A DNA stretch of 64,000 bases from assembly GCF_020921035.1 (NCBI RefSeq), contig NC_063156.1:1612001-1676000 (forward strand). The letters are read 5' to 3'. Source of the DNA: Rhodamnia argentea. Taxonomy: Eukaryota; Streptophyta; Magnoliopsida; Myrtales; Myrtaceae. The position numbers were made by a program, and so were the translations under genes. The notes under the pieces were generated by a model that was not told the origin of the DNA, made no database searches, and worked only from the letters and a program-made list of their open reading frames with translations. This document shows, one piece after another, positions 1 through 64,000 of this stretch; within the stretch, counting starts at the first letter, position 1; the number at the start of each line of letters is the position of its first letter.

Positions 1-5
1 TGTAG

Positions 6-2248
6 GCCTTGGACAAGATTAGGTATGAAAGCCTCACGGACAAGAGCAAGCTTGATGCGCAGCCTGAGCTGTTCATTAGGCTGATGCCGGACAAGGTCAA
101 CAAGACCCTTTCGATCATTGACAGTGGTATTGGCATGACTAAAGCAGGTAATGCAGTTGGTCGACTAAGATTAATCAGCTTTGTTGGACTTATATCGTTT
201 AGCTCTGTTTCCATGCGACAGTAGTAATTGTCCCATTAAATTCGTTTAAGCTCTGAAACTTTCAGTGGATGTTAACCTTGAAAATGGATTTGACAGATCT
301 TGTGAACAACTTGGGTACGATTGCAAGGTCGGGAACCAAGGAATTCATGGAGGCATTGCAGGCTGGAGCTGATGTGAGCATGATCGGTCAATTTGGCGTC
401 GGTTTCTATTCTGCCTATTTGGTGGCTGAGAAAGTCATTGTGACTACCAAGCACAATGATGACGAGCAGTATATCTGGGAGTCTCAGGCCGGTGGCTCCT
501 TCACTGTCACGAGAGATGTGAGTGGGGAGCAACTGGGCAGAGGTACCAAGATCACCCTCTTCCTCAAGGAGGACCAGGTGAGTTCCTGGGAGGTTGCATT
601 TATGAATAGGCAGAGGAGATATGCTATTTGTATCTGTAGATAGGTGTTATGTTACGTAATGCTTAAAAGTGTCGTGTGTTTCTGTTTTCCTCAGCTGGAG
701 TATCTGGAAGAAAGAAGGATTAAGGACCTTGTGAAGAAACACTCTGAGTTCATTAGCTATCCCATCTATCTGTGGACTGAGAAGACAACTGAGAAAGAGA
801 TCAGTGATGATGAAGACAATGAGCCCAAGAAGGAAGAGGAAGGAGATGTGGAGGATGTCGATGAGGAGAAGGAAGAAAAGAAGTCCAAGAAGAAGAAGAT
901 TAAGGAGGTTACCCATGAGTGGCAGCAGATCAACAAACAGAAACCCATCTGGCTGCGAAAGCCAGAAGAGATTACCAAGGAGGAGTATGCTTCCTTCTAC
1001 AAGAGCTTGACCAATGATTGGGAAGACCATCTTGCCGTGAAACACTTCTCTGTCGAGGGGCAACTTGAATTCAAAGCTATTCTGTTCGTCCCAAAACGGG
1101 CTCCATTCGACCTCTTTGATACTCGCAAGAAGATGAACAACATAAAGCTCTATGTCAGGAGGGTGTTCATTATGGACAACTGCGAGGAGCTGATCCCAGA
1201 GTATCTTGGATTTGTGAAGGGAGTTGTCGATTCTGATGACTTGCCTCTCAACATTTCTCGTGAGATGCTGCAACAGAACAAGATTTTGAAGGTCATCAGG
1301 AAGAACCTTGTCAAGAAGTGCATCGAGATGTTCAATGAGATTGCAGAGAATAAGGAGGACTACAATAAGTTCTATGAGGCCTTCTCGAAGAACTTGAAAC
1401 TGGGTATCCATGAAGACAGCCAGAACAGGGCTAAACTTGCAGACCTCCTCCGCTACCACTCAACAAAGAGCGGTGAGGAACTGACAAGCTTGAAGGATTA
1501 TGTCACTAGGATGAAGGAGGGCCAGAAGGATATCTACTACATCACTGGTGAAAGCAAGAAAGCTGTTGAGAACTCTCCATTCTTGGAGCGGCTAAAGAAG
1601 AAGGGCTACGAGGTGCTTTTCATGGTGGATGCGATTGATGAGTATGCTGTTGGACAATTGAAGGAGTACGATGGAAAGAAGTTGGTCTCTGCAACCAAAG
1701 AGGGCCTGAAACTCGATGATGAAAGTGAGGTAGAGAAGAAGAAAAAGGAGGAGAAAAAGAAGTCCTTTGAGAACTTGTGCAAGACAGTCAAGGACATTTT
1801 GGGAGACAAAGTTGAGAAAGTGGTGGTGTCGGACAGAATTGTGGACTCTCCCTGCTGTTTGGTGACTGGAGAGTATGGTTGGTCCGCAAATATGGAGAGG
1901 ATCATGAAAGCTCAGGCTCTGAGGGACAGCAGCATGAGCTCTTACATGTCAAGCAAGAAGACGATGGAGATCAACCCTGACAATGGCATCATGGAGGAGC
2001 TGAGAAAGAGAGCTGAGGCTGATAAGAACGACAAGTCGGTCAAGGACTTGGTGATGTTGCTATTTGAGACTGCTCTTTTAACTTCCGGGTTCAGTCTTGA
2101 TGACCCCAACACTTTTGCAGCGAGGATTCACAGGATGCTGAAGCTCGGTCTGAGCATTGATGAGGATGAGACTGCGGGTGAAGATATTGATATGCCTCCC
2201 CTGGAAGAGGATGGTGCTGAGGAAAGCAAGATGGAGGAAGTCGACTAG
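6..2248 (+). CDS. HSP90: Cytosolic HSP90 molecular chaperone, 5' end outside window
   Basis: Exons 6-147, 297-577 and 695-2248 join in frame (GT-AG introns) to give 658 residues ending in MEEVD, the C-terminal motif by which cytosolic HSP90 binds TPR co-chaperones. Visible landmarks are [11 protein letters not shown] and [11 protein letters not shown] of the N-terminal ATPase domain, the acidic/lysine-rich linker, the middle-domain stretch around [17 protein letters not shown], and the dimerisation domain. The first about 42 residues of a normal roughly 700-residue protein are upstream of the window; an acceptor AG at 4-5 precedes GCC TTG, so the missing part is on a separate exon that carries the catalytic Glu and the nucleotide-binding Asn. 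HSP90 folds kinases, steroid-type receptors and NLR immune receptors in the cytosol using ATP. No frameshift is seen. The gene order here suggests the At5g52640 (HSP90-1) position, but paralogue assignment needs the missing N-terminus and promoter. Confidence 0.97.
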
Positions 2249-3584
2249 GCTACTGCGACAGGAACTCTGTTTTTGTGTTTAGTGTCATAGGTAGAAGTGG
2301 GGTGTGTGTTGTGATCATGGATGAAAGCGTTCTAAATGGTTACAATGGTTGTTGTATCCGAAAGTTATGAGCGTAAAAGAGTCTTGATGTTTTGTTATAA
2401 TTAGTGTATAAATGACCTATTTCGGCAGATCTTGTCATCGTGTTTACTCTTGAACTTGCACTGACATTCTCTGCGTTGGAAACTTGGAATCTCAGGGCGG
2501 CTTCTTCTTCGGGCTTCATTGTTGCGTGAATTTGACTTGGAAATGTAAGAACTCAGAGAGTTCAGTGCATGCAGAGTCCTAAGGGTTTGAGCCTAGCTCA
2601 AAGTGTGAGTGAGGAATGATGGTTACTTGATCGATTATTTGAGGGTTTTATCATTGGATGACTCCCAAAACGTACGAACAACCTTTTAAGATTTTATGCT
2701 TTGTCGGATATAATGTTCGATGCCTGAAAGATCTCCCTAGCTTCTTGCAATTTTCCTAAAGCAGAATGATGACTTTGCTCTGGTTCTCAGACAAATGGAA
2801 CTGATATGTTTAGTAACACGAAATAGTCTCTCTCCTCCTCCGAATAGGTCATGGAGTCAGGGCCGTACTAATCTCCACCGGTTTATGCAAGGAATGAAAT
2901 AAAAGACTACATTGTTTAGTCCAACAGCTTTAACCGTGTTCCGAATTGCCTTGCAGAAATGTGTTACAGATCATGATCTGTGTCCCCGAAACGCAAGCAA
3001 AATAGAGCATTGGGGAAAGAAAGTCTCTCATCGAATTTCATAACAGTGTTCTGTGAGTTCCTTTCTGCATTACAAGAAAATCAGAACTTCCCTTCTTTGC
3101 TTCACACTGCATATGCCGTTTTCCTTCCTTTCCGTGAATCAGTAGTACAGGGGTGTGTTTGGGAATCAACTCAGGGAACGCTTGATTTTGAATCAACTCA
3201 TGGAACACTCGACCTTTTCAGTTTCTCGTATTTCTTTGAACCCTGAAACGCAACCGGGAAAGAGAACATGCATCAATGCCGGATCCTGGATGTACCGACT
3301 CTGACAGGCAAAAGAAAAGTGATGCATACCATCGTAGTATTCATCTATACTAGGACTGAGACCAGACTTGAAAGCGTGAATGATGAGCTAATGGAAATAC
3401 ACTTACAGACGAAATCTAGTGTTGATGAATCTAATAAACTTAGCAACTAGCAAGGTCTCCAAGATATCTGGTGAAAGCGCCATACTGCTGTTGGAACTGA
3501 AAAGGTTTAGCAAATCAATACGTTCGAGACCTACTAATCATCAATTTCGGGTAATCGATGTTCTAACATTTACCAGCATCATAT
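2249..3584. other. HSP90 3' UTR and intergenic spacer
   Basis: The first few hundred bases after the HSP90 stop are a T-rich 3' untranslated region. The rest, up to the stop codon of the convergent DUF21 gene, must include the 3' UTR of that gene on the minus strand. The short open frames at 2980-3246 and 3268-3450 have no recognisable protein character. No repeat or RNA gene is seen. Confidence 0.6.
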
Positions 3585-6535
3585 TCAAGTGAGGAGTCTT
3601 ACTGGGGATGATGAAGTGGGAAAGAGGCCTGAATGTCTCGATGGAGTTATTGGCATGGAATCTCCAGGGGAATTGCACAATGTTGGCCTTATGAATGGCG
3701 ACTGACTCCACGCGGTGATTGGCGAATGCAAAATAGGAGTATGATTGCATGAGGAAACTGGCGTAGGGTGATACGAGGAAACCGGAGACATGACTGGCGT
3801 CCGCAAGTTTATCTGGGATGCCGATGCAGCTCCGGGTGATCTAGATAATGACGTTCTCGAAGGTACCATGCTGATGCTGATTCTAAGACAGGGTAGCAGG
3901 GAACAAGATTAGCTTAAGGGGTCAAAAGAGCCCATATCAATGCACCTCTCAGCTAACTAGCTTCTTACTTGTTATGAACATCGACGTACCCATCTGTCTC
4001 GTCCAGTATTTCTTCCTGCATCAACAGATTAATAGTTAGACATACTCATGAATCAACTCGATCAATTCGAACTATTCATGCATCAGTAGACTTAGCTTTC
4101 ACATGTGCCGATTACTAAAGACATAAATATAAGAAGATGTGACAATTGCCAGATTGAACAAGCAAATTGACAACATGCCTGAAAAATGGATCAGCAAATC
4201 TTTAATGATGCAAACAGAAGCGCTATAAAATGTCAGATATGATTTGTCTAACCTAAACAAGATTACACTGGATCACTTAATCTGAGAGATCATCCCTATT
4301 TTATATGCTTACCCCTTCAGATGCAAAAAGTGAAGAATTTACAGACTTACAAGTGACAAGCACTATACTATGTGCCTGACCTGTAAAAGTTCCTCAATGA
4401 CATCCTCCATTGTGATGATGCCGACAACTTCATCCTCCATGCTCAGGATAGATTCCCAATCTTCCTTTAAGATATTGTCCTCTCCTTGCTTCAGTTTCTT
4501 CGACTGGGAGTATGATTTTTTTTGCAGCTCAGTCATATTCTTCGGATATGGGCTCTGGGTTTCATTATCAGTGGAGTACACAGTCGGCGAGTTACTTAAC
4601 ATGGTACGTTGCTCTTTCTGCCCGGATTGATGACCAGAGCCTGCGAAAGGTTCTCGTAAAACGTTCCTATCTTCTGTCATCACCTTAAATATATCAGAGA
4701 AGACAATTGCTCTTACCACTAATGTTACCTTGTTGTTTTGAATCTGAATCCACATTTATACTGATTGTGGTTGGCTTTGCATTTTCTTCAATGTCATTTA
4801 AGCCCGTTTTGCATTTTATAACCACAGCCATGTGGCTATGACCCTTTTGGAATTGGTTTAATATATCGTACAGAGGCAAACAATCCTGAACCCTGTTAGA
4901 GATCATAAAGGATTGTATGAAATTCGCACTCTTCCGACTAGCCGGGACACTTAAGCTGCTAAAAGACAACTTTGCAGAGGAAAATTTGTGAAAAGAAACT
5001 CAGAATTGTCAAAAACAAGTTCACCCATAACCTTTGTACCTAGGAATTTTCCTAATGGTAACATCTTTGACAGGGGTCTCATCTTCTGGGTGGCACTTGA
5101 TCAAGTTTTTCACCTTCATCCAGAAGAGAATGTCATAATTACAGGATAAATTATATGACACACAAAACCTAGAGAGAGTTCGCCTTACTAAAATTAGGCC
5201 GATTATGTTTGTTGGGCTCCCCGCGTAAATGGGTACGCGGCTGTGCCCCTTCCTGATTATCAGCCCCATCGTTTCCCTGAGCAAACCGAACTTCAAATCA
5301 TAATCTAAGCAATGAAATGTATTCATACTAATCGAAATGCAGACATGACGGGAGCTCTACTCGTTGAGTTTGGAGTTTATGTCGAGACAAAATATGTCTG
5401 ATATCGGCGTCATGGCATCTTTAGCAGTCTTCTGAGTCATATCCAAAGCTCCAGCAATGATGGTTGTTTCGTCATGCGTCAATTCTCCACCTTTCCCGGC
5501 CTAGACAATTTAAATGACAATGACAATATGATCAACTTCATATCTCTTTTGTTGAAGTTCCGATCCTGCCATTCCAAGTTCAGTTGTTGTGAATGCCGAA
5601 GCACCCACGGGACTTACCTTGTCCCCGTGCATATCTACAAACATTTTCAGCTCAGCCCGCCGTAGAAGTGCCGAGTGCCCTTTACCGAGCAACCAATCCA
5701 ATACCTAACATGAAATCCACTATGCCATGAGGACTACAATGCAGTTTCTTTTATATTACCAGAACTCAAGTTCATCGGTTGTTATCAGTTCAAGACTAGG
5801 ATTCACTGCAGTACCTTACTGATCGGGTAAGCTAAAGGGAAGGTGACTATTTTAAGCAACCGGACAACAAAAGACAATTTCGCTCCAACACTTAGCCCAT
5901 ATCGAGAACAAACAGCTTGCGGAATAATCTGTCATGGAAAGGAGAGAGCACTAATTCAGAGTCACTGGTCGCATACCTAAATAAAAATTCGCATCGACTG
6001 AACTCTGAACCTCTTACCTCACCGAAAGCAAGTATGAGTGTGACCGAGATCACTACAGAGGCCCACGCTGGAAGAAGCGCATCAAGGAAGATCGGCAAAG
6101 CCTTTGGGAAATATCATCAAGAGTCAGATACCAAATATCAGACAAGCCATACATAGAAAACCAAACGAAGGAACGTATTTATTTACCTCCATAGCTATGG
6201 AGTTGCATATGAGAAGTGTGCATAGGAGTAAATGCTGATTCTTAACCAAGGGAAGGATTTTCCCTGTGACCACGAGAGATCGATGAAGACTAATTACTTC
6301 AAAAGACAAGTGCTAATTAAAGAGTGGAAAAGAAGGGTTAGATCAAAGTTCCACCTGCATTTTTCCTATCCTGAGGCTGACCGGCTTTCGCAAGAATCTC
6401 AAGATCAACCAAGCTAAGCGACATGAGTCCCAGAGTGAGGCCCGACATGAGGCCGGCAAAGCACACAAGAGAGATGCACACCAGAAGATAGACCCAGAAC
6501 ATTGACTCGCAACACGGCACATCATTAGCAGCCAT
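3585..6535 (-). CDS. DUF21 (CNNM-type) and CBS-domain membrane protein, At5g52790-like
   Basis: Twelve exons join without a break: 6535-6355, 6263-6187, 6101-6018, 5928-5815, 5704-5618, 5500-5361, 5276-5189, 5113-5040, 4892-4729, 4673-4381, 4015-3969 and 3882-3585 (1,647 nt, 548 residues). Residues 1 to about 165 are the DUF21 transmembrane domain: a first helix with [19 protein letters not shown], then [13 protein letters not shown], and [24 protein letters not shown] pair follows ([37 protein letters not shown]). A long polar insert separates this from [18 protein letters not shown]. The tail is rich in SPSP-type proline/serine repeats. The family is related to bacterial CorC and animal CNNM proteins linked to divalent-cation transport; the plant substrate is not settled. 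The exon 9/10 junction has a tandem NAG-NAG acceptor. The start is the first ATG before the membrane helix. Confidence 0.95.
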
Positions 6536-7224
6536 TTCAGGCCTCGGGAATGGAACGAAAAGCTTTCGAGAAGATGACTATGGCTACAGATAAAGATGAA
6601 GCGAAAGCCTAAGGGCTATTAATATTGCTGCTTTGGGCTGTATGAGATGCTGTTATGACTTCAGAGACCAACTCTTGCTAGGATGATAACAAAATGAAAC
6701 CGACTTTGGTGCGTCACCACAGCAAAATGCCCAGTCCTTGCTGCCAAAGCACTTGATAATCGAAACGCAACACTAGCAGTAGCATTACCTTTTCTGTCCA
6801 CGAGCCAAAACAAAATGAGAGAGAAGCTGTCACCATCCTTAATCACCCCCACTAATCACAATAACATATGAATTTCGATTAAGACACACACACACACACA
6901 CACACACAAAAAAAGAGAGAGAGGAAAGTTTCAACAGAAAAGATGGAGAAAGAAAATGGGTCATTGCTGAATCCCTTCATCTGTTCATCAGTTACCAGCT
7001 TGAAGAAGAGAAACAGTTCTAGGGAAGGTGCGACAACTGAAACCGAGGCAGTACATATGTGTGGATACAATAAAGTCAAACTAGGAATCTCTACTCTTCA
7101 ACCAATGGTTTTGCTTCCACGAGGAACTCACCTTCCAAAGAATCATGAGATGAAACTTTGCATGTCCCATCTGGGTAAAAGAGTGCGAATCGTTCCATAT
7201 TATTGGGGATCAACAGCACGGAAA
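6536..7224. other. 5' flank of the DUF21 gene with a (CA)n microsatellite
   Basis: This is the minus-strand leader and promoter side of the DUF21 gene. A dinucleotide CA run lies at about 6884-6908, followed by an A run and a GA run. The open frame at 6943-7236 has no recognised relative and lies across this microsatellite flank. No TATA box could be assigned with confidence. Confidence 0.5.
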
Positions 7225-7580
7225 ACTATAAATTAGAACACATGTGATAAATTTACTTAAATTAATTTTTTAACTATAAAAAATCCCATCTTGGTACACA
7301 TATGGCAAATTTAGCCCAAACTAGTGTTTTGACTACTAAAAGTCCCAAATTGGTACACCTGTATTTTATTTGCCCTGCGTTAGTTTCCGTTAAATTGGAT
7401 TAGTACCATGAGAAATCTCAAATTTGTACAATTATGATAAATGGAGAGCAAAAACCTCAAAAATGTATACCTCCCAACCGCCACGTATCATTCAACTCAG
7501 CAATTTGACGATAAACTCTAACGGAACCTAACGGAGGGTAAATTTATTACGAGTGTATCAGTTTAGAATATCACCAATTA
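7225..7580. repeat. Long-TIR element family A, copy 1
   Basis: The left side carries repeated units of the form TTGGTACAC...AAATTTGCCC and the right side the inverted form (GGGTAAATTTATTACGAGTGTATCAGTTTAG). The centre has TTAGTTTCCGTTAAATT opposed by TCTAACGGAACCTAACGGA. The same centre and arms recur in the copy at 18671-19150, so this is a dispersed non-coding element. Ends are approximate. Confidence 0.6.
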
Positions 7581-8504
7581 GTCATGCATGCGCAGGGCAT
7601 TTAGACTCGGACCCAATACCATATTTAATATGGAGTGAGCTACGGCAGCCATCGTGTGGCAGGTGTACAACTTTGGACCTCTTACTTTAATAACTCATCA
7701 GCACATAAATTGCTGGCTATCTTAACCCATGAAATGATCCATTTAAGGATTGAAAAGACCACCTTGCTTCATACCTGTGGCCTGCTGAACAACGGGGCAG
7801 ATCTTTGTTTAGCTGGTGGAGGGGGAAAAAACAACAGAGGGTACTAAATGAATTTCTATAATAAAGAAAGAAAACTCATAATTAAATGTGATTATTGACA
7901 GCGACTTAGTTAGGTATTACAGACGAATGACGATTTGGACCCGTCAGTGCCTGCCTCAAAAGCACCACTTTCACGTCCCCAAGCCACTACGTACTATGAT
8001 TGGGTTTAATTAAGGCTAGATTAGGTTGGACCGATTTATTAAAACGATTGAAAAGGATAGATTCAGGTTTCTTCCGACAAGGTAATGCATACTGGCGAAG
8101 CATCGATTGGGCACGCATTCGTCTCGCGTCGAGATAAGAACGCCGCGGACAAGGAAAATTCGAGGAAGTTGTGTATATTTCTACGTGCATGAATCGGCTT
8201 TCGTGATGACTAATAGCAATTACAATCAATCAGAAAGAGATTTAAAATCACCTAGATATCCTGAAACCTCTCTCTTCCTGGAGACGCATTAGCTTACTTG
8301 TCGTGCATGCATTGAAACTCCCATCAATTTTTAGGATTTGCTGCATCGAGGGGGGGGGAAAATATCATATTATATGGAAGGGGTATATAGCATTTCTTTA
8401 ATTTATAAATACCACATTATATGGAAGGGGTATAGCGATTCTTTAATTTATAATGAAGTAAGTATATGCTGAATAACATAACATTTTTATTATTATAAGA
8501 TTAT
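7581..8504. other. Intergenic spacer
   Basis: No gene is seen. A short open frame at 7635-7847 has no recognisable family. The only structure noted is a G run (about 8349-8358) next to a local tandem duplication reported separately. Confidence 0.5.
8363..8453. repeat. Two-copy tandem duplication of about 45 bp
   Basis: A unit reading ATATTATATGGAAGGGGTATA then TTTCTTTAATTTATAA is repeated once. Copy 1 is about 8363-8408 and copy 2 about 8409-8453, differing by a few substitutions and a 2-base deletion. Confidence 0.75.
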
Positions 8505-9050
8505 AAACAAAATTCATAAAACTATTGCAATTGTGCAAATTCCGTCCCAAACTTTTTTTTTTAGTCAATTCAGCCCTAAAATTTTTACAATTGTGCCAAT
8601 TATGATTACTTGGCCGGCTAGTGCTGACGTGGCACCGCCGACGTTGACATAGGCTTTTTAAAATAATATTTTAGTAATTTCTTGAACTCTTTTTTTCTTT
8701 TCTTTTCTTTTTTTAGATTTCTTTTTCCCCCCAAACAACATGGCTGGCAAGGGTGTCGCAGCAATGAGGGCGTCGCGACCCTTGCCTAGTCTGTGCTGGG
8801 GCACGATGCCCTCACAAGCCCTAAGGGTTTGGGGAATAATATAAAGAAAAAAAGAAAAAAATCATCAAAAATTTGAAAAATTATAAAGATATTATCTAAA
8901 AAAAGTTTATGCCAGCATCGGCGATACCACTTCAAAGACCGGCCCGTCAGTGGACTGAATTGACACAAATGCAAAAGGGTATAGGATTGAATTGACAAAG
9001 AAAAAGTTCGGAACTGAATTGACACAATTGCAATCAAGCTTGCCGTAAGT
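8505..9050. repeat. Long-TIR element family B, copy 1
   Basis: The left end reads ATTGCAATTGTGCAAATTCC and the right end is its inverted form (GAATTGACACAATTGCAAT). Sub-terminal units (CAATTCAGCCCTAAAATTTT and AGGATTGAATTGACA) are also inverted. A GC-rich core holds GCCGGC-type motifs and CTGACGTGGCACCG. It is non-coding, with short ORFs only. Similar elements occur at 9165-9690 and 30825-31385. Boundaries are estimated by eye. Confidence 0.65.
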
Positions 9051-9164
9051 CAATTGATCATGCCAAATGAGGAGGTGCAAAAACCAAACGTTTATTATTT
9101 TATTTGGGTGTTTGCCCGTATATTTTCGGAATATTCCAACTATCCTTTCCATTTTTTTATTATA

Positions 9165-9690
9165 AATATCAACAAAGTCCTAAACCTTTCACGCATTTGC
9201 CTCTTTAGTCCTAAATCTTTTAAGTTTGTCGATTCAACCCTAAACCTTTTCAACTTTGTCGATTCAATTATATTAGCCGGAAATTGCTGACGTGGATGCC
9301 GGCCGTTCTTCGTGGCACCGTCGGCGCTACGTGAATAACTTTTAATAAAATTTTAATACTTTTCTCAAAATTTTTAAATTGTTAAATTTTTTTTGCTTTT
9401 TTATCTTTCTAGCTAACCGCCCCTGCCGGCCTACGAAGTCAGAAAGGAAAATAAATAAATAAATAAATAATCAAACATTTTTTTTATAGAATTACTAAAA
9501 TATTACTAAAAATTGTCCACGTCGGCGCCAACGGTTCCACGTAGGAAAGCTAGTGTCCACGTCAGCGATTTTTGGCCAATATAATTGAACTAGCAAAATA
9601 TGAAAAAGTTTATGACTGAATTGGCAAACTTAAAAGTTTTAGGACTAAATGAGAAAAAAAGCGAAAAGTTTAGGCTTTTTTTGATAATTT
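9165..9690. repeat. Long-TIR element family B, copy 2
   Basis: The left arm has serial units TAAACCTTT..TTTGTCGATTCAA and GCCGGAAATTGCTGACGTGGA. The right arm has the inverse, CCACGTCAGCGATTTTTGGCC and AAAAGTTTAGGACTAAATGAG. The core contains CCTGCCGGCC. The flanking DNA is found again without this element at about 10311-10450, which supports an insertion here. Confidence 0.7.
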
Positions 9691-10264
9691 TTCCCTATTA
9701 TAATCTACAAGCAAAAATCTCAAATTGATTATTGATCCAATGTCAAAAAGAAGCTAATTTTTTTCATCACGACCATTAATAAAATGCGTACACTAAAGGA
9801 CATGCGGGTAAGGGTATCTTAAAAAATATAAACCCAATGCAATTTTCTGCAATTGATGTCAACTTCAGAAAATCACATCTCATAAGTCAAGGTGAAAGCA
9901 TGATAACCGAAGCTTAAGACACAAGCACACAAAAAGTAATGACAGAGATTTTGATGCGTTAAGAAGTCTACGTCTCGTGTCAATAGACGACATGAACACA
10001 CACTTGTAATCAACCAATGTGGATCCGAAGCTTGGATTTTGTTGAACACGTTATATTTTCGTGTTATTTTATTCCATGGAGTCAGTGAGATAGCAATGTT
10101 GATTTGTGTTGTTCTATTAATTTTGAACGTAGGCTCCATTTGTTTCGCGAAAAAATGAAATCATTCGTTTTCCCCGAAACAAATGCATCCGTAATTTATC
10201 TTGGTATAGTGTCAGGTGATTTTAGTCAATTTTCAAATATATGCACCTATCAAGCTTGCTAGAG

Positions 10265-10450
10265 TAAGTAGATTATGCCATCTCAAGAGGTCAAATATTT
10301 ATGATCATATGTTTATTTGGTGTATGCCCGTATCTTTCGGAATATTCCAACTAATCCTTTCAACTTTTTTCCCTTAAATATCTTGAATTACAAGCAAAAG
10401 TCTCAAACTGGTTATTGACCTGATGTCATTGGTATTTATGTGATTTTCAT
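10265..10450. repeat. Second copy of a segmental duplication, lacking the family B insertion
   Basis: The segment ATGCCCGTATCTTTCGGAAT..TTCCAACTAATCC..AAATATC..ACAAGCAAAAGTCTCAAACTGG at about 10325-10420 matches 9110-9165 joined to 9700-9740. The two halves of the first copy are separated by the family B element. The spacers 9691-10264 and 10451-10899 show no gene. Confidence 0.7.
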
Positions 10451-12194
10451 TTTCTTAAGGTTCCTATTGCGTTATTATTGTTATTTTTTTTTATAATTTC
10501 CTTCGTTCGATTACTCTTCAATTACATTTGTGATTTTCCCCTTTTATGGGCTTAAACTAGTTGATTATCTTTACACACTGATTACCATGCGGACACTGTG
10601 CGAAACGTGGTTAAGGGTATTTGACTTAAACTTAAGACAGAAGTGACCTGGAAATGAAGTTAGAGAAGGATCCTGGTTTGGCTCTTGCGGAATTAGTATT
10701 GGCCGTAATTTATAGCTAGAGAGAGGATTTGAAGGAAGGATCTGTTGTACTTGACAAGGTCCAACCCAATTATATGGCTTATCAGATCTATTATTTAACA
10801 TTTGGCATGTGCCTAATTTAATTAAACTATGGGCCATATATTTGTGACATCCAATTGAGCTCGCAGAACCCATATCTTCAACCTAGATAAACGGTTTTAA
10901 TTTGGCAACTCTAGGATTGGTCCCATCACTCCCTCTATTTAAGGTCTCTCTTTGGTGGAGAATATGAGTATCGCAATATCACGCTTCCACTGTTTTCACA
11001 AAATCATTGAGACAAAAATACTCACACATTACAATTATTATAAAAGAGAGTGGTGAAGGTTCATATCCATGAAAACATCTTCTCTCTTATCGAATTAATA
11101 ATGGCTTCTTTTAATTCGGGTACGTTGTATTTATCAATTTGATCTTATGTTCATGTGATTGAACGATTCTATTAAACTAACATGTGGTATCGGAGTATGC
11201 TTTATTCAATGCCCGAACGTAGTTATATTGTTTATTATGATCTTTTGTCTCCTTTATAAGTGATTCATAGTATTCGTTGATGATGGAATAAATATATTAT
11301 GACAGTCAATTTCTCGAATATCTTATGCAAATTATGTATTTGATTTGGATGTTCTTAAGTTTCCATTAACAAAACTTTTGAAATCGATGGATACTATCGT
11401 ACATTCTGGTTATTGTTCCCATGATCTGGCCATTAATGGCCTATGTTTGTAGGTTCCCTTTGTTTTTATTCGGCACACACGTACTTGGACAGCAAGTATT
11501 GTTATTAGCATAAATATGTTGGCATTGTAAGTGACTGTTTTCTCCATACTTGCTTATGTTCATTTGTCGATAGGGTTATGTTAAACTTGTCAAGAAAGAC
11601 TCTATGATGTAGAATAAATTTTTATTCTTGATTCTGGTTCTCAATTATTTGAGTAGTAATCGATCCAACAGAAGATTATTGTTTTAAATAGATATTTAAT
11701 TCTAAGTAGAATGATAATCTAATAGGAAAATAAATTGCAAATATACGATTCAAATTAATTCTATCCAATGGTCATTTTATTTGATTTATTCTTGCCTCAT
11801 GAAATTTGCTAGTAAATTATGAAAGAATCCATTTAAAGTGTTTGTAGTTGGCCCAACGGAAGGCTATAGATGATTCTTGAATTTCTTTTAGTAAGGTTTT
11901 GTGTATTTTTCCTTTCCATGTAAATGAATTGTTTATTTTCACTCTATTGTGATTATGAATTAAATATTTTATTTATTTTGTGGATTTTCTAAAAGGTACT
12001 AATGTACATGAATTTAATTTTTCCAATCTAGCATACAATCATGCTACGATTATGATTATCTTTCATCAATTAAACTATTGAGCGGTACAAATTTTAAGAA
12101 AAAAAAAAAGCAAATAAGTCTCATTCTTGGGGTCACGGATTTGAACTATGCATAATAGGTTGACACTTCCGCTGAACTCATAACAAAAGATCAA

Positions 12195-12600
12195 ATGAGC
12201 AGAAAGTTGCTCATGAAAAATGGGAGAGATCTAACCTCATCTCTATAATGGTTATGAAAGGCTCCATAACAACCGCTATCCGGGGAGCCATCCCTAACTC
12301 TACTAATGCTAAGGAGTACCTTATTCACATTGAGGAACATTATGAGGGCACTTCCAAGGCACGTGGTACTACTCTTATTTCCAAAATGATTAACCCTTAA
12401 GTATAATGGAATAAATGATGGTCGTGAGTACATTATGTGGATGAATGATATGACTGCTTAATTCACGTCCTTGGATCCGAAAATCTCCGAAGGTCTTATT
12501 GTTCACTTCATTATGACATCTCTTCATGCATAGTTTAGTTCTTTTAAGATCAATTATAATATGTAAAAGAGAAATGGAAGATGAGCAAGTTGATTTTTAC
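12195..12600 (+). pseudogene. Copia-type gag relic
   Basis: A reading frame with several stops still shows the gag (UBN2-like) pattern: a segment like AIRGAIPNSTNAKEYLIHIE, then LISKMINP, REYIMWMNDM and SEGLIVHFIMTSLHA. In living copia elements the same order is seen (NGxxxIREYIMEM..., LSEDLLVHLVLISLPxQF). At least three in-frame stops make it non-functional. The family call is from remembered motif order and has not been searched. Confidence 0.65.
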
Positions 12601-13400
12601 GTGTGTCCAGGTCTTGAGCAATTAATATATCTTAGTTGGCCCCTAACTCATTGGCTTAAGTTTTTGAGTGAAGATGGGCTAGACAGGATATGTTGACGGG
12701 CTCGGACTTAGGCTTCCTTTTGGCGATTTTTCTAGATGAATGTATCGAACTTCTATTGCACGCTCCTAATAAATGGTATCAGAGCCGATGGTTGATTGGC
12801 GGCCTACATCCAATCTATTCCGGTGCTTGGCGAATATCTCAAGAAAGAAATGTCATGATCGATGCTTGTTTCGGATGGAAATTGCTATCACGGTTGGTCT
12901 GGCGAGAAGAGACCATGGACAGTTAGTTGGATAATGCGAGTCTAGCGAGAAAAATACGATGGAAAATTGGTATGGTGATATGAGATTGAGACTATAGGTA
13001 TTGCAATCCCAAGTTAGCAATTGATGTTGGGTGATTACGGTGCATAGTTGCCGATGCATTGCAATGACTTAAAGATTCAACTTGAGACAAGTTGATGCAG
13101 AAAGATATTTGGATTAAGGGGAATCAAACCTAACACTAGAGCTCACACGTGAATGGAAAATTATTAGGATGCATATGAGAGTTGTGTTAGAAAAGTCACA
13201 CATTAGATAATTGATATGATCTTGAGCAGTCATTATATCTTATTTGGCCTCTAACTCATTGGCTTAAGCTTTTGAGTGAATGGGGGTCCAATTGGATATG
13301 TTGACGGGCTCGGACTTGGGCTCCCCCTCCCTGGATGAAGATATCGGACTTAGTTTGTTACAAGCTACATGTAGACAATTCCACCTGTTGGTGCTTCATT
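12600..13400 (+). mobile_element. TRIM-like small LTR element
   Basis: Two direct repeats share TTGGCCCCTAACTCATTGG, CTTAAG and TTTTTGAGTGAA, then ATATGTTGACGGGCTCGGAC (about 12602-12720 and 13215-13330). The first is followed by TGGTATCAGAGCCGATGG at 12774-12791, a good match to the initiator-Met-tRNA primer-binding site that follows plant 5' LTRs. The second repeat seems to begin at TGTTAGAAAAGTCACACATT (about 13184), a classic LTR start. The internal region is only about 0.4 kb and non-coding, as expected of a TRIM. The 5' LTR lacks its first roughly 30 bases. Confidence 0.65.
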
Positions 13401-14440
13401 ATCGACGAAGCCCGAAGGTCCATCGATCTAAGTGGTCCGATTAGCTCACCATCAACGTTTAGGTACCAAACAATAAATTAGTGGGGAATCCTTTTTTTCT
13501 TGGCCCCACATCGACCCATATAATAACTTTATGATTTTGGTATCTAAATCAATCACATCATTCAGATAAAACTTAAAGTGTATAGGTAATCCAAAGCGCG
13601 GCGGTGGTGGAGTGCCCATCCTACAATTCTAAAAAATTAAGAGAATGAGCCGAAACCCAATAAACAAAATATCTAGGTCTAAGATAAGAAATCATCTTAC
13701 CATTTGACCTGGTTTTTAGCAGTCAACAAGCATTTATAACAATGTACAAATGCATGATTATCTGCTTTATCCTTCTATTATTAACTTACCTTGATGAGCT
13801 AATGTCACACATGCTGAACATCACTCGTTCAAAGCAAGCAGATGATATGTTATTTCATGATGCATCAATATCATTTGTAGCTTATTCACATAAATAAATG
13901 CATGTACGTGAGCATTCATTGGGTTCATTATGTTGGGGCTATCAATCAACCTAGAAGAGAGCGTTGAATAGGTTGAGTAGTGATTTTAAAAACTTTTGTA
14001 GAATAATAAATAATCAATAGTGCGTATGGTTATGTGCAGTGAACCAGTATGAGTGATGCTGTTAAGTAAAGCATATAATAGCAAATTACACACAAAGTTA
14101 TAGTAGTTCGGCTTATGAGTAAGCCTATGTCCACTCTCGGATTATCGGTTTTAACAATTTCTGGATTCCAATAGTAATCGGCATTGGAGATTACAACTAG
14201 TAAGTGTCATTCCTATATCACAATAGATAACACTATCAAGATATGAACATGGCTTTTACACTTATATGAATACTCAGGCTATTACAATGATCACAAACAA
14301 ACGCGGAAAATGAGCAGTGAAGTTGGTCGCATCAATAATAGCTTCTTTTGATCCCGGCACATTGTGTTTATCAATTTGATCTCATGTTCATGTGATTGAA
14401 AGATCCTATTCAACTAACGGGATCTTCCCCATTTGATAAA

Positions 14441-15035
14441 GTTTGGGGAGAGGTCCCGAGCTATCTAATCGTCTTCGTATCATGAACTGATGAATTCGTT
14501 CATGACATTTGTAGACAAGCTTAGTTATACAAGCTCGCGTGTTTTTACGGCACGATTAGATACCTTTAGACACATTAATTTAGAAAGTTATGTTAATTCA
14601 CATTACACTTCTAAATATATTTTGACATGTTAAAATACATTCAAACTTACTTTCATGCGTTTATATAAGTGTTAAAGCATGTCGCATTTTTTTTCCAATT
14701 AAAACGCGTCAAATAACTCGTTTAAGAAAAGAATTGTATTCATGTTTGATTGTTGTGTTTGAATTAAATGTAAATTTTGACACGAAAAGAGTATGAATAG
14801 GAGGTATGAATTCTCTGCCTGACTAAAAGACTTGATTTCATAATTATTTTAAAAATTGCAAGCAGGACTTGTAGACTTCTTAGTCTTGGTCCATCATCAC
14901 CTAAAACCATCTCCAAATAATTTCCAAGTCTTGGTCATTTTGGTCATTTTCTCTTTCCTTTTAATTTCGATTTTACCAACAAATCGCACCCAATCTCCCT
15001 TGTCGAAGCACCAATTCAATCTCTCGAGATCAACA
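14441..15035. other. Upstream region of the SARD4-like gene
   Basis: AT-rich spacer that ends in a T/C-rich leader (about 14940-15000) just before the SARD4 start codon. The reading frame is open back to 14856, but that extension lacks family similarity, so it is treated as 5' UTR. No W-box or TATA element was assigned. Confidence 0.5.
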
Positions 15036-16061
15036 ATGGCTTCCTCCAATCCCAACGCCAACGCCAACGCAAACCCAATCTTCATCACCGCCGACTCCAT
15101 CCACGCCCTCCTCTCCCACCGCTCCCTCATCCGCCACTTCCACTCCACCCTCCCCGCCCTCTCCTCCTCCGTCCACACCCCTCTCCGCCACTCCCACCCC
15201 CTCTCCGCCGCCGCCTCCTCCTCCTCCCTCCTCCTCATGCCCTCCTGGTCCTCCCACCCTTCCCTCCCTTACATCGGCGTCAAGCTCGTGACCCACTTCC
15301 CCAGCAACTCCTCCGCGCTGAACCTGCCGGGGGTCCACGCCGTCTTCGTCCTCTTCAGCTCCCTCACCGGCCAGCCCCTCGCCACCGTGGACGCCACCGT
15401 CTTGACCCTGTATCGCACCTCCTGCGTCTCGGGCCTCGCCTCCAAGTTCCTGTCGCGGGCCGACAGCAAAGTCCTCGTCATGGTCGGATCGGGCTCTCTC
15501 GCCCCACATCTCATCAGGGCCCACTTGTCGGCCCGGCCCGGCATCGAGAGGGTCATCATCTGGAACCGGAGCCCGCAGAAGGCCGCGGCTCTGGCCGCGA
15601 AGTTGAGCGAAGACGAGGGCCTCAAAGCGGTGCGTTTCGACAGCGGCGAGATTTTGGATGAGATCATCGGGTTGGGAGACATCGTGAGCTGCGCGACGAA
15701 CTCGGAGGAGCAGCTCGTGAGGGGGGAGAAACTGAAGGCCGGCGCGCACTTGGACTTGGTGGGGTCGTTCAAGGAGACGATGAGGGAGTGCGATGACGCA
15801 GCGCTGGGGAGGGCCGGGAGGGTGTTCGTGGACAGCCCGGCGGCGTTCGTGGAGGCGGGAGAGCTGGTGGGGGCGGCGGAGAGAGGGGTGGCGGTGGAGA
15901 GGGGCGGCGAGCTGGGGGAGCTGGCGGGGGGCGCGAGGGCGGGGCGGCAGAGCGAGGAGGACGTCACGGTGTTTAAGTCGGTCGGATCGGCGGTGGTGGA
16001 TCTGTTGGCGGCGCAGTTGGTGTACGAGGAGCACGTGAAGAGGAATGGAGGGAGTCTGTAA
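15036..16061 (+). CDS. SARD4: SARD4-like reductase (ornithine cyclodeaminase / mu-crystallin family)
   Basis: One uninterrupted exon of 341 codons. In Arabidopsis SARD4 (At5g52810) reduces 2,3-dehydropipecolate, made by ALD1, to pipecolic acid, the precursor of the systemic-immunity signal N-hydroxypipecolate. Matches to that family are SSSSLLLMPSW and PYIGVKLVTHFP (Lys83), ATVDATVLTLYRT (Asp119, Arg127), the NAD(P)-binding glycine motif VGSGSLAPHL (150-159), RVIIWNRSPQKA, DIVSCATNS, HLDLVGSF and the end motif VTFKSVGSAVVDLL-like (VTVFKSVGSAVVDLLAAQL). The start is the ATG at 15036 because the homology begins shortly after it. The N-terminus has a short Asn-Ala repeat. The coding region is far richer in G+C than its surroundings, with strong G/C use at third positions. 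No organelle targeting peptide is obvious by eye, although the Arabidopsis protein has been reported in plastids. Confidence 0.93.
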   Translation: MASSNPNANANANPIFITADSIHALLSHRSLIRHFHSTLPALSSSVHTPLRHSHPLSAAASSSSLLLMPSWSSHPSLPYIGVKLVTHFPSNSSALNLPGVHAVFVLFSSLTGQPLATVDATVLTLYRTSCVSGLASKFLSRADSKVLVMVGSGSLAPHLIRAHLSARPGIERVIIWNRSPQKAAALAAKLSEDEGLKAVRFDSGEILDEIIGLGDIVSCATNSEEQLVRGEKLKAGAHLDLVGSFKETMRECDDAALGRAGRVFVDSPAAFVEAGELVGAAERGVAVERGGELGELAGGARAGRQSEEDVTVFKSVGSAVVDLLAAQLVYEEHVKRNGGSL

Positions 16062-16484
16062 TCTCTTATTTAGTTTGTCAAAATTACGTGCTAACGTAAT
16101 TTTTTTTACTTTTCTCTTTGATTAATCGATTGTACCGTATTTAAAATTCCTGCGTCTACGCAAACGATGCTTAAATTGAAGATGAGAGAACAAAATTTTA
16201 TGTCATATCGCATACTAAATATTTAATAAAATCAAATTCGGAACATTAAGTGAGCTACAAATGACACTCCCCCTAACATAATCTGGCTTTGTAACAAAAA
16301 GCTTCGTTGCCACAATTCTATTTTACACTCACTCATTAAATGACATACATAAATCCAATATGCTCCTTTAAAATAAACCTAGTTCAATTTATAGGTCAAG
16401 CCTGGTTACCTAGATAATCACTTTCATAATTCTCCCTCATTTAGATCAATTTAGAAATATATTTGTGTACATTTTAAATAGGAA
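16062..16484. other. SARD4 3' flank
   Basis: AT-rich sequence with TAATTTTTTTT-type stretches following the stop codon; it contains the 3' UTR and then spacer. No other feature is seen. Confidence 0.5.
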
Positions 16485-17110
16485 AAATTTCATATAAGAG
16501 CCTGGAATATTCTTTTTATTTCAAATAAGGTCCTTAGACCAAGAGTATTTTAGTAATTACATTTTCCGTATAGTTTTCCTTTCTTTTTTTTCCCTTTTCC
16601 TTTTTTCTTTCTTTTTATCTTTTTTTTGTTTTGTACCTTGGCCGGCCACAAGTGAGGGCTCGCCTCGACTAGGCGGCCATCGGCATTGCGCAAGCTAGCC
16701 CCATTAGATCGGGCGAGGGCCGGCCTCGCCTAGGCTTGCCTAGATGAGGTGAGCCCTCACCCGATTTGGCAAAGGCTGGCCTCACCCCATCAACCATCGG
16801 CCTCACCTGCGACCAGCAAGGACACCCTCTAGTGGCCGGTTCCTTCAAGAAAAAAGAAAAGAAAAGAAAGAAGGAAAATATATTCAAAGTATATAAATGA
16901 TTTGAATATTCTTTATTCGAGCCCTTTTATGAAATAAAAAGAGCACTTTATAGTCCTTGTTTAAAACAAGATTCACTTTAGGCTTTTTATTTAAAATAAG
17001 GTTCACTTTAAGCTCTTGTTTGAAAAAATTAAGGCATTTCATGCCATTATTTGAAATTTTCGCTTTCAAATATTTCACTTGTTCAAATAAGTGAAAATTT
17101 CCAACCAAAA
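16485..17110. repeat. Long-TIR element family C, copy 1
   Basis: The ends carry serial units of TTTCAAATAAGG..CTT and their inverse (ATTTAAAATAAGGTTCACTTTAAGCTCTTGTTTGAAA...). The core is GC-rich (about 16640-16840) with CTTGGCCGGCC, AGGCGAGGCC-like and GGCCTCGCC motifs. The same architecture is found at 28855-29330, 30085-30310, 47112-48650 and 63550-63915. The open frame at 16669-16887 lies in the core and is not a credible gene. Confidence 0.65.
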
Positions 17111-17122
17111 AATAAATAAATG

Positions 17123-17165
17123 AGTGAAAACTGTAAGACCGAAAAAAAAAAAAAAGTGAAAACTG
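17123..17165 (+). mobile_element. 21-bp GACC-poly(A) micro-insertion with target-site duplication
   Basis: AGTGAAAACTG at 17123-17133 is repeated at 17155-17165. Between them are TAAGACCG and 13 A residues. The form (GACC, then poly(A), flanked by an 11-bp direct repeat) is that of a retroposed LINE 3' end truncated to a few bases. Confidence 0.7.
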
Positions 17166-17280
17166 AAAAAGTTAGAAGGAAGTAGTGTGGGTTTGGGCAT
17201 CCCTTTGTCAACGGAACGCCATTTCTTTCCTGCAAACCGGGTTCTTGGAGTCTTCAGTCGAAGCCGCGAACCGAAAAGAG

Positions 17281-20104
17281 ATGCAATTCTTCGGAGGCTC
17301 CGACATCAGCCCGTCGCCGCCTGCGCCGACGGCGGCGGGGCACAATGCGAACGTGATGTACATGTTCAATCGGAACGGCGTGTGCTTGTTCTACCGGGAG
17401 TGGAATCGCCCCCTCCGAACCCTAAATCCCCAACAGGACCACAAGCTCATGTTCGGCCTCCTCTTCTCCCTCAAGTCGCTGACCGCTAAGATGGATCCGA
17501 CCAGGTATTCCCTGCTTAAACTCCGTGTCCGATCTTTCGTTTTCTCTCCATTTGATTCCGGTCCGTCGAATTTGTGGGGAGTTGAATTGCGAATTGCGGA
17601 TGGGGAATCTGCAAAGCATCGAAAATGGTGGCTTTTTATCTGTCTAGGGTAGAATTGTAGATCTTTATGCCTTGTCTTAAGAATGCATATGCTGTCCGGT
17701 TGCTTCATAATCTGCTTGACTTCGATCCCCAAGTCATTGGTCTCTGAACTCTCTCCCAAATGGCTTACTGCGATTAAAAATGTTGGTGAATTTGCTGAAA
17801 TAAATGAACTTTTGAAGACTGTATATTCAATTCAGGCACCATTTGATTGTAATGCGGTTTTTATATTTGGTATTTTACTTGTTCTTTCGCTGAATTTCTG
17901 TTATCTTCATGACTGATCAACTAATCTTTGATTGAAATGTCTAAAAGAAAGCTCACACTGATCTTAGGCGGTTCTACTTTTCAAATTGTAAAGCCGAGTT
18001 CGAGCTCAAAAAAAGAAAATCTAATGCAAGTTGAACCTGTAGTAGAAATTTCAGACAAAATGATATTTGTGTTTCTTATGTTTATGCGCACTCACCAGTT
18101 CTCACATACATGTAACACATTATGATAACTATTGAATAACTCATTAGTTGCACGAGTTAAGCATTGCAAAGCTCGATACTCAACTAAACCTTATTTTTTT
18201 TCTGAGTGGTAACTTAGTCGAGCTCAAGTAGCTCGTGAAGTAGGAGGAATTTCTTGTGCCGCGAGCTTAAAGTTGCAAAAACTATTGTACTGCAAGGTGC
18301 CAAGTATGCAGGAGAAGATACTGAAGAACAGGATGATCAGTGATTAACTTACGCACTCTCTGTTTTTTCTGCTTGCAGTGCAGACAAAGGAAATCTTGGG
18401 GTGCCCCAGTTACCAGGCCAGGGCTGTTCATTTCACAGTTTCCGCACTAACACATACAAGCTTAGTTTCATGGAAAGTCCTTCTGGTATAAAGGTTAGTT
18501 AGACTAATTCTGCAGTTTTTGGATTCTATTTTTTTTTGTATTTCTACCTCAGATGTTGCTTAAAACGAGCTTTTGCTCGAAAACTTCAATAGTCTTAGCA
18601 GATTAGCAAGACCTGTTGAACTGAGCATTATTAAGGAACTTACACCTCTTCTGATGATAATTTATCTAAAACCCCAAACTGGTACACTTGTGATAAATTT
18701 GCCATAAACTATTTTTTTGACCAAGAAAAATCCCAAACTGGTACATTTGTCATAAATTTGCCCCAAACTTTTTTTTCCACAAAAACTCCAAACCGGTACA
18801 CCTGTGACAAATTTAACCCCAATTAGTATGTCTATGACAACTTATCCTCCGTTAGTTTCTGTTAAATTGAGTTAATACAACAAGAAAAAACCAAATCGAT
18901 ACACCTCTTATGAACAGAGGGTAAAAACCTCAAACTAATTCACCTATCAACCGCCACGTGTCATCTAACTTAGCAATTTAAAGGTAAAATTTTACGGAAA
19001 CTAACGGAGAGTAAATTTGTCACATGTATACTAGTTTGGGGTAAATTTGTCGCATGTGTATCGGTTAGGAGTTTTTCGAGGTCAAAAAAAATAATTTGGG
19101 ATAAATTTGTCACGGGTGTACTAGTTTGGGATTTTTCGTGGTATTAGCCCTTTATCTAAAGGCACCACACAATTAGAAGGTGGTTGTGGTTCCTTGATCA
19201 CATAATACAACAGAAAAATGGTTTGCTCATGTTAACTTCTATTCTTTGGGCATCAACTACTTAATATTGATGCTTGGTAAAGAAAAATGAATTTGTTGAG
19301 AATTGCATTGCCGCATCATCTTACTTTTTATCAGTGTTAAGGATTTTCCCTATGCTTGTATCGCTTGCAATTCAGCAAATATACTAATTTGAATGCATTC
19401 TTGGATCAGTTCTTTGCCCATTGTTGTACTTCTCTTTGTAAAAATCTTAGCAACCATCAATCTGCCTATTCTTTATTCTTTTTCGTCTTATGCCCGATGC
19501 CTTTGCAGATAATCTTGGTTACACATCCTAGGACCGGTGATCTACGGGAAGCTCTGAAGTACATATACAGTCTATACGTTGAATATGTGACTAAAAACCC
19601 TGTCTACGCTCCAGGATCTCCTATCAGGTGACTGATGAACTTTTGTTGGTTTAAACTGGTTGATTAGATTCCGACCAAAAAAAAAAAAAGAAAGAAAAAA
19701 GAACTGGTTGATTAAATGGCATGTCAATTTTGACGATCTATTATTCAAATAGTGTGCTATAGTGGACCAAAATAGTCCGATTGTTTGCTAGAAATAACTT
19801 TGTTACAATCCTCAATTATATTTTTTCATCATTTGGACACGGAATCCTGCACTGTCCCAGTGCTTTATATCTGGGTCGTCAGTTTTGGCACCTACCTTGC
19901 ATCTTTTTTATATGAGTTCTTCTATGGACATAAGATTAGGAATTTGAGATAAAGACAATTTGTCTTGACTGTTGCTTCTCTCTGAGAGTTGTATTCGCAT
20001 GACTGCCGAAGCTGTTCTCTCTCCTGACACTTTTTCTTGTCTTTCTGTGAAGGTGTGACCTTTTCAATACAAATCTTGACCAATATGTAAGGAGCATTTC
20101 CTAA
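17281..20104 (+). CDS. TRAPPC1 / BET5, TRAPP tethering complex subunit
   Basis: Exons 17281-17504, 18379-18493, 19509-19627 and 20053-20104 give 169 residues ending in DQYVRSIS. The protein is a longin-fold subunit of the TRAPP complexes, the guanine-nucleotide exchange factors for Rab1/Ypt1-type GTPases that tether vesicles at the Golgi. Clear family stretches are MQFFGG, FNRNGVCLFYREWNRPL, LNPQQDHKLMFGLLFSLKSL, LGVPQLPGQGCSFHSFRTNT, YKLSFMESPSGIK, IILVTHPRTGDLREALKYIY and YVTKNPVYAPGSPI. Length and sequence agree with Arabidopsis At1g51160. Start is the first ATG before MQFFGG; a longer upstream frame has no similarity. Intron 2 holds a family A element and intron 3 a poly(A) micro-insertion, neither touching a splice site. 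Confidence 0.95.
18661..19160. repeat. Long-TIR element family A, copy 2, in TRAPPC1 intron 2
   Basis: The element occupies 18671-19150 and is flanked by the direct repeat TTTATCTAAA (18661-18670 and 19151-19160). Left units ACCCCAAACTGGTACACTTG and TGATAAATTTGCC face inverted right units GGATAAATTTGTCAC and GTGTACTAGTTTGGGATTTTT. The centre contains TCCGTTAGTTTCTGTTAAATT opposed by TTTTACGGAAACTAACGGA. A 9-10-bp target duplication with long inverted ends is most like a non-autonomous Mutator-type element. Confidence 0.75.
19654..19714 (+). mobile_element. 35-bp GACC-poly(A) micro-insertion with 13-bp target-site duplication
   Basis: AACTGGTTGATTA at 19654-19666 is repeated exactly at 19702-19714. 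The inserted 35 bases are GATTCCGACC followed by an A-rich tail with a few G residues. It lies in TRAPPC1 intron 3. This matches the 3' end of the LINE at 31.9-36.7 kb (TTTGGACC plus A run) and looks like target-primed reverse transcription that stopped almost at once. Confidence 0.8.
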
Positions 20105-22277
20105 AACCTCGGTATGGAGCTCAATACATATGTGCCTTTTGGTCATGTATCAAGCTTAGTGGACGATTTGGAGAAATGATTCATTGGGATGTGCCTGCTT
20201 GGTGTATTTTGTGCCTCTCTTTGCTGCCAGTGCTAGTCCAACTTCAATCATCCTACGTTTATGTATCAGCTGCTTCCTTAAGTGGAGGGTTGGAGGAGGA
20301 AGTTTTCTATGCTCCTCTTTCTTCAATATGGATGACAGCGATCATTCCTGTGCACATTACTCTGTGGCTCTCGTTTTTTCCTTCTTTAACGGCTCTGTCA
20401 TTGGGATGCCTAGATGTTATTGGAAGGCATTGATTCTCATGTCTCAATTTTAATCGAACCCATGTAAAATGCACAAAGCTGCAAGCATCTGCTGTGAACT
20501 TTTGACATTGCCTTGGTGTGAGTGATTGATGTTTTGCAGAACTATGTGTTGCTACTAGCTTCGCTACGGGAGTATTCCTTGGCCCTTGATGCTGAAGTAC
20601 ATATTATTGGTACTCCAGGATCTTATGGATCATCATCAATATGATTCATGCACACTCCTTGTTATTTAATTGATGGGTAAGAATTATGATTGGTCTTAGA
20701 GTTCCTAAAATATTTGATCCTAGCATCCATTCTTTGGTCGAGTGGCTCTGGCTTGAATTAAAGCATAACCTAGAATGGCAGGCCATAGCCATGGTCAGTT
20801 ATTAATTCCTCAGGCCAGACCTTGCTCAGCTCCAACTCAAAAAGGCTCTTTATCGAGAGCCTTACACAACCGTCAAACTCGATTGATCCTCATTGGGGTT
20901 CAATCACTTTCTTAAAAGAAATAAAACTCTGAATTTCACACGGCGAGAAGTAGTCAGAAGTCGCTTCACATCTGATGAATTCATCACAGGATTATGAACA
21001 TAAATCTGTCACTTCCTTTGTGAATGCATTATTTCGAGATGAATTCAATTTGTGGAATTCAATGCACGTTATTTAAGGGCATGCCGATGTTCCTAGCTCC
21101 GAAACTTCGAAACGTTTGTACCATCGCGTAATTGACTTTATATACTTCTGCTTCTAGATGACATGAGGAGAAAATTACTAATTCTGTGTTCACTGTTTCC
21201 TAACGCTCGGATAACATCTCTTTGTTAATTGTTCCTCGACATTTGGGATCATAGGACAGATGCAATGAACCAGAGGGAAAAACCTCACTCTATTCGGAGC
21301 GAAATCTACCCAAAACAAGTGATTGGGAAAAATGGGTTCCCCCAATGAGCAATTTTTTTTATAAATATATTAAGTATTTTTCCTAGAGATTTTTCAATTA
21401 AGAACAGGTGGAGAGGCTGAAGAGGGGACATGGTAAATCCAAGTTAAGATATGGTGTCCGGTCTCTTCAGCTTGGATAGTAGTGCTCTTATTAGGCGCAC
21501 CATATCTTACTCCAGGCATTTCGCCCCAAAATTTGTGCAATGAAATAAGCCAATTGACCCATCTTGGTGCCTGTTAATTTCGTATGGAAAAAGAATTCAT
21601 TTATTGTATTGACTCCTTCAATGATTTGAGAATGCTAAGAGACGAACTCTTCATTAGAACGTTGAATTTTTAAAGCAGAATTGGGCCCTCGAAGTTAAAA
21701 TGACACTGAAAAAGAAGACAGTCCATGCAATTCAAAGAAATAAGTAAGGGCAGTTGTAGATTTTGGGTGATGATGAGAGAGGAGAAGTTAAAATAGGGAT
21801 CGCTTGAAAATGACTGTTAAAGTGATGTGTCACCATGAAACATTGGGAAGACTTGATTTTGTTGAGAGAACATTGTCGTCGGTGAATTGAACCCGTCTCA
21901 TCTTGGTTGATTGGATCTCACGTAACCTTAGAAATGCTTTATGAGTAAGAATCTTAACGGGTGTATACTAAACATAGAGACAAATTATTTTGGTAACCGG
22001 TTTTGCTGAGGATTGAGATACATTGGCTTAGCATATTTTCCTGTGGATGGATGAGTGCACTCCCAGGTAACTCGAGGCAAAAAATAATCCAAACATTGGA
22101 TATACATACGAAGAAGGACCACGATTTTTCTCCATAAACTCGTTATCTCAAGCGATACGAGCGGTTAGTTTTTGGAAAATATTTTCCAGATCATTTATTT
22201 TTTTTTAAAACAAACGGAGTCGTAGCCCTAGCTCTAGAACACATGACTCGACTTCAATTGTGCATATTTTAGTTATT

Positions 22278-22345
22278 TTTAAGACATGTACTCTTTTTTT
22301 TTTTTTGGTCAGAAATAATATTTCATTTCATTTAAGACATTTACT
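22278..22345 (-). mobile_element. 38-bp LINE-tail micro-insertion, minus orientation
   Basis: TTTAAGACATGTACT at 22278-22292 is repeated with one mismatch as TTTAAGACATTTACT at 22331-22345. The 38 bases between read, on the minus strand, TGAAATGAAATATTATTTCT then GACC then a long A run. The complete LINE ends TTTCAATGAAAAGTTC...GGACC plus A run, so this resembles the tail of a related element. Confidence 0.75.
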
Positions 22346-23071
22346 TGACATTACCGTTCAATATCATTGTATCTCTCTAATATCGAGTTCGAGTTAAGCT
22401 CGACCTGCAATTTACTTTTAATAGTCAAACGGAGCAAAGTCGAGCTCAACCTTACGAAAGGCACCATCGAATGAAGATCAAGCATAGAGGATTGCATACT
22501 CGAGTTGACTCAAGATCATTGCATACAAGCGTTAAGTCAACTCAAGTTGACTCAAGATCGAATAATAAATCATGATTTCTCAACAAAAGCTATGCTAAAA
22601 AAAGTTCTTTTGATAATATAATGATGACAGTAACATTCATCCAAATAATGCTCATCGAATTTCCTGTCATACCATATGCAGGTGCTAAAATGCAAAATCT
22701 CTCCAACAACATGTTTCAGTTCCATTGTTCTTTATGCAGAATTGTGATGAATCGATGTTCGAGTGTTTCTCCTCTAGAACCCCCTTTAGACACTGGCTTC
22801 AATGAGACTGCTCCCAATGTATCACTTTTTGACAACTTTTTATGTAAGGTCATGTGAACATTAGAGTTTAGAGGAGGGCCTCAAGCTCTATTTATAGAGT
22901 TTGAAACGTATGCCCTCATTATAAATAAGATTTAACTCAGCCCACATTATCCAACCCTATATTAGATTGAAATAGAAAACTGTATATCTTTTCTTTATCG
23001 GACCAATAATAATTAATAAAGCTAAAATTAAGAAATAAATCTTACATGGAAATCGCGGATCCGTTGGTGAC

Positions 23072-23280
23072 GCCTTTTTTTTTTTTTTTGATCCGGTCAT
23101 ATTTTATTCTATTTTACAAGTCATCGTGTATGCTATATGTGTGCTCAGAATGTGAAATCCCGCTCCCTTCTCACTTGTCCCCACCCCAATTCCTCCCAAA
23201 GATGGGGATTTGAACCTCCCACTTTCCCCTTCTCAAGTGAGAAGAGTGAAGTGGAGTGTGGGGAGATCGTGGCAATGGAT
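23072..23280 (-). mobile_element. tRNA-type SINE, minus orientation
   Basis: The plus strand shows a T run at 23074-23089, that is a poly(A) tail on the minus strand. Upstream on the minus strand is GGTTCAAATCC (23216-23206), a good RNA polymerase III B-box. The stretches CACTCTTCTC, GGGGTGGGGAC and AATAGAATAAAAT are shared with the plus-strand copy at 23884-24045. The head boundary and A-box are unclear. Confidence 0.6.
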
Positions 23281-23873
23281 TGAGTTTGCATTTTTTCTTT
23301 TGTGCTTAATAATTATAATCATATACTTTATGAAATATGTAACGGTGATATGCTAATGCTCATTATAATTAAGAGAAGCTTAATAGCGTGTTAATTCAAC
23401 CATTCTAAGAAAATGCTTCTCGGGACAGTTTTTTTTTTTTTTCTTTCCTTTTACTTTACAACTTTGGAGTGGCATCAGAGGCTATGTGGGAGTGTAGACT
23501 AGAGACGTGAAGTTGTGATAGTATACTAGAGAAGCTGCCACTCGGTACCCGACGCTTAAGAGTCTTGTTGCTAATCAAGCCATGCTTAACTGGTTGATGA
23601 GAAAAAAACAAAAGCTACATTCAAGTAAATCGCAAAGAGCAACCGCATTCTGCGGGATAAGACAGTTTATCACTCTCAACATATCAACGCGGTAATAAGG
23701 TAATAATGGTAAATCCGGGATTATTTCCCAATGGAATAGTATGCGAATAAGCAAAGGCCGAGAAACTAAAAATAAAAGTTGGCCTGCAGTAAGAGATCAT
23801 ACAAGTGAGCAAGCTCCTCAAGCTCGGTCATTTGCCATGTTAGTAACACGGTCAAGAAACAACCATTTCAATG

Positions 23874-24056
23874 TGGGGCAAACCTAAACCATTAGGTTTG
23901 CCCTAGTGCCCACTCTTCTCGAGTAGAGAGATGGGGAGTTCAACTCCTCACCTTTTCAAGGGGTTGGGGGTGGGGACGAGTAAATGAGACGTGCACACGA
24001 TATGATTTATATAATAGAATAGGATAGAGCCAGATAAAAAAAAAATTGGGGCACAC
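23874..24056 (+). mobile_element. tRNA-type SINE, plus orientation, with likely target-site duplication
   Basis: The body at about 23884-24046 contains GGGGAGTTCAACTCCTC (a weak B-box), TTGGGGGTGGGGACGAGTAA, and a tail AATAGAATAGGATAGAGCC ending in an A run at 24035-24045. The flanks TGGGGCAAAC (23874-23883) and TGGGGCACAC (24047-24056) match at 9 of 10 bases. It is the same family as the minus copy 0.6 kb upstream. Confidence 0.6.
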
Positions 24057-25458
24057 CTATAGTACCCCAAGGTATGGGCGGCCTTCTTGGTGATTCAAGG
24101 ACAAAGACATGGACATCATTAGGGACACAGACGTCCAATACGCCATGCCACCGGCGTAACAGTTCGATACATATATAATTCTTTTAAATTCTAACTCTCA
24201 TCTTGCATAATTCGTGAGGCTAACATGACATCTGACAATTCCAGAATTGATCTATCAAAGCATCGCGGTCCTTAGGAAAAAGAGTCATGGGCCAACATCA
24301 ATCAACACCGGTGAATAGGGAGGGACAAAGGGTGTGATGCGGGCACCAACTGGCTGTTGCCGGGCGATAGTGAAGTCTTGGCCGAGTCCCGAAGGAATTT
24401 TGCCTTGATTTGGGTGTCCGCAAAGTGTCGTTTTCCTTGCGGAAGTCGCCGTCATTGATTGATGCATCGTTTGAAAATCTGGCTTTTTACCTGTTCCAAT
24501 TCACGAATTTGTGGCTCCTCAGCAGACAAGGGTCCATGACTCTCTCTTTCATTTGAAATTTCAAACTTTAGAACGGTCCATGAGATCCATGTCTCTTCCA
24601 TTTTGCGATTATAGTTGCGAATTTCTACTTACCGCGTAAAAGATCGTAACGGGGACGGCACGACTTGTCAAATTAGACTCTCTACAAACATTTTATTTTC
24701 CTAACGTTGGGACCTAGATTGTGGTCGGTGTGCTCTATTGTTTACCCGAGAAACTCCAAAAGAATGAAAGTTGTCCGAATCTAAGTCCATGCGCGCTTGG
24801 GTGGAGCTCATGTCCAAGCACGTGAGAGCGGTCCTTCCTGGTTATTGCCCTTCAAGCATAATCCCCAATTTCCATGGCCAAACCATTAGTCAAAGCCATT
24901 TTAATGTCTCCAAACGGACCACTTGACATTAGGAAGTTTCCTCCTTACATCCGATAACAAAAAAAATTAATCTAAGAAAAAATTAAGTGGGGGCAAAGGG
25001 TGAAAAAAAAAAATTAAAGAGCATTTTGCAAAGGTCACGTGAGGTCCAATCAATCGAAGTGACCCGACCACGAGACGTGTACGTTCCCATGACGACACAT
25101 ACGATTCTCTCGACATCTCGAATTTTGGCCGTACCAAAGAGAAAATTGCGGATCAACACCGAAAACATTCAAAGATCACGTCTTCCCGATGTTTCGTAAT
25201 GACCCATCACTTCCCAGACAACTTCGGGGCCGTCGCTATTCATCTCCCAAACATGTGCAAACTCCACCTAAAAGCTAAAGCCCTATTTAGAATTTTACTT
25301 CTTCTTTTTTCTACAACCAAAAAACAAAGCGAAAAATTCAAAAAAAAAAAAAAAACAAACAAACTCACACGCACGCTTCTGTAACGTTTGACTACACAAG
25401 ACAGACCCCTCTTGTTTTTTTTACTTTGAAAAATTAAAGCTCCGAACGCTGATTCTCG

Positions 25459-26675
25459 TCACAATTTACAGTGGTTGGCTTCCCCGCTCGAACTTCTTCC
25501 CGATTCAACGGGCATCTCCCGCGGACCGCCAGCAAATCGCGATGATGGAGAACAATCTGCAACGCGACCCGGATTTTCGCGACACGAAAAAGATGATTAC
25601 TGATTAGGCGACGCTAATGATTAATTCTCCAAAGAAACTACAAAGGATTGTAAGTACTAAGTTCAATGGGATAAGAAGTTTAATTAAGTTACGCACCACT
25701 GGAGGAGTTGAAGGATCTCTTGCAATGCAGAATCGCGCTCTCAATCCCGTCGTGCTGCTGCACCAGCGAATCGTCCCTCCTCGCCGGCGACGACGAGACC
25801 CCGCCCGACGCGGACGAGGACCTGCTCTTCCCCAGCCGCTTTGGAACCGCCGGAAATCCGGCCGGAGACCTGAGCAGCGCGTGCATCTTGGAAGAAGCCA
25901 GCGGCGGCATCGCTGGAGACGACGTCGCCGACAGCTCGCCGGAGAGCCTCGCGGCGTCGGTTGGCTTCCGGGAGACCATGACGTACAGGGGCTTCACGAG
26001 CTTCAAGTACTTCTGGATCACGTCCTTGGAGAACCGCTTCGAGCTCGAGTCGATGAAGCTCTCGGGGCTCCGACTCGGGAATCCCGTCTCGGAACTTCTC
26101 GAGCTGTTCGATCTCCCAAAATCGGGTCGCTGCACTTCTCGCACCTTGAACTTCAAAGTGAACAGACCGACCCCTCTGCTTCTCAGCTCCCTGTCGTCTC
26201 CTCTCTTCTCTGCGCCGTTCGACGAAGCCGACACCGACTTAGACTTCCGGAACATGAAGACCCGAAACTTCGGAGCCGACTTCAGCAGCGAGATCGGAGA
26301 CTGAGGCCGGGAGCACGGGTCGATCGGGAGGATTTTCCGCAGCGAGAGCGACGACTGGCGAGAGAGACGATGGCTTCTGCTGCTCCTCGCGGGCGTAGGT
26401 TTTGGGGAGCTCTGTTTTTCCCCGTTGGAGTCAACTTGGACGAAGTCGCCATCTTTGACATTTTTGTTGCCGTTGCTGGTACTGCATTGGCGGACGTCGC
26501 GATCAGGAACAGTGAGCTCCAACTCAAAGAAAGAATCTTCTTCTTCTTCTTCCTCTTCTTCCACGACGACGTTGTGGAGTCCGTCGTCAGATTCCACAAG
26601 AAGGTTAGGCATTTGGGTGGCTATGGTAGTGCCGTTGATAGGCCTCCAGAACCTGAGCAAGTTCAGGGCTTCCAT
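25459..26675 (-). CDS. MAKR5: Membrane-associated kinase regulator, MAKR5-like
   Basis: Exon 1 (26675-25697) and exon 2 (25556-25459) join at AGT G|GTGCGT...TTGCAG|AT to give 358 residues. MAKR proteins bind the plasma membrane through basic/acidic stretches and modulate receptor kinases; MAKR5 acts in root CLE45-BAM3 signalling in Arabidopsis (At5g52870). Seen here are the start MEALNLLRFWRP, a run of glutamates near residue 40, DSFFELELTVP, serine/arginine-rich stretches, the cationic KFRVFMFRKSKS, LFTLKFKVREVQ, SKDVIQKYLKLVKPLYV and DDSLVQQHDGIESAILHCKR. If the donor were not used the frame would stop at 25689 after SFNSSSGA (328 residues). I prefer the two-exon form because the second exon opens in frame and ends in an acceptable C-terminus. 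A long open frame on the opposite strand is a shadow of the high G+C content. Confidence 0.88.
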
Positions 26676-28854
26676 GGCGGGTAAGGAAGAAAGAGCAGAC
26701 CCTCGAAGTCGAAGTTGCTGCGTCAGGGTTCAAGATAGATAGAGAGAGAGGCAAAGAGAGAGCTTTTGCACTTCGTTTTATGGCGGTGTTTTCTCGGGTG
26801 GCTATTGCAGGGTAACGAAAAGGAAAAGGAAAAGGGAAAGGAAAGGAGAGGAGAAAGAAAAGAAAATGGCGTTTCGAGGAAAAAGAAGGAGAGAGAGAGA
26901 GAGAGAGAGAGAGAAACTATTTTTTTTTTCTCTTACTGCTTTTTGGAGAGAGACAAAGCTATATGCGCTGATAACCTTTTTCTTTGTTTGGAGCTTTGTC
27001 CTGTCCCGCTGACGAGGTCGGGAAAAAATTATCTACGTATTAACAGTCTGGTTAAGTAAACTAATCCGATTGTTAATGAGTACGAGATCCTTTTTGTAAC
27101 CATGTATTATACATGAGCTGGAATCATAGGTGGGATCTTTTGCTCTCGATAATACGAAAAGTGAATTTGTGTCAGTGCAAGTAAATTAGTGCATGCGTAT
27201 TTTCATTTTCTTAATGATGACTTCAGTTTTGTGATGCTAACCTAAATTTGTTTGTCAACCATACTGTAATACCAAACAAAACAAAAAAATAGAAGTTTTG
27301 ACAATATCCATTTAAGCACGTCACTAGAAAAGTTGTCTACCGTGAAATTGTAAAAATATCACCAGTGTCCAGCCACGCACTTCAATTACAAATGTGGGTT
27401 TGAATTTTCTTTTTTACTATTTTCTTGAGTTTCCAAAATTTAATAATATACAAAATTTTGAGTCAAAGATAGATTCACTTATTAAAATCTAAGACAAACC
27501 CGCCAAAACATTTTAAGTATGCATACTAATCGATAATGCTCGTGTATGGAAATTGCCCTTCTATTTTATCAATGGCAAATAGACGAGGAGATTTATTTTC
27601 ATTGTATTAATCCATTTTTCTTAAATGCATTTACAATATCATCTTCAATAGTGTAGACATCTTTCACGAAAATCGAATGTTGTTATAAATGTCATTGAAT
27701 TTTGAGAAATTGAGAAAAAGCAGGATACTCCAAATTCGGGAGCTGGACAATGAAAATAGATGATTGCTTGATCGAATTCCAGCCAATATCCACGCCAAGA
27801 CATTAAAAACGTGAATTCAATACGCCAAACAAGATGTCCGAATAGGACTGAATACGTATTCGTCATTTTTTTGCTCCTTCTCTGGACCTTATTCATTGTT
27901 GGCATCCAATTCCTTGAAAGGTGAAAGATGAAGGTGGATGAAGATCCTTATTAGACATGGCCAAATGGAATCGGGGGTTTGGAATCGACCTATTGACTAG
28001 GCCCACGGTTCCCACTCATTTTTTTTTTAAATAAGGGGGGGAGGCTCGGGGGGAAAGAGTTGTTGGACCAGGGAACCAACAGTTCCAAACCGGAATCGAA
28101 ATCGGCCCCTTTAAGGGCAAGTTCCGGCAGTTTCACTTTTTCTAGGAACCGGAACCGGCAATTCGGACGAAACTTTCGTTATAATGAGTCGGGAACTTTT
28201 TATGTTCATTGTTATTTTTTTTTTTTCATTTTTGTAGTGGATGCATTTTCACCGAAAGTCGGCCGATTTAATGAACAAAATGGGTCGATTGAACGACGAA
28301 ATACATGTGGACGGATGATATCGATTCTTTTAGCATTTCATCAAATGTCGAGTCAAAGTAAGATGTTTTCGTAATTGAATACGTGACACGATCACGGAAT
28401 TAATTGAAATTTAGGGGTACTCTCGCACGTACAAAAGTTTCTCATCCTCGTACTTGCGTTTCTCTTTCCCTCCCGTCCGTATGTATTTTCGCTGGCAATT
28501 GGCCCATCACGTGGGTGTACAGCGTGGGGTCACGTGAGCGCCAGTTTCCTCGTCTGTGAAAAACTTGCAGATCCGAGAGAGAGGGGGGGGGACCTATACG
28601 ACGTGGACGACCCTGTTGTTTTTTGCCCTTTTTTCCTTTTCTTTTTATTTCTTTTTTTTTTTTCCAGTGCTGAGAAAGTCAGACATGTTTTATGAATAGT
28701 CCAATGTCCAGTGTCCACTTCCGCTCCACGCGCGGTCCCTCGCTCTTGGGTCAACGCTTTCATCATAATGTGGTTGACCGTCGTATCGGTTTTTTTTTTA
28801 TTAATCTTTTTTTTTCTCGTGGCCCCTTTTCTTGAATGCTCTTAAAATTTCTCC
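26676..28854. other. MAKR5 upstream region and spacer
   Basis: The first 250 bases are the purine-rich leader side of MAKR5 and include a GA microsatellite at about 26890-26914. From 27060 to 27960 there is AT-rich spacer. About 27970-28200 contains runs of GGAACCGG and GGTTCC-like motifs that could be part of a hAT-like element, but I could not define ends. No gene is seen. Confidence 0.45.
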
Positions 28855-29330
28855 TTATTAAAAGAATTTCAAATAAAGACTTCAAATACTACCATTTTTC
28901 TCAAATAAAGACATGAAATAAATCTCGTTTAATAAAATATATCTGAAGTGCCTTTATTATTTTAAATAAATGCATGAAGTGAATATTTCTCAAATAAGGA
29001 CCTAATCTAAAAACATTTTAGTCTTTTATTTTTTATTTATTTATTTTCCTTTTTCTTTCTTTTTGGTCGGTGGCTTGCCACCAGTGTTGCTTGGACAGGG
29101 CTGAGTGAGGGCCATCCTCGCCTACCATAGGCGAGGCCATTTCTGGTCGAGGCGATGACGGCACAAGCAATGCTTGTATTTTTTTAAACTTTTAGTTTTT
29201 TTCTAAATTTAACGAAAATGCTCTTGATCGGTTGAAATGTTTAATCGGCCGGTCGATTGGGGAGGTCGGGACTCTTTTTTGAAACAATCATGGCCATTTC
29301 ACTTTAGATTTTTATTTTAAAAAAAAAGAG
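28855..29330. repeat. Long-TIR element family C, copy 2
   Basis: The left arm has TTTCAAATAAAGACTTCAAAT, CTCAAATAAAGACATGAAAT and CTCAAATAAGGACC. The core has GCGAGGCC and GCCATCCTCGCC motifs (29080-29160). The right arm has TTTTTTGAAACAATCATGG and CATTTCACTTTAG. The organisation is the same as the 16.5-kb copy, but the right arm is more decayed. 29331-30084 holds T-rich spacer with no feature. Confidence 0.5.
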
Positions 29331-30084
29331 GAAACTTCGATTCCTTATAGAGAGTTTTCCCCTTCTCTTTTGAGTCCATGGATTTTTGGGTCGTATTTAT
29401 TTGCATTCAGCAAACGCCCAAAATGAGTTGAAGAGGTGAAATCTTCGAGAGGAAAAAGGTGCTTTCTTCTAGGGTTCTGAGCGCGTGAGGTGTGAAAGAG
29501 CAGGAGCGTGGTGAAGCGAAGTTTCTGAAAAGAGGACTGGAAAACAATAAAAAGAAGCCGAAAAGAGGATTCAATGTGGTGCACAAAAGTACGTCCGGAG
29601 TCAAATTAAAATAATGATAGCAACAATTACAATAAGGAAAGTAATTGTCATGTCGGGATACATCGGGGAGTGTAATCGTACTTTACTTTTGCAGGGTCCT
29701 AAAAGACACTGCCCGTCAGATAGAGATGCGGCTCTTTGGCCTGCTTTAATGCTCAATTGCTCGTGGACCGACCCTTTAATGAAACCTTTTTTTGACATGG
29801 GAGGTCCAAAGACTATACTTTGGCCCTCAAAAAATAAAGATAACTTAGGCTTTTATTTTTTTTTTGGATTCTTTTTCAGAAAGAAAAAGGTTTGACCTGC
29901 GGGTAGGAGTTTGGTGCACTTGTTATCGACACCTTTTTTTTTTTTCTTCTTCTTTATTCCTTCTTTTTGTTCCCTTCTTTTTTTTACCGGAAATGCGTTG
30001 AATAAAAATGAGTTTTTCTCCGCCATCAATCAAAAAGCTCCTTTTTTTTTCATCGCAATCGGCACAAGGCATCAATGGATTTGG

Positions 30085-30310
30085 AATTTTTTTAAAATAA
30101 AAGCATGAAACGAAATTTATTTTTTCAAGTAAGTGCCCGAAGTGAAAGCCGACCGTTAAAAATCAAGGAAAAAAGAAATAAGAAAAGGAAAAAAAATTAA
30201 ATGACGAAAATGCCCTTGATTAGGCCATTTTTTGAAATAAAAATGGCTCTTTATATCATTATTTTATAAAATGAAGGTATTTTAGATTCTTATTTAAAAA
30301 TTTCCCAAGA
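30085..30310. repeat. Long-TIR element family C, short copy
   Basis: AAAATAAAAGCATGAAACGAAATTTATTTTTTCAAGTAAGTGCCCGAAGTG lies opposite TTTTTTGAAATAAAAATGGCTC and TTATTTAAAAATTTCCC, with a core of only about 80 bases (GACGAAAATGCCCTTGATTAGG). It is a compact member with little GC-rich core. Confidence 0.45.
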
Positions 30311-30824
30311 ATTTTTACGAATGCCTTCAAATACATGCATTTCATAGCGAGAAACTTATTAGGTAAATTCGATGCAATTCCTGAAGTCACTACGGCGCAA
30401 AATGTAGGAAAAAGCAACTGACTTGGAGTAATTAAAAAATAGAGGGGCAATAAACATAATCATTTTGGTGGGTGGAGACAAATTTGCAGGGGAATATCTG
30501 GAGGGTTAGGGGACGTGCATTATGCCGAGCAGCCTTTTGTGGTCCTAAAAAACTTCACTTTGTCACTTTTTGTTCAGTACTTACCTGAAAGCTTGATTTA
30601 AACGTATCCATTTTGCTCAATCGATCCAAAATCTATTGATCGAGAGGATTTTATTGGAACTTCGCACAAAAATTTATGACTAAATTGACAAACAAGATTG
30701 ATTGGACAATTTTTTCATAAAAAAATAAATAGATGCAAAAAGAAATGTTCTCTCTCTAGTGTGAAAATAGCAAGGGTTATGTGAAAATTTCGTATTCGCC
30801 CTTAGTGAAAAAAAAATGGGAAAA

Positions 30825-31385
30825 TTTGTTCAAAAAGTCTTATGTACTGTAATTTTGCCAATTCAATCTTAAATTTTTTAATATATCCAATTGAGTTTTA
30901 AATCTTTTTATATTTTGTCAATTGAGTTCACCCAATCGATTTTGACCAAAAATTGCTAACGTGAACACCAATCGTTCTACATAGCATGCCCGGCATCGAC
31001 GATGATAAATTTTTATAATTTTTTTCAATTGGTTAAGTCTTATCGTTTTTTATTTTCCTTTTTTTCTTTTTCCTTATGCCAGCCTATGGCGAGGGATGTG
31101 TGGCCCAAGGTTGGCAAGGGCGGCCATCACTAGAGGCCAACAACCTACGCCGGCCATTGACGAGGCCTAACAATGTCTAGCTAAAATTAAAAATATTATT
31201 AAAAATTATTCACGTTAGCATCGATCGTGTCACGTATGACGACCGATATCCACGTTAGTAATTTCTGGTTAAAATTTGCGGAATGAGCTCAATTAACAAA
31301 ATAATTAAATTGAAAAAATTAAAAGAAATAGTATTATATCGACAAAAAACGGTAGGTTTAAATTTTTTTTGGATAATTACTTTTA
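30825..31385. repeat. Long-TIR element family B, copy 3
   Basis: The left arm reads TGCCAATTCAATCTTAAATTTTT, CAATTGAGTTTTAAATC and GACCAAAAATTGCTAACGTGAAC. The right arm inverts these (CACGTTAGTAATTTCTGGT, AATGAGCTCAATTAACAAAAT). The core has CCAGCCTATGGCGAGG and CTACGCCGGCC. No coding potential. Confidence 0.6.
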
Positions 31386-31921
31386 ATAAAAATGACATTT
31401 GGGTAATCATGAAATTATGTCGTAAATATCTTTGCAAAATCCTACGTCTTGTATGAAATGATGATACAAGCCTTGGAATTTGTTTCTGGCTTTATCGGAA
31501 AGAGAGAGACGGGAGCCCCCCCACCATCATCGTCATCATTCGTTTCCTCCTTGTTGTGGACGATGATTTGGTTGGTGATATTCGTAGTGTCTTCTTTAAT
31601 TTATGTTCCTTTTTAACTAACAGAAAAAAATTCCGTGTTATACTCAATGGCCTGCCATGACTTTTTTGTACTTGTCTTTCGTTTTTGTGGTTTGTTCGTT
31701 CGTTGTTGCCCTCAAATTTCGCAAATGGTTGGCGGGTCAAATGATTCCCCTCGTTAATTCTTTGCTAAAAAAAATTAAATTAAATTTTGAATCCGTCGAT
31801 TGGTTATATACTTAACACCTAATTTTGATTTATTAAGCCCAACAATGCATTTTTGTTTGGCCTACTAAGTCTCCAATCTACTTTAATTTTTCATCAACCA
31901 CCACGTCCAGCATTCAATTTA

Positions 31922-32473
31922 AGTGGCTTCTCTCTCCCTTCATGGGAGCTTTTCTCTCCCTTCATGGGAGCTTCCTCTCTCGATATTGAATCTGAGAGTT
32001 TTTTCCAATCTACTGATTGTGCTTCCTTTCCTTCATCTTTTCCACCACCCCGCGTCTCTGGGCTTCCAATTTCTTCGCAACACAACACTACTACTTCCCT
32101 TGCTGCTGGTCCGCCTTCACTCGTCAAGTGCTTGAGAACGGCCCTCCGCCTTCACGACTTTAGCCATTCTTTGCCTCCACCACCTCACGCTTCACATGCT
32201 CCACGTAGCAAAATTCGCCTTCGCTTTATCATTGTTCCCTCTCCATCGCTTTGTGGAAGTTTCCCCCCAGTGCTAAACACATGTTCGACAAAATGCTTGT
32301 TAGAGAAAGATGCCAGGTTCTTTCTTCTAGCGTCTCTTAATAACGACTTCATTATAGCTGTTGAGTTTTACGGATAACTCCTGTTGTTGTTTTGTCATAT
32401 TGGTGTGAACATTGGTTTTCTGAGGAGATCAAGTTATAGGTTGGTGGCTAGCCCCCCGAAGCCACCAAAGTAG
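31922..32473 (+). pseudogene. LINE ORF1 remnant / short leader frame
   Basis: The frame that ends TAA at 32375-32377 (VEFYG-stop) continues in phase for 31 codons to a TAG at 32471-32473, finishing VASPPKPPK. Plant L1 ORF1 (a DUF4283/zinc-knuckle gag-like protein) commonly ends in a proline/serine tail just before ORF2, and only 2 bases separate this TAG from the ORF2 ATG. The usual 400-or-more-residue ORF1 with CCHC knuckle is absent, so most of ORF1 has been lost or replaced. The upstream part is serine/proline-rich with no recognised domain. Confidence 0.4.
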
Positions 32474-32475
32474 AA

Positions 32476-35400
32476 ATGAATGTGATTTGCTGGAACTGTC
32501 AAGGGTTGGGCACACCCGCAACAGTCCAAGAGCTCCAAGCCCTTGTGGCTCAGTTTAGGCCTGCTGTGGTTTTCTTGATGGAAACTAAAAATCGAGAAGT
32601 GGCGCTCCAAAGATTAAGGAGGAGGCTAAATTATCAAAACTGTAAGGTGGTTGACCCAGAAGGATCTGCTGGTGGTTTGGCCATTTTGTGGGATGAAAAA
32701 GTGGAAATCAGCTTCGATTTGCTAACTGGAAGCTACATAGATCTGAGATGCAAAGATTTACTCAATGGCAAGAGGATGCGAATGACCTTTGTTCATGCCC
32801 CTTATAATTTTCAGAAAAGACTTATGCTCTGGGAGGAACTTCGAGCAATAAGCTCATCGATTACAATACCTTGGGTTTGCTTGGGAGACTTTAACGAGGT
32901 GTTGTATTGTTGGGAAAAGGTGGGGAAACGTATGCCTGATAACTACCGAATGACGGCTTTCCGGGATTTCCTGGAGATGTGCTCTTTAATGGACATTGAT
33001 AGTAAAGGATGTGCCTTTACTTGGTCTAATAATAGAGATGGGGAAGACAACGTCAGAGAACGGCTTGATAGAGTACTGTGCAACATCGAATGGAGAGTCT
33101 TATTCCCTGAAGCCGAAGCCTTTGCTCTCCCAGCCGTAGGGTCTGACCATAGCCCCATTCTTCTGTCTTTCGAGCCAAAGAGGGTCAAACGAAAAAAAGA
33201 ATTTAAATTTGAAGCATTTTGGCTTGAGAATGAAGAATGCAGAGAAGTTATAAAGGAAGTATGGAGTTCGCCAACCCAGGCGGATAAGAATTTAACTGGG
33301 AAGCTGCTTGCAATATCTATTGCTTTATCTAAATGGAGCCAAAAAGCATTCGGAAATGGACAAAAAAGAGTTTGTAAGTTAAAAAAGGAGTTACAACAGT
33401 ACTTGAACAACTGTCATACTCCTTTTGACAAGGAAAAATTGGAAAAATTGCAGGGAGAAATTGAGGCGACGTGGAAACAAGAAGAGATGTATTGGGGGTT
33501 AAGATCCCGGATAAACTGGCTAAAATGGGGGGATAGAAACACAAAATTCTTTCATGCGACAACGATTCAACGAAGACAAAGGAATAGGATCTCTATGATT
33601 AAAGGGGCTGATGAAACCTGGATTAAAGAACCAGGTTTGATTAAGCAAGCTGTATTTATGTTTTTTAGAGATCTTTATCAATCTGAGGGCTCTCGCAACT
33701 TCTCCCCCGTTTTGGAACAGTGTCCCAAGGTAGTTACCGAGGAAATGAACCTCTCCTTAACAACTGAGGTGAGTTTTGATGAAGTTAGAAATGCTGCATT
33801 CCAACTTGGGGCTCTGAAAGCACCTGGTCCAGATGGCTTGAATGGCTTATTTTACCAACAAAACTGGGAAGTGCTTAAAAATGATATTTTTCAGGGAGTT
33901 AAGGATTTTTTTAGATCAGGAACCATGCTGCCAGATCTTAATAAAACCACGATTTCCCTAATACCAAAGGTCCCAAACCCAGAGAAACTCGACCAATTTC
34001 GTCCCATAAGCTTGTGTAACTTTGGATACAAAATTATTGCCAAAGTGCTAGCAAATAGATTGAAGCCACTGCTGCCCGAAGTGATAGCTGCTGAGCAGAG
34101 TGCCTTTGTTGGAGGAAGACAAATTCAGGATAACATTTTTGTAGTGCAGGAGGTGTTACACCAACTCAAAATTCGGAAAAGAACAAGAAGATTCCAAGCA
34201 ATTCTGAAACTTGATATGAAAAAAGCCTATGATCGTGTGGAATGGGACTTCTTGGAAGCTTGCCTTATTAAAACTGGGTTTGATACAAGATGGGTGGGAT
34301 GGATAATGCAATGTGTAACTACTGCATCGTTTAGCGTCAAAGTAAATGGAGAGCCTCTTCAATTTTTCAAACCATCTCGAGGAATCAGGCAAGGGGATCC
34401 TCTCTCTCCATATCTGTTTATCCTAGTGGCCAATGTGTTAACTTCGCTAATGAGGAAAGCAGTGGTTGATGGAACTATTAGGGGGATCAAATTCAATAGA
34501 TGGTGCCCCACTCTCTCCCATCTACTTTTCGCAGATGATTCTATCTTTTTTCTGGATGGGAAAGTTCTTGAATGTGAGAACTTGTCATTAATTCTAAACC
34601 AATATTGCATGGCTTCTGGACAAGCGGTGAATTTGAATAAATCTGGGATCTTTTTCAGCAGGGATTGTCCTCGGAGCTTAAAGGAAAATATGGCAAGGGA
34701 ACTGAGAGTTCCCATTTTAGAGAGGACAGGGAAATATCTTGGAATCCCTTCAGATTGGGGAGAATCAAAAAAACACATGTTTGCCTGGATTCTTGGACGT
34801 GTCAACAGTAAGCTAGAAGGCTGGAAGGAAAACCTTATGTCGAAAGCAGGTAAAGAAATCTTAATTAAGGCAGTGGTACAAGCGCTCCCACAATATGCCA
34901 TGTCTATTTTTAAGATTCCAGTATCAATTTGCAAGGCTATTGAGCAGAAAATTGCAAGATTCTGGTGGAAGACTAACGAAGCTAAAGCTGGGGTCCATTG
35001 GAAAAGGTGGGATTTGCTAAAGTTGAGAAAAGATGAAGGGGGCCTAGGTTTCCGAGACTTGCTAGATTTCAACAAAGCAATGTTGGCTAAACAAGCCTGG
35101 CGCTTAAGTATTAACCCCAATTCACTATGGGGCCAAATCTTCAAAGGCCTCTATTTTCCAAATGGAGATTTTCAACATGCAGGAAAAGGGTACCGCCCAT
35201 CATGGGGTTGGCAGAGTTTGATGTTGGGAAGGGACTCCATTTCACGTTCTATAATGTGGACCGTAGGAGATGGGACACAAATAAGAACTAGAAAAGACAA
35301 GTGGTTGAAGATAGGAGTCTTAATTGGTCCTGCGAATAGAAACGAACCTCATCTTGTATCAGGACTTATAAAAAAAGAAGAGGGCTGTTGGAATGAAGAT

Positions 35401-36627
35401 GTTTTGCAGGAACATTTTGATGAGCAAACAGTGGGTGAGATCTTGACAATTCCGATCAGACCTCAAACTGAAACCGACAAAATTGTGTGGACTTGCACCA
35501 GAGCGGGTTATTATACTGTGAAAAGTGGATACCACTTCATTCGCGAAGAAGCAAGTAAACAGATAGAGAACACAGCTTCTTCCTCCTACACCCCCCCTCA
35601 ATCTCTATGGACAGACATTTGGAAATTGCAAACCCCTCCAAAAATCAAATTCTTTATGTGGAATCTTTGCCAGGGTGCTCTCCCAACAAAGGAAAATCTT
35701 TTCAAAAGGAAGATAGTACCTGATCCTTTATGTCCCCTGTGCAAACAGAGTGTTGAAACAGCAGAACATGTATGCCTCCTCTGCCCATGGACGAAGGCCG
35801 TTTGGGAAAACCCATTGCTGAACCTGCAGATTTCGGATCGGGGATTATCTCGAATTGAAGAGTGGACGTATAACTTATCGAAGCACAGGAAAAACGCACT
35901 AGATCTGGCTAAGGTAGCCTCGGTTTTGTGGAGTGTGTGGAAAGCACGAAATGCAGCAGTTTTCAATCAAAAGCCAACCAACCCCGACGAGGTTGTCGAG
36001 ACGGCCCTCATCTCGCTGAAAAGCTTTCAAAAATGGAATGGCAAAGCTGGCAGATCTGGATCCGAAGAAGGAAACCCCTCAACTTCCTGGAAAGCTCCCA
36101 AAAATCGCAACTTTAAGGTAAACATTGATGGGGCTTACGTACCTGGAACGTCGGAGGGCTCGATAACGTGGGTTTGTCGTGACTCGATCGGCCGACTGGT
36201 CAGCGGTGGCGCGAGATCTGTAGCTGCCTCATCGGCCCTTGTGGTTGAAGCTCACGCTTTAGCGGAAGCCCTCAATTGCATCCTCTGCCCCCGAAGGAAC
36301 GAAGATGAAGACTTAACTGAGCTTCTCTCTCCTGGCGATTGTACTTTTGAGTTTGAGACTGACTGCTTGGTCTTAGTGGAAGCTATCTCCACTCCCCACC
36401 AGCACACGTGGGAAGCCCATGTGCCAATCCTTAAGTGCAAAGATATCTTGATGAATTACCCAAATGCCCAAGTGTCCTATTGCCCTAGAGAATCAAACTC
36501 CGTTGCTGATTGGGTTGCTAAAAATCATAGGAAAAATACATTACCTTTAAACTGGGTTTCCTCCCCTCCCTTTGCATTGTGGGAGCTATTATGTACTGAT
36601 GCCCATCTCTTGGGCTTTCCTTCCTGA
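32476..36627 (+). CDS. LINE ORF2: AP-type endonuclease, reverse transcriptase, RNase H
   Basis: An uninterrupted 1,383-residue polyprotein. Residues 1 to about 230 are the endonuclease/exonuclease/phosphatase domain with its catalytic set apparently intact: Asn7 (CWNCQG), Glu36 (METKN), Asp138/Asn140 (GDFNEV), Asp224-His225 (SDHSPI). The reverse transcriptase spans about 480-760 with FRPISLCN, KLDMKKAYDRVEWDFLE, GIRQGDPLSPYLFI and the catalytic FADD at 685-688. A zinc-binding zf-RVT segment (CPLCKQSVETAEH) lies at about 1086. A C-terminal plant-type RNase H follows from about 1215 with acidic residues Asp1218, Glu1258, Asp1296 and Asp1345. All key residues that can be seen are present, so it may be catalytically competent. 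It starts at the first ATG, MNVICWNCQGLG, the standard start in this family. Confidence 0.95.
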   Translation: MNVICWNCQGLGTPATVQELQALVAQFRPAVVFLMETKNREVALQRLRRRLNYQNCKVVDPEGSAGGLAILWDEKVEISFDLLTGSYIDLRCKDLLNGKRMRMTFVHAPYNFQKRLMLWEELRAISSSITIPWVCLGDFNEVLYCWEKVGKRMPDNYRMTAFRDFLEMCSLMDIDSKGCAFTWSNNRDGEDNVRERLDRVLCNIEWRVLFPEAEAFALPAVGSDHSPILLSFEPKRVKRKKEFKFEAFWLENEECREVIKEVWSSPTQADKNLTGKLLAISIALSKWSQKAFGNGQKRVCKLKKELQQYLNNCHTPFDKEKLEKLQGEIEATWKQEEMYWGLRSRINWLKWGDRNTKFFHATTIQRRQRNRISMIKGADETWIKEPGLIKQAVFMFFRDLYQSEGSRNFSPVLEQCPKVVTEEMNLSLTTEVSFDEVRNAAFQLGALKAPGPDGLNGLFYQQNWEVLKNDIFQGVKDFFRSGTMLPDLNKTTISLIPKVPNPEKLDQFRPISLCNFGYKIIAKVLANRLKPLLPEVIAAEQSAFVGGRQIQDNIFVVQEVLHQLKIRKRTRRFQAILKLDMKKAYDRVEWDFLEACLIKTGFDTRWVGWIMQCVTTASFSVKVNGEPLQFFKPSRGIRQGDPLSPYLFILVANVLTSLMRKAVVDGTIRGIKFNRWCPTLSHLLFADDSIFFLDGKVLECENLSLILNQYCMASGQAVNLNKSGIFFSRDCPRSLKENMARELRVPILERTGKYLGIPSDWGESKKHMFAWILGRVNSKLEGWKENLMSKAGKEILIKAVVQALPQYAMSIFKIPVSICKAIEQKIARFWWKTNEAKAGVHWKRWDLLKLRKDEGGLGFRDLLDFNKAMLAKQAWRLSINPNSLWGQIFKGLYFPNGDFQHAGKGYRPSWGWQSLMLGRDSISRSIMWTVGDGTQIRTRKDKWLKIGVLIGPANRNEPHLVSGLIKKEEGCWNEDVLQEHFDEQTVGEILTIPIRPQTETDKIVWTCTRAGYYTVKSGYHFIREEASKQIENTASSSYTPPQSLWTDIWKLQTPPKIKFFMWNLCQGALPTKENLFKRKIVPDPLCPLCKQSVETAEHVCLLCPWTKAVWENPLLNLQISDRGLSRIEEWTYNLSKHRKNALDLAKVASVLWSVWKARNAAVFNQKPTNPDEVVETALISLKSFQKWNGKAGRSGSEEGNPSTSWKAPKNRNFKVNIDGAYVPGTSEGSITWVCRDSIGRLVSGGARSVAASSALVVEAHALAEALNCILCPRRNEDEDLTELLSPGDCTFEFETDCLVLVEAISTPHQHTWEAHVPILKCKDILMNYPNAQVSYCPRESNSVADWVAKNHRKNTLPLNWVSSPPFALWELLCTDAHLLGFPS

Positions 36628-36686
36628 GTTATTTCAATGAAAAGTTCTTGTTTGGACCAAAAAAAAAAAAAAAAGCATTCAATTTA

Positions 36687-39514
36687 TTTGGTTGGAAAAA
36701 GCGACGCGGAATGCCATGAGACGAGCCACGTGTGGCTTTTGATGCTTGAAATTTCATCGGAGTTGGTTTGCCCCATTAACATCTCGATTTAGGATTGTTA
36801 TTGACCTTATTTTGGATTTTTCTATTGCCAAAATGCTTGTCGAAATGGAACCAATCCGAACCGAATCGATTGCATTTTATTACTTTGGTTCGGCTGATAA
36901 AGATTAGCATGCTTGCTTGCTCCACCAATTACACAAGATGAGCATTTCACCCTTTGCCCCAATGACTACTTCAAATTATTTCAATAAGTAACTTACTTAT
37001 AACTTTCAACTTCGGCCAAAAGAATTTATATCTCTTTTATCTATTAATTTCTGAGTTCATTCCATTCCATCGTACGCGGATACGCAAAACGTTAACACGA
37101 TTGTGGTATTTTGATCCCCGCTTTCAGTGGAAAAAACAAAATCATGCTCGAGAGTTTGGAGGCTCTTGCACTTGAATATATTCGATGTATTACTAATAAA
37201 TCATAGAATGCTTCTTAGCCGAACTCAGTCTTCATAAATAAATCGTGCTATGGTTGACTGGTCAGTGGAATAGTGTCGCAAGTTTAGTCAAGCTTTGCTT
37301 CTTAGCCGACATCGAAGGAAACATCCTTAATGGCACGAAAAGCCATCACTTTCGGAGATTGACTGCACTTAGTTTGAAGAGCGCTTGAGGCACATTCACA
37401 TTAGACGCCGTCCACATAAGTCAAGACCTCGTCATCGAATTAGCACTCCACTATGGACTGGTCGCCAAAATAAAAGCATACGCGAAAAAAATATAAAAAA
37501 AGTCATAAATTTATTATATTAGTATCAATATAAGATACAAAATTTTCAATTGAATCGGTTTAGTCTTAAACCTTTTCATGTTGTTACAAATTCAGTCCAT
37601 TCGACCAATTTAAGCTGGAAATCTCGTTGTCTTACGTGACACGACCGACGTTGATGTGAAAAATTTAATTATGATTAGACAAGTCCCAATAAAATCTTGA
37701 CCTTCACGGGCATCAAATTTGGTCTCGAAGCGCCTTGTTTTCCTTTTTCCTCTGGACAACATCATATCATGTCTTTGACTAAGAAGAATCAAAAGCCTGT
37801 TTTCCTAAACCCTAACCATCAAGCTTGGTCGAATCACATACCTAGGAATTGCTGAAGCTAGCGTGGACGCGAGATGTGCTTTGGCTTTGATAGTTCAAGG
37901 TATGGAGTGAAAAAGGGAAGGGAGAGAGTAAAATTCAAATTGAGCTGGGATAATACCTGTCAAAATTGGTCATAAATCAATTTATTAATATATGATGTTT
38001 TGAGTTATTATATGTGATAGTTATATTGAATAAATTGGTTTAACCATAAAATGAGTGTTGAATAAATTATAAAAGAGTCGTAAATATGTTGTAAATGGTT
38101 AACTTATTTAGATTTAACCTACCCCTATGACTCTTGCCCTCAATCGATCTTGCGATTACTTACTTTGTACTCTCACTTCAGTTTGGGTATGAATTTTTCT
38201 AAATTGGATTAAACATGGAAGTATTTTAGATATATGAGTCGGGTCTTGTATGTTATTACTAGATTTACATCGCATGTAAACGGTCAAAACGGGCATATTT
38301 GGATCGGACTATTTTCGATCCGACCCGACAAACTCATTTTGACGGGTCTAGCTGGCACGAACATGTGTATATGTACCTGAATAAAGGCGGCCAAAAGAGC
38401 TGTTCAAGCTGTAGACGAACGTGCGAGAGAGGATTTAACTCATTTACTCGCCCATCTTCCATCCTTACGTCTTCCAATTTTATGTCCCTCAATCAGAACA
38501 GGAGCCGCAACTAGACTCAGCTTAATGCCCTAGTTTCCGGTCTTCCATTTGTCAAGTCCTCATAGGAGCCAAGCTAAGTCACAGCAGGTGTTAAAACATA
38601 AATAATGTACCGCGAGGCCTTGGGAAGCTGAATCAATCGCAGGCTATAACGCAGAATATGCGCGGGATGCTGTCCTTAATAATCCACTGCTGGCGGTGAG
38701 GAGAAGAGATAAAGAACAATAAAAAAAAGAGTATCATCGAATGATACGAGTCTTGGATAAAAATCTACAACGCACTAGAATGCTTTTGTCGATGACCCTT
38801 TACTCCGACAGCATCTCGGGTTGGACTTTTCAAGAAGAAAGCAAGCGATATGGATCCGGCCGAGAGGTTTTATTTAAGCTGTAGTAGAGCGTCTGTTCTA
38901 CGCAAAGGGATGTCGAATTTTTGCAGAAGCATACCCACGAATTATCTAAAATAAGCGATAGGGTTACTAGTGCAAGCACTTTGGGAAAATACTTCCTCGC
39001 CGACCATCACCTTTGGATGTCCAGAGTTTAAACAAATGCACTCAACCCAAAAACTCGAGGCCATAGTATTAAGATCGCTAAACAACAGTGATAACCACAT
39101 TAAGCCATGTTATTCTCATTGTTTATCTGTTAAAAGTGCATTCTAAAGCTATTATACATAAGTAACGAATTTTATGCAGGACGTTGACCGTGTGACGTGC
39201 AGGTCAATTGGATGTGAATTGCATAATTGGCGACGGAGACAACAAATTTATCGAATTACAATCTTTTGTAACGACTTTAACACCACAATTAAGATTATTA
39301 TTACGAAATTGGCAACTTAGTTAAGATCTTAGCGAGAAGTAGATAATATAATCATAGACACGTGTCTAGATGGAGAAACGGCGGTTTTAGGATTAATGAC
39401 ATGGATGCTATGTGTTTAGCATTGCAAAAACCGAATAAACTTATCTGCAATCTCCTCGTCGGTGAGTTGACTTGTACTAATTTGTAGATGATCAACGTCT
39501 AAAATTCCAGAAAA
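36687..39514. other. Intergenic spacer with family B remnant
   Basis: No gene is seen. At about 37490-37690 there is one arm of a family B-like repeat (CGGTTTAGTCTTAAACCTTTT, ATTCAGTCC..CGACCAATTTAA, CGACCGACGTTGA) that matches the left arm at 39520-39700. The rest is anonymous AT-rich DNA. Confidence 0.5.
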
Positions 39515-39895
39515 AAAATTATAAAAAAAGTCGTACACCTGTTGTATTAGTACCAATTCGGATATAAACTTTTCAATTGGACCAATTTAGTCTTAAACCT
39601 TTTTCACATTGTTACGAATTCAGTCCTTCCGACCAATTTAAATTGAAAATCTCATTGTCTTATGCGACATGGCCGACGTTGACTTGAAAATTTTAATTAT
39701 TTATATATTTGTTTAATTTTTCCTTTCCCTTTTCCTTTTGCCGGTGGGTCGGTGGCCAAGGCGACCTCATTGGGCGTCAGGTGGGCGAGGGCAAGGCTGA
39801 CCGTATGATTGGTATCAATGTGAAAATATTTTAGTGTAAATTGATTAAATTAAAAAATTTTAAAACTGAATTAGTATCAATAGTTTCGTGGTTAT
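39515..39895. repeat. Family B-like long-TIR element, copy 4
   Basis: The left arm has CAATTTAGTCTTAAACCTTTTT, ATTCAGTCCTTCCGACCAATT and GGCCGACGTTGAC. The core has TTGCCGGTGGGTCGG (39738). A short right arm ATTGATTAAATTAAAAAATTTTAAAACTGAATTAGTATCAAT inverts part of the left arm. The right arm appears shortened. Confidence 0.5.
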
Positions 39896-39998
39896 ATTTT
39901 TTTTTTTTCCGAACGTCCATCATGATCTCACCCTGGCGGTGGGTTCGAACTCTCCCTCTAGAACCACGGGCCGTTGGACCATAGGCCCACCAGTTCAA
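39896..39998 (-). mobile_element. tRNA-derived SINE, minus orientation
   Basis: On the minus strand it reads TGGTCCAACGG (A-box, 39981-39971), then AGTTCGAACCC (B-box, 39951-39941), then a body of about 35 bases and an A run (T run at 39896-39908 on the plus strand). Spacing and order of the two boxes are those of a tRNA-like RNA polymerase III promoter. A complete tRNA fold is not formed. The 5' limit is approximate. Confidence 0.7.
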
Positions 39999-40139
39999 AG
40001 GGAGATTTGAAGATGAGCATATTCCGGAATTTGTGCTCTTGTCCTCGTCAACATGACGAGTAAAAAACAGCATATTCCAATTCCACCGATCGCCAAACAA
40101 CGCAACGCTTCAACGAGGCTCTCTGCATTTTTCGTTCTG

Positions 40140-40914
40140 AACACCGCACCAGCCAATCCTGCACCTGTTTCCACGACTCTCCGTCGTCGTCGTCGTCTCC
40201 GTCCTCGCCCGCCGGACTTCGGACCCCGGTAAGTGAAGTTTTCCTCTTCTTCTGTACTCGAAAGACTCGAAGCTACGACCCTCTTCTTCGTATAGTCCAA
40301 TTCGATGATTGTTCTGCTTTTGTGCCTGGATGATGGGGATGAATTCCCAGAACGTATCATTGGCGTGGGTTTGCTGAATAGAATTCGAATCGGATATGTC
40401 TGGTTTGTGCTGAAACTTGCGAGCTAGCTAGTTCATAGTCGTTGCTTCCAGAACGGCAGAAGAACCTGTGTGAAACTTGCAAGTTCATTGTGGTTCACCA
40501 TTTTTAATTGCAATTGTAATTTTGACCCTTTTTTTTTTTTTTTGTGTACTATGAAATTTATACTTTGAAGATTGAAGTATTCTGATTACACATGTTTGAC
40601 AAGAGTCTCGAGATTGCTCGTTGGTAAGATACAAAATCTCACTTACCTTCAAAATTGTTGCAGTTTTTTCGGGTCAGCATTTTCACATTGCTTGAATACT
40701 TAAAGAAGATGGAGGGCAGCGGCATTTCGATTCATATGCAGCCAGTGGAGACAACCTCGAAGGGATTAGTTATTACATATATCAAACTGCTCTGGAATGC
40801 AAGGTGTGGTTCATGAAGATACTGTCATTCGAACTCTTCATACGAGCACCTAATGCGTCTCCACCATATGATCCGGCGGTCCGTGGAAATCATGGGGATC
40901 CATCAAATTGGCAG
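40140..40914 (+). pseudogene. Unrecognised two-exon gene fragment
   Basis: A CT/CGTC-rich leader-like block (about 40165-40228) ends in CCCCG|GTAAGTGAAG, a strong donor. After an acceptor TTGTTGCAG, 40664-40914 could be an exon ending TTGGCAG|GTCAGT. In this exon one frame is open for 73 codons (40696-40914) and reads like protein (it contains HFDSYAASGDN, YYIYQTALECKVWF and NASPPYDPAVRGNH), but a TGA at 40693-40695 cuts it off from the splice acceptor, and a start ATG at 40709 is in a different frame. I do not recognise the family. No following exon could be found before the reticulon gene. It may be a captured or decayed gene fragment or a non-coding transcript. Confidence 0.35.
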
Positions 40915-42266
40915 GTCAGTTCCTTTTCTCTCTCTTTCCGCGCTAGTGATTGTATCGGTTTCCTATAGCGGTATGGAGTTCTTCTATTGGATTTTCCCTG
41001 CATCTCTTAAAAATTTGTGTCGGTTAATTTTTGGACTTACAATGTACAGAAGTAGCAATCACTCTAATTTTTTACATAATGAGCCTGTCATTTGAAGAGA
41101 ACTGTTCTAACATGTGCCTGCCTACGTGGCCCAATTGAAGACATCCGTGGCATATGTGACATGGACATGCTTTATGAAATGTGTGTAGTTCTTGTTGAAT
41201 CAAAAATAAGTATTGGGGTTTCTTGTGATCATTCGTCGCTAAAGTAAGCTGGAACGCTCGAGATCTTCAGTCTGGTTTGGTTTTTCAAAGGTCGTAATTT
41301 TTGGACAGTGGGCCTTAGTTTGAATTTGGGCTGTTGTACTTGGGGTTGGGCCGAGCTTGTCATGTCGGGACACCACACTCAGTTTGTTTGGGCTAGTGGT
41401 GCTTCATTGATGGAGCTGATTGTATCAGGCGCGTAATATTGATTTGAAAAACATTATCTTGCGAATAATTATTCACATTGCTTGAAAAGATACCAGTCAA
41501 TAAATAATATCGTGCCTAAATGTTTTCTCTTAACGAAGGGATGGTCAGGTTTAGAGTGAATCGATTCCCACTTTGAGAACGGGCACCAATCTTGTCCCTC
41601 CCGGAATCGGCGGTGTTATTTTTATTTTACGATTTTGTTATAAATACTTGTCTTCAATGCATTTTTTTTTTAGGATTTATTGTATGTATATACATATCCT
41701 TGGTCGGTTCAGCAAGTTCTGTATGGTTGGTAAAGTTCTTGCTCGGTAAATGAGAACCGGACCAATCCCTCGAAAGTATACTATTACTATGAAATATGTG
41801 CAATCTTTACGTGAATCTGCGACGGTCTAATGGATATAATCTTTGATTTCGTTGTTTTCGATTTACACAGACGTAAGATTAGATCGGGCTTTTAAAATAT
41901 AATAAAATTTCCGTGTTTCCTGGATATAATCTTTGATTCCGTGACGAGCAAGAGCACATGCCTATCGTATTGCCTCTCCTTTCGAGACACTTGCCCCTTC
42001 CTCGGTTTCCGTTTTTCCGAACCCGAGCCTAGAGGCTCGCCATGTCCCGAACCTCCGGTTCGGACTCTGCCGCTTTCAACGGCCTAGATTTCATCTTGCG
42101 CAAACGCCAAACCTCTGTCCGTCCCTTCCCCCCACTCTTTCTCCGTCCTTGTAAAACCCGCCATTGGAACCTGAGGGGCACGAAAGATAGACAGACACAC
42201 CAACGCGCGCTCTCTCTCTCTCTCTCTTCCTCTTTCGCCATCCCTTCTCTTTCTCGGTGGAGATCC
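40915..42266. other. Reticulon gene upstream region
   Basis: AT-rich spacer becoming C/T-rich near the gene. A CT microsatellite at about 42211-42228 precedes the start codon in what is probably the 5' UTR. The reading frame is open upstream of the chosen ATG (from 42042) but that part is not reticulon-like. Confidence 0.5.
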
Positions 42267-44901
42267 ATGGCGGATCATGCGGGAGACTCCGAGCCCTCGT
42301 TGATGGAGAAGGTCTCCGAGAAGATCCACGGCCCTGAGTTTTCCTCTTCCTCCGATTCGGACGATGACAAGCCCTCGGCCGTTGATTCCATGAAATCGAA
42401 AGTCTATAGGCTCTTCGGTAGGGACAAGCCCGTCCACAAGGTCCTGGGTGGTGGAAAACGTAATCCCTCTCTCTCTCTCGCGCGGGCGATGGATTTAGAT
42501 GAGTGCAGTTAGACAGGCGAAGACATCGTTAGAATCGCGGATTCGGAATTCTCTTAATTATGTAATGGAACTGAAACATGAGTAGTGTCGGGCTAGGCTG
42601 GTTTTTTTTTTCCTTTGGGTCGTAAGGCTAGGCTGGTTAACTTCATGGGAAATGAGTGCGATAAGATTGCCAATGTCGGAGTTTATAAGCATCGATGCAT
42701 TTATTTCTCACATTTGGATGATTTTATACCTCTATAGGAAAAGATTAGAAATGTTGAGGCCTGAGATGAGTGTTTGCTTGATTTAATAAGTGCTGCTCGA
42801 TTGGTGGTGGGTTGCATTATAACAATGTTATTCAGTAGTATATACTTGAAGAGGGATGAACGGATCAAATGGTTGTAGATCGCAATGCTTCCTTGTATGT
42901 ACAATTGTTTCGTGGCTTGTCAATTGAGCAGATTGAACATATGCAGTTAGACATGGGCATGATGGTACTCATGTAATTTATATAGATGCCACTTAAAAGG
43001 CAGGGTTAGTGATTACATTTGGGTTATAGGTGACCTACATTGGATGTTTGATTGGTTTTTAACTCAGTGTAGATTTTTCTCGAAGAATATATGTTTTCCA
43101 TTAGTAATGTGTATTTCCTTGAGAGTTTCCCTTGCTCTACCTGTGGAGTAGGGATCATCTCGGCAAAGTATCTCTGTATGCTGTACTTCTTGATAAGGGT
43201 TATGATTCATGAAGAGGAAAATTGTTGCACCCCAATTTTTAGGCCCTGCACTTCTACCCATAGAAAAAGTGGAACAAAAAGATTAAGACCTTATCTTCCA
43301 AAGTTACATTTTACTTCCCAAACCATGTTAAATTGAATTTGTGCAAATTAGAAGTTTCGGGGTCTTTTTGGATTAATTTTTACTTTTAATATTTCACTTA
43401 ATCATAATCTCGTGACTCGCGCACTTCGGTTCTTACATCCGAAACACTTGAAACTTTCACAAATTGCACATGTTGATATGTAAATTCACGTGTAATGTTT
43501 CATTATTTTGCTGTTGCTTGCACACAAGCTGAAACAAGCAGACCCTTAGACTACAGCTGTAGTGAATTTCCTGAGTTTTCCTCCCATAAGGGGAAAAGCT
43601 GAAAATATCTCATTTCCCTTCATGGCTAAATTATTTTCTTTCAATGGGCTTCCTCTATTGCAGCTGCTGATATTTTCCTTTGGAGGGACAAGAAAGTCTC
43701 TGCTGGTGTCCTGGGTGTGGCCACTGCAATATGGATTCTCTTTGAGTTGATGGAATACCATCTGATCACTCTTGTTTGCCATATCTTGATCCTTGCTCTG
43801 GCAATTATTTTTCTGTGGGCTAACGGCTCCACATTCATCACAAAGTAATAGTCGATATTCTGAATATCCATCTTGCTCATGTACTTTTTCTGTTCATGTT
43901 TTTGTCCTGACATTACCATGTCTCTTGCTTAGGTCCCCACCTAACATCCCAGAAGTTCGACTTCCCGAGAAATGTGTGCTGGAAGTGGCTTCTGCACTGA
44001 GATTTGAAGCTAATCGAGGATTGGCTCTCCTGAGAGAGATAGCATCAGGGAGAGAATTAAAGAAGTTCCTAGCTGTAAGTTCGTTATCTCTAGGTTCAGT
44101 GTTTTGAATTTCACTTTTCCAAACAGTGCCGTCATTCCTGGACAAAGAGCAGTTTTTTTTTTTTTTTTTGAATAATCCAGGGGCACGGGGGGGACGGCAT
44201 CTGGTTAGAACAGTGCTAGGGTACTGAAAAAGAACAACATGTTTAAAAAATAAGGTGGCAAAGATCACATTTGTAAGTAAGTGGGATCCGTTCACAAAGT
44301 GGTTGGCTTATTTAGTCTCACGAACTCAGGAGTAGACAGAATTTAGGAAAATGAACATTTAGCAATTCTCTTGTTTTAATTTTTAGATGTCACACTTTGA
44401 ATTCTAAAGGCCACAGAAGCATGGCAGGTGATCATTAGGCCTTACAATGTCCAAATAATGGTTTATGATCGAAAAGTAGAGTTGGTTAGACACGTTGCAG
44501 TTCCCGATATGGGTTTGGCCCTTGATGGGGGCTTATAAGCCAAATGCTAATGCTGTGTTCTCTATCAGTTCATTGCAGGATTGTGGGTTCTCTCTATGGT
44601 AGGGAGTTGCTTCAACTTCATCACCTTGATTTTCATAAGTAAGCTACCACTGCCTTCAAACTTTTCAATTGCGAAACTACTCTTCTATGGCTTCTGACAG
44701 TCTTCTCCTTCTTTTTTTCCCTGAACGACAGCTTTCGTTTTGCTACATACTGTACCCTTGTTTTATGAAAAATACGAAGATCATGTCGATTCCTTCGCGG
44801 AGAAGGCAATGGTGGAGATCAGGAAGCAGTATGCAGTCCTTGATGAGAAGGTCTTGAGTAAAATCCCAAAAGGGCCTTTGAAAGACAAGAAAAAGGATTA
44901 G
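42267..44901 (+). CDS. Reticulon-like protein B (RTNLB), ER membrane shaping
   Basis: Exons 42267-42459, 43664-43844, 43933-44074, 44569-44638 and 44732-44901 give 251 residues. Reticulons wedge two hydrophobic hairpins into the outer leaflet of the ER membrane, making tubules curved; some plant members also regulate receptor traffic. The N-terminus is acidic and serine-rich ([13 protein letters not shown]), followed by [33 protein letters not shown], where the reticulon domain begins (near residue 60). First hairpin: [20 protein letters not shown] to IFLWANG. Loop: [12 protein letters not shown] and LRDLKKFL-like GRELKKFLA. Second hairpin: [19 protein letters not shown] to [14 protein letters not shown]. 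The lysine-rich tail ending [10 protein letters not shown] fits an ER retrieval signal. Intron 1 is 1.2 kb without recognisable elements. Confidence 0.94.
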
Positions 44902-47111
44902 TCGGCCAGGTCGCGGTACTAGTTTACTTGGTTCACGGTGAAAGCGGAAGGTTTTCTTAGCCGTTATCCAGTCCTGTTTACCTATGTGCCTCTAATATAT
45001 TCGATAGTGCTACATCTTTACTTTGCGTTGACTAGTTTTATTTATTGACATGTTCTAAACCGTACTATGCTTTTGGATCTTTTTTGCACGCTTTACCGGT
45101 TGGGACTCTTGTTAATGTCTTACGAGGATATTTGTTGGGCAGATAGGTCGAAGAGAGTGAATGGGTGATGTGGCATCGTGGATAAATTTTCAATTTTTAT
45201 AGCTTTTTTTATATTGTCAACCTATTACTTTTACTTTTTACCTAACCGGATGCCACTATTTTGCCTATATGTTATGAAGACTATTTGGAACGTAAAATTG
45301 TTATCTTTCCTCTTGGATATTTTATTGAATTGATTATATTCCTAATCACGCTTTAATTGACGTGTTTACGATCTTACCATTTTTTATCCGAGCTTTTTTA
45401 TTGCGACATATACCGCAATAAAAATATTTTGAATTAAGATTTTATGAATTGATTATATTTAGTACTTTGTTCATCTCAATCAATTCTTAGAACTAATTCA
45501 TATGAGATTAACTCTGCTGTTACATAATGTAACTTTCTAAGAGCTTGAAAATCTGGTGTGGCCACTCCACTTAAGATTAAAGAATGATGACGTGGAATGT
45601 TCGGATAATTAGTATGTCCTTATGTTAGCTTACAGGCCGGCATTTCCATGTGCTTTTTGTAGTCAAATTGGCCGGCAACTTGCACATTGGACAGAATAGT
45701 TGTAAAAATAAAATAATCTTGGATAATATTATATAAAAATTTATGCACTTAAAGCTGGACGTGTTACATGTACTTATTGAATATAATTGTGCGAGGAACA
45801 CTTGTACTAAAGTTGATGTAGATTTCAATGCTGAGTGTGATATTCTTGAAATCAAACATTGAAAATGAGTTGTGATTTTATCCAAAATTAGAACGAAACT
45901 TAAAAGCAAAGCCAAAAATAAGAGTAAAATCGTACTCATTATCGTTGCACATGGACTTCGTTTACTTTTCTAAACCACACACTCATTAATATTTAGAAAG
46001 TCTATCAATATTAAAATCCATTATGAAGAAAAATAATTTGGAGATGGCAGCAGTTATGTAATTGATTTCGGTAAATACTTTATGTAGAAAACTTACACAA
46101 TTGCTTAGGCGGCATCTAAGCGGCAGATTTCTTTGTGGATGGAAAAATTACCAAAAAAGTCATAAACCTATTGCAACTATATCAGTATTTTGCTAACATG
46201 AACACCAGCCTTCTTACGTGGCGCAATCGGCCATATACGTGGCGCGGCTAGCGTTGACGTGAACAAGTTTTAATAATATTTTAATATTTCATTGAATTTT
46301 TCATTTTTCCCTTTTTTTCTTTCTCTTTCTTTGTTTTTTCTTCCCTTCTTCTTCTAGCTAATCGCCGGAACTTGGTGACATGCCAAAGGTAAGGGCCGGC
46401 AAGATTGGGAAAATTGCTGAGGAGACGTCTAGGTGGCAAACCACTTTGTGGATGAGAAAATTACCAAAAAAGCCATAAACCTATTGAAATTGTGCCAATT
46501 CGGTTGTAAACTTTTTTTTGTCAATTGAGTCATAAACATTTTGTATTAGTACCAATTCAATCCAACTGGAGAAATCAACAATATGGACCTCAATCGTCTA
46601 TGTGGCGCGGCTGATGCCAATGTTGACGTAAACAATTTTTAATATATTTGAATATGTTATAGAATCTTTGATTTTTCCTTTTCCTTTTTTTCTTCCCTTC
46701 TTTCTTCCTCCGGCCAATTGTCGGACCTAGACAATGAGCTAGATGTTGGGGCCAACGAGGCGGGTGAGGTCAACCTCACCTGCACAAAAAAGGTCCCACA
46801 CAAAGCAATACCAAAGTCTTTAATTTTGACCCTCGAAATATTGCCACTTTCCTTTCTTGCAGTTCTACAAAACTTGATTTGGGGCTTCAAGGTTAGGATC
46901 TGCTCAATTCTCTCTCTCAAGGAAACTCGATAGATTAAGCCATCGCTAATGTTATCCTTCGAGGATAATCCGCAAGCTGGCGAGGTTGACACCCGGCCAT
47001 GCTAGTGGATTGAGGGGCGAGCTTCGTGATAGGCAGATGAGTAGCTATTAAACACATAGTTTGGGATCTTCTTTGTTTTGATGCCCCAGACTTGGGCTTT
47101 GGTGTTTGAGT
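44902..47111. other. Intergenic region with family B remnants
   Basis: After the reticulon 3' UTR the sequence is AT-rich. At 46140-46300 and 46450-46640 there are two neighbouring left-arm-like pieces (AAAAAAGTCATAAACCTATTG; GTGGCGCGGCTAGCGTTGACG and GTGGCGCGGCTGATGCC) of the family B type, each followed by a C/T-rich run and CGGCCAATTG/GCCGG motifs. No gene is seen; the frame at 46718-46933 is not credible. Confidence 0.5.
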
Positions 47112-48650
47112 TAGGGAAAATTTCAAAAAATGGCTCGAAGTACCATCGTTTTCTCAAATAAGGGCTTGAAGTGGAATTTGTTTCAAATAAGGGTTTGAAG
47201 TACTTAAGTTGTTTCAAAAAAGGGCCTAACTGAAAGACATTTTTATTCTTTACTTTTTTAATTTTTTTTATATTTTTCTTTTTACCTTTTCTTTCTGTTT
47301 TTCCCCTCCCCCTCTCCTCTTGTTCATCTCCCCCCGCATGTCTTCTTCGTGGGGAGGTTGTCGAAGACCAACCCCAATGCCTTTACCTGTCGGAGCCACC
47401 TTCTTTCCCGGTCGACGCTGGTCACCATGGCCACCCTCGCTTAGGCCAGCGTTGGGCGAGGGGCCCTCGCCTTGTTGGTGACGATGAAAGACACCGGCAT
47501 TAGAACTCACTTTGCTGGTGACGAAGGATGCTGAAGGCGGCGGAATCATGGTGGAGGATGCTATGGATTGCAATCGCAGTTTGAGCTAATGTAGTGTCAT
47601 GGAGAGAGACGAAATAGAGGCGTCGGGATGGGATTTGGGGAAATGAGATCGTGAGATGGAGAGGAGAAGAAGGATTTGTACTCGTGCTCGAATCTGCAAC
47701 TTCTTTGCTTTATCTATTTTCCTTTTTTTGTGTCTGAAAATTGGGATGGATCATGTAACGGTCCGACCAGATGACTTGGGCCTGACCATACTGGGATGGA
47801 CGACAAAAGTTGCGTCTGGGTGGAAGGCGCCAACGAGGGCTGTGCGATGACGACCAAAGAAAGAGTCCCATGGCGTTGTTGGTGAAAAGCAACTGGAGGG
47901 AGTCCCGTTGCTCACCCATGCACCATCCTCGACGGAGTTTCGACCTACTGCTATCATTGCCACTCACTGTAGAGCCGGTCCGGCCCGTCCTCTCTCGTTT
48001 TTTTTAGCTAAGAAACTAGGGGGCTCGGTGGCAAAGTTGAGCGAGATGAAAGACAGAGCAAAAGCTCCGGTGTTGGTCGCGAAGCAAGGATTGCGGTTGG
48101 AGGTGGTGTCGTTATTCGGCAGCAAGTAACCTTGTGGTTCATATGGGTCACCGGGATCCGTCATAGCAGTTTAGTCGGCATAGAGCAGCCAGTAGAGCCC
48201 CATGTTGAGGACGACAGCGGTGGCGAAGCGAATAGAGTTTCACAACGCCCGGGCAGCGACTAGGAGGTTTCGATCTTGCCGGATCTGATCAAGATGTTGG
48301 CGGCAGCACAGACGACACCACTCGTTTGTGGACGTGGTGATCGGCATCAATTGCGAGAGAAGGAGGCTCCGATAGGTGAAGGTGTTGGTGTAGGTCTTTC
48401 GGCGACATCCTCACGAAAAAGATGTGCTGGGGGAGATGATGAGCATGAGGGAAGAGGAAAAAAAAAGGCAAATAGATAAACATTAAAAAAATCAAAAAAT
48501 TAAAAGACAAAAATACCCTTTAACTAAGCCCTTTTTTGAAACAATTTGAACACTTCAAGCTCTTATTTGAAACAAGATTTACTTCATGCTTTTATTTGAA
48601 AAAATAATGTCACTTTGAGCCCTTTTTTGAAATTTTCCCTTTGAGTTATT
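47112..48650. repeat. Long-TIR element family C, 1.5-kb copy
   Basis: Left arm: TCAAATAAGGGCTTGAAGTGG, TTTCAAATAAGGGTTTGAAG, TTTCAAAAAAGGGCC. Right arm inverts it: GGCCC/GCCCTTTTTTGAAAC, CACTTCAAGCTCTTATTTGAAAC and TTTGAGCCCTTTTTTGAAATTTTCCC. The 1.2-kb core is GC-rich, with unrelated-looking frames on both strands (for example 47268-47573 and 47710-47967) that do not read as known proteins. This is the longest member of the family here and may have captured host DNA. Confidence 0.65.
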
Positions 48651-48681
48651 TCAATTTCAATAAAATACTATTTTGACCGGA

Positions 48682-48682
48682 G

Positions 48683-48720
<38 letters not shown>
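48682..48720. repeat. Compound (AT)n-(AC)n microsatellite
   Basis: An AT dinucleotide run is followed directly by an AC run. Confidence 0.95.
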
Positions 48721-49278
48721 TCCTAAAATAGTTTTTTCTCCCCGTAATGTTATTCCAAAATCAAGAAAAAGAAAATAATAAAAGGTTGGATTTATGATCC
48801 AAGTCATGTAGATTGTAGGCAGTGATCCACCGCCGGGAGATCAAAATAAATAGGTTGAAGCTATAAAAACATTTGAAATTCCGATCCAAATGTTGAGAAA
48901 CTCTAATTCATGTAGCATTTACGAAGACTGAACATCATGCATCCACGCTATATATTTCTCCAGTGCACACACCATCATCACTCTTTCGTAAAGTGAAGAA
49001 GTTACTGATCGTAAAATGTTCATATACCCACCATACAGCTTTCTGATGGCTTTTTTGCCCCCGCTCTTTACAAAGCTTGAAAGACTAAATTTTGGCATAA
49101 AACTGCTCCATTTTGATGCCAATTGCCTTTTGCTTTCCTTTCCACAAAACCAATGGCTTTCACATTCTTAGATGATCGACCCAGAGATGCGCAGCTTCAG
49201 GGGCCATGAAGAGAGAGATTCATCCTTATTGACAGTCTTTCCTAAAACCCTGGACTCAAGGAGGACTATGAGTACCCT

Positions 49279-52200
49279 CTAGGATGTAGTAGCTCTGGGA
49301 TAGGCCCATAACTTGGAGACCGACTGATCATCCAAATCACTATCATCATCGTCGCTATCCCAAGAACAGAAATCATCGAGCAGATAATCAACCACCTGAA
49401 AGAAGATGTACGCACAACATTAGCATCTCCATCGTAGTAGTTCATACTATAGTATAGATGCAAGACCAAGAAGTTAAGAAGAATCTGGAAGCAAGGCCAA
49501 GGAAGCAAATTACATTAATAACTAATCGTTAGAGGCCATCCCCACAGGCCCATATAGCCGGTGGTGCAAAATCTCTTTCAGAAACTCACTTTTAAGGAAC
49601 ACCTCAGCATAGTTTATCCATGAGCGAAACTTTCCCATCTTTTTTTGCCTGTTACGTTCTTTGCATTTTGGGTACAAATATAGGATGCAGGACAACAGCA
49701 ACTATTTGAGAAGTGCAATGCTTCAATCATAAGGAGGAGGAGCAAATATTTTAACAGGTATCACTACTGATAATGAGACATCAAAAGAGATTCAAGGCTC
49801 GGGGATGTGTCAAAAATTTGAGAAGCACCTTGATGCAGAAGAATGGAGTTTTTTTGCCAAAATAGGTGTAAAAAAAAAAAAAAAATTTACCAATTTAGGT
49901 TAAAAAAAAACATTTACCAAAATGGGTGTCGCACAGTGATCAAGATGCCGCGCAACACTCATTCTGCACTTTGGGTGCCGAATGAGGCCCCGTACTGTCG
50001 ATTTTTTTTTTTGTTACGTTTTTTAATTATTGATAGTTACATCACTTATTTTATTTATAATTTTTTTATTTTGAACCTTATTTTTGTAACATAATTATCG
50101 ATAATTAATTAAAAAATTTATTAAGATATATAATTAATAAATAATTTTATATTTATGTAATTAATTATAAATATTCATAAAATAAAACTGATGAAATATA
50201 TGAAAAACATGAAATTTTCATAATATATAACAATCGTCAACCGTAATTACATTTATTAATAATATCGTCCTTCTACATGATATTCCGTTCCGCAATCGGG
50301 TTGTTTTCGTTGTATAGCACATCTAGTATTGTACCGAGAACAAGAACGAGGATCCGGATGAGTAGGACGTGTAGATGACGAAGGCATCTCTTATGATGTG
50401 GATGCATCGTCAAAGTGAGAAAATATGCCATGCTCGGACGGTACATATCCTACTATAGGAGGGCGTGAAAAAATAGGATCCATATGAAAGTCGGAAATTA
50501 ACCGGAGTCTGCAAATGTTGATTGTCATGAAATTGAAAAGCGAATCCCCTGTGAAATGGGCTGGCAAACAGGGTCAACCTTGGATTGAAATTTGCCTGGC
50601 TAAATCGCAGAGTGAAATATGTGGTATGATATTCTAAGGGGTAGGAGACAACATCACCAACTGGATGAGCTCGAGTAATCATTCGGGTTGGCTGACCAAT
50701 CTCAAATAAATCACTCTCGTGAGGCCTACGAAGTTCTGCTATAGTTGCTGGTCGGGATGGTGGCGTCATTGTTAACCGCCTCTCCTCATTCCGTGAGTAT
50801 AGCATTGCCATAGCTATCCTCCCCATAGCCGCCTAGGCTTGAGGAGATGAAGTGGCGAAACTTGTCATATTTAAGATTTGTTCGATACCATCATCTTGGT
50901 AATGATATCAAAATTAACAAAAATTATAAAATGTCAATAATTTATGATAATAAAAAATAATTAATAAATTAAATTGACAATATTTACACGAACCGTTACA
51001 CCCATTGCAACTCCTTTCATAGAAATCCATCTACATGTATGTCTATGGTACCAATCTATATATCCCGCATGATAGTAAAATAACTCCGTTGCGGGATCCC
51101 CATGGACTATATAATCGACATGATTGTCCCACATATCAATCTACCGTCCGTACTTATCTACCCAATCTCTCACAACTAGCCTTAATTTAATATCATGAAA
51201 AGAGTAGGTATTACCCGTTGCATACCAAATCGGCGAAGTGCTCCGTCCGAATAATGCTACTCAATTTTTAAAAACAGATGAGAGGGACACGAGACGGTGG
51301 ATTGATATGTGGGATAGTCATGTCGATTATATAGTTCACGATGATCTTGCAACGGAGCCACTTCACTATCATTCGAGATATATAGAGTGGTACCGTAGAC
51401 ATATATGGAGGTGGATTTCTATAAAGGAAGCCGCAATGGGTGCAACGATTTGTACAAACACTTTCAATTTAATTCATTAATTATTTTTTAGTAACTAAAT
51501 TATTGGCATTTGATAACTTTTGTTAATTTTGATATCATTAAGGGTGATGACATCGAACAAATCGAACATATGACGGATTCCGTCGCTCCATCTTGTTAGG
51601 CCCGAGTAGCTATGGAAAAGATAGCTAGGACAATATTATACGCCCAAAATGAGAAGAGACGGTTAACAATGCCGTTATCACCCCACCAAGAACTATAGCA
51701 GCACCCATTAGGCCCCACGAGAATTATCCACCTGAAACTGCTCGGCCAACCCGAAAGACCACTCAAGCTCATCCAGTTGGTGATGCCGTCCTCTATCCCT
51801 TGGAATATCATATAACGGATTTCATTCAGGGGTTCGCTCCAATGTTCGATCAGGCAAATTCCAATCCAGGGTTCACCCGGTTTGTCGGCCTATTTCACGG
51901 GGAATCCGCTTTTCAATTTCGTGACAATCAATGACCGCAAACTCTAACTACTTTTCCGATTTCATATGGATCCGATTTTTCTTCTCTTTTCCCATGCCAT
52001 CCTACAATAGGATATATACCGTCCGAGCGTGGCATAATTTCTCACTTTGATGATGCATCCACATCACAAGATATGCTTTCGTCATCTACACACCCTACTC
52101 ATCCGGATCCTCGTCTTCGTTCTCAATACAATACTAAACCCGCCGAATGACGAAGACGACCTGATTGCGGAACAGGAGGTCATGTAAGAGGACAATATCA

Positions 52201-54564
52201 TTAGTAGATATAATTGCGGTTGACGATTGTTATCTATTATGAAAATCTCATATTTTTCATATATCTTACAAATTTTATTTTACGAATTTTTTAATTAATT
52301 ACATAAATATAAAATTATTTATTAATTATATATCTTAATAATTTTTTTAATTATTTATTGATAATTATGTTAAAAAATAAGGTTCAAAAGAAAAAATTAT
52401 AAATAAAATAAAGGTTATAACTATCAATAATTAAAAAACGTAACAAAAATATGAAAAAAAAAAAATCGTCGAGACGCTGCCGAATGAGCATTCGGCAATT
52501 GGACCGCCGAACGAGGCCGGTTTGGCACCCAAAGTGCCAACAGGTGTCTCGCGGCATCTTAACTGCTATGCGACACCCATTTTGGAAATTTTTTTTTATC
52601 TAAATTGGTAAATTATTTTTTTTTACACCTATTTTGGAAAAAAAACCCAGAAGAATGTCTATGGAAGAGTTACCTGTTGGGGTGACACAGGCTTAATTTC
52701 ATTATTGCTCGATTTAGCTCCCCCATGGTTTGAGCAATTGATACCATTGAGCCAAACGACAGTCCTGCAATGCTTACAATATCCTCTCTCGCAGATTATA
52801 TTCCTCCCTGAACTGGCTGCATACATACCATTATAAAAAAGTGAGAAGGGCATGAAAGATCAGCAAGTTCCCAAACCAGGATCGGCAAAGCTCAAAAAAC
52901 TCGCTGCATGCCATATAACCCATAGGCTGTGCATCGAGTTTATTTGCAGCAATTAGATAATATTGTACAGGAACAACAATCAATTTTCCATATCAGGTTT
53001 GCGTGCAGCTTGAAGCATGCAAACTATTACTTTTCCATCCAGAAAATTTCGAACGTAATGTACCCATCACCACAACAAACAAACCAAATGCATCTGATGC
53101 ACGTGCATTGGAACTTCATAAGCTAGCAGAACAGTTATACCTATATATGATCTTTTAAAGGCCTCCCTCCAGTCAATATAGGGCATAGCTGTTCCCTTGG
53201 GCGTAGGTGTTTCTTGCCGATCATGGTACAGTGACTTATTTTGCTGATGATTGGTTTTCAAACTATTATCAGCACGAGGGAAAACTCTTGTATAATAAGA
53301 GTGCCAGAGAGAGTTATCACTCGCAGCGTAATTCCATGACCTTCAATTAAAAAATTCAAAGAGAAGATTAATAAGCAAAACCATACTTCCTGAAAAGTCT
53401 AACAACCTGACACGCAATGGACTTTCCAACTATATTGCGTACTTAGTAAGAATTGGCAAACAGAATAGAACTTTACCAGCAGACAAGCAGGGCAGCCATC
53501 AGAGATGAAAAATCTAGGTAACCGAAGATATGCAGGAGAACGTCTTGTGGTAGCTGGGAAGATTCTGAAACATGGAGAAAGTAATGAATAGTCACTTTCT
53601 GTGTAAAATGGTTGGAGAATATACATGACTAAGATGAAAACAACCTTTTTCTTCCTGCCGTGTTTTGCATTGCTTCTTATGAGCAATTTTTGCATGTTTG
53701 AATTCTGTCAGAACCATATTCTTCTTCTGCTTTGGCAAAGCAGCAGCCACAGCCTGAGCAAGCAAAGTAGCTGATAAGACAGCACTCTGCGTCTTCATTC
53801 TAGCGTGGAATTGAGCACAGCACAGCAATCAAACAACTCAAAACTCGATGAATAGGAAGTATATTTTGAGAATGTCAAAACACCCGCTTCTCGAATAAAT
53901 TAAAAAACTCAGACTTGACATCAGGCATGGAGGCTCGGAGCTAACCATTAACTTCTTCATCTACTTTTAAGAACTACGGGTGAGTTCATCGAACTAAATG
54001 AAAGGTGATAATCAAAGGGGAAATAAAACAGCTTTTTCGGGGAATTTCTATTTGAATGCATGAACTTTCTTATTCCTCATCTGGTTAGCTCAACTCCTAA
54101 ACCCTAACACGATGGCTGTATGGGATGTTCATCAGCAGTTGGAAATCGCCATGCTTCACATAAAACGTGAGGCCAACCTCAGATATCGAACAGCATATGA
54201 CAAAGCCAGACAGACAACCAATTGCTTTCACATGATTTGACGCTGAAAAACTGCATCCCTAACCTCTGAACTGATCAATCGATTCTCATATAGGAAGACA
54301 ATCAAATCGATCGAGAATCGCATGCCACAGCGGACAGAAATCATCGAATGCCAAACCAAAGCCCTAAGGGAGGACTTACTCGGGAAGGAGACGAAAGGCG
54401 GCGAGGGTGTCGTCAAGGACGGTGGACTTGAGATTCTTGGGGAGCTCATGATAAGCGGCTCTGAGAATGAAGCTGAGCTCCTTGCAGGTAATTGGGTATC
54501 GGTGGACTCTGGGTAACGATTCCCTCATGCCCAGCTTCTGGTATCTCTCGACGGTGCTGGACAT
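49279..54564 (-). CDS. F-box protein, At5g52880-like
   Basis: Exons 54564-54380, 53799-53645, 53564-53477, 53340-53141, 52816-52674 and 49395-49279 join in frame to 295 residues. F-box proteins recruit substrates to SCF ubiquitin ligases; targets of this one are unknown. The N-terminus has VERYQKLGMRESLPRVHRYP, followed by LPKQKKNMVLTEFKHAKIAHKK. The F-box starts near residue 114 (LPQDVLLHIFGYLDFSSLMAA..VC.SWN). Further on are the tryptophan-rich IDWREAFKRSY, a possible zinc-binding CERGYCKHCRTVVWLNGINC, an acidic WDSDDDSDLDDQ and the C-terminal SKLWAYPR that identify the At5g52880 type. The position usually Arg in VCRSWN-type motifs is Trp here. The last intron (49396-52673) carries a 2.8-kb Mutator-like palindrome whose edge is only about 16 bases from the exon 5 donor plus its duplicated target. 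I chose the second possible ATG (54564) because homology begins there; an upstream ATG at 54678 would add 38 residues. Confidence 0.9.
49837..52657. mobile_element. Palindromic Mutator-like element with plant-mobile-domain (PMD) sequence in both arms
   Basis: The element (49846-52648, 2.80 kb) is flanked by the 9-bp direct repeat AGAAGAATG (49837-49845, 52649-52657), typical of Mutator. Its ends are inverted: GAGTTTTTTTGCCAAAATAG left, and GGGTTTTTTTTCCAAAATAG read from the right. Inversion then continues through the whole element: the left arm 49846-51148 pairs with the right arm 51293-52648, leaving about 145 bases unpaired. Shared landmarks in opposite orientation include AAAATGGGTGTCGCA, GTTACGTTTTTTAATTATTG, ACAATCGTCAACCG, GAATTGAAAAGCGAATCCCC-like and CTATATAATCGACATGA. 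The right arm still reads WIDMWDSHVDYIVHDDLATE and EWYRRHIWRWIS, the pattern of PMD proteins carried by some plant Mutator-like elements. By eye the arms differ by about one base in ten, plus indels. No transposase (mudrA) is present. Confidence 0.85.
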
Positions 54565-54882
54565 CGTTCTTCTTTCGTTGCACTGCTCGCATTCACCAAT
54601 TGAAGGTATCAATACTCTCATTTGCAGAGGATTTGCCGAGGAACGAGCCATGGCCGCTTTAAACAGGTTCGCTGCCAATCAGGTGATTGGGAACGGAGTT
54701 ACGAAAATCAGATCGAATCGAACCGGATTCAATGTTAGGCCGGTCTTATGCCGGTCTTCCATACCATCGAGGTCGGTTCAACCGTGCACCTTATTCAATT
54801 TTCTGTCCGGTTCCATAACCTTGGAATGTTTAAGGAGACTCAAAACATGGGACGTATCGAATCTCAAAATGGGAAGGGTCGA

Positions 54883-55495
54883 TGAAAATGGAGGTTGTTG
54901 AAAGAAGATGTTTGTATGGTATGTTACATCTGTATTTCCTTTTATTTTCGATTACACATTAATAAGGGAACAATCTTCTTTGGTAAATTCTGTCAATTTA
55001 TATTAAGATTTATTTCTGTTTAGAGTCGGTCCATTAAAATTTAAACTTGGTAACACGCATGAGAAGTTCAGCTATATTACCAAAATTAGGAATATAACAT
55101 TTTTGCAAATATTTTCACAATGGACACAAATGGTAACTCCACTCCCCTTGCTAATTGGTAGGAAGTTATTTAGACAACACATCTTTATACCATTTCAAGC
55201 CATGATTTTTTAGCAAAATAAAAAAAAGACACCAATTATTGAATTTCCAACTCTTCCATATCAAAAAATGGAGGTTGTTGGTAAGAATATGTTTGTATGG
55301 AACCCACCCATCGATGGCCGCGATGATTTGAGCCCAATTCCTTTCACGAGAGGTCTTGGGTTCGAAACTCGTATGCGTCGGTGATTTAAGCGGAGGGTCG
55401 TAGCGGTGGGATGCTGCGCTAGCCCCCCCGAGGAATAGTCGTGCTCCACCGCTGGTTTGAGCCATAGCTCGCCGGGCCGCGGACACCTCGGTTAC

Positions 55496-55543
<48 letters not shown>

Positions 55544-55640
55544 TGTATGGAATGCTACATGATTACTTCCTTTTATTTTATATTACACACTAATATGGGA
55601 ACGATCTTCTTTAGTAATAAAGCATTTTGTTGAAAATACG
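54883..55640 (+). repeat. Dispersed direct duplication of about 110 bp, second copy split by a SINE
   Basis: Copy 1 (54883-54990) reads AAAATGGAGGTTGTTG..GATGTTTGTATGG..TTCCTTTTATTTT..GGGAACAATCTTCTTTGGTAA. Copy 2 reads AAAATGGAGGTTGTTGG..ATATGTTTGTATGGAA at 55265-55302 and continues at 55537 with TGTTTGTATGGAATGCTACATG..GGGAACGATCTTCTTTAGTAA. The SINE at 55303-55536 lies exactly within copy 2. 55640-56335 is the 3' side of the AAA gene with no other feature. Confidence 0.8.
55287..55552 (+). mobile_element. SINE with (AT)n tail and 16-bp target-site duplication
   Basis: ATATGTTTGTATGGAA at 55287-55302 is repeated at 55537-55552. The body (55303-55498) contains GATGGCCGCGATG (possible A-box) and GGTTCGAAACTC (B-box, about 55359-55370), then a GC-rich 3' part ending GGTTACCAAAT and a long AT-dinucleotide run. 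It lacks the poly(A) tail of the other SINEs in the window, so it is a different family, resembling the Au-type layout. Confidence 0.8.
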
Positions 55641-56335
55641 AGTTGCATGTATATATAAGTAGAACTGCCGCTTTGTGATACTACTTTTGTCATTTACACT
55701 CATCTAGTCAGATCTCCGAGCGAAGCGACATTACGAAATAACAGTCTTTGTAACCTACAACCGACTAAGCATTAATGTTGCAAGCTCGAGATTGAAACAA
55801 TTCAATCAAGCCAACCGAAACTTCTAGTATAAATTTCAAAGGATTTACACAATCTACAACTACAAATGCTGTTCTGTGAGCTGTTCAATCACATCCTGCT
55901 GCTAACAAACTTATAATTCACTTGCAATCACACCCCCTAAATGCATTCCCAAGCACCACACTGTTTTTGCGGCCGAGACGCCCCATTACTTACACAGGAC
56001 GATCTACATATCCTAGGGCCAACGAGTTGAGCTGCAAATGACATGCTGATTCGCCGGAGACGAGCTGAGGACTGGTTATAAATCATTCTGTACATAGGCC
56101 GGAAAGTGCATTTTGATGACGACTATAATAACCTTCTGATATAATCCACGTGGTAGCGTCGGGATTCCTCCAATGAGAATCAACAGCGATACCTTGCACT
56201 AACTGCCAACTTGTTCCTCCCAGGATCGGGGTCACTTTTGACTCAAACTCGGGCGGGTTGTTCATATCTACAAGACCATAAACTTGAAAAGAATATGCTC
56301 CTGAACGCCTAAAGGTGCCTCCACTTGTTGCCCTT

Positions 56336-59300
56336 CTAAAGGAAGTATGTCAGCTGCTGCTTCTTCCGAGAACCTCCTTCGCCGTACAGATCATTCCACT
56401 GCTTAAGTTCAGCCATCACAGATCCTTCAGATGCGAAGCTTGCAGCGACCTGCATTAACATTTCCGAAGTAGACAATGTTAAGCATTGGATGTCATTTAC
56501 ATTCACGGTCATCCCATAAGAACCCAATGACTGTTGCAAGAGAAGTTTTGAGGAAAGAAAACCTTGTCTTACAGCTTAACAGGAGCATAGAAGATGGAAA
56601 AAAGGAGATTCAGTTACCTGACTCTTTGCCTGCCTCAAGTCTTCCATACTCAAGGGCCTTAATGCAATTACTTCCTCGTCCTTGCTCTCTTCATTTTCTT
56701 CATTCGTGCTGGGGGCTTCTTCTGAGCTCTCGCCTTCTTCAGCTCTTCGCTTTCTTTCCTGTGGGCATATTTTCAACAAAATTTTCACAAGACATTGTCA
56801 CGGTCACTGCAAGAACAAAAGACAAAATAAAACATGACCACTCAAAAGATGATAAGCATACAGAGAGAATTTACCAGATTTTTCTGTCTTTCCTCCTGAA
56901 TCAGATCTCTAACAGGACGATATGCTGCAGTCACGCACAAGTTCTGTTTCCAGCAATCAACGGCAAGATGTAATCAGCGGTCAGAACCAATAATTGAGGA
57001 TATTGAATTCATTATCCGTTCCTGTACTTATAATTATAGGCAAACCTTAAGATCGCTTCCACTGTAGCCTTCTGTCATAGCTGCAAGCTCTTTATAATCG
57101 AGATCTGCCACTATCTCCTTCGCCAGAAGAGTCTTCATGATCATTTCCCTGCTCTCAATAGATGGTAGACCAACCATAATCCTGCGCAAATGACGAACAA
57201 GTTGACCTCGTGAATGTGAATCTCAGCAATATTGACCCACAAATTTTACCCAAACTGAGAAAGTGTACGGACGTGATTTCAACACAATGCAACATACCTG
57301 CGCTCAAACCGCCTGATGATAGCTTCATCAAGGTCAAAAGGCCTATTGGTTGCTGCAAGAACCAAAATACGTTCGCCAGATTTTGTCAAAAGCCCATCCC
57401 AATGCGTCATGAATTCGTTTTTTATCTTCCGCATGGCTTCATGCTCTCCAACTCGGGTCCTTTGCCCAAGCATGCTATCCACCTCGTCCACAAAGATGAT
57501 GGTGGGCGAAACCTTCGCTGCCAGCGTAAAAAGCGCTCGCACATTCTTTTCATCTTCCCCGAACCATTTCGAAGTAATGGTGGACATGGAGACATTGATA
57601 AAACTTGCTCCGGCTTCATTTGCAATGGCCTTTGCCAGCATCGTCTTGCCAGTACCCGGGGGTCCAAAAAGCAGTATACCTCTGCAAGGCTTCAGAAGCC
57701 CACCTTTGAAGAGGTCTGGTCTTCGGAGTGGGAGCATGACTAACTCTTGAAGCGATTCCTTAGTCTCATCCATAGCACCAATGTCCGCGAATGTTACTCC
57801 AATCTCACTCGCTGGAATAACCTCAGGCCTTATCCGCTTCTCGAATTCATTATCAGGGGGAACTTCCTGTTCAAAGATTGTAATTCCCGCTTGTTTACTT
57901 ATATATGTCGACATGTAGAGAAGGTAAATGCCAGTGGTGCACATTGATTGCCCCACTTCAAGCACATAGTGAGATAAGATTATGGTTAAGCACCTTAATG
58001 CATTGAGGTAAAGAAATACTGAACACTTTGAAGCAAGGCCATTTGAGAAGGCCACATTTTTGTCATATTAGGCAAAGCAAAGCTGCAAAAGGGGCTACTT
58101 CCCAGGTAAGAATTGAAGAACCAACTTTTTGTTATACTCTATGACAAATAGCCCCTTAGCCACAAGCAAAATAACAACTGCTGAAACTTGAAATAGCTTG
58201 GTAATCCTAATTCTTCGTGAATGCACTAAGTCTCGTGATGGAATCAAAATCTAAGACCTAACTCCCACCAATTCCGTTCTCCTTTTACAACTATCTATAT
58301 AAATCAGACTTACCGGCGCTTTTGATGGAGGGGGATTATCTCCATCCTTCTTTCCTGCAGAAGCTGACTTGTCCGTCTCACTCTTGGTTTCAGGTGCAGA
58401 GTTATCAGGCTTTGAATCAGTTTTTGCGCTGATAGCTTCTTCATTTTCCTGAAAAAAACGAAAAAGGTAACATGATTGAATAAACCTGTAGGGTTAAGGA
58501 TTGGGTCTTCTTTGCCCACTTTCGGAATTTGTGGTACCAAAATGAGGCCCACCTTTGAAGACTCAGAATTTTGCTCCAGCTTTAGAGTGTCTTTGTCACC
58601 ACTTTTGCCCTCCTCAAATATATTTAACCCATGGGACAAACTGTGATAAAAACAAGAATGTTAAACTTCTCAATCTTTCTACTGGGAAAGAAAGGAGAGG
58701 TTTGATAACCAGATTGCACAAAAAAGAAAGGGTTAGGTAATCGCTCTAAAGATAGTCAAAGAAGATAGAGACCTCTTGGAAGATATGACAAGCTTCCCAT
58801 TACGGTATTCTGGTTCCTTGTTATTCATAAGATGGTACGATAAGGCGGATACCACAATCTCTTCAATATAATTGCTTAGGACCATCGTGTCTGAATGGCA
58901 GATTGATCCCAGATCCTCGCAGATGATATCATTTTCTGCTAGAACCTCGGCAATGTGGTTCCTGTTATCCTGGACCTGAAGCATCTTCATATCCTCTTCC
59001 AATTGAGCTTTCCAGCTGACAAGATTAGTCTCATCTTCAGGTGGTCGGATTACAATGTTGTATGGGAACAAAAGACTGAGCCTCTCATCAACTTCTATAT
59101 AGTCATCATCTGTGTCCAGCTTACGAGAACCAAGTATTAGAACTGCTCCTGACAGTTTCTGCACCATCCTATGGAACAACTTTTGCAACCGTTCTGACTG
59201 GAGAAGAAGCTTCTCCGCATCTCTGAGGTACAGAATGATAGGAGTGGTTTCTGATACCGAAACCAAAACCTATATAAAAAATGATAGTGTTTCTGTCAAT

Positions 59301-62300
59301 AACCCTAAGAAATGTACAAGCTAGTCGGTTGTCATTGTTAGCCAAAAGACTTCATGCAACCTAGAAAAGTCACTACATAAAGTTCGGGGACATGAAAACA
59401 CTGGGGAAAAGGAATTTTGACTTTAACATTAAAGGACCATGATAATTGTACCTTGTAAAGTGACTGCAGAAATACTCTCTCATCAAAACACAACTTGCCC
59501 GTGCGCTTTGGAAGTCCTGAAAGTGAAAAAATTTGCTCATGAGAACAACAAAGAAAAATATGCGTTCCCTGGAGTAGCTAACTGATGGCTTTGGAAAAGG
59601 AAAAAGATAAAAAGAAGAGAGAGAACATAATTTGCTAGAGAATAAACATCGAAAAAGTAAGACATCTGTTTTTAGGGGATAAAAGGAAAATCTTCTCAAA
59701 GTTCAATTTTTTCATGATGCAGTACCAAGGAGAAACCACAACAGTCCCAATCACTTGCACTAACAAGTAAAGCTTTAATGCTTAGTCCAAATTTATGTCA
59801 GTAACTAAATCATCAACTGGATTATATTGAGGAACAAAGTGACAGATAAGGTCCACAATTTCAGTGAGTTTGAAACAGACATCCAAATCGTGCATATATG
59901 CATCAATTAGTGGTCAACCCAAGAACCGTCTTTTGCTAAAGAATCAAGCATGTAGCAAAGAGATCCGAGCGTAACCTGAATTGATAGGAGTGCACTCAGA
60001 GTATATACTACTTGCATCGGACATTGCGGATGCATTCCTGCGGTGCTTGGGAGGATTACTTGACTCTTCCATTGCCCTAAGCAGAAAAATATGCCAATCA
60101 ATTATTAGGGCAGAAAAAAAATGAATATGCACATAACCATGACAGAGCGTAGAATAGCATTTGAAAGAATATGGTCAGAACTGAAGGAGTAGGGGTTAAT
60201 TGCATAAATATCTTTGATTTTGTTACCTTGATCTAATGTCTGTACTACTGCTTTGCCTGCTCATGCCTGCACTACAATCATTCATTAGACTAGAACGACA
60301 GAAAATAAGTGAAAGAAGATTGCATGACGAGTAAATTTGTCAAAGAATGGCTAGCTTGATAATTTAGTAAACTCTGTCCAATAAGTTCCAAACTTGTTTA
60401 TGTGTTACATATGAAGGTTGTCTGGTCATACCTCTTTTTTTATCTCTTGGTGGAGCACCTGAGAAGGAACTAAGCAAACTGGACATTCTATCGAATGTCG
60501 CCTCTGATATGGACCTCTTGAAAGACTGAAAATGAAAATAATCAGATGCACTTAAAACTTTGGTATTGAACATTTTTAGGAATGCAGCAACAAAAGGGGC
60601 CAAATTCTATGGACAAAGGCACCGGTTCATAAATTTGCTCAATTAATTCTCATTCGCTCAACTCCATTCATACACATAGATAATTGGAAAAGTTCATATA
60701 AACTAGACTGTGTTACATATTTCTATTTCTTACCGGTTCTTTGTTTGTGATGCCATATTTATTCTGCATCTGTGAAAAGGAATTTTAAACATGTGAGCAT
60801 GATGAAGCTAAGAGTTGGTAAAAGTAAGATCACTTATGCATTCAGTCACCTTCAGTGAAAATTCTGTGACGTCCAATAGCAGCAACTTTGATTCGAAGAA
60901 ATGAGACAAAGCCTTGGCAAGCATTTGCTGGTAAAGCTCTGCAAGAATTTATAAGGTATACGAGGTCATGTCGAAGAAACAGGTACCTCAACAGAGACAT
61001 GTCATACTAAAGAACTTACCCGCTGGTCCACTGAGCAGAATAGTCCTACTAGCAGGTGAAAGGTTTCGCGCATGCTTAGAGAAGTCGGAATGCTTCAGAT
61101 GTACATAGGCGGCACTGGTCAATAACGCCTGAGTCTGCTCACTGTAATATCACGAACACAGCATTATAATCATCAAAATGATATCGGTGGAAAACTGTGC
61201 ATCCACCAAATGCATTAATAAATCACAAATTCCAGAGCCACGCTAAAACTCTAACCAAATGAAGGCACAGAGACTCTATTCTTTTCAAAAGCATTATAAG
61301 GCAACAAAAGGCAAAGGAAATGCATTAGTAATCTCAGAAGGAAAATATGGCTGACGAGTAAAGCCAGACTGCAGGTCATGGTGTCTTCCAACGGAACTGC
61401 AACATATCTCTCATATTCAACAGCAAAGAAGGACAGACGGAACTATGGAAGGCAAAGGGTTAAACCGTCAAAAAAATATCAAAGCAGTAACAAACACCAC
61501 AAATCCTTGGACGTGAAAAAAAGCTGTGTACTATGATTATGGAAAAAACATTGGACATCAAGATCAAACGTATCAAACCAATGCTTCATTAAGTAAACCA
61601 AATGCCATCTTCAGCATATCATTGAAATCAGAAACTGTATCTTTTGTCTACTGTTTGAGACAACAATCTTGCAGGAACTAATGTTCTTTTCCACTTTTAG
61701 CACTAAGATGCTCTCAGAACAGTAAAAGCAAATATGCTTTACAACACTATGCTGCGCCTAAAATACAAATGACACTGATAGTGAAATTTCAACAGATGAA
61801 TAGGACACCTGTTTTCGACCCAAAAAAAAATTAAAATAGGACACCAGTTTAGCAAAAGCCGCATTAAATGCAGATTTCTCACATATATCGACCTCAAACT
61901 CTCATCATCTAAATTAAGATATGAAGGCTATTTCATTTCACGTGATCAGTAGTAGAACATTTTCCTTTGAATTAGTATCCAAGAGAAGGAGAAAAAAACA
62001 TAAACAAGACCCAGAAAGAAAAAAAAAAAAAAGAAATTCTACGTCATTTTCGTATCAAATACCACAAGAAAAGGCCTATTTCTCCACCGCACCAACACGG
62101 CAAGTTAAACCACCATGGATGATCCAAGCACGGACGAAGAGCAAGCAACACAGATTAAATTAAACTGTTTGGCATTCTTATCGGAATTTAATTTCAACGT
62201 GGGTGGGTTAAGCAGTTCTTGGTCCGGCTGCAACAGATCTCGAACAAGTTCATAAACAGGATCAACCCCATGGACGGCGCCATTTTCGTACCGTCCATGA

Positions 62301-62611
62301 AAACCACACCCAGCAGTTTCGGATGCCAAGTCCAAGTTCTTTTTTATAAAACAAAAAAATACAAAGAAAAAGGCGAAACATGATTATCACCTTAAATAAT
62401 AGGGGAACTCATCGAATTTAACGTTGCTGCTTCTGCCATCAATGATCTGCCTCATCAACTCCTGCTCAATCTTCTCCGTCGTCACCTCGCCAGACGGGCA
62501 GTTCCCTCCGCTAACCCACCGGCTAACCGTCTGCCCGGAGGCCAGCCCGAGGCCGACGCCGACGCCGAGCCCCACGCTCAGAGCAGACAACAGCACGTTC
62601 TTCTGTTCCAT
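56336..62611 (-). CDS. AAA-type ATPase with membrane-anchor-like N-terminus, At5g52882-like
   Basis: Sixteen exons join without a break to 838 residues: 62611-62391, 61141-61020, 60938-60850, 60769-60734, 60525-60432, 60266-60227, 60076-59976, 59516-59452, 59269-58773, 58640-58553, 58448-58314, 57866-57298, 57181-57046, 56943-56875, 56758-56618, 56449-56336. The N-terminus has a hydrophobic glycine-rich segment ([20 protein letters not shown]), then [10 protein letters not shown], a degenerate first nucleotide-binding-like region ([34 protein letters not shown]), a variable acidic linker and the active AAA module. Walker A is GPPGTGKT (564-571), Walker B IIFVDE (619-624), and the arginine finger region RRFERR. 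The C-terminus is [11 protein letters not shown]. Family members belong to the meiotic (katanin/spastin/Msp1-like) AAA group; the plant function is not settled. A membrane position is inferred from the first segment only. Confidence 0.95.
61799..61850 (+). mobile_element. 20-bp GACC-poly(A) micro-insertion in AAA gene intron 1
   Basis: AATAGGACACCTGTTT (61799-61814) is repeated with one mismatch as AATAGGACACCAGTTT (61835-61850). Between them are only TCGACCC, nine A residues and TTAA. It has the same GACC-plus-A form as the three other micro-insertions. It lies in the 1.25-kb first intron, far from splice sites. Confidence 0.7.
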
Positions 62612-63549
62612 ACCTGCCGATCAGAAAACGACAACGACAACCCCCTCTTACGAAAGCTTCTCGCTTTCACCGCCCACCAACCAATACACCCCAGAAACGG
62701 AAGTGGAGAGAAGGAAAAACACAATCTTGGAGCGAGAAAACGAAGACCCACGATCCAGAAGCGAAGGCTTTTGAACGGTGCTATTGAGGGATTTGCTTTA
62801 ATTGCGCCATCATTGACAAGGGGACGAAAAGCGGGACAAGGATATCCAGGGATTCTTCTTCGGGCGAAAATGAAATATGGGGAGCGATTCAAGGAATCAG
62901 AGAGAGAGAGAGAGAGGAAGGGATTGGTGGGTGCGGAATGCAATGAATATTTTTCCACTCTGTTTCCTTTTGTTTTCAGAGAGAAATGGAGAAATGGGTG
63001 TTGGGTATATATGTCCGAATGAAACGCACAGTGAACGACGGTGGGTTTGGTATTTGGTTGACAGGTAAAAATGGGGACTTTGGCGGGGGAGGGGGGTGGG
63101 GGAGGAAGACTATTTATAGTGATCTGTGATTGGTTGAAATTGAGTGCCGCCGTGGGGACTTTTCTTTGATTTTTCTCGTTCTTCTCTTTTTGACTCACCG
63201 GTTACCTCTTCTCCCCGTTTTCTCTTCCTTCTTCTCCTTTCTTTTTCTCTTCCTTCTTTCTTTTTTCCTTTTTCTTTTTCTTCCTTCTTTCTTCTTTCTA
63301 TTTTTTCCTTTTTCCAACTTCGATCCTTCAAAGCTTGAGTCCATGAAATGCTCCGCTAGCCGAAATATAAACGGTTGATCCCCAGTATACAATTATCTTG
63401 ATATATTTCGATCACATAAACGATACATTTCGCAGCTTACCGAGAACTACAACGAGATGCGTTCCACGTACTTTAAGACATAGAATTGAACATGCATTGC
63501 GCATTAGAATTCTGATATTGATGTGTGTGGTCTTTGGACATTAAAGAAG
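62612..63549. other. AAA gene 5' UTR and upstream region
   Basis: On the minus strand this is the leader and promoter side. It contains a GA microsatellite (about 62899-62916) and a long pyrimidine-rich tract (63180-63320). The open frames here are low-complexity products of those tracts. No TATA box was assigned. Confidence 0.5.
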
Positions 63550-63915
63550 ATTTCAAATAAAAGTTCGAAGTGCATTCATTTTCTCGGATAAGCGCATATA
63601 ATGGATCTTATTTCAAATAAGAGCATGAAATGTCCTTATTATTTCAAAGAATGGCTTGGAAGAAGGGCATTTTCGTCCTTTATGTTTTTAATTTTTTTTT
63701 TTTTGTATTTCTTTCCAACCATCGCCCGATAGCTAGGATGGCTTGGAAAGGGCCAGAGGAAAAAGAAAAATAAAATAGAACAGAAAAAGAAAAAAATAAA
63801 TAAATATACAAATGATGAAAATTCCCTTCATATAGGTGCTTCTTTGAAATAACCAAGGCACTTCAGGCTCTTATTTAAGAAGACGAGAGCACTTCATGCA
63901 CTTGTTGAAAATTTT
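63550..63915. repeat. Long-TIR element family C, copy 5
   Basis: The left arm has GATTTCAAATAAAAGTTCGAAG and TTTCAAATAAGAGCATGAAATG. The right arm inverts these (CACTTCAGGCTCTTATTTAAG, GAGCACTTCATGCACTTG). The core is short (about 63690-63780) with CGCCCGATAGC. The last 85 bases of the window show nothing further. Confidence 0.6.
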
Positions 63916-64000
63916 CTCTTGAATTTTTTTAATCGACTCCGACATGGTTTGGATTGAAATTTTATTGAAAAAAATAAATATAGACGACAACCAATTGGAA

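Follow-up and report, generated by a model that had tools for sequence, protein, structure and literature searches.

Mu killer (Muk) of maize is a well-studied case of a transposon that is silenced by its own rearranged copy, and it raises the question of whether loci of this kind have arisen more than once. Muk is an internally deleted Mutator-like element (MULE) in which both terminal inverted repeats (TIRs) come from the same parental end, and it carries an inverted duplication of approximately 1.3 kb of an element gene (PMC3440606). MULEs that carry a plant mobile domain (PMD) gene have been described in flowering plants in the MUDR, MUDRAVI2, MDR and VANDAL groups (PMC6446971).

The window analyzed here, a 64,000-nucleotide stretch of the Rhodamnia argentea genome, contains a real same-end inverted-duplication MULE. 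As in Mu killer, both TIRs derive from one parental end and an element gene is duplicated in inverted orientation (PMC3440606), so that the likeness to Muk proposed in a sequence-only reading of this DNA extends to the origin of the termini. Muk represents the mudrA end, whereas this element represents the PMD-side end, lies inside the intron of a gene and has arms that are 82% identical; the duplicated gene is PMD, and a partial inverted duplication of a transposase gene of the Mu killer type was not found in it. The 9-bp duplications, the SWIM-containing transposase and the PMD gene of its family are those of the PMD-carrying MULEs (PMC6446971), but the folded element lacks a transposase and consists of one end in palindromic form. 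With the multiple-TIR MULEs it shares the aberrant duplication of an end in a non-autonomous copy, although the TIRs are in tandem in those elements and the whole 1.4-kb end is in inverted duplication here (PMC3310237). PMD sequences are also small-RNA sources in tea (PMC10673657); a hairpin is not known from the tea loci, and at the present element small-RNA production is a possible activity. The features of the locus are as follows.

49279..49395, minus strand: predicted last coding exon of the F-box gene, with the stop codon
49396..52673, minus strand: last intron of the F-box gene; the GT donor is 15 nt from the duplication and the AG acceptor stands before 49395
49837..49845, no strand: left copy of the target site duplication, AGAAGAATG, a perfect 9-bp match to the right copy
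49846..51293, minus strand: left arm, 1448 bp, the PMD-side transposon end; its PMD remnant reads from the centre outwards, and it has 82% homology to L009
49848..49881, plus strand: left outer TIR, 34 bp in length, with 94% complementarity to the right TIR
about 51149..51292, no strand: unpaired centre (loop), formed by the additional inner end that the left arm has; among the straight relatives, L030 and L031 align with it on the strand of the left arm
51287..51293, no strand: junction microhomology, CACG without interruption, extending to as many as 7 bp if one gap is allowed; both flanking parental sequences match
51294..52648, plus strand: right arm, 1355 bp, in which the PMD-side transposon end occurs a second time; its PMD remnant reads from the centre outwards, and it has 84% homology to L009
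52613..52646, minus strand: right outer TIR, which pairs with the left TIR at 49848..49881
52649..52657, no strand: right copy of the target site duplication, AGAAGAATG, a perfect 9-bp match to the left copy
52674..54651, minus strand: predicted coding exons 1 to 5 of the F-box gene (54651-54380, 53799-53645, 53564-53477, 53340-53141 and 52816-52674)

The element is a Mutator-like insertion of 2803 bp that forms a single unit (49846-52648). The Mutator-type insertion with a 9-bp duplication that had been claimed for it proved correct to the base, with AGAAGAATG on both sides and within the 9-11 bp that are characteristic of Mutator-like elements; the base that follows AGAAGAATG (C) is identical at both copies, so that the duplication may be counted as 9 or 10 bp. 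Because the duplication flanks the whole element, the palindrome moved into the intron as one unit. Its TIRs are those of transposase-bearing relatives, with ends as in L009, L014 and others, and L009 retains a SWIM domain. A MULE transposase of its own is absent from the folded element, and since the arms comprise nothing beyond the PMD tail and the TIR, the element is non-autonomous. Dating of the insertion from the target duplication was uninformative, as the observed 0 of 9 differences between the copies has a probability of 0.16 at arm-level divergence. A Pack-MULE with a captured host gene fragment was ruled out, the PMD gene being the element family's own and present in the straight relatives. 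An Rfam search of the window at gathering thresholds gave no match to a microRNA precursor or other known RNA family.

The element interrupts the last intron of a minus-strand F-box gene of the At5g52880 type. The conceptual coding sequence, an exon model predicted from the DNA letters only, has six exons and 975 nt and is open throughout, so that the gene appears conceptually intact and the earlier placement of the element in an F-box intron is upheld. The last intron measures 3278 nt with the element, versus 466 nt once the element and one copy of the duplication are removed. The gene is the sole copy in the genome, all 4 matches being at the home locus (9 of 9 candidates scored).

In the self-alignment, 49848-51148 paired with 52646-51293 over 1371 columns at 1068 bits, while the best score in 20 mononucleotide shuffles was 33.7 bits. 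This agrees with the full-length palindrome with arms of about 1.3 kb and a 145-base centre that had been read from the sequence. The loop is about 145 nt long, and the two copies of the transposon end are joined around it inside the PMD gene. Global alignment of the arms (49846-51293 versus 51294-52648) gave 81.7% identity over 1286 aligned bases, with indels extra. Palindromes are a known type of assembly artefact. Such an origin is nevertheless extremely improbable here, as a chimeric join would be expected to give near-identical arms with no flanking target duplication, and this locus has 82% arm identity, a flanking duplication and an asymmetric junction. The description as a palindrome of a PMD gene held for the PMD content, but what the arms carry of it is limited to the final part of the PMD domain and the C-terminal tail. 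None of the four arm ORFs submitted to Pfam drew a PMD call; judged by DNA homology to relatives in which Pfam does call it, the arm sequence is PMD. The junction lies inside the PMD gene and looks microhomology-mediated.

Unfolded relatives are common in the genome, and straight relatives share the entire arm. Two whole-arm searches, with 40 of 542 and 40 of 545 candidates scored, yielded 51 distinct loci, the folded element included. The sequence-only reading had suggested a search for an unfolded parent, and four of the straight relatives found (L024, L025, L026 and L028) each have a transposase-type domain and PMD above the Pfam cut-offs, with PMD and the arm-homologous end downstream of the transposase-type domain on the same strand. 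PMD is thus on the transposase strand in the four relatives checked here, whereas it is often antisense in the table of PMC6446971. The same relatives align with both arms along their length, in each case at the PMD-side end, and both TIRs are therefore from one parental end. Target duplications were detected at 4 of the 21 relative loci searched (perfect in L019 and L021, with one mismatch in L009 and L014) and not at the other 17, mostly because one or both ends were unrecognized. Sequence crossing the junction was not found at other loci among the 40 scored of 122 candidates.

Long TIRs are frequent in MULEs and multiple-TIR elements have been described (PMC3310237), and the locus could accordingly be an ordinary MULE or Foldback element from a long-TIR family. 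This is very unlikely, as none of the 20 relatives fetched at length was palindromic and kilobase arms are not the family norm. Self-inverted ends that coincide with identified termini extend only about 65-130 bp in L009, L010, L014, L019 and L021, while the arms here include coding sequence, and inverted pairs longer than 300 bp were present in 2 of the 20 loci (L013 and L015), outside the arm-homologous part. Two other loci with oppositely oriented arm matches were present among the scored candidates of both whole-arm searches. The nearest case, L029 on C3, is a partial same-end foldback with arms of 347 columns at 80%; L032 on C10 has an inverted inner piece with no matching arms.

As a whole, the locus is probably best explained as a non-autonomous same-end MULE palindrome that was inserted as a unit in the F-box intron and is presumably carried as an intronic hairpin with weak dicing today. 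The PMD-side end of a PMD-carrying transposon would have been duplicated in inverted orientation, which gives both termini the same parental end, with the join made inside the PMD gene through microhomology; the arms would date to about the subfamily radiation, and the complete palindrome would then have transposed into the last F-box intron. Both arms fall within one supported 7-row subfamily (98/96) in which the branching order is unresolved. A fusion of two different subfamily copies, through end joining, aberrant transposition of neighboring elements or a similar event, is a credible alternative to the duplication of one end, if somewhat the less probable. It fits the star-like order of the arms in the subfamily, the lack of an excess of derived sites shared by them (6 of 794, 57th of 231 pairs) and their unequal private changes (100 in the left arm versus 69 in the right, p 0.021). 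However, arms constrained as one clade were not rejected (p-AU 0.39), so that an origin from one parent at the time of the burst fits equally, and regional mutation differences might account for the unequal changes. The arms show no sign of having been kept alike, and their decay resembles that of ordinary copies.

In the predicted fold of the host-sense strand, the element forms one hairpin (MFE -1578.7) with 1138 of 1198 pairs made arm to arm and 15 uninterrupted helices of at least 21 bp. Three straight relatives gave MFE values of -726 to -828, and four shuffles gave -596 to -635. The host pre-mRNA would be expected to carry this intronic hairpin as double-stranded RNA, and siRNAs might follow; with arms that are 18% diverged and decayed as neutral copies would be, its dicing into small RNAs against sibling transposons, if it occurs, would be weak at present. 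An active Mu-killer-like silencer, with the host-transcribed hairpin diced to 21-24-nt RNAs that silence PMD-carrying MULEs in trans, would fit the palindromic structure, the intron position and the predicted fold. It would also fit the exact 21-mers that the element has in common with 20 of the 21 fetched relatives (19 of 21 at 25% GC or more), and in tea 175 PHAS loci are at PMD genes (PMC10673657). Silencing by the folded element is possible, but activity of this kind is unlikely, and arms that are only 82% identical count against it. In maize, Skibbe et al. described read-through transcripts from the flanking gene where Mu killer plants failed to silence, and antisense transcripts where silencing took place, so that read-through was not the silencing transcript (PMC3440606).

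Two mutational patterns bear on the same reading. Changes that keep G-U pairing favored the host-sense strand (103 versus 75, p 0.043; polarized, 76 versus 51, p 0.033), a borderline bias (p 0.03-0.05) that fits host transcription and that a silencer would predict but that transcription-linked deamination with no hairpin predicts equally. Among pairs of other copies, 23 of 380 in the 22-copy set and 13 of 1560 in the 42-copy set had an asymmetry as extreme, a null that varies with the copy set and in which pairs are not independent and few changes are involved. On these grounds the bias does not demonstrate selection for pairing. In terms of CHH transitions, the excess in the arms was spotted after the fact and looked significant among 22 copies (odds ratio 1.86, p 0.011); with 20 further copies added, the arms still ranked 1 and 2 of the 42 in absolute rate at both thresholds tried. 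However, after normalizing for other changes the excess was weak (depending on the threshold, p 0.14 or 0.027 and ranks of 8 and 13 or of 2 and 17 among the 42), a looser consensus dropped the right arm from the highest copies, and CG and CHG transitions were not raised. A CHH mutation scar in the arms is therefore a lead, weak once branch length is allowed for. It is unlikely that the F-box gene acts as a natural intron-hairpin construct, in which each round of host transcription would yield a kilobase PMD-side hairpin and a host gene would thereby supply the genome with small RNAs directed at PMD-carrying MULEs, and the CHH transitions and strand asymmetry would be its mutational scars.

The folded element is a second structure of the Mu killer logic, in another plant and at the PMD end. 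Its junction has been located, and its straight relatives and host gene are identified; in this genome L029 adds a further, partial case. If the intron-hairpin reading is true, a host gene would drive the supply of small RNAs against PMD-carrying MULEs.

The self-alignment demonstrated that the two halves of the element at 49846-52648 (2803 bp) pair nearly end to end, over 1371 alignment columns and with a score of 1068 bits, while the best score in 20 shuffles was 33.7 bits. The bounds proposed by the sequence-only reading were borne out, with AGAAGAATG flanking both sides as the target site duplication, as were the two long arms that it had described around a centre of about 145 bases. The left arm, at 1448 bp, is longer than the right arm (1355 bp), and the unpaired centre (~145 nt) results mostly from this length difference. 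The long inverted match has an identity of 81.7% over 1286 aligned bases in the global alignment; the arms differ at 235 bases (178 transitions and 57 transversions), with indels in addition.

The insertion lies within a predicted F-box gene, the exons of which are listed below.

Predicted exons of the F-box gene (open frame of 975 nt)
54651-54380, minus strand, first exon
53799-53645, minus strand, second exon
53564-53477, minus strand, third exon
53340-53141, minus strand, fourth exon
52816-52674, minus strand, fifth exon
49395-49279, minus strand, sixth exon

All five introns of this model have GT and AG ends, and in Pfam the predicted protein is matched by At5g52880_ARM (2.4e-38) and F-box-like (5.3e-16). 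The intronic position claimed earlier holds for the predicted gene. A genome search with an F-box-to-C-terminal query, in which 9 of 9 candidates were scored, gave four exon matches, all at the host locus. The element begins 24 nt into the last predicted intron, with 15 nt between the splice donor and the duplication, and this intron measures 3278 nt, or 466 nt if the element is removed. A neighbouring open frame (57279-58067, minus strand) was recognised by eye as resembling an AAA-type ATPase. Just downstream of the F-box gene is an inverted repeat (47113-47434 and 48328-48640) with arms of ~320 bp, 75% alike and ~0.9 kb apart; because similar stretches occur at 63546-63714 and 16952-17080, it is suggested to belong to a dispersed short repeat family. 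Another inverted repeat, of ~155 bp and 78%, is found at 18720-18868 and 18988-19142.

The search for unfolded parent-type elements, performed in the same genome (346.7 Mb, 74 contigs), was productive and returned many relatives. Of these, 20 loci were examined at 9 kb each; in all 20, matches to both arms extend for over 800 bases on a single strand, and no locus is itself a palindrome. Four (L024, L025, L026 and L028) carry a transposase-type domain and a PMD in one locus on the same strand above the curated Pfam cut-offs, the former domain being MULE in three and SWIM in L026. PMD genes are known in MULEs (PMC6446971). Because the arm-homologous end sits downstream of the PMD in such relatives, each arm is the PMD-side end, in which the PMD domain end and its C-terminal tail are followed by intron-like sequence and the TIR. 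The idea of a palindrome of a PMD gene thus stands as to the derivation of the arms, but not as to a whole gene, as only the domain end and tail are present; Pfam called no PMD in the four arm ORFs submitted, as is expected of short decayed remnants.

A 201-base query over the centre matched at full length only at the element locus, and the other scored places matched just one side (40 of 122 candidates scored). In the straight relatives L030 and L031, the left-arm sequence continues to 51293 and the right-arm sequence begins at 51287-51288, leaving CACG uninterrupted, or at most 7 letters with one gap, common to both sides. This overlap fits a microhomology-mediated join. The shared letters speak against the separate insertion of two elements, which should have left a duplication at the centre.

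A tree built from 22 rows and 1171 columns places both arms in a supported seven-row set (98/96), within which the branching is star-like. Forcing the two arms into a sister pair costs 0.33 log units (p-AU 0.39), and the 6 derived states common to both in 794 sites rank 57th of 231 pairs. Private changes number 100 in the left arm versus 69 in the right (1013 sites, p 0.021) and are distributed along the arm length. The arms may come either from one end duplicated during the burst of the subfamily or from two fused sibling copies. L029 (G000:C3:18138000-18140500) is a further same-end foldback of the family, though a partial one, with arms at 618-931 and 1534-1879 (~350 bp, 80%), an interior of ~0.6 kb without match to the arms, and a TIR recognisable on the right but not on the left. 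Another family copy, L032 (G000:C10:19453400-19455900), has a straight outer part, then an inner piece in inverted orientation (arm positions 1182-1308), and no self-complementary arms. The most similar pair among the 22 rows, L022 and L023 (~0.2 Mb apart on contig C1), would be a recent duplication, since their tip branches are just 0.007-0.008.

When folded alone, the host-sense strand has a predicted energy of -1578.7 kcal/mol. Of the 1198 pairs in this fold, 1138 run arm to arm, and there are 15 uninterrupted helices of at least 21 bp (longest 50). The predicted values were -1506.3 for the opposite strand, -729.4, -726.4 and -828.0 for straight relatives at equal length, and -596.3 to -634.7 for four shuffles. 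Putative small RNAs from the element could match sibling copies, because 20 of the 21 relatives fetched have exact 21-mers in common with it (19 of 21 when GC is at least 25%). Active silencing by the element is considered unlikely. Phased small RNAs from PMD genes are reported in tea (175 PHAS loci; PMC10673657), and for the maize silencing locus Mu killer a hairpin via read-through was proposed, sense read-through transcripts being found in plants that fail to silence and antisense transcripts in silencing plants (PMC3440606). The same-end layout is similar, being described there for mudrA (PMC3440606) and seen here for the PMD-side end.

Minus-strand transcription, if present, should favour C-to-T changes on the minus strand, because of transcription-linked deamination or the keeping of G-U pairs. 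The strand counts agree with this direction whether raw (103 vs 75, p 0.043), polarised (76 vs 51, p 0.033), restricted to C-to-T (61 vs 40, p 0.046) or per site (79/403 vs 58/407, p 0.049), these being overlapping measures of one signal; the same difference is reached by 23 of 380 other-copy pairs with 22 copies and by 13 of 1560 with 42 copies. The two arms take the top two places among 42 copies for transitions in CHH context, whichever of the two thresholds is used. Once normalised to other changes, this excess has p 0.14 or 0.027, and the arms come 8th and 13th or 2nd and 17th, depending on threshold; with a looser consensus in 22 copies the right arm is outside the highest. CG and CHG changes in the arms are not raised. 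These mutational signs are a lead, not evidence.

Among the titles and abstract openings listed by searches of a library with few subscription papers, none describes an intronic PMD palindrome, which is not put forward as a claim of absence. In summary, the structure of the element is real and its parts are ordinary, namely a PMD-bearing MULE family, a rearranged copy and an intron insertion. Their combination, a same-end palindrome in an intron of a gene for which the genome search found one locus, gives a variant of the Mu killer type of structure.
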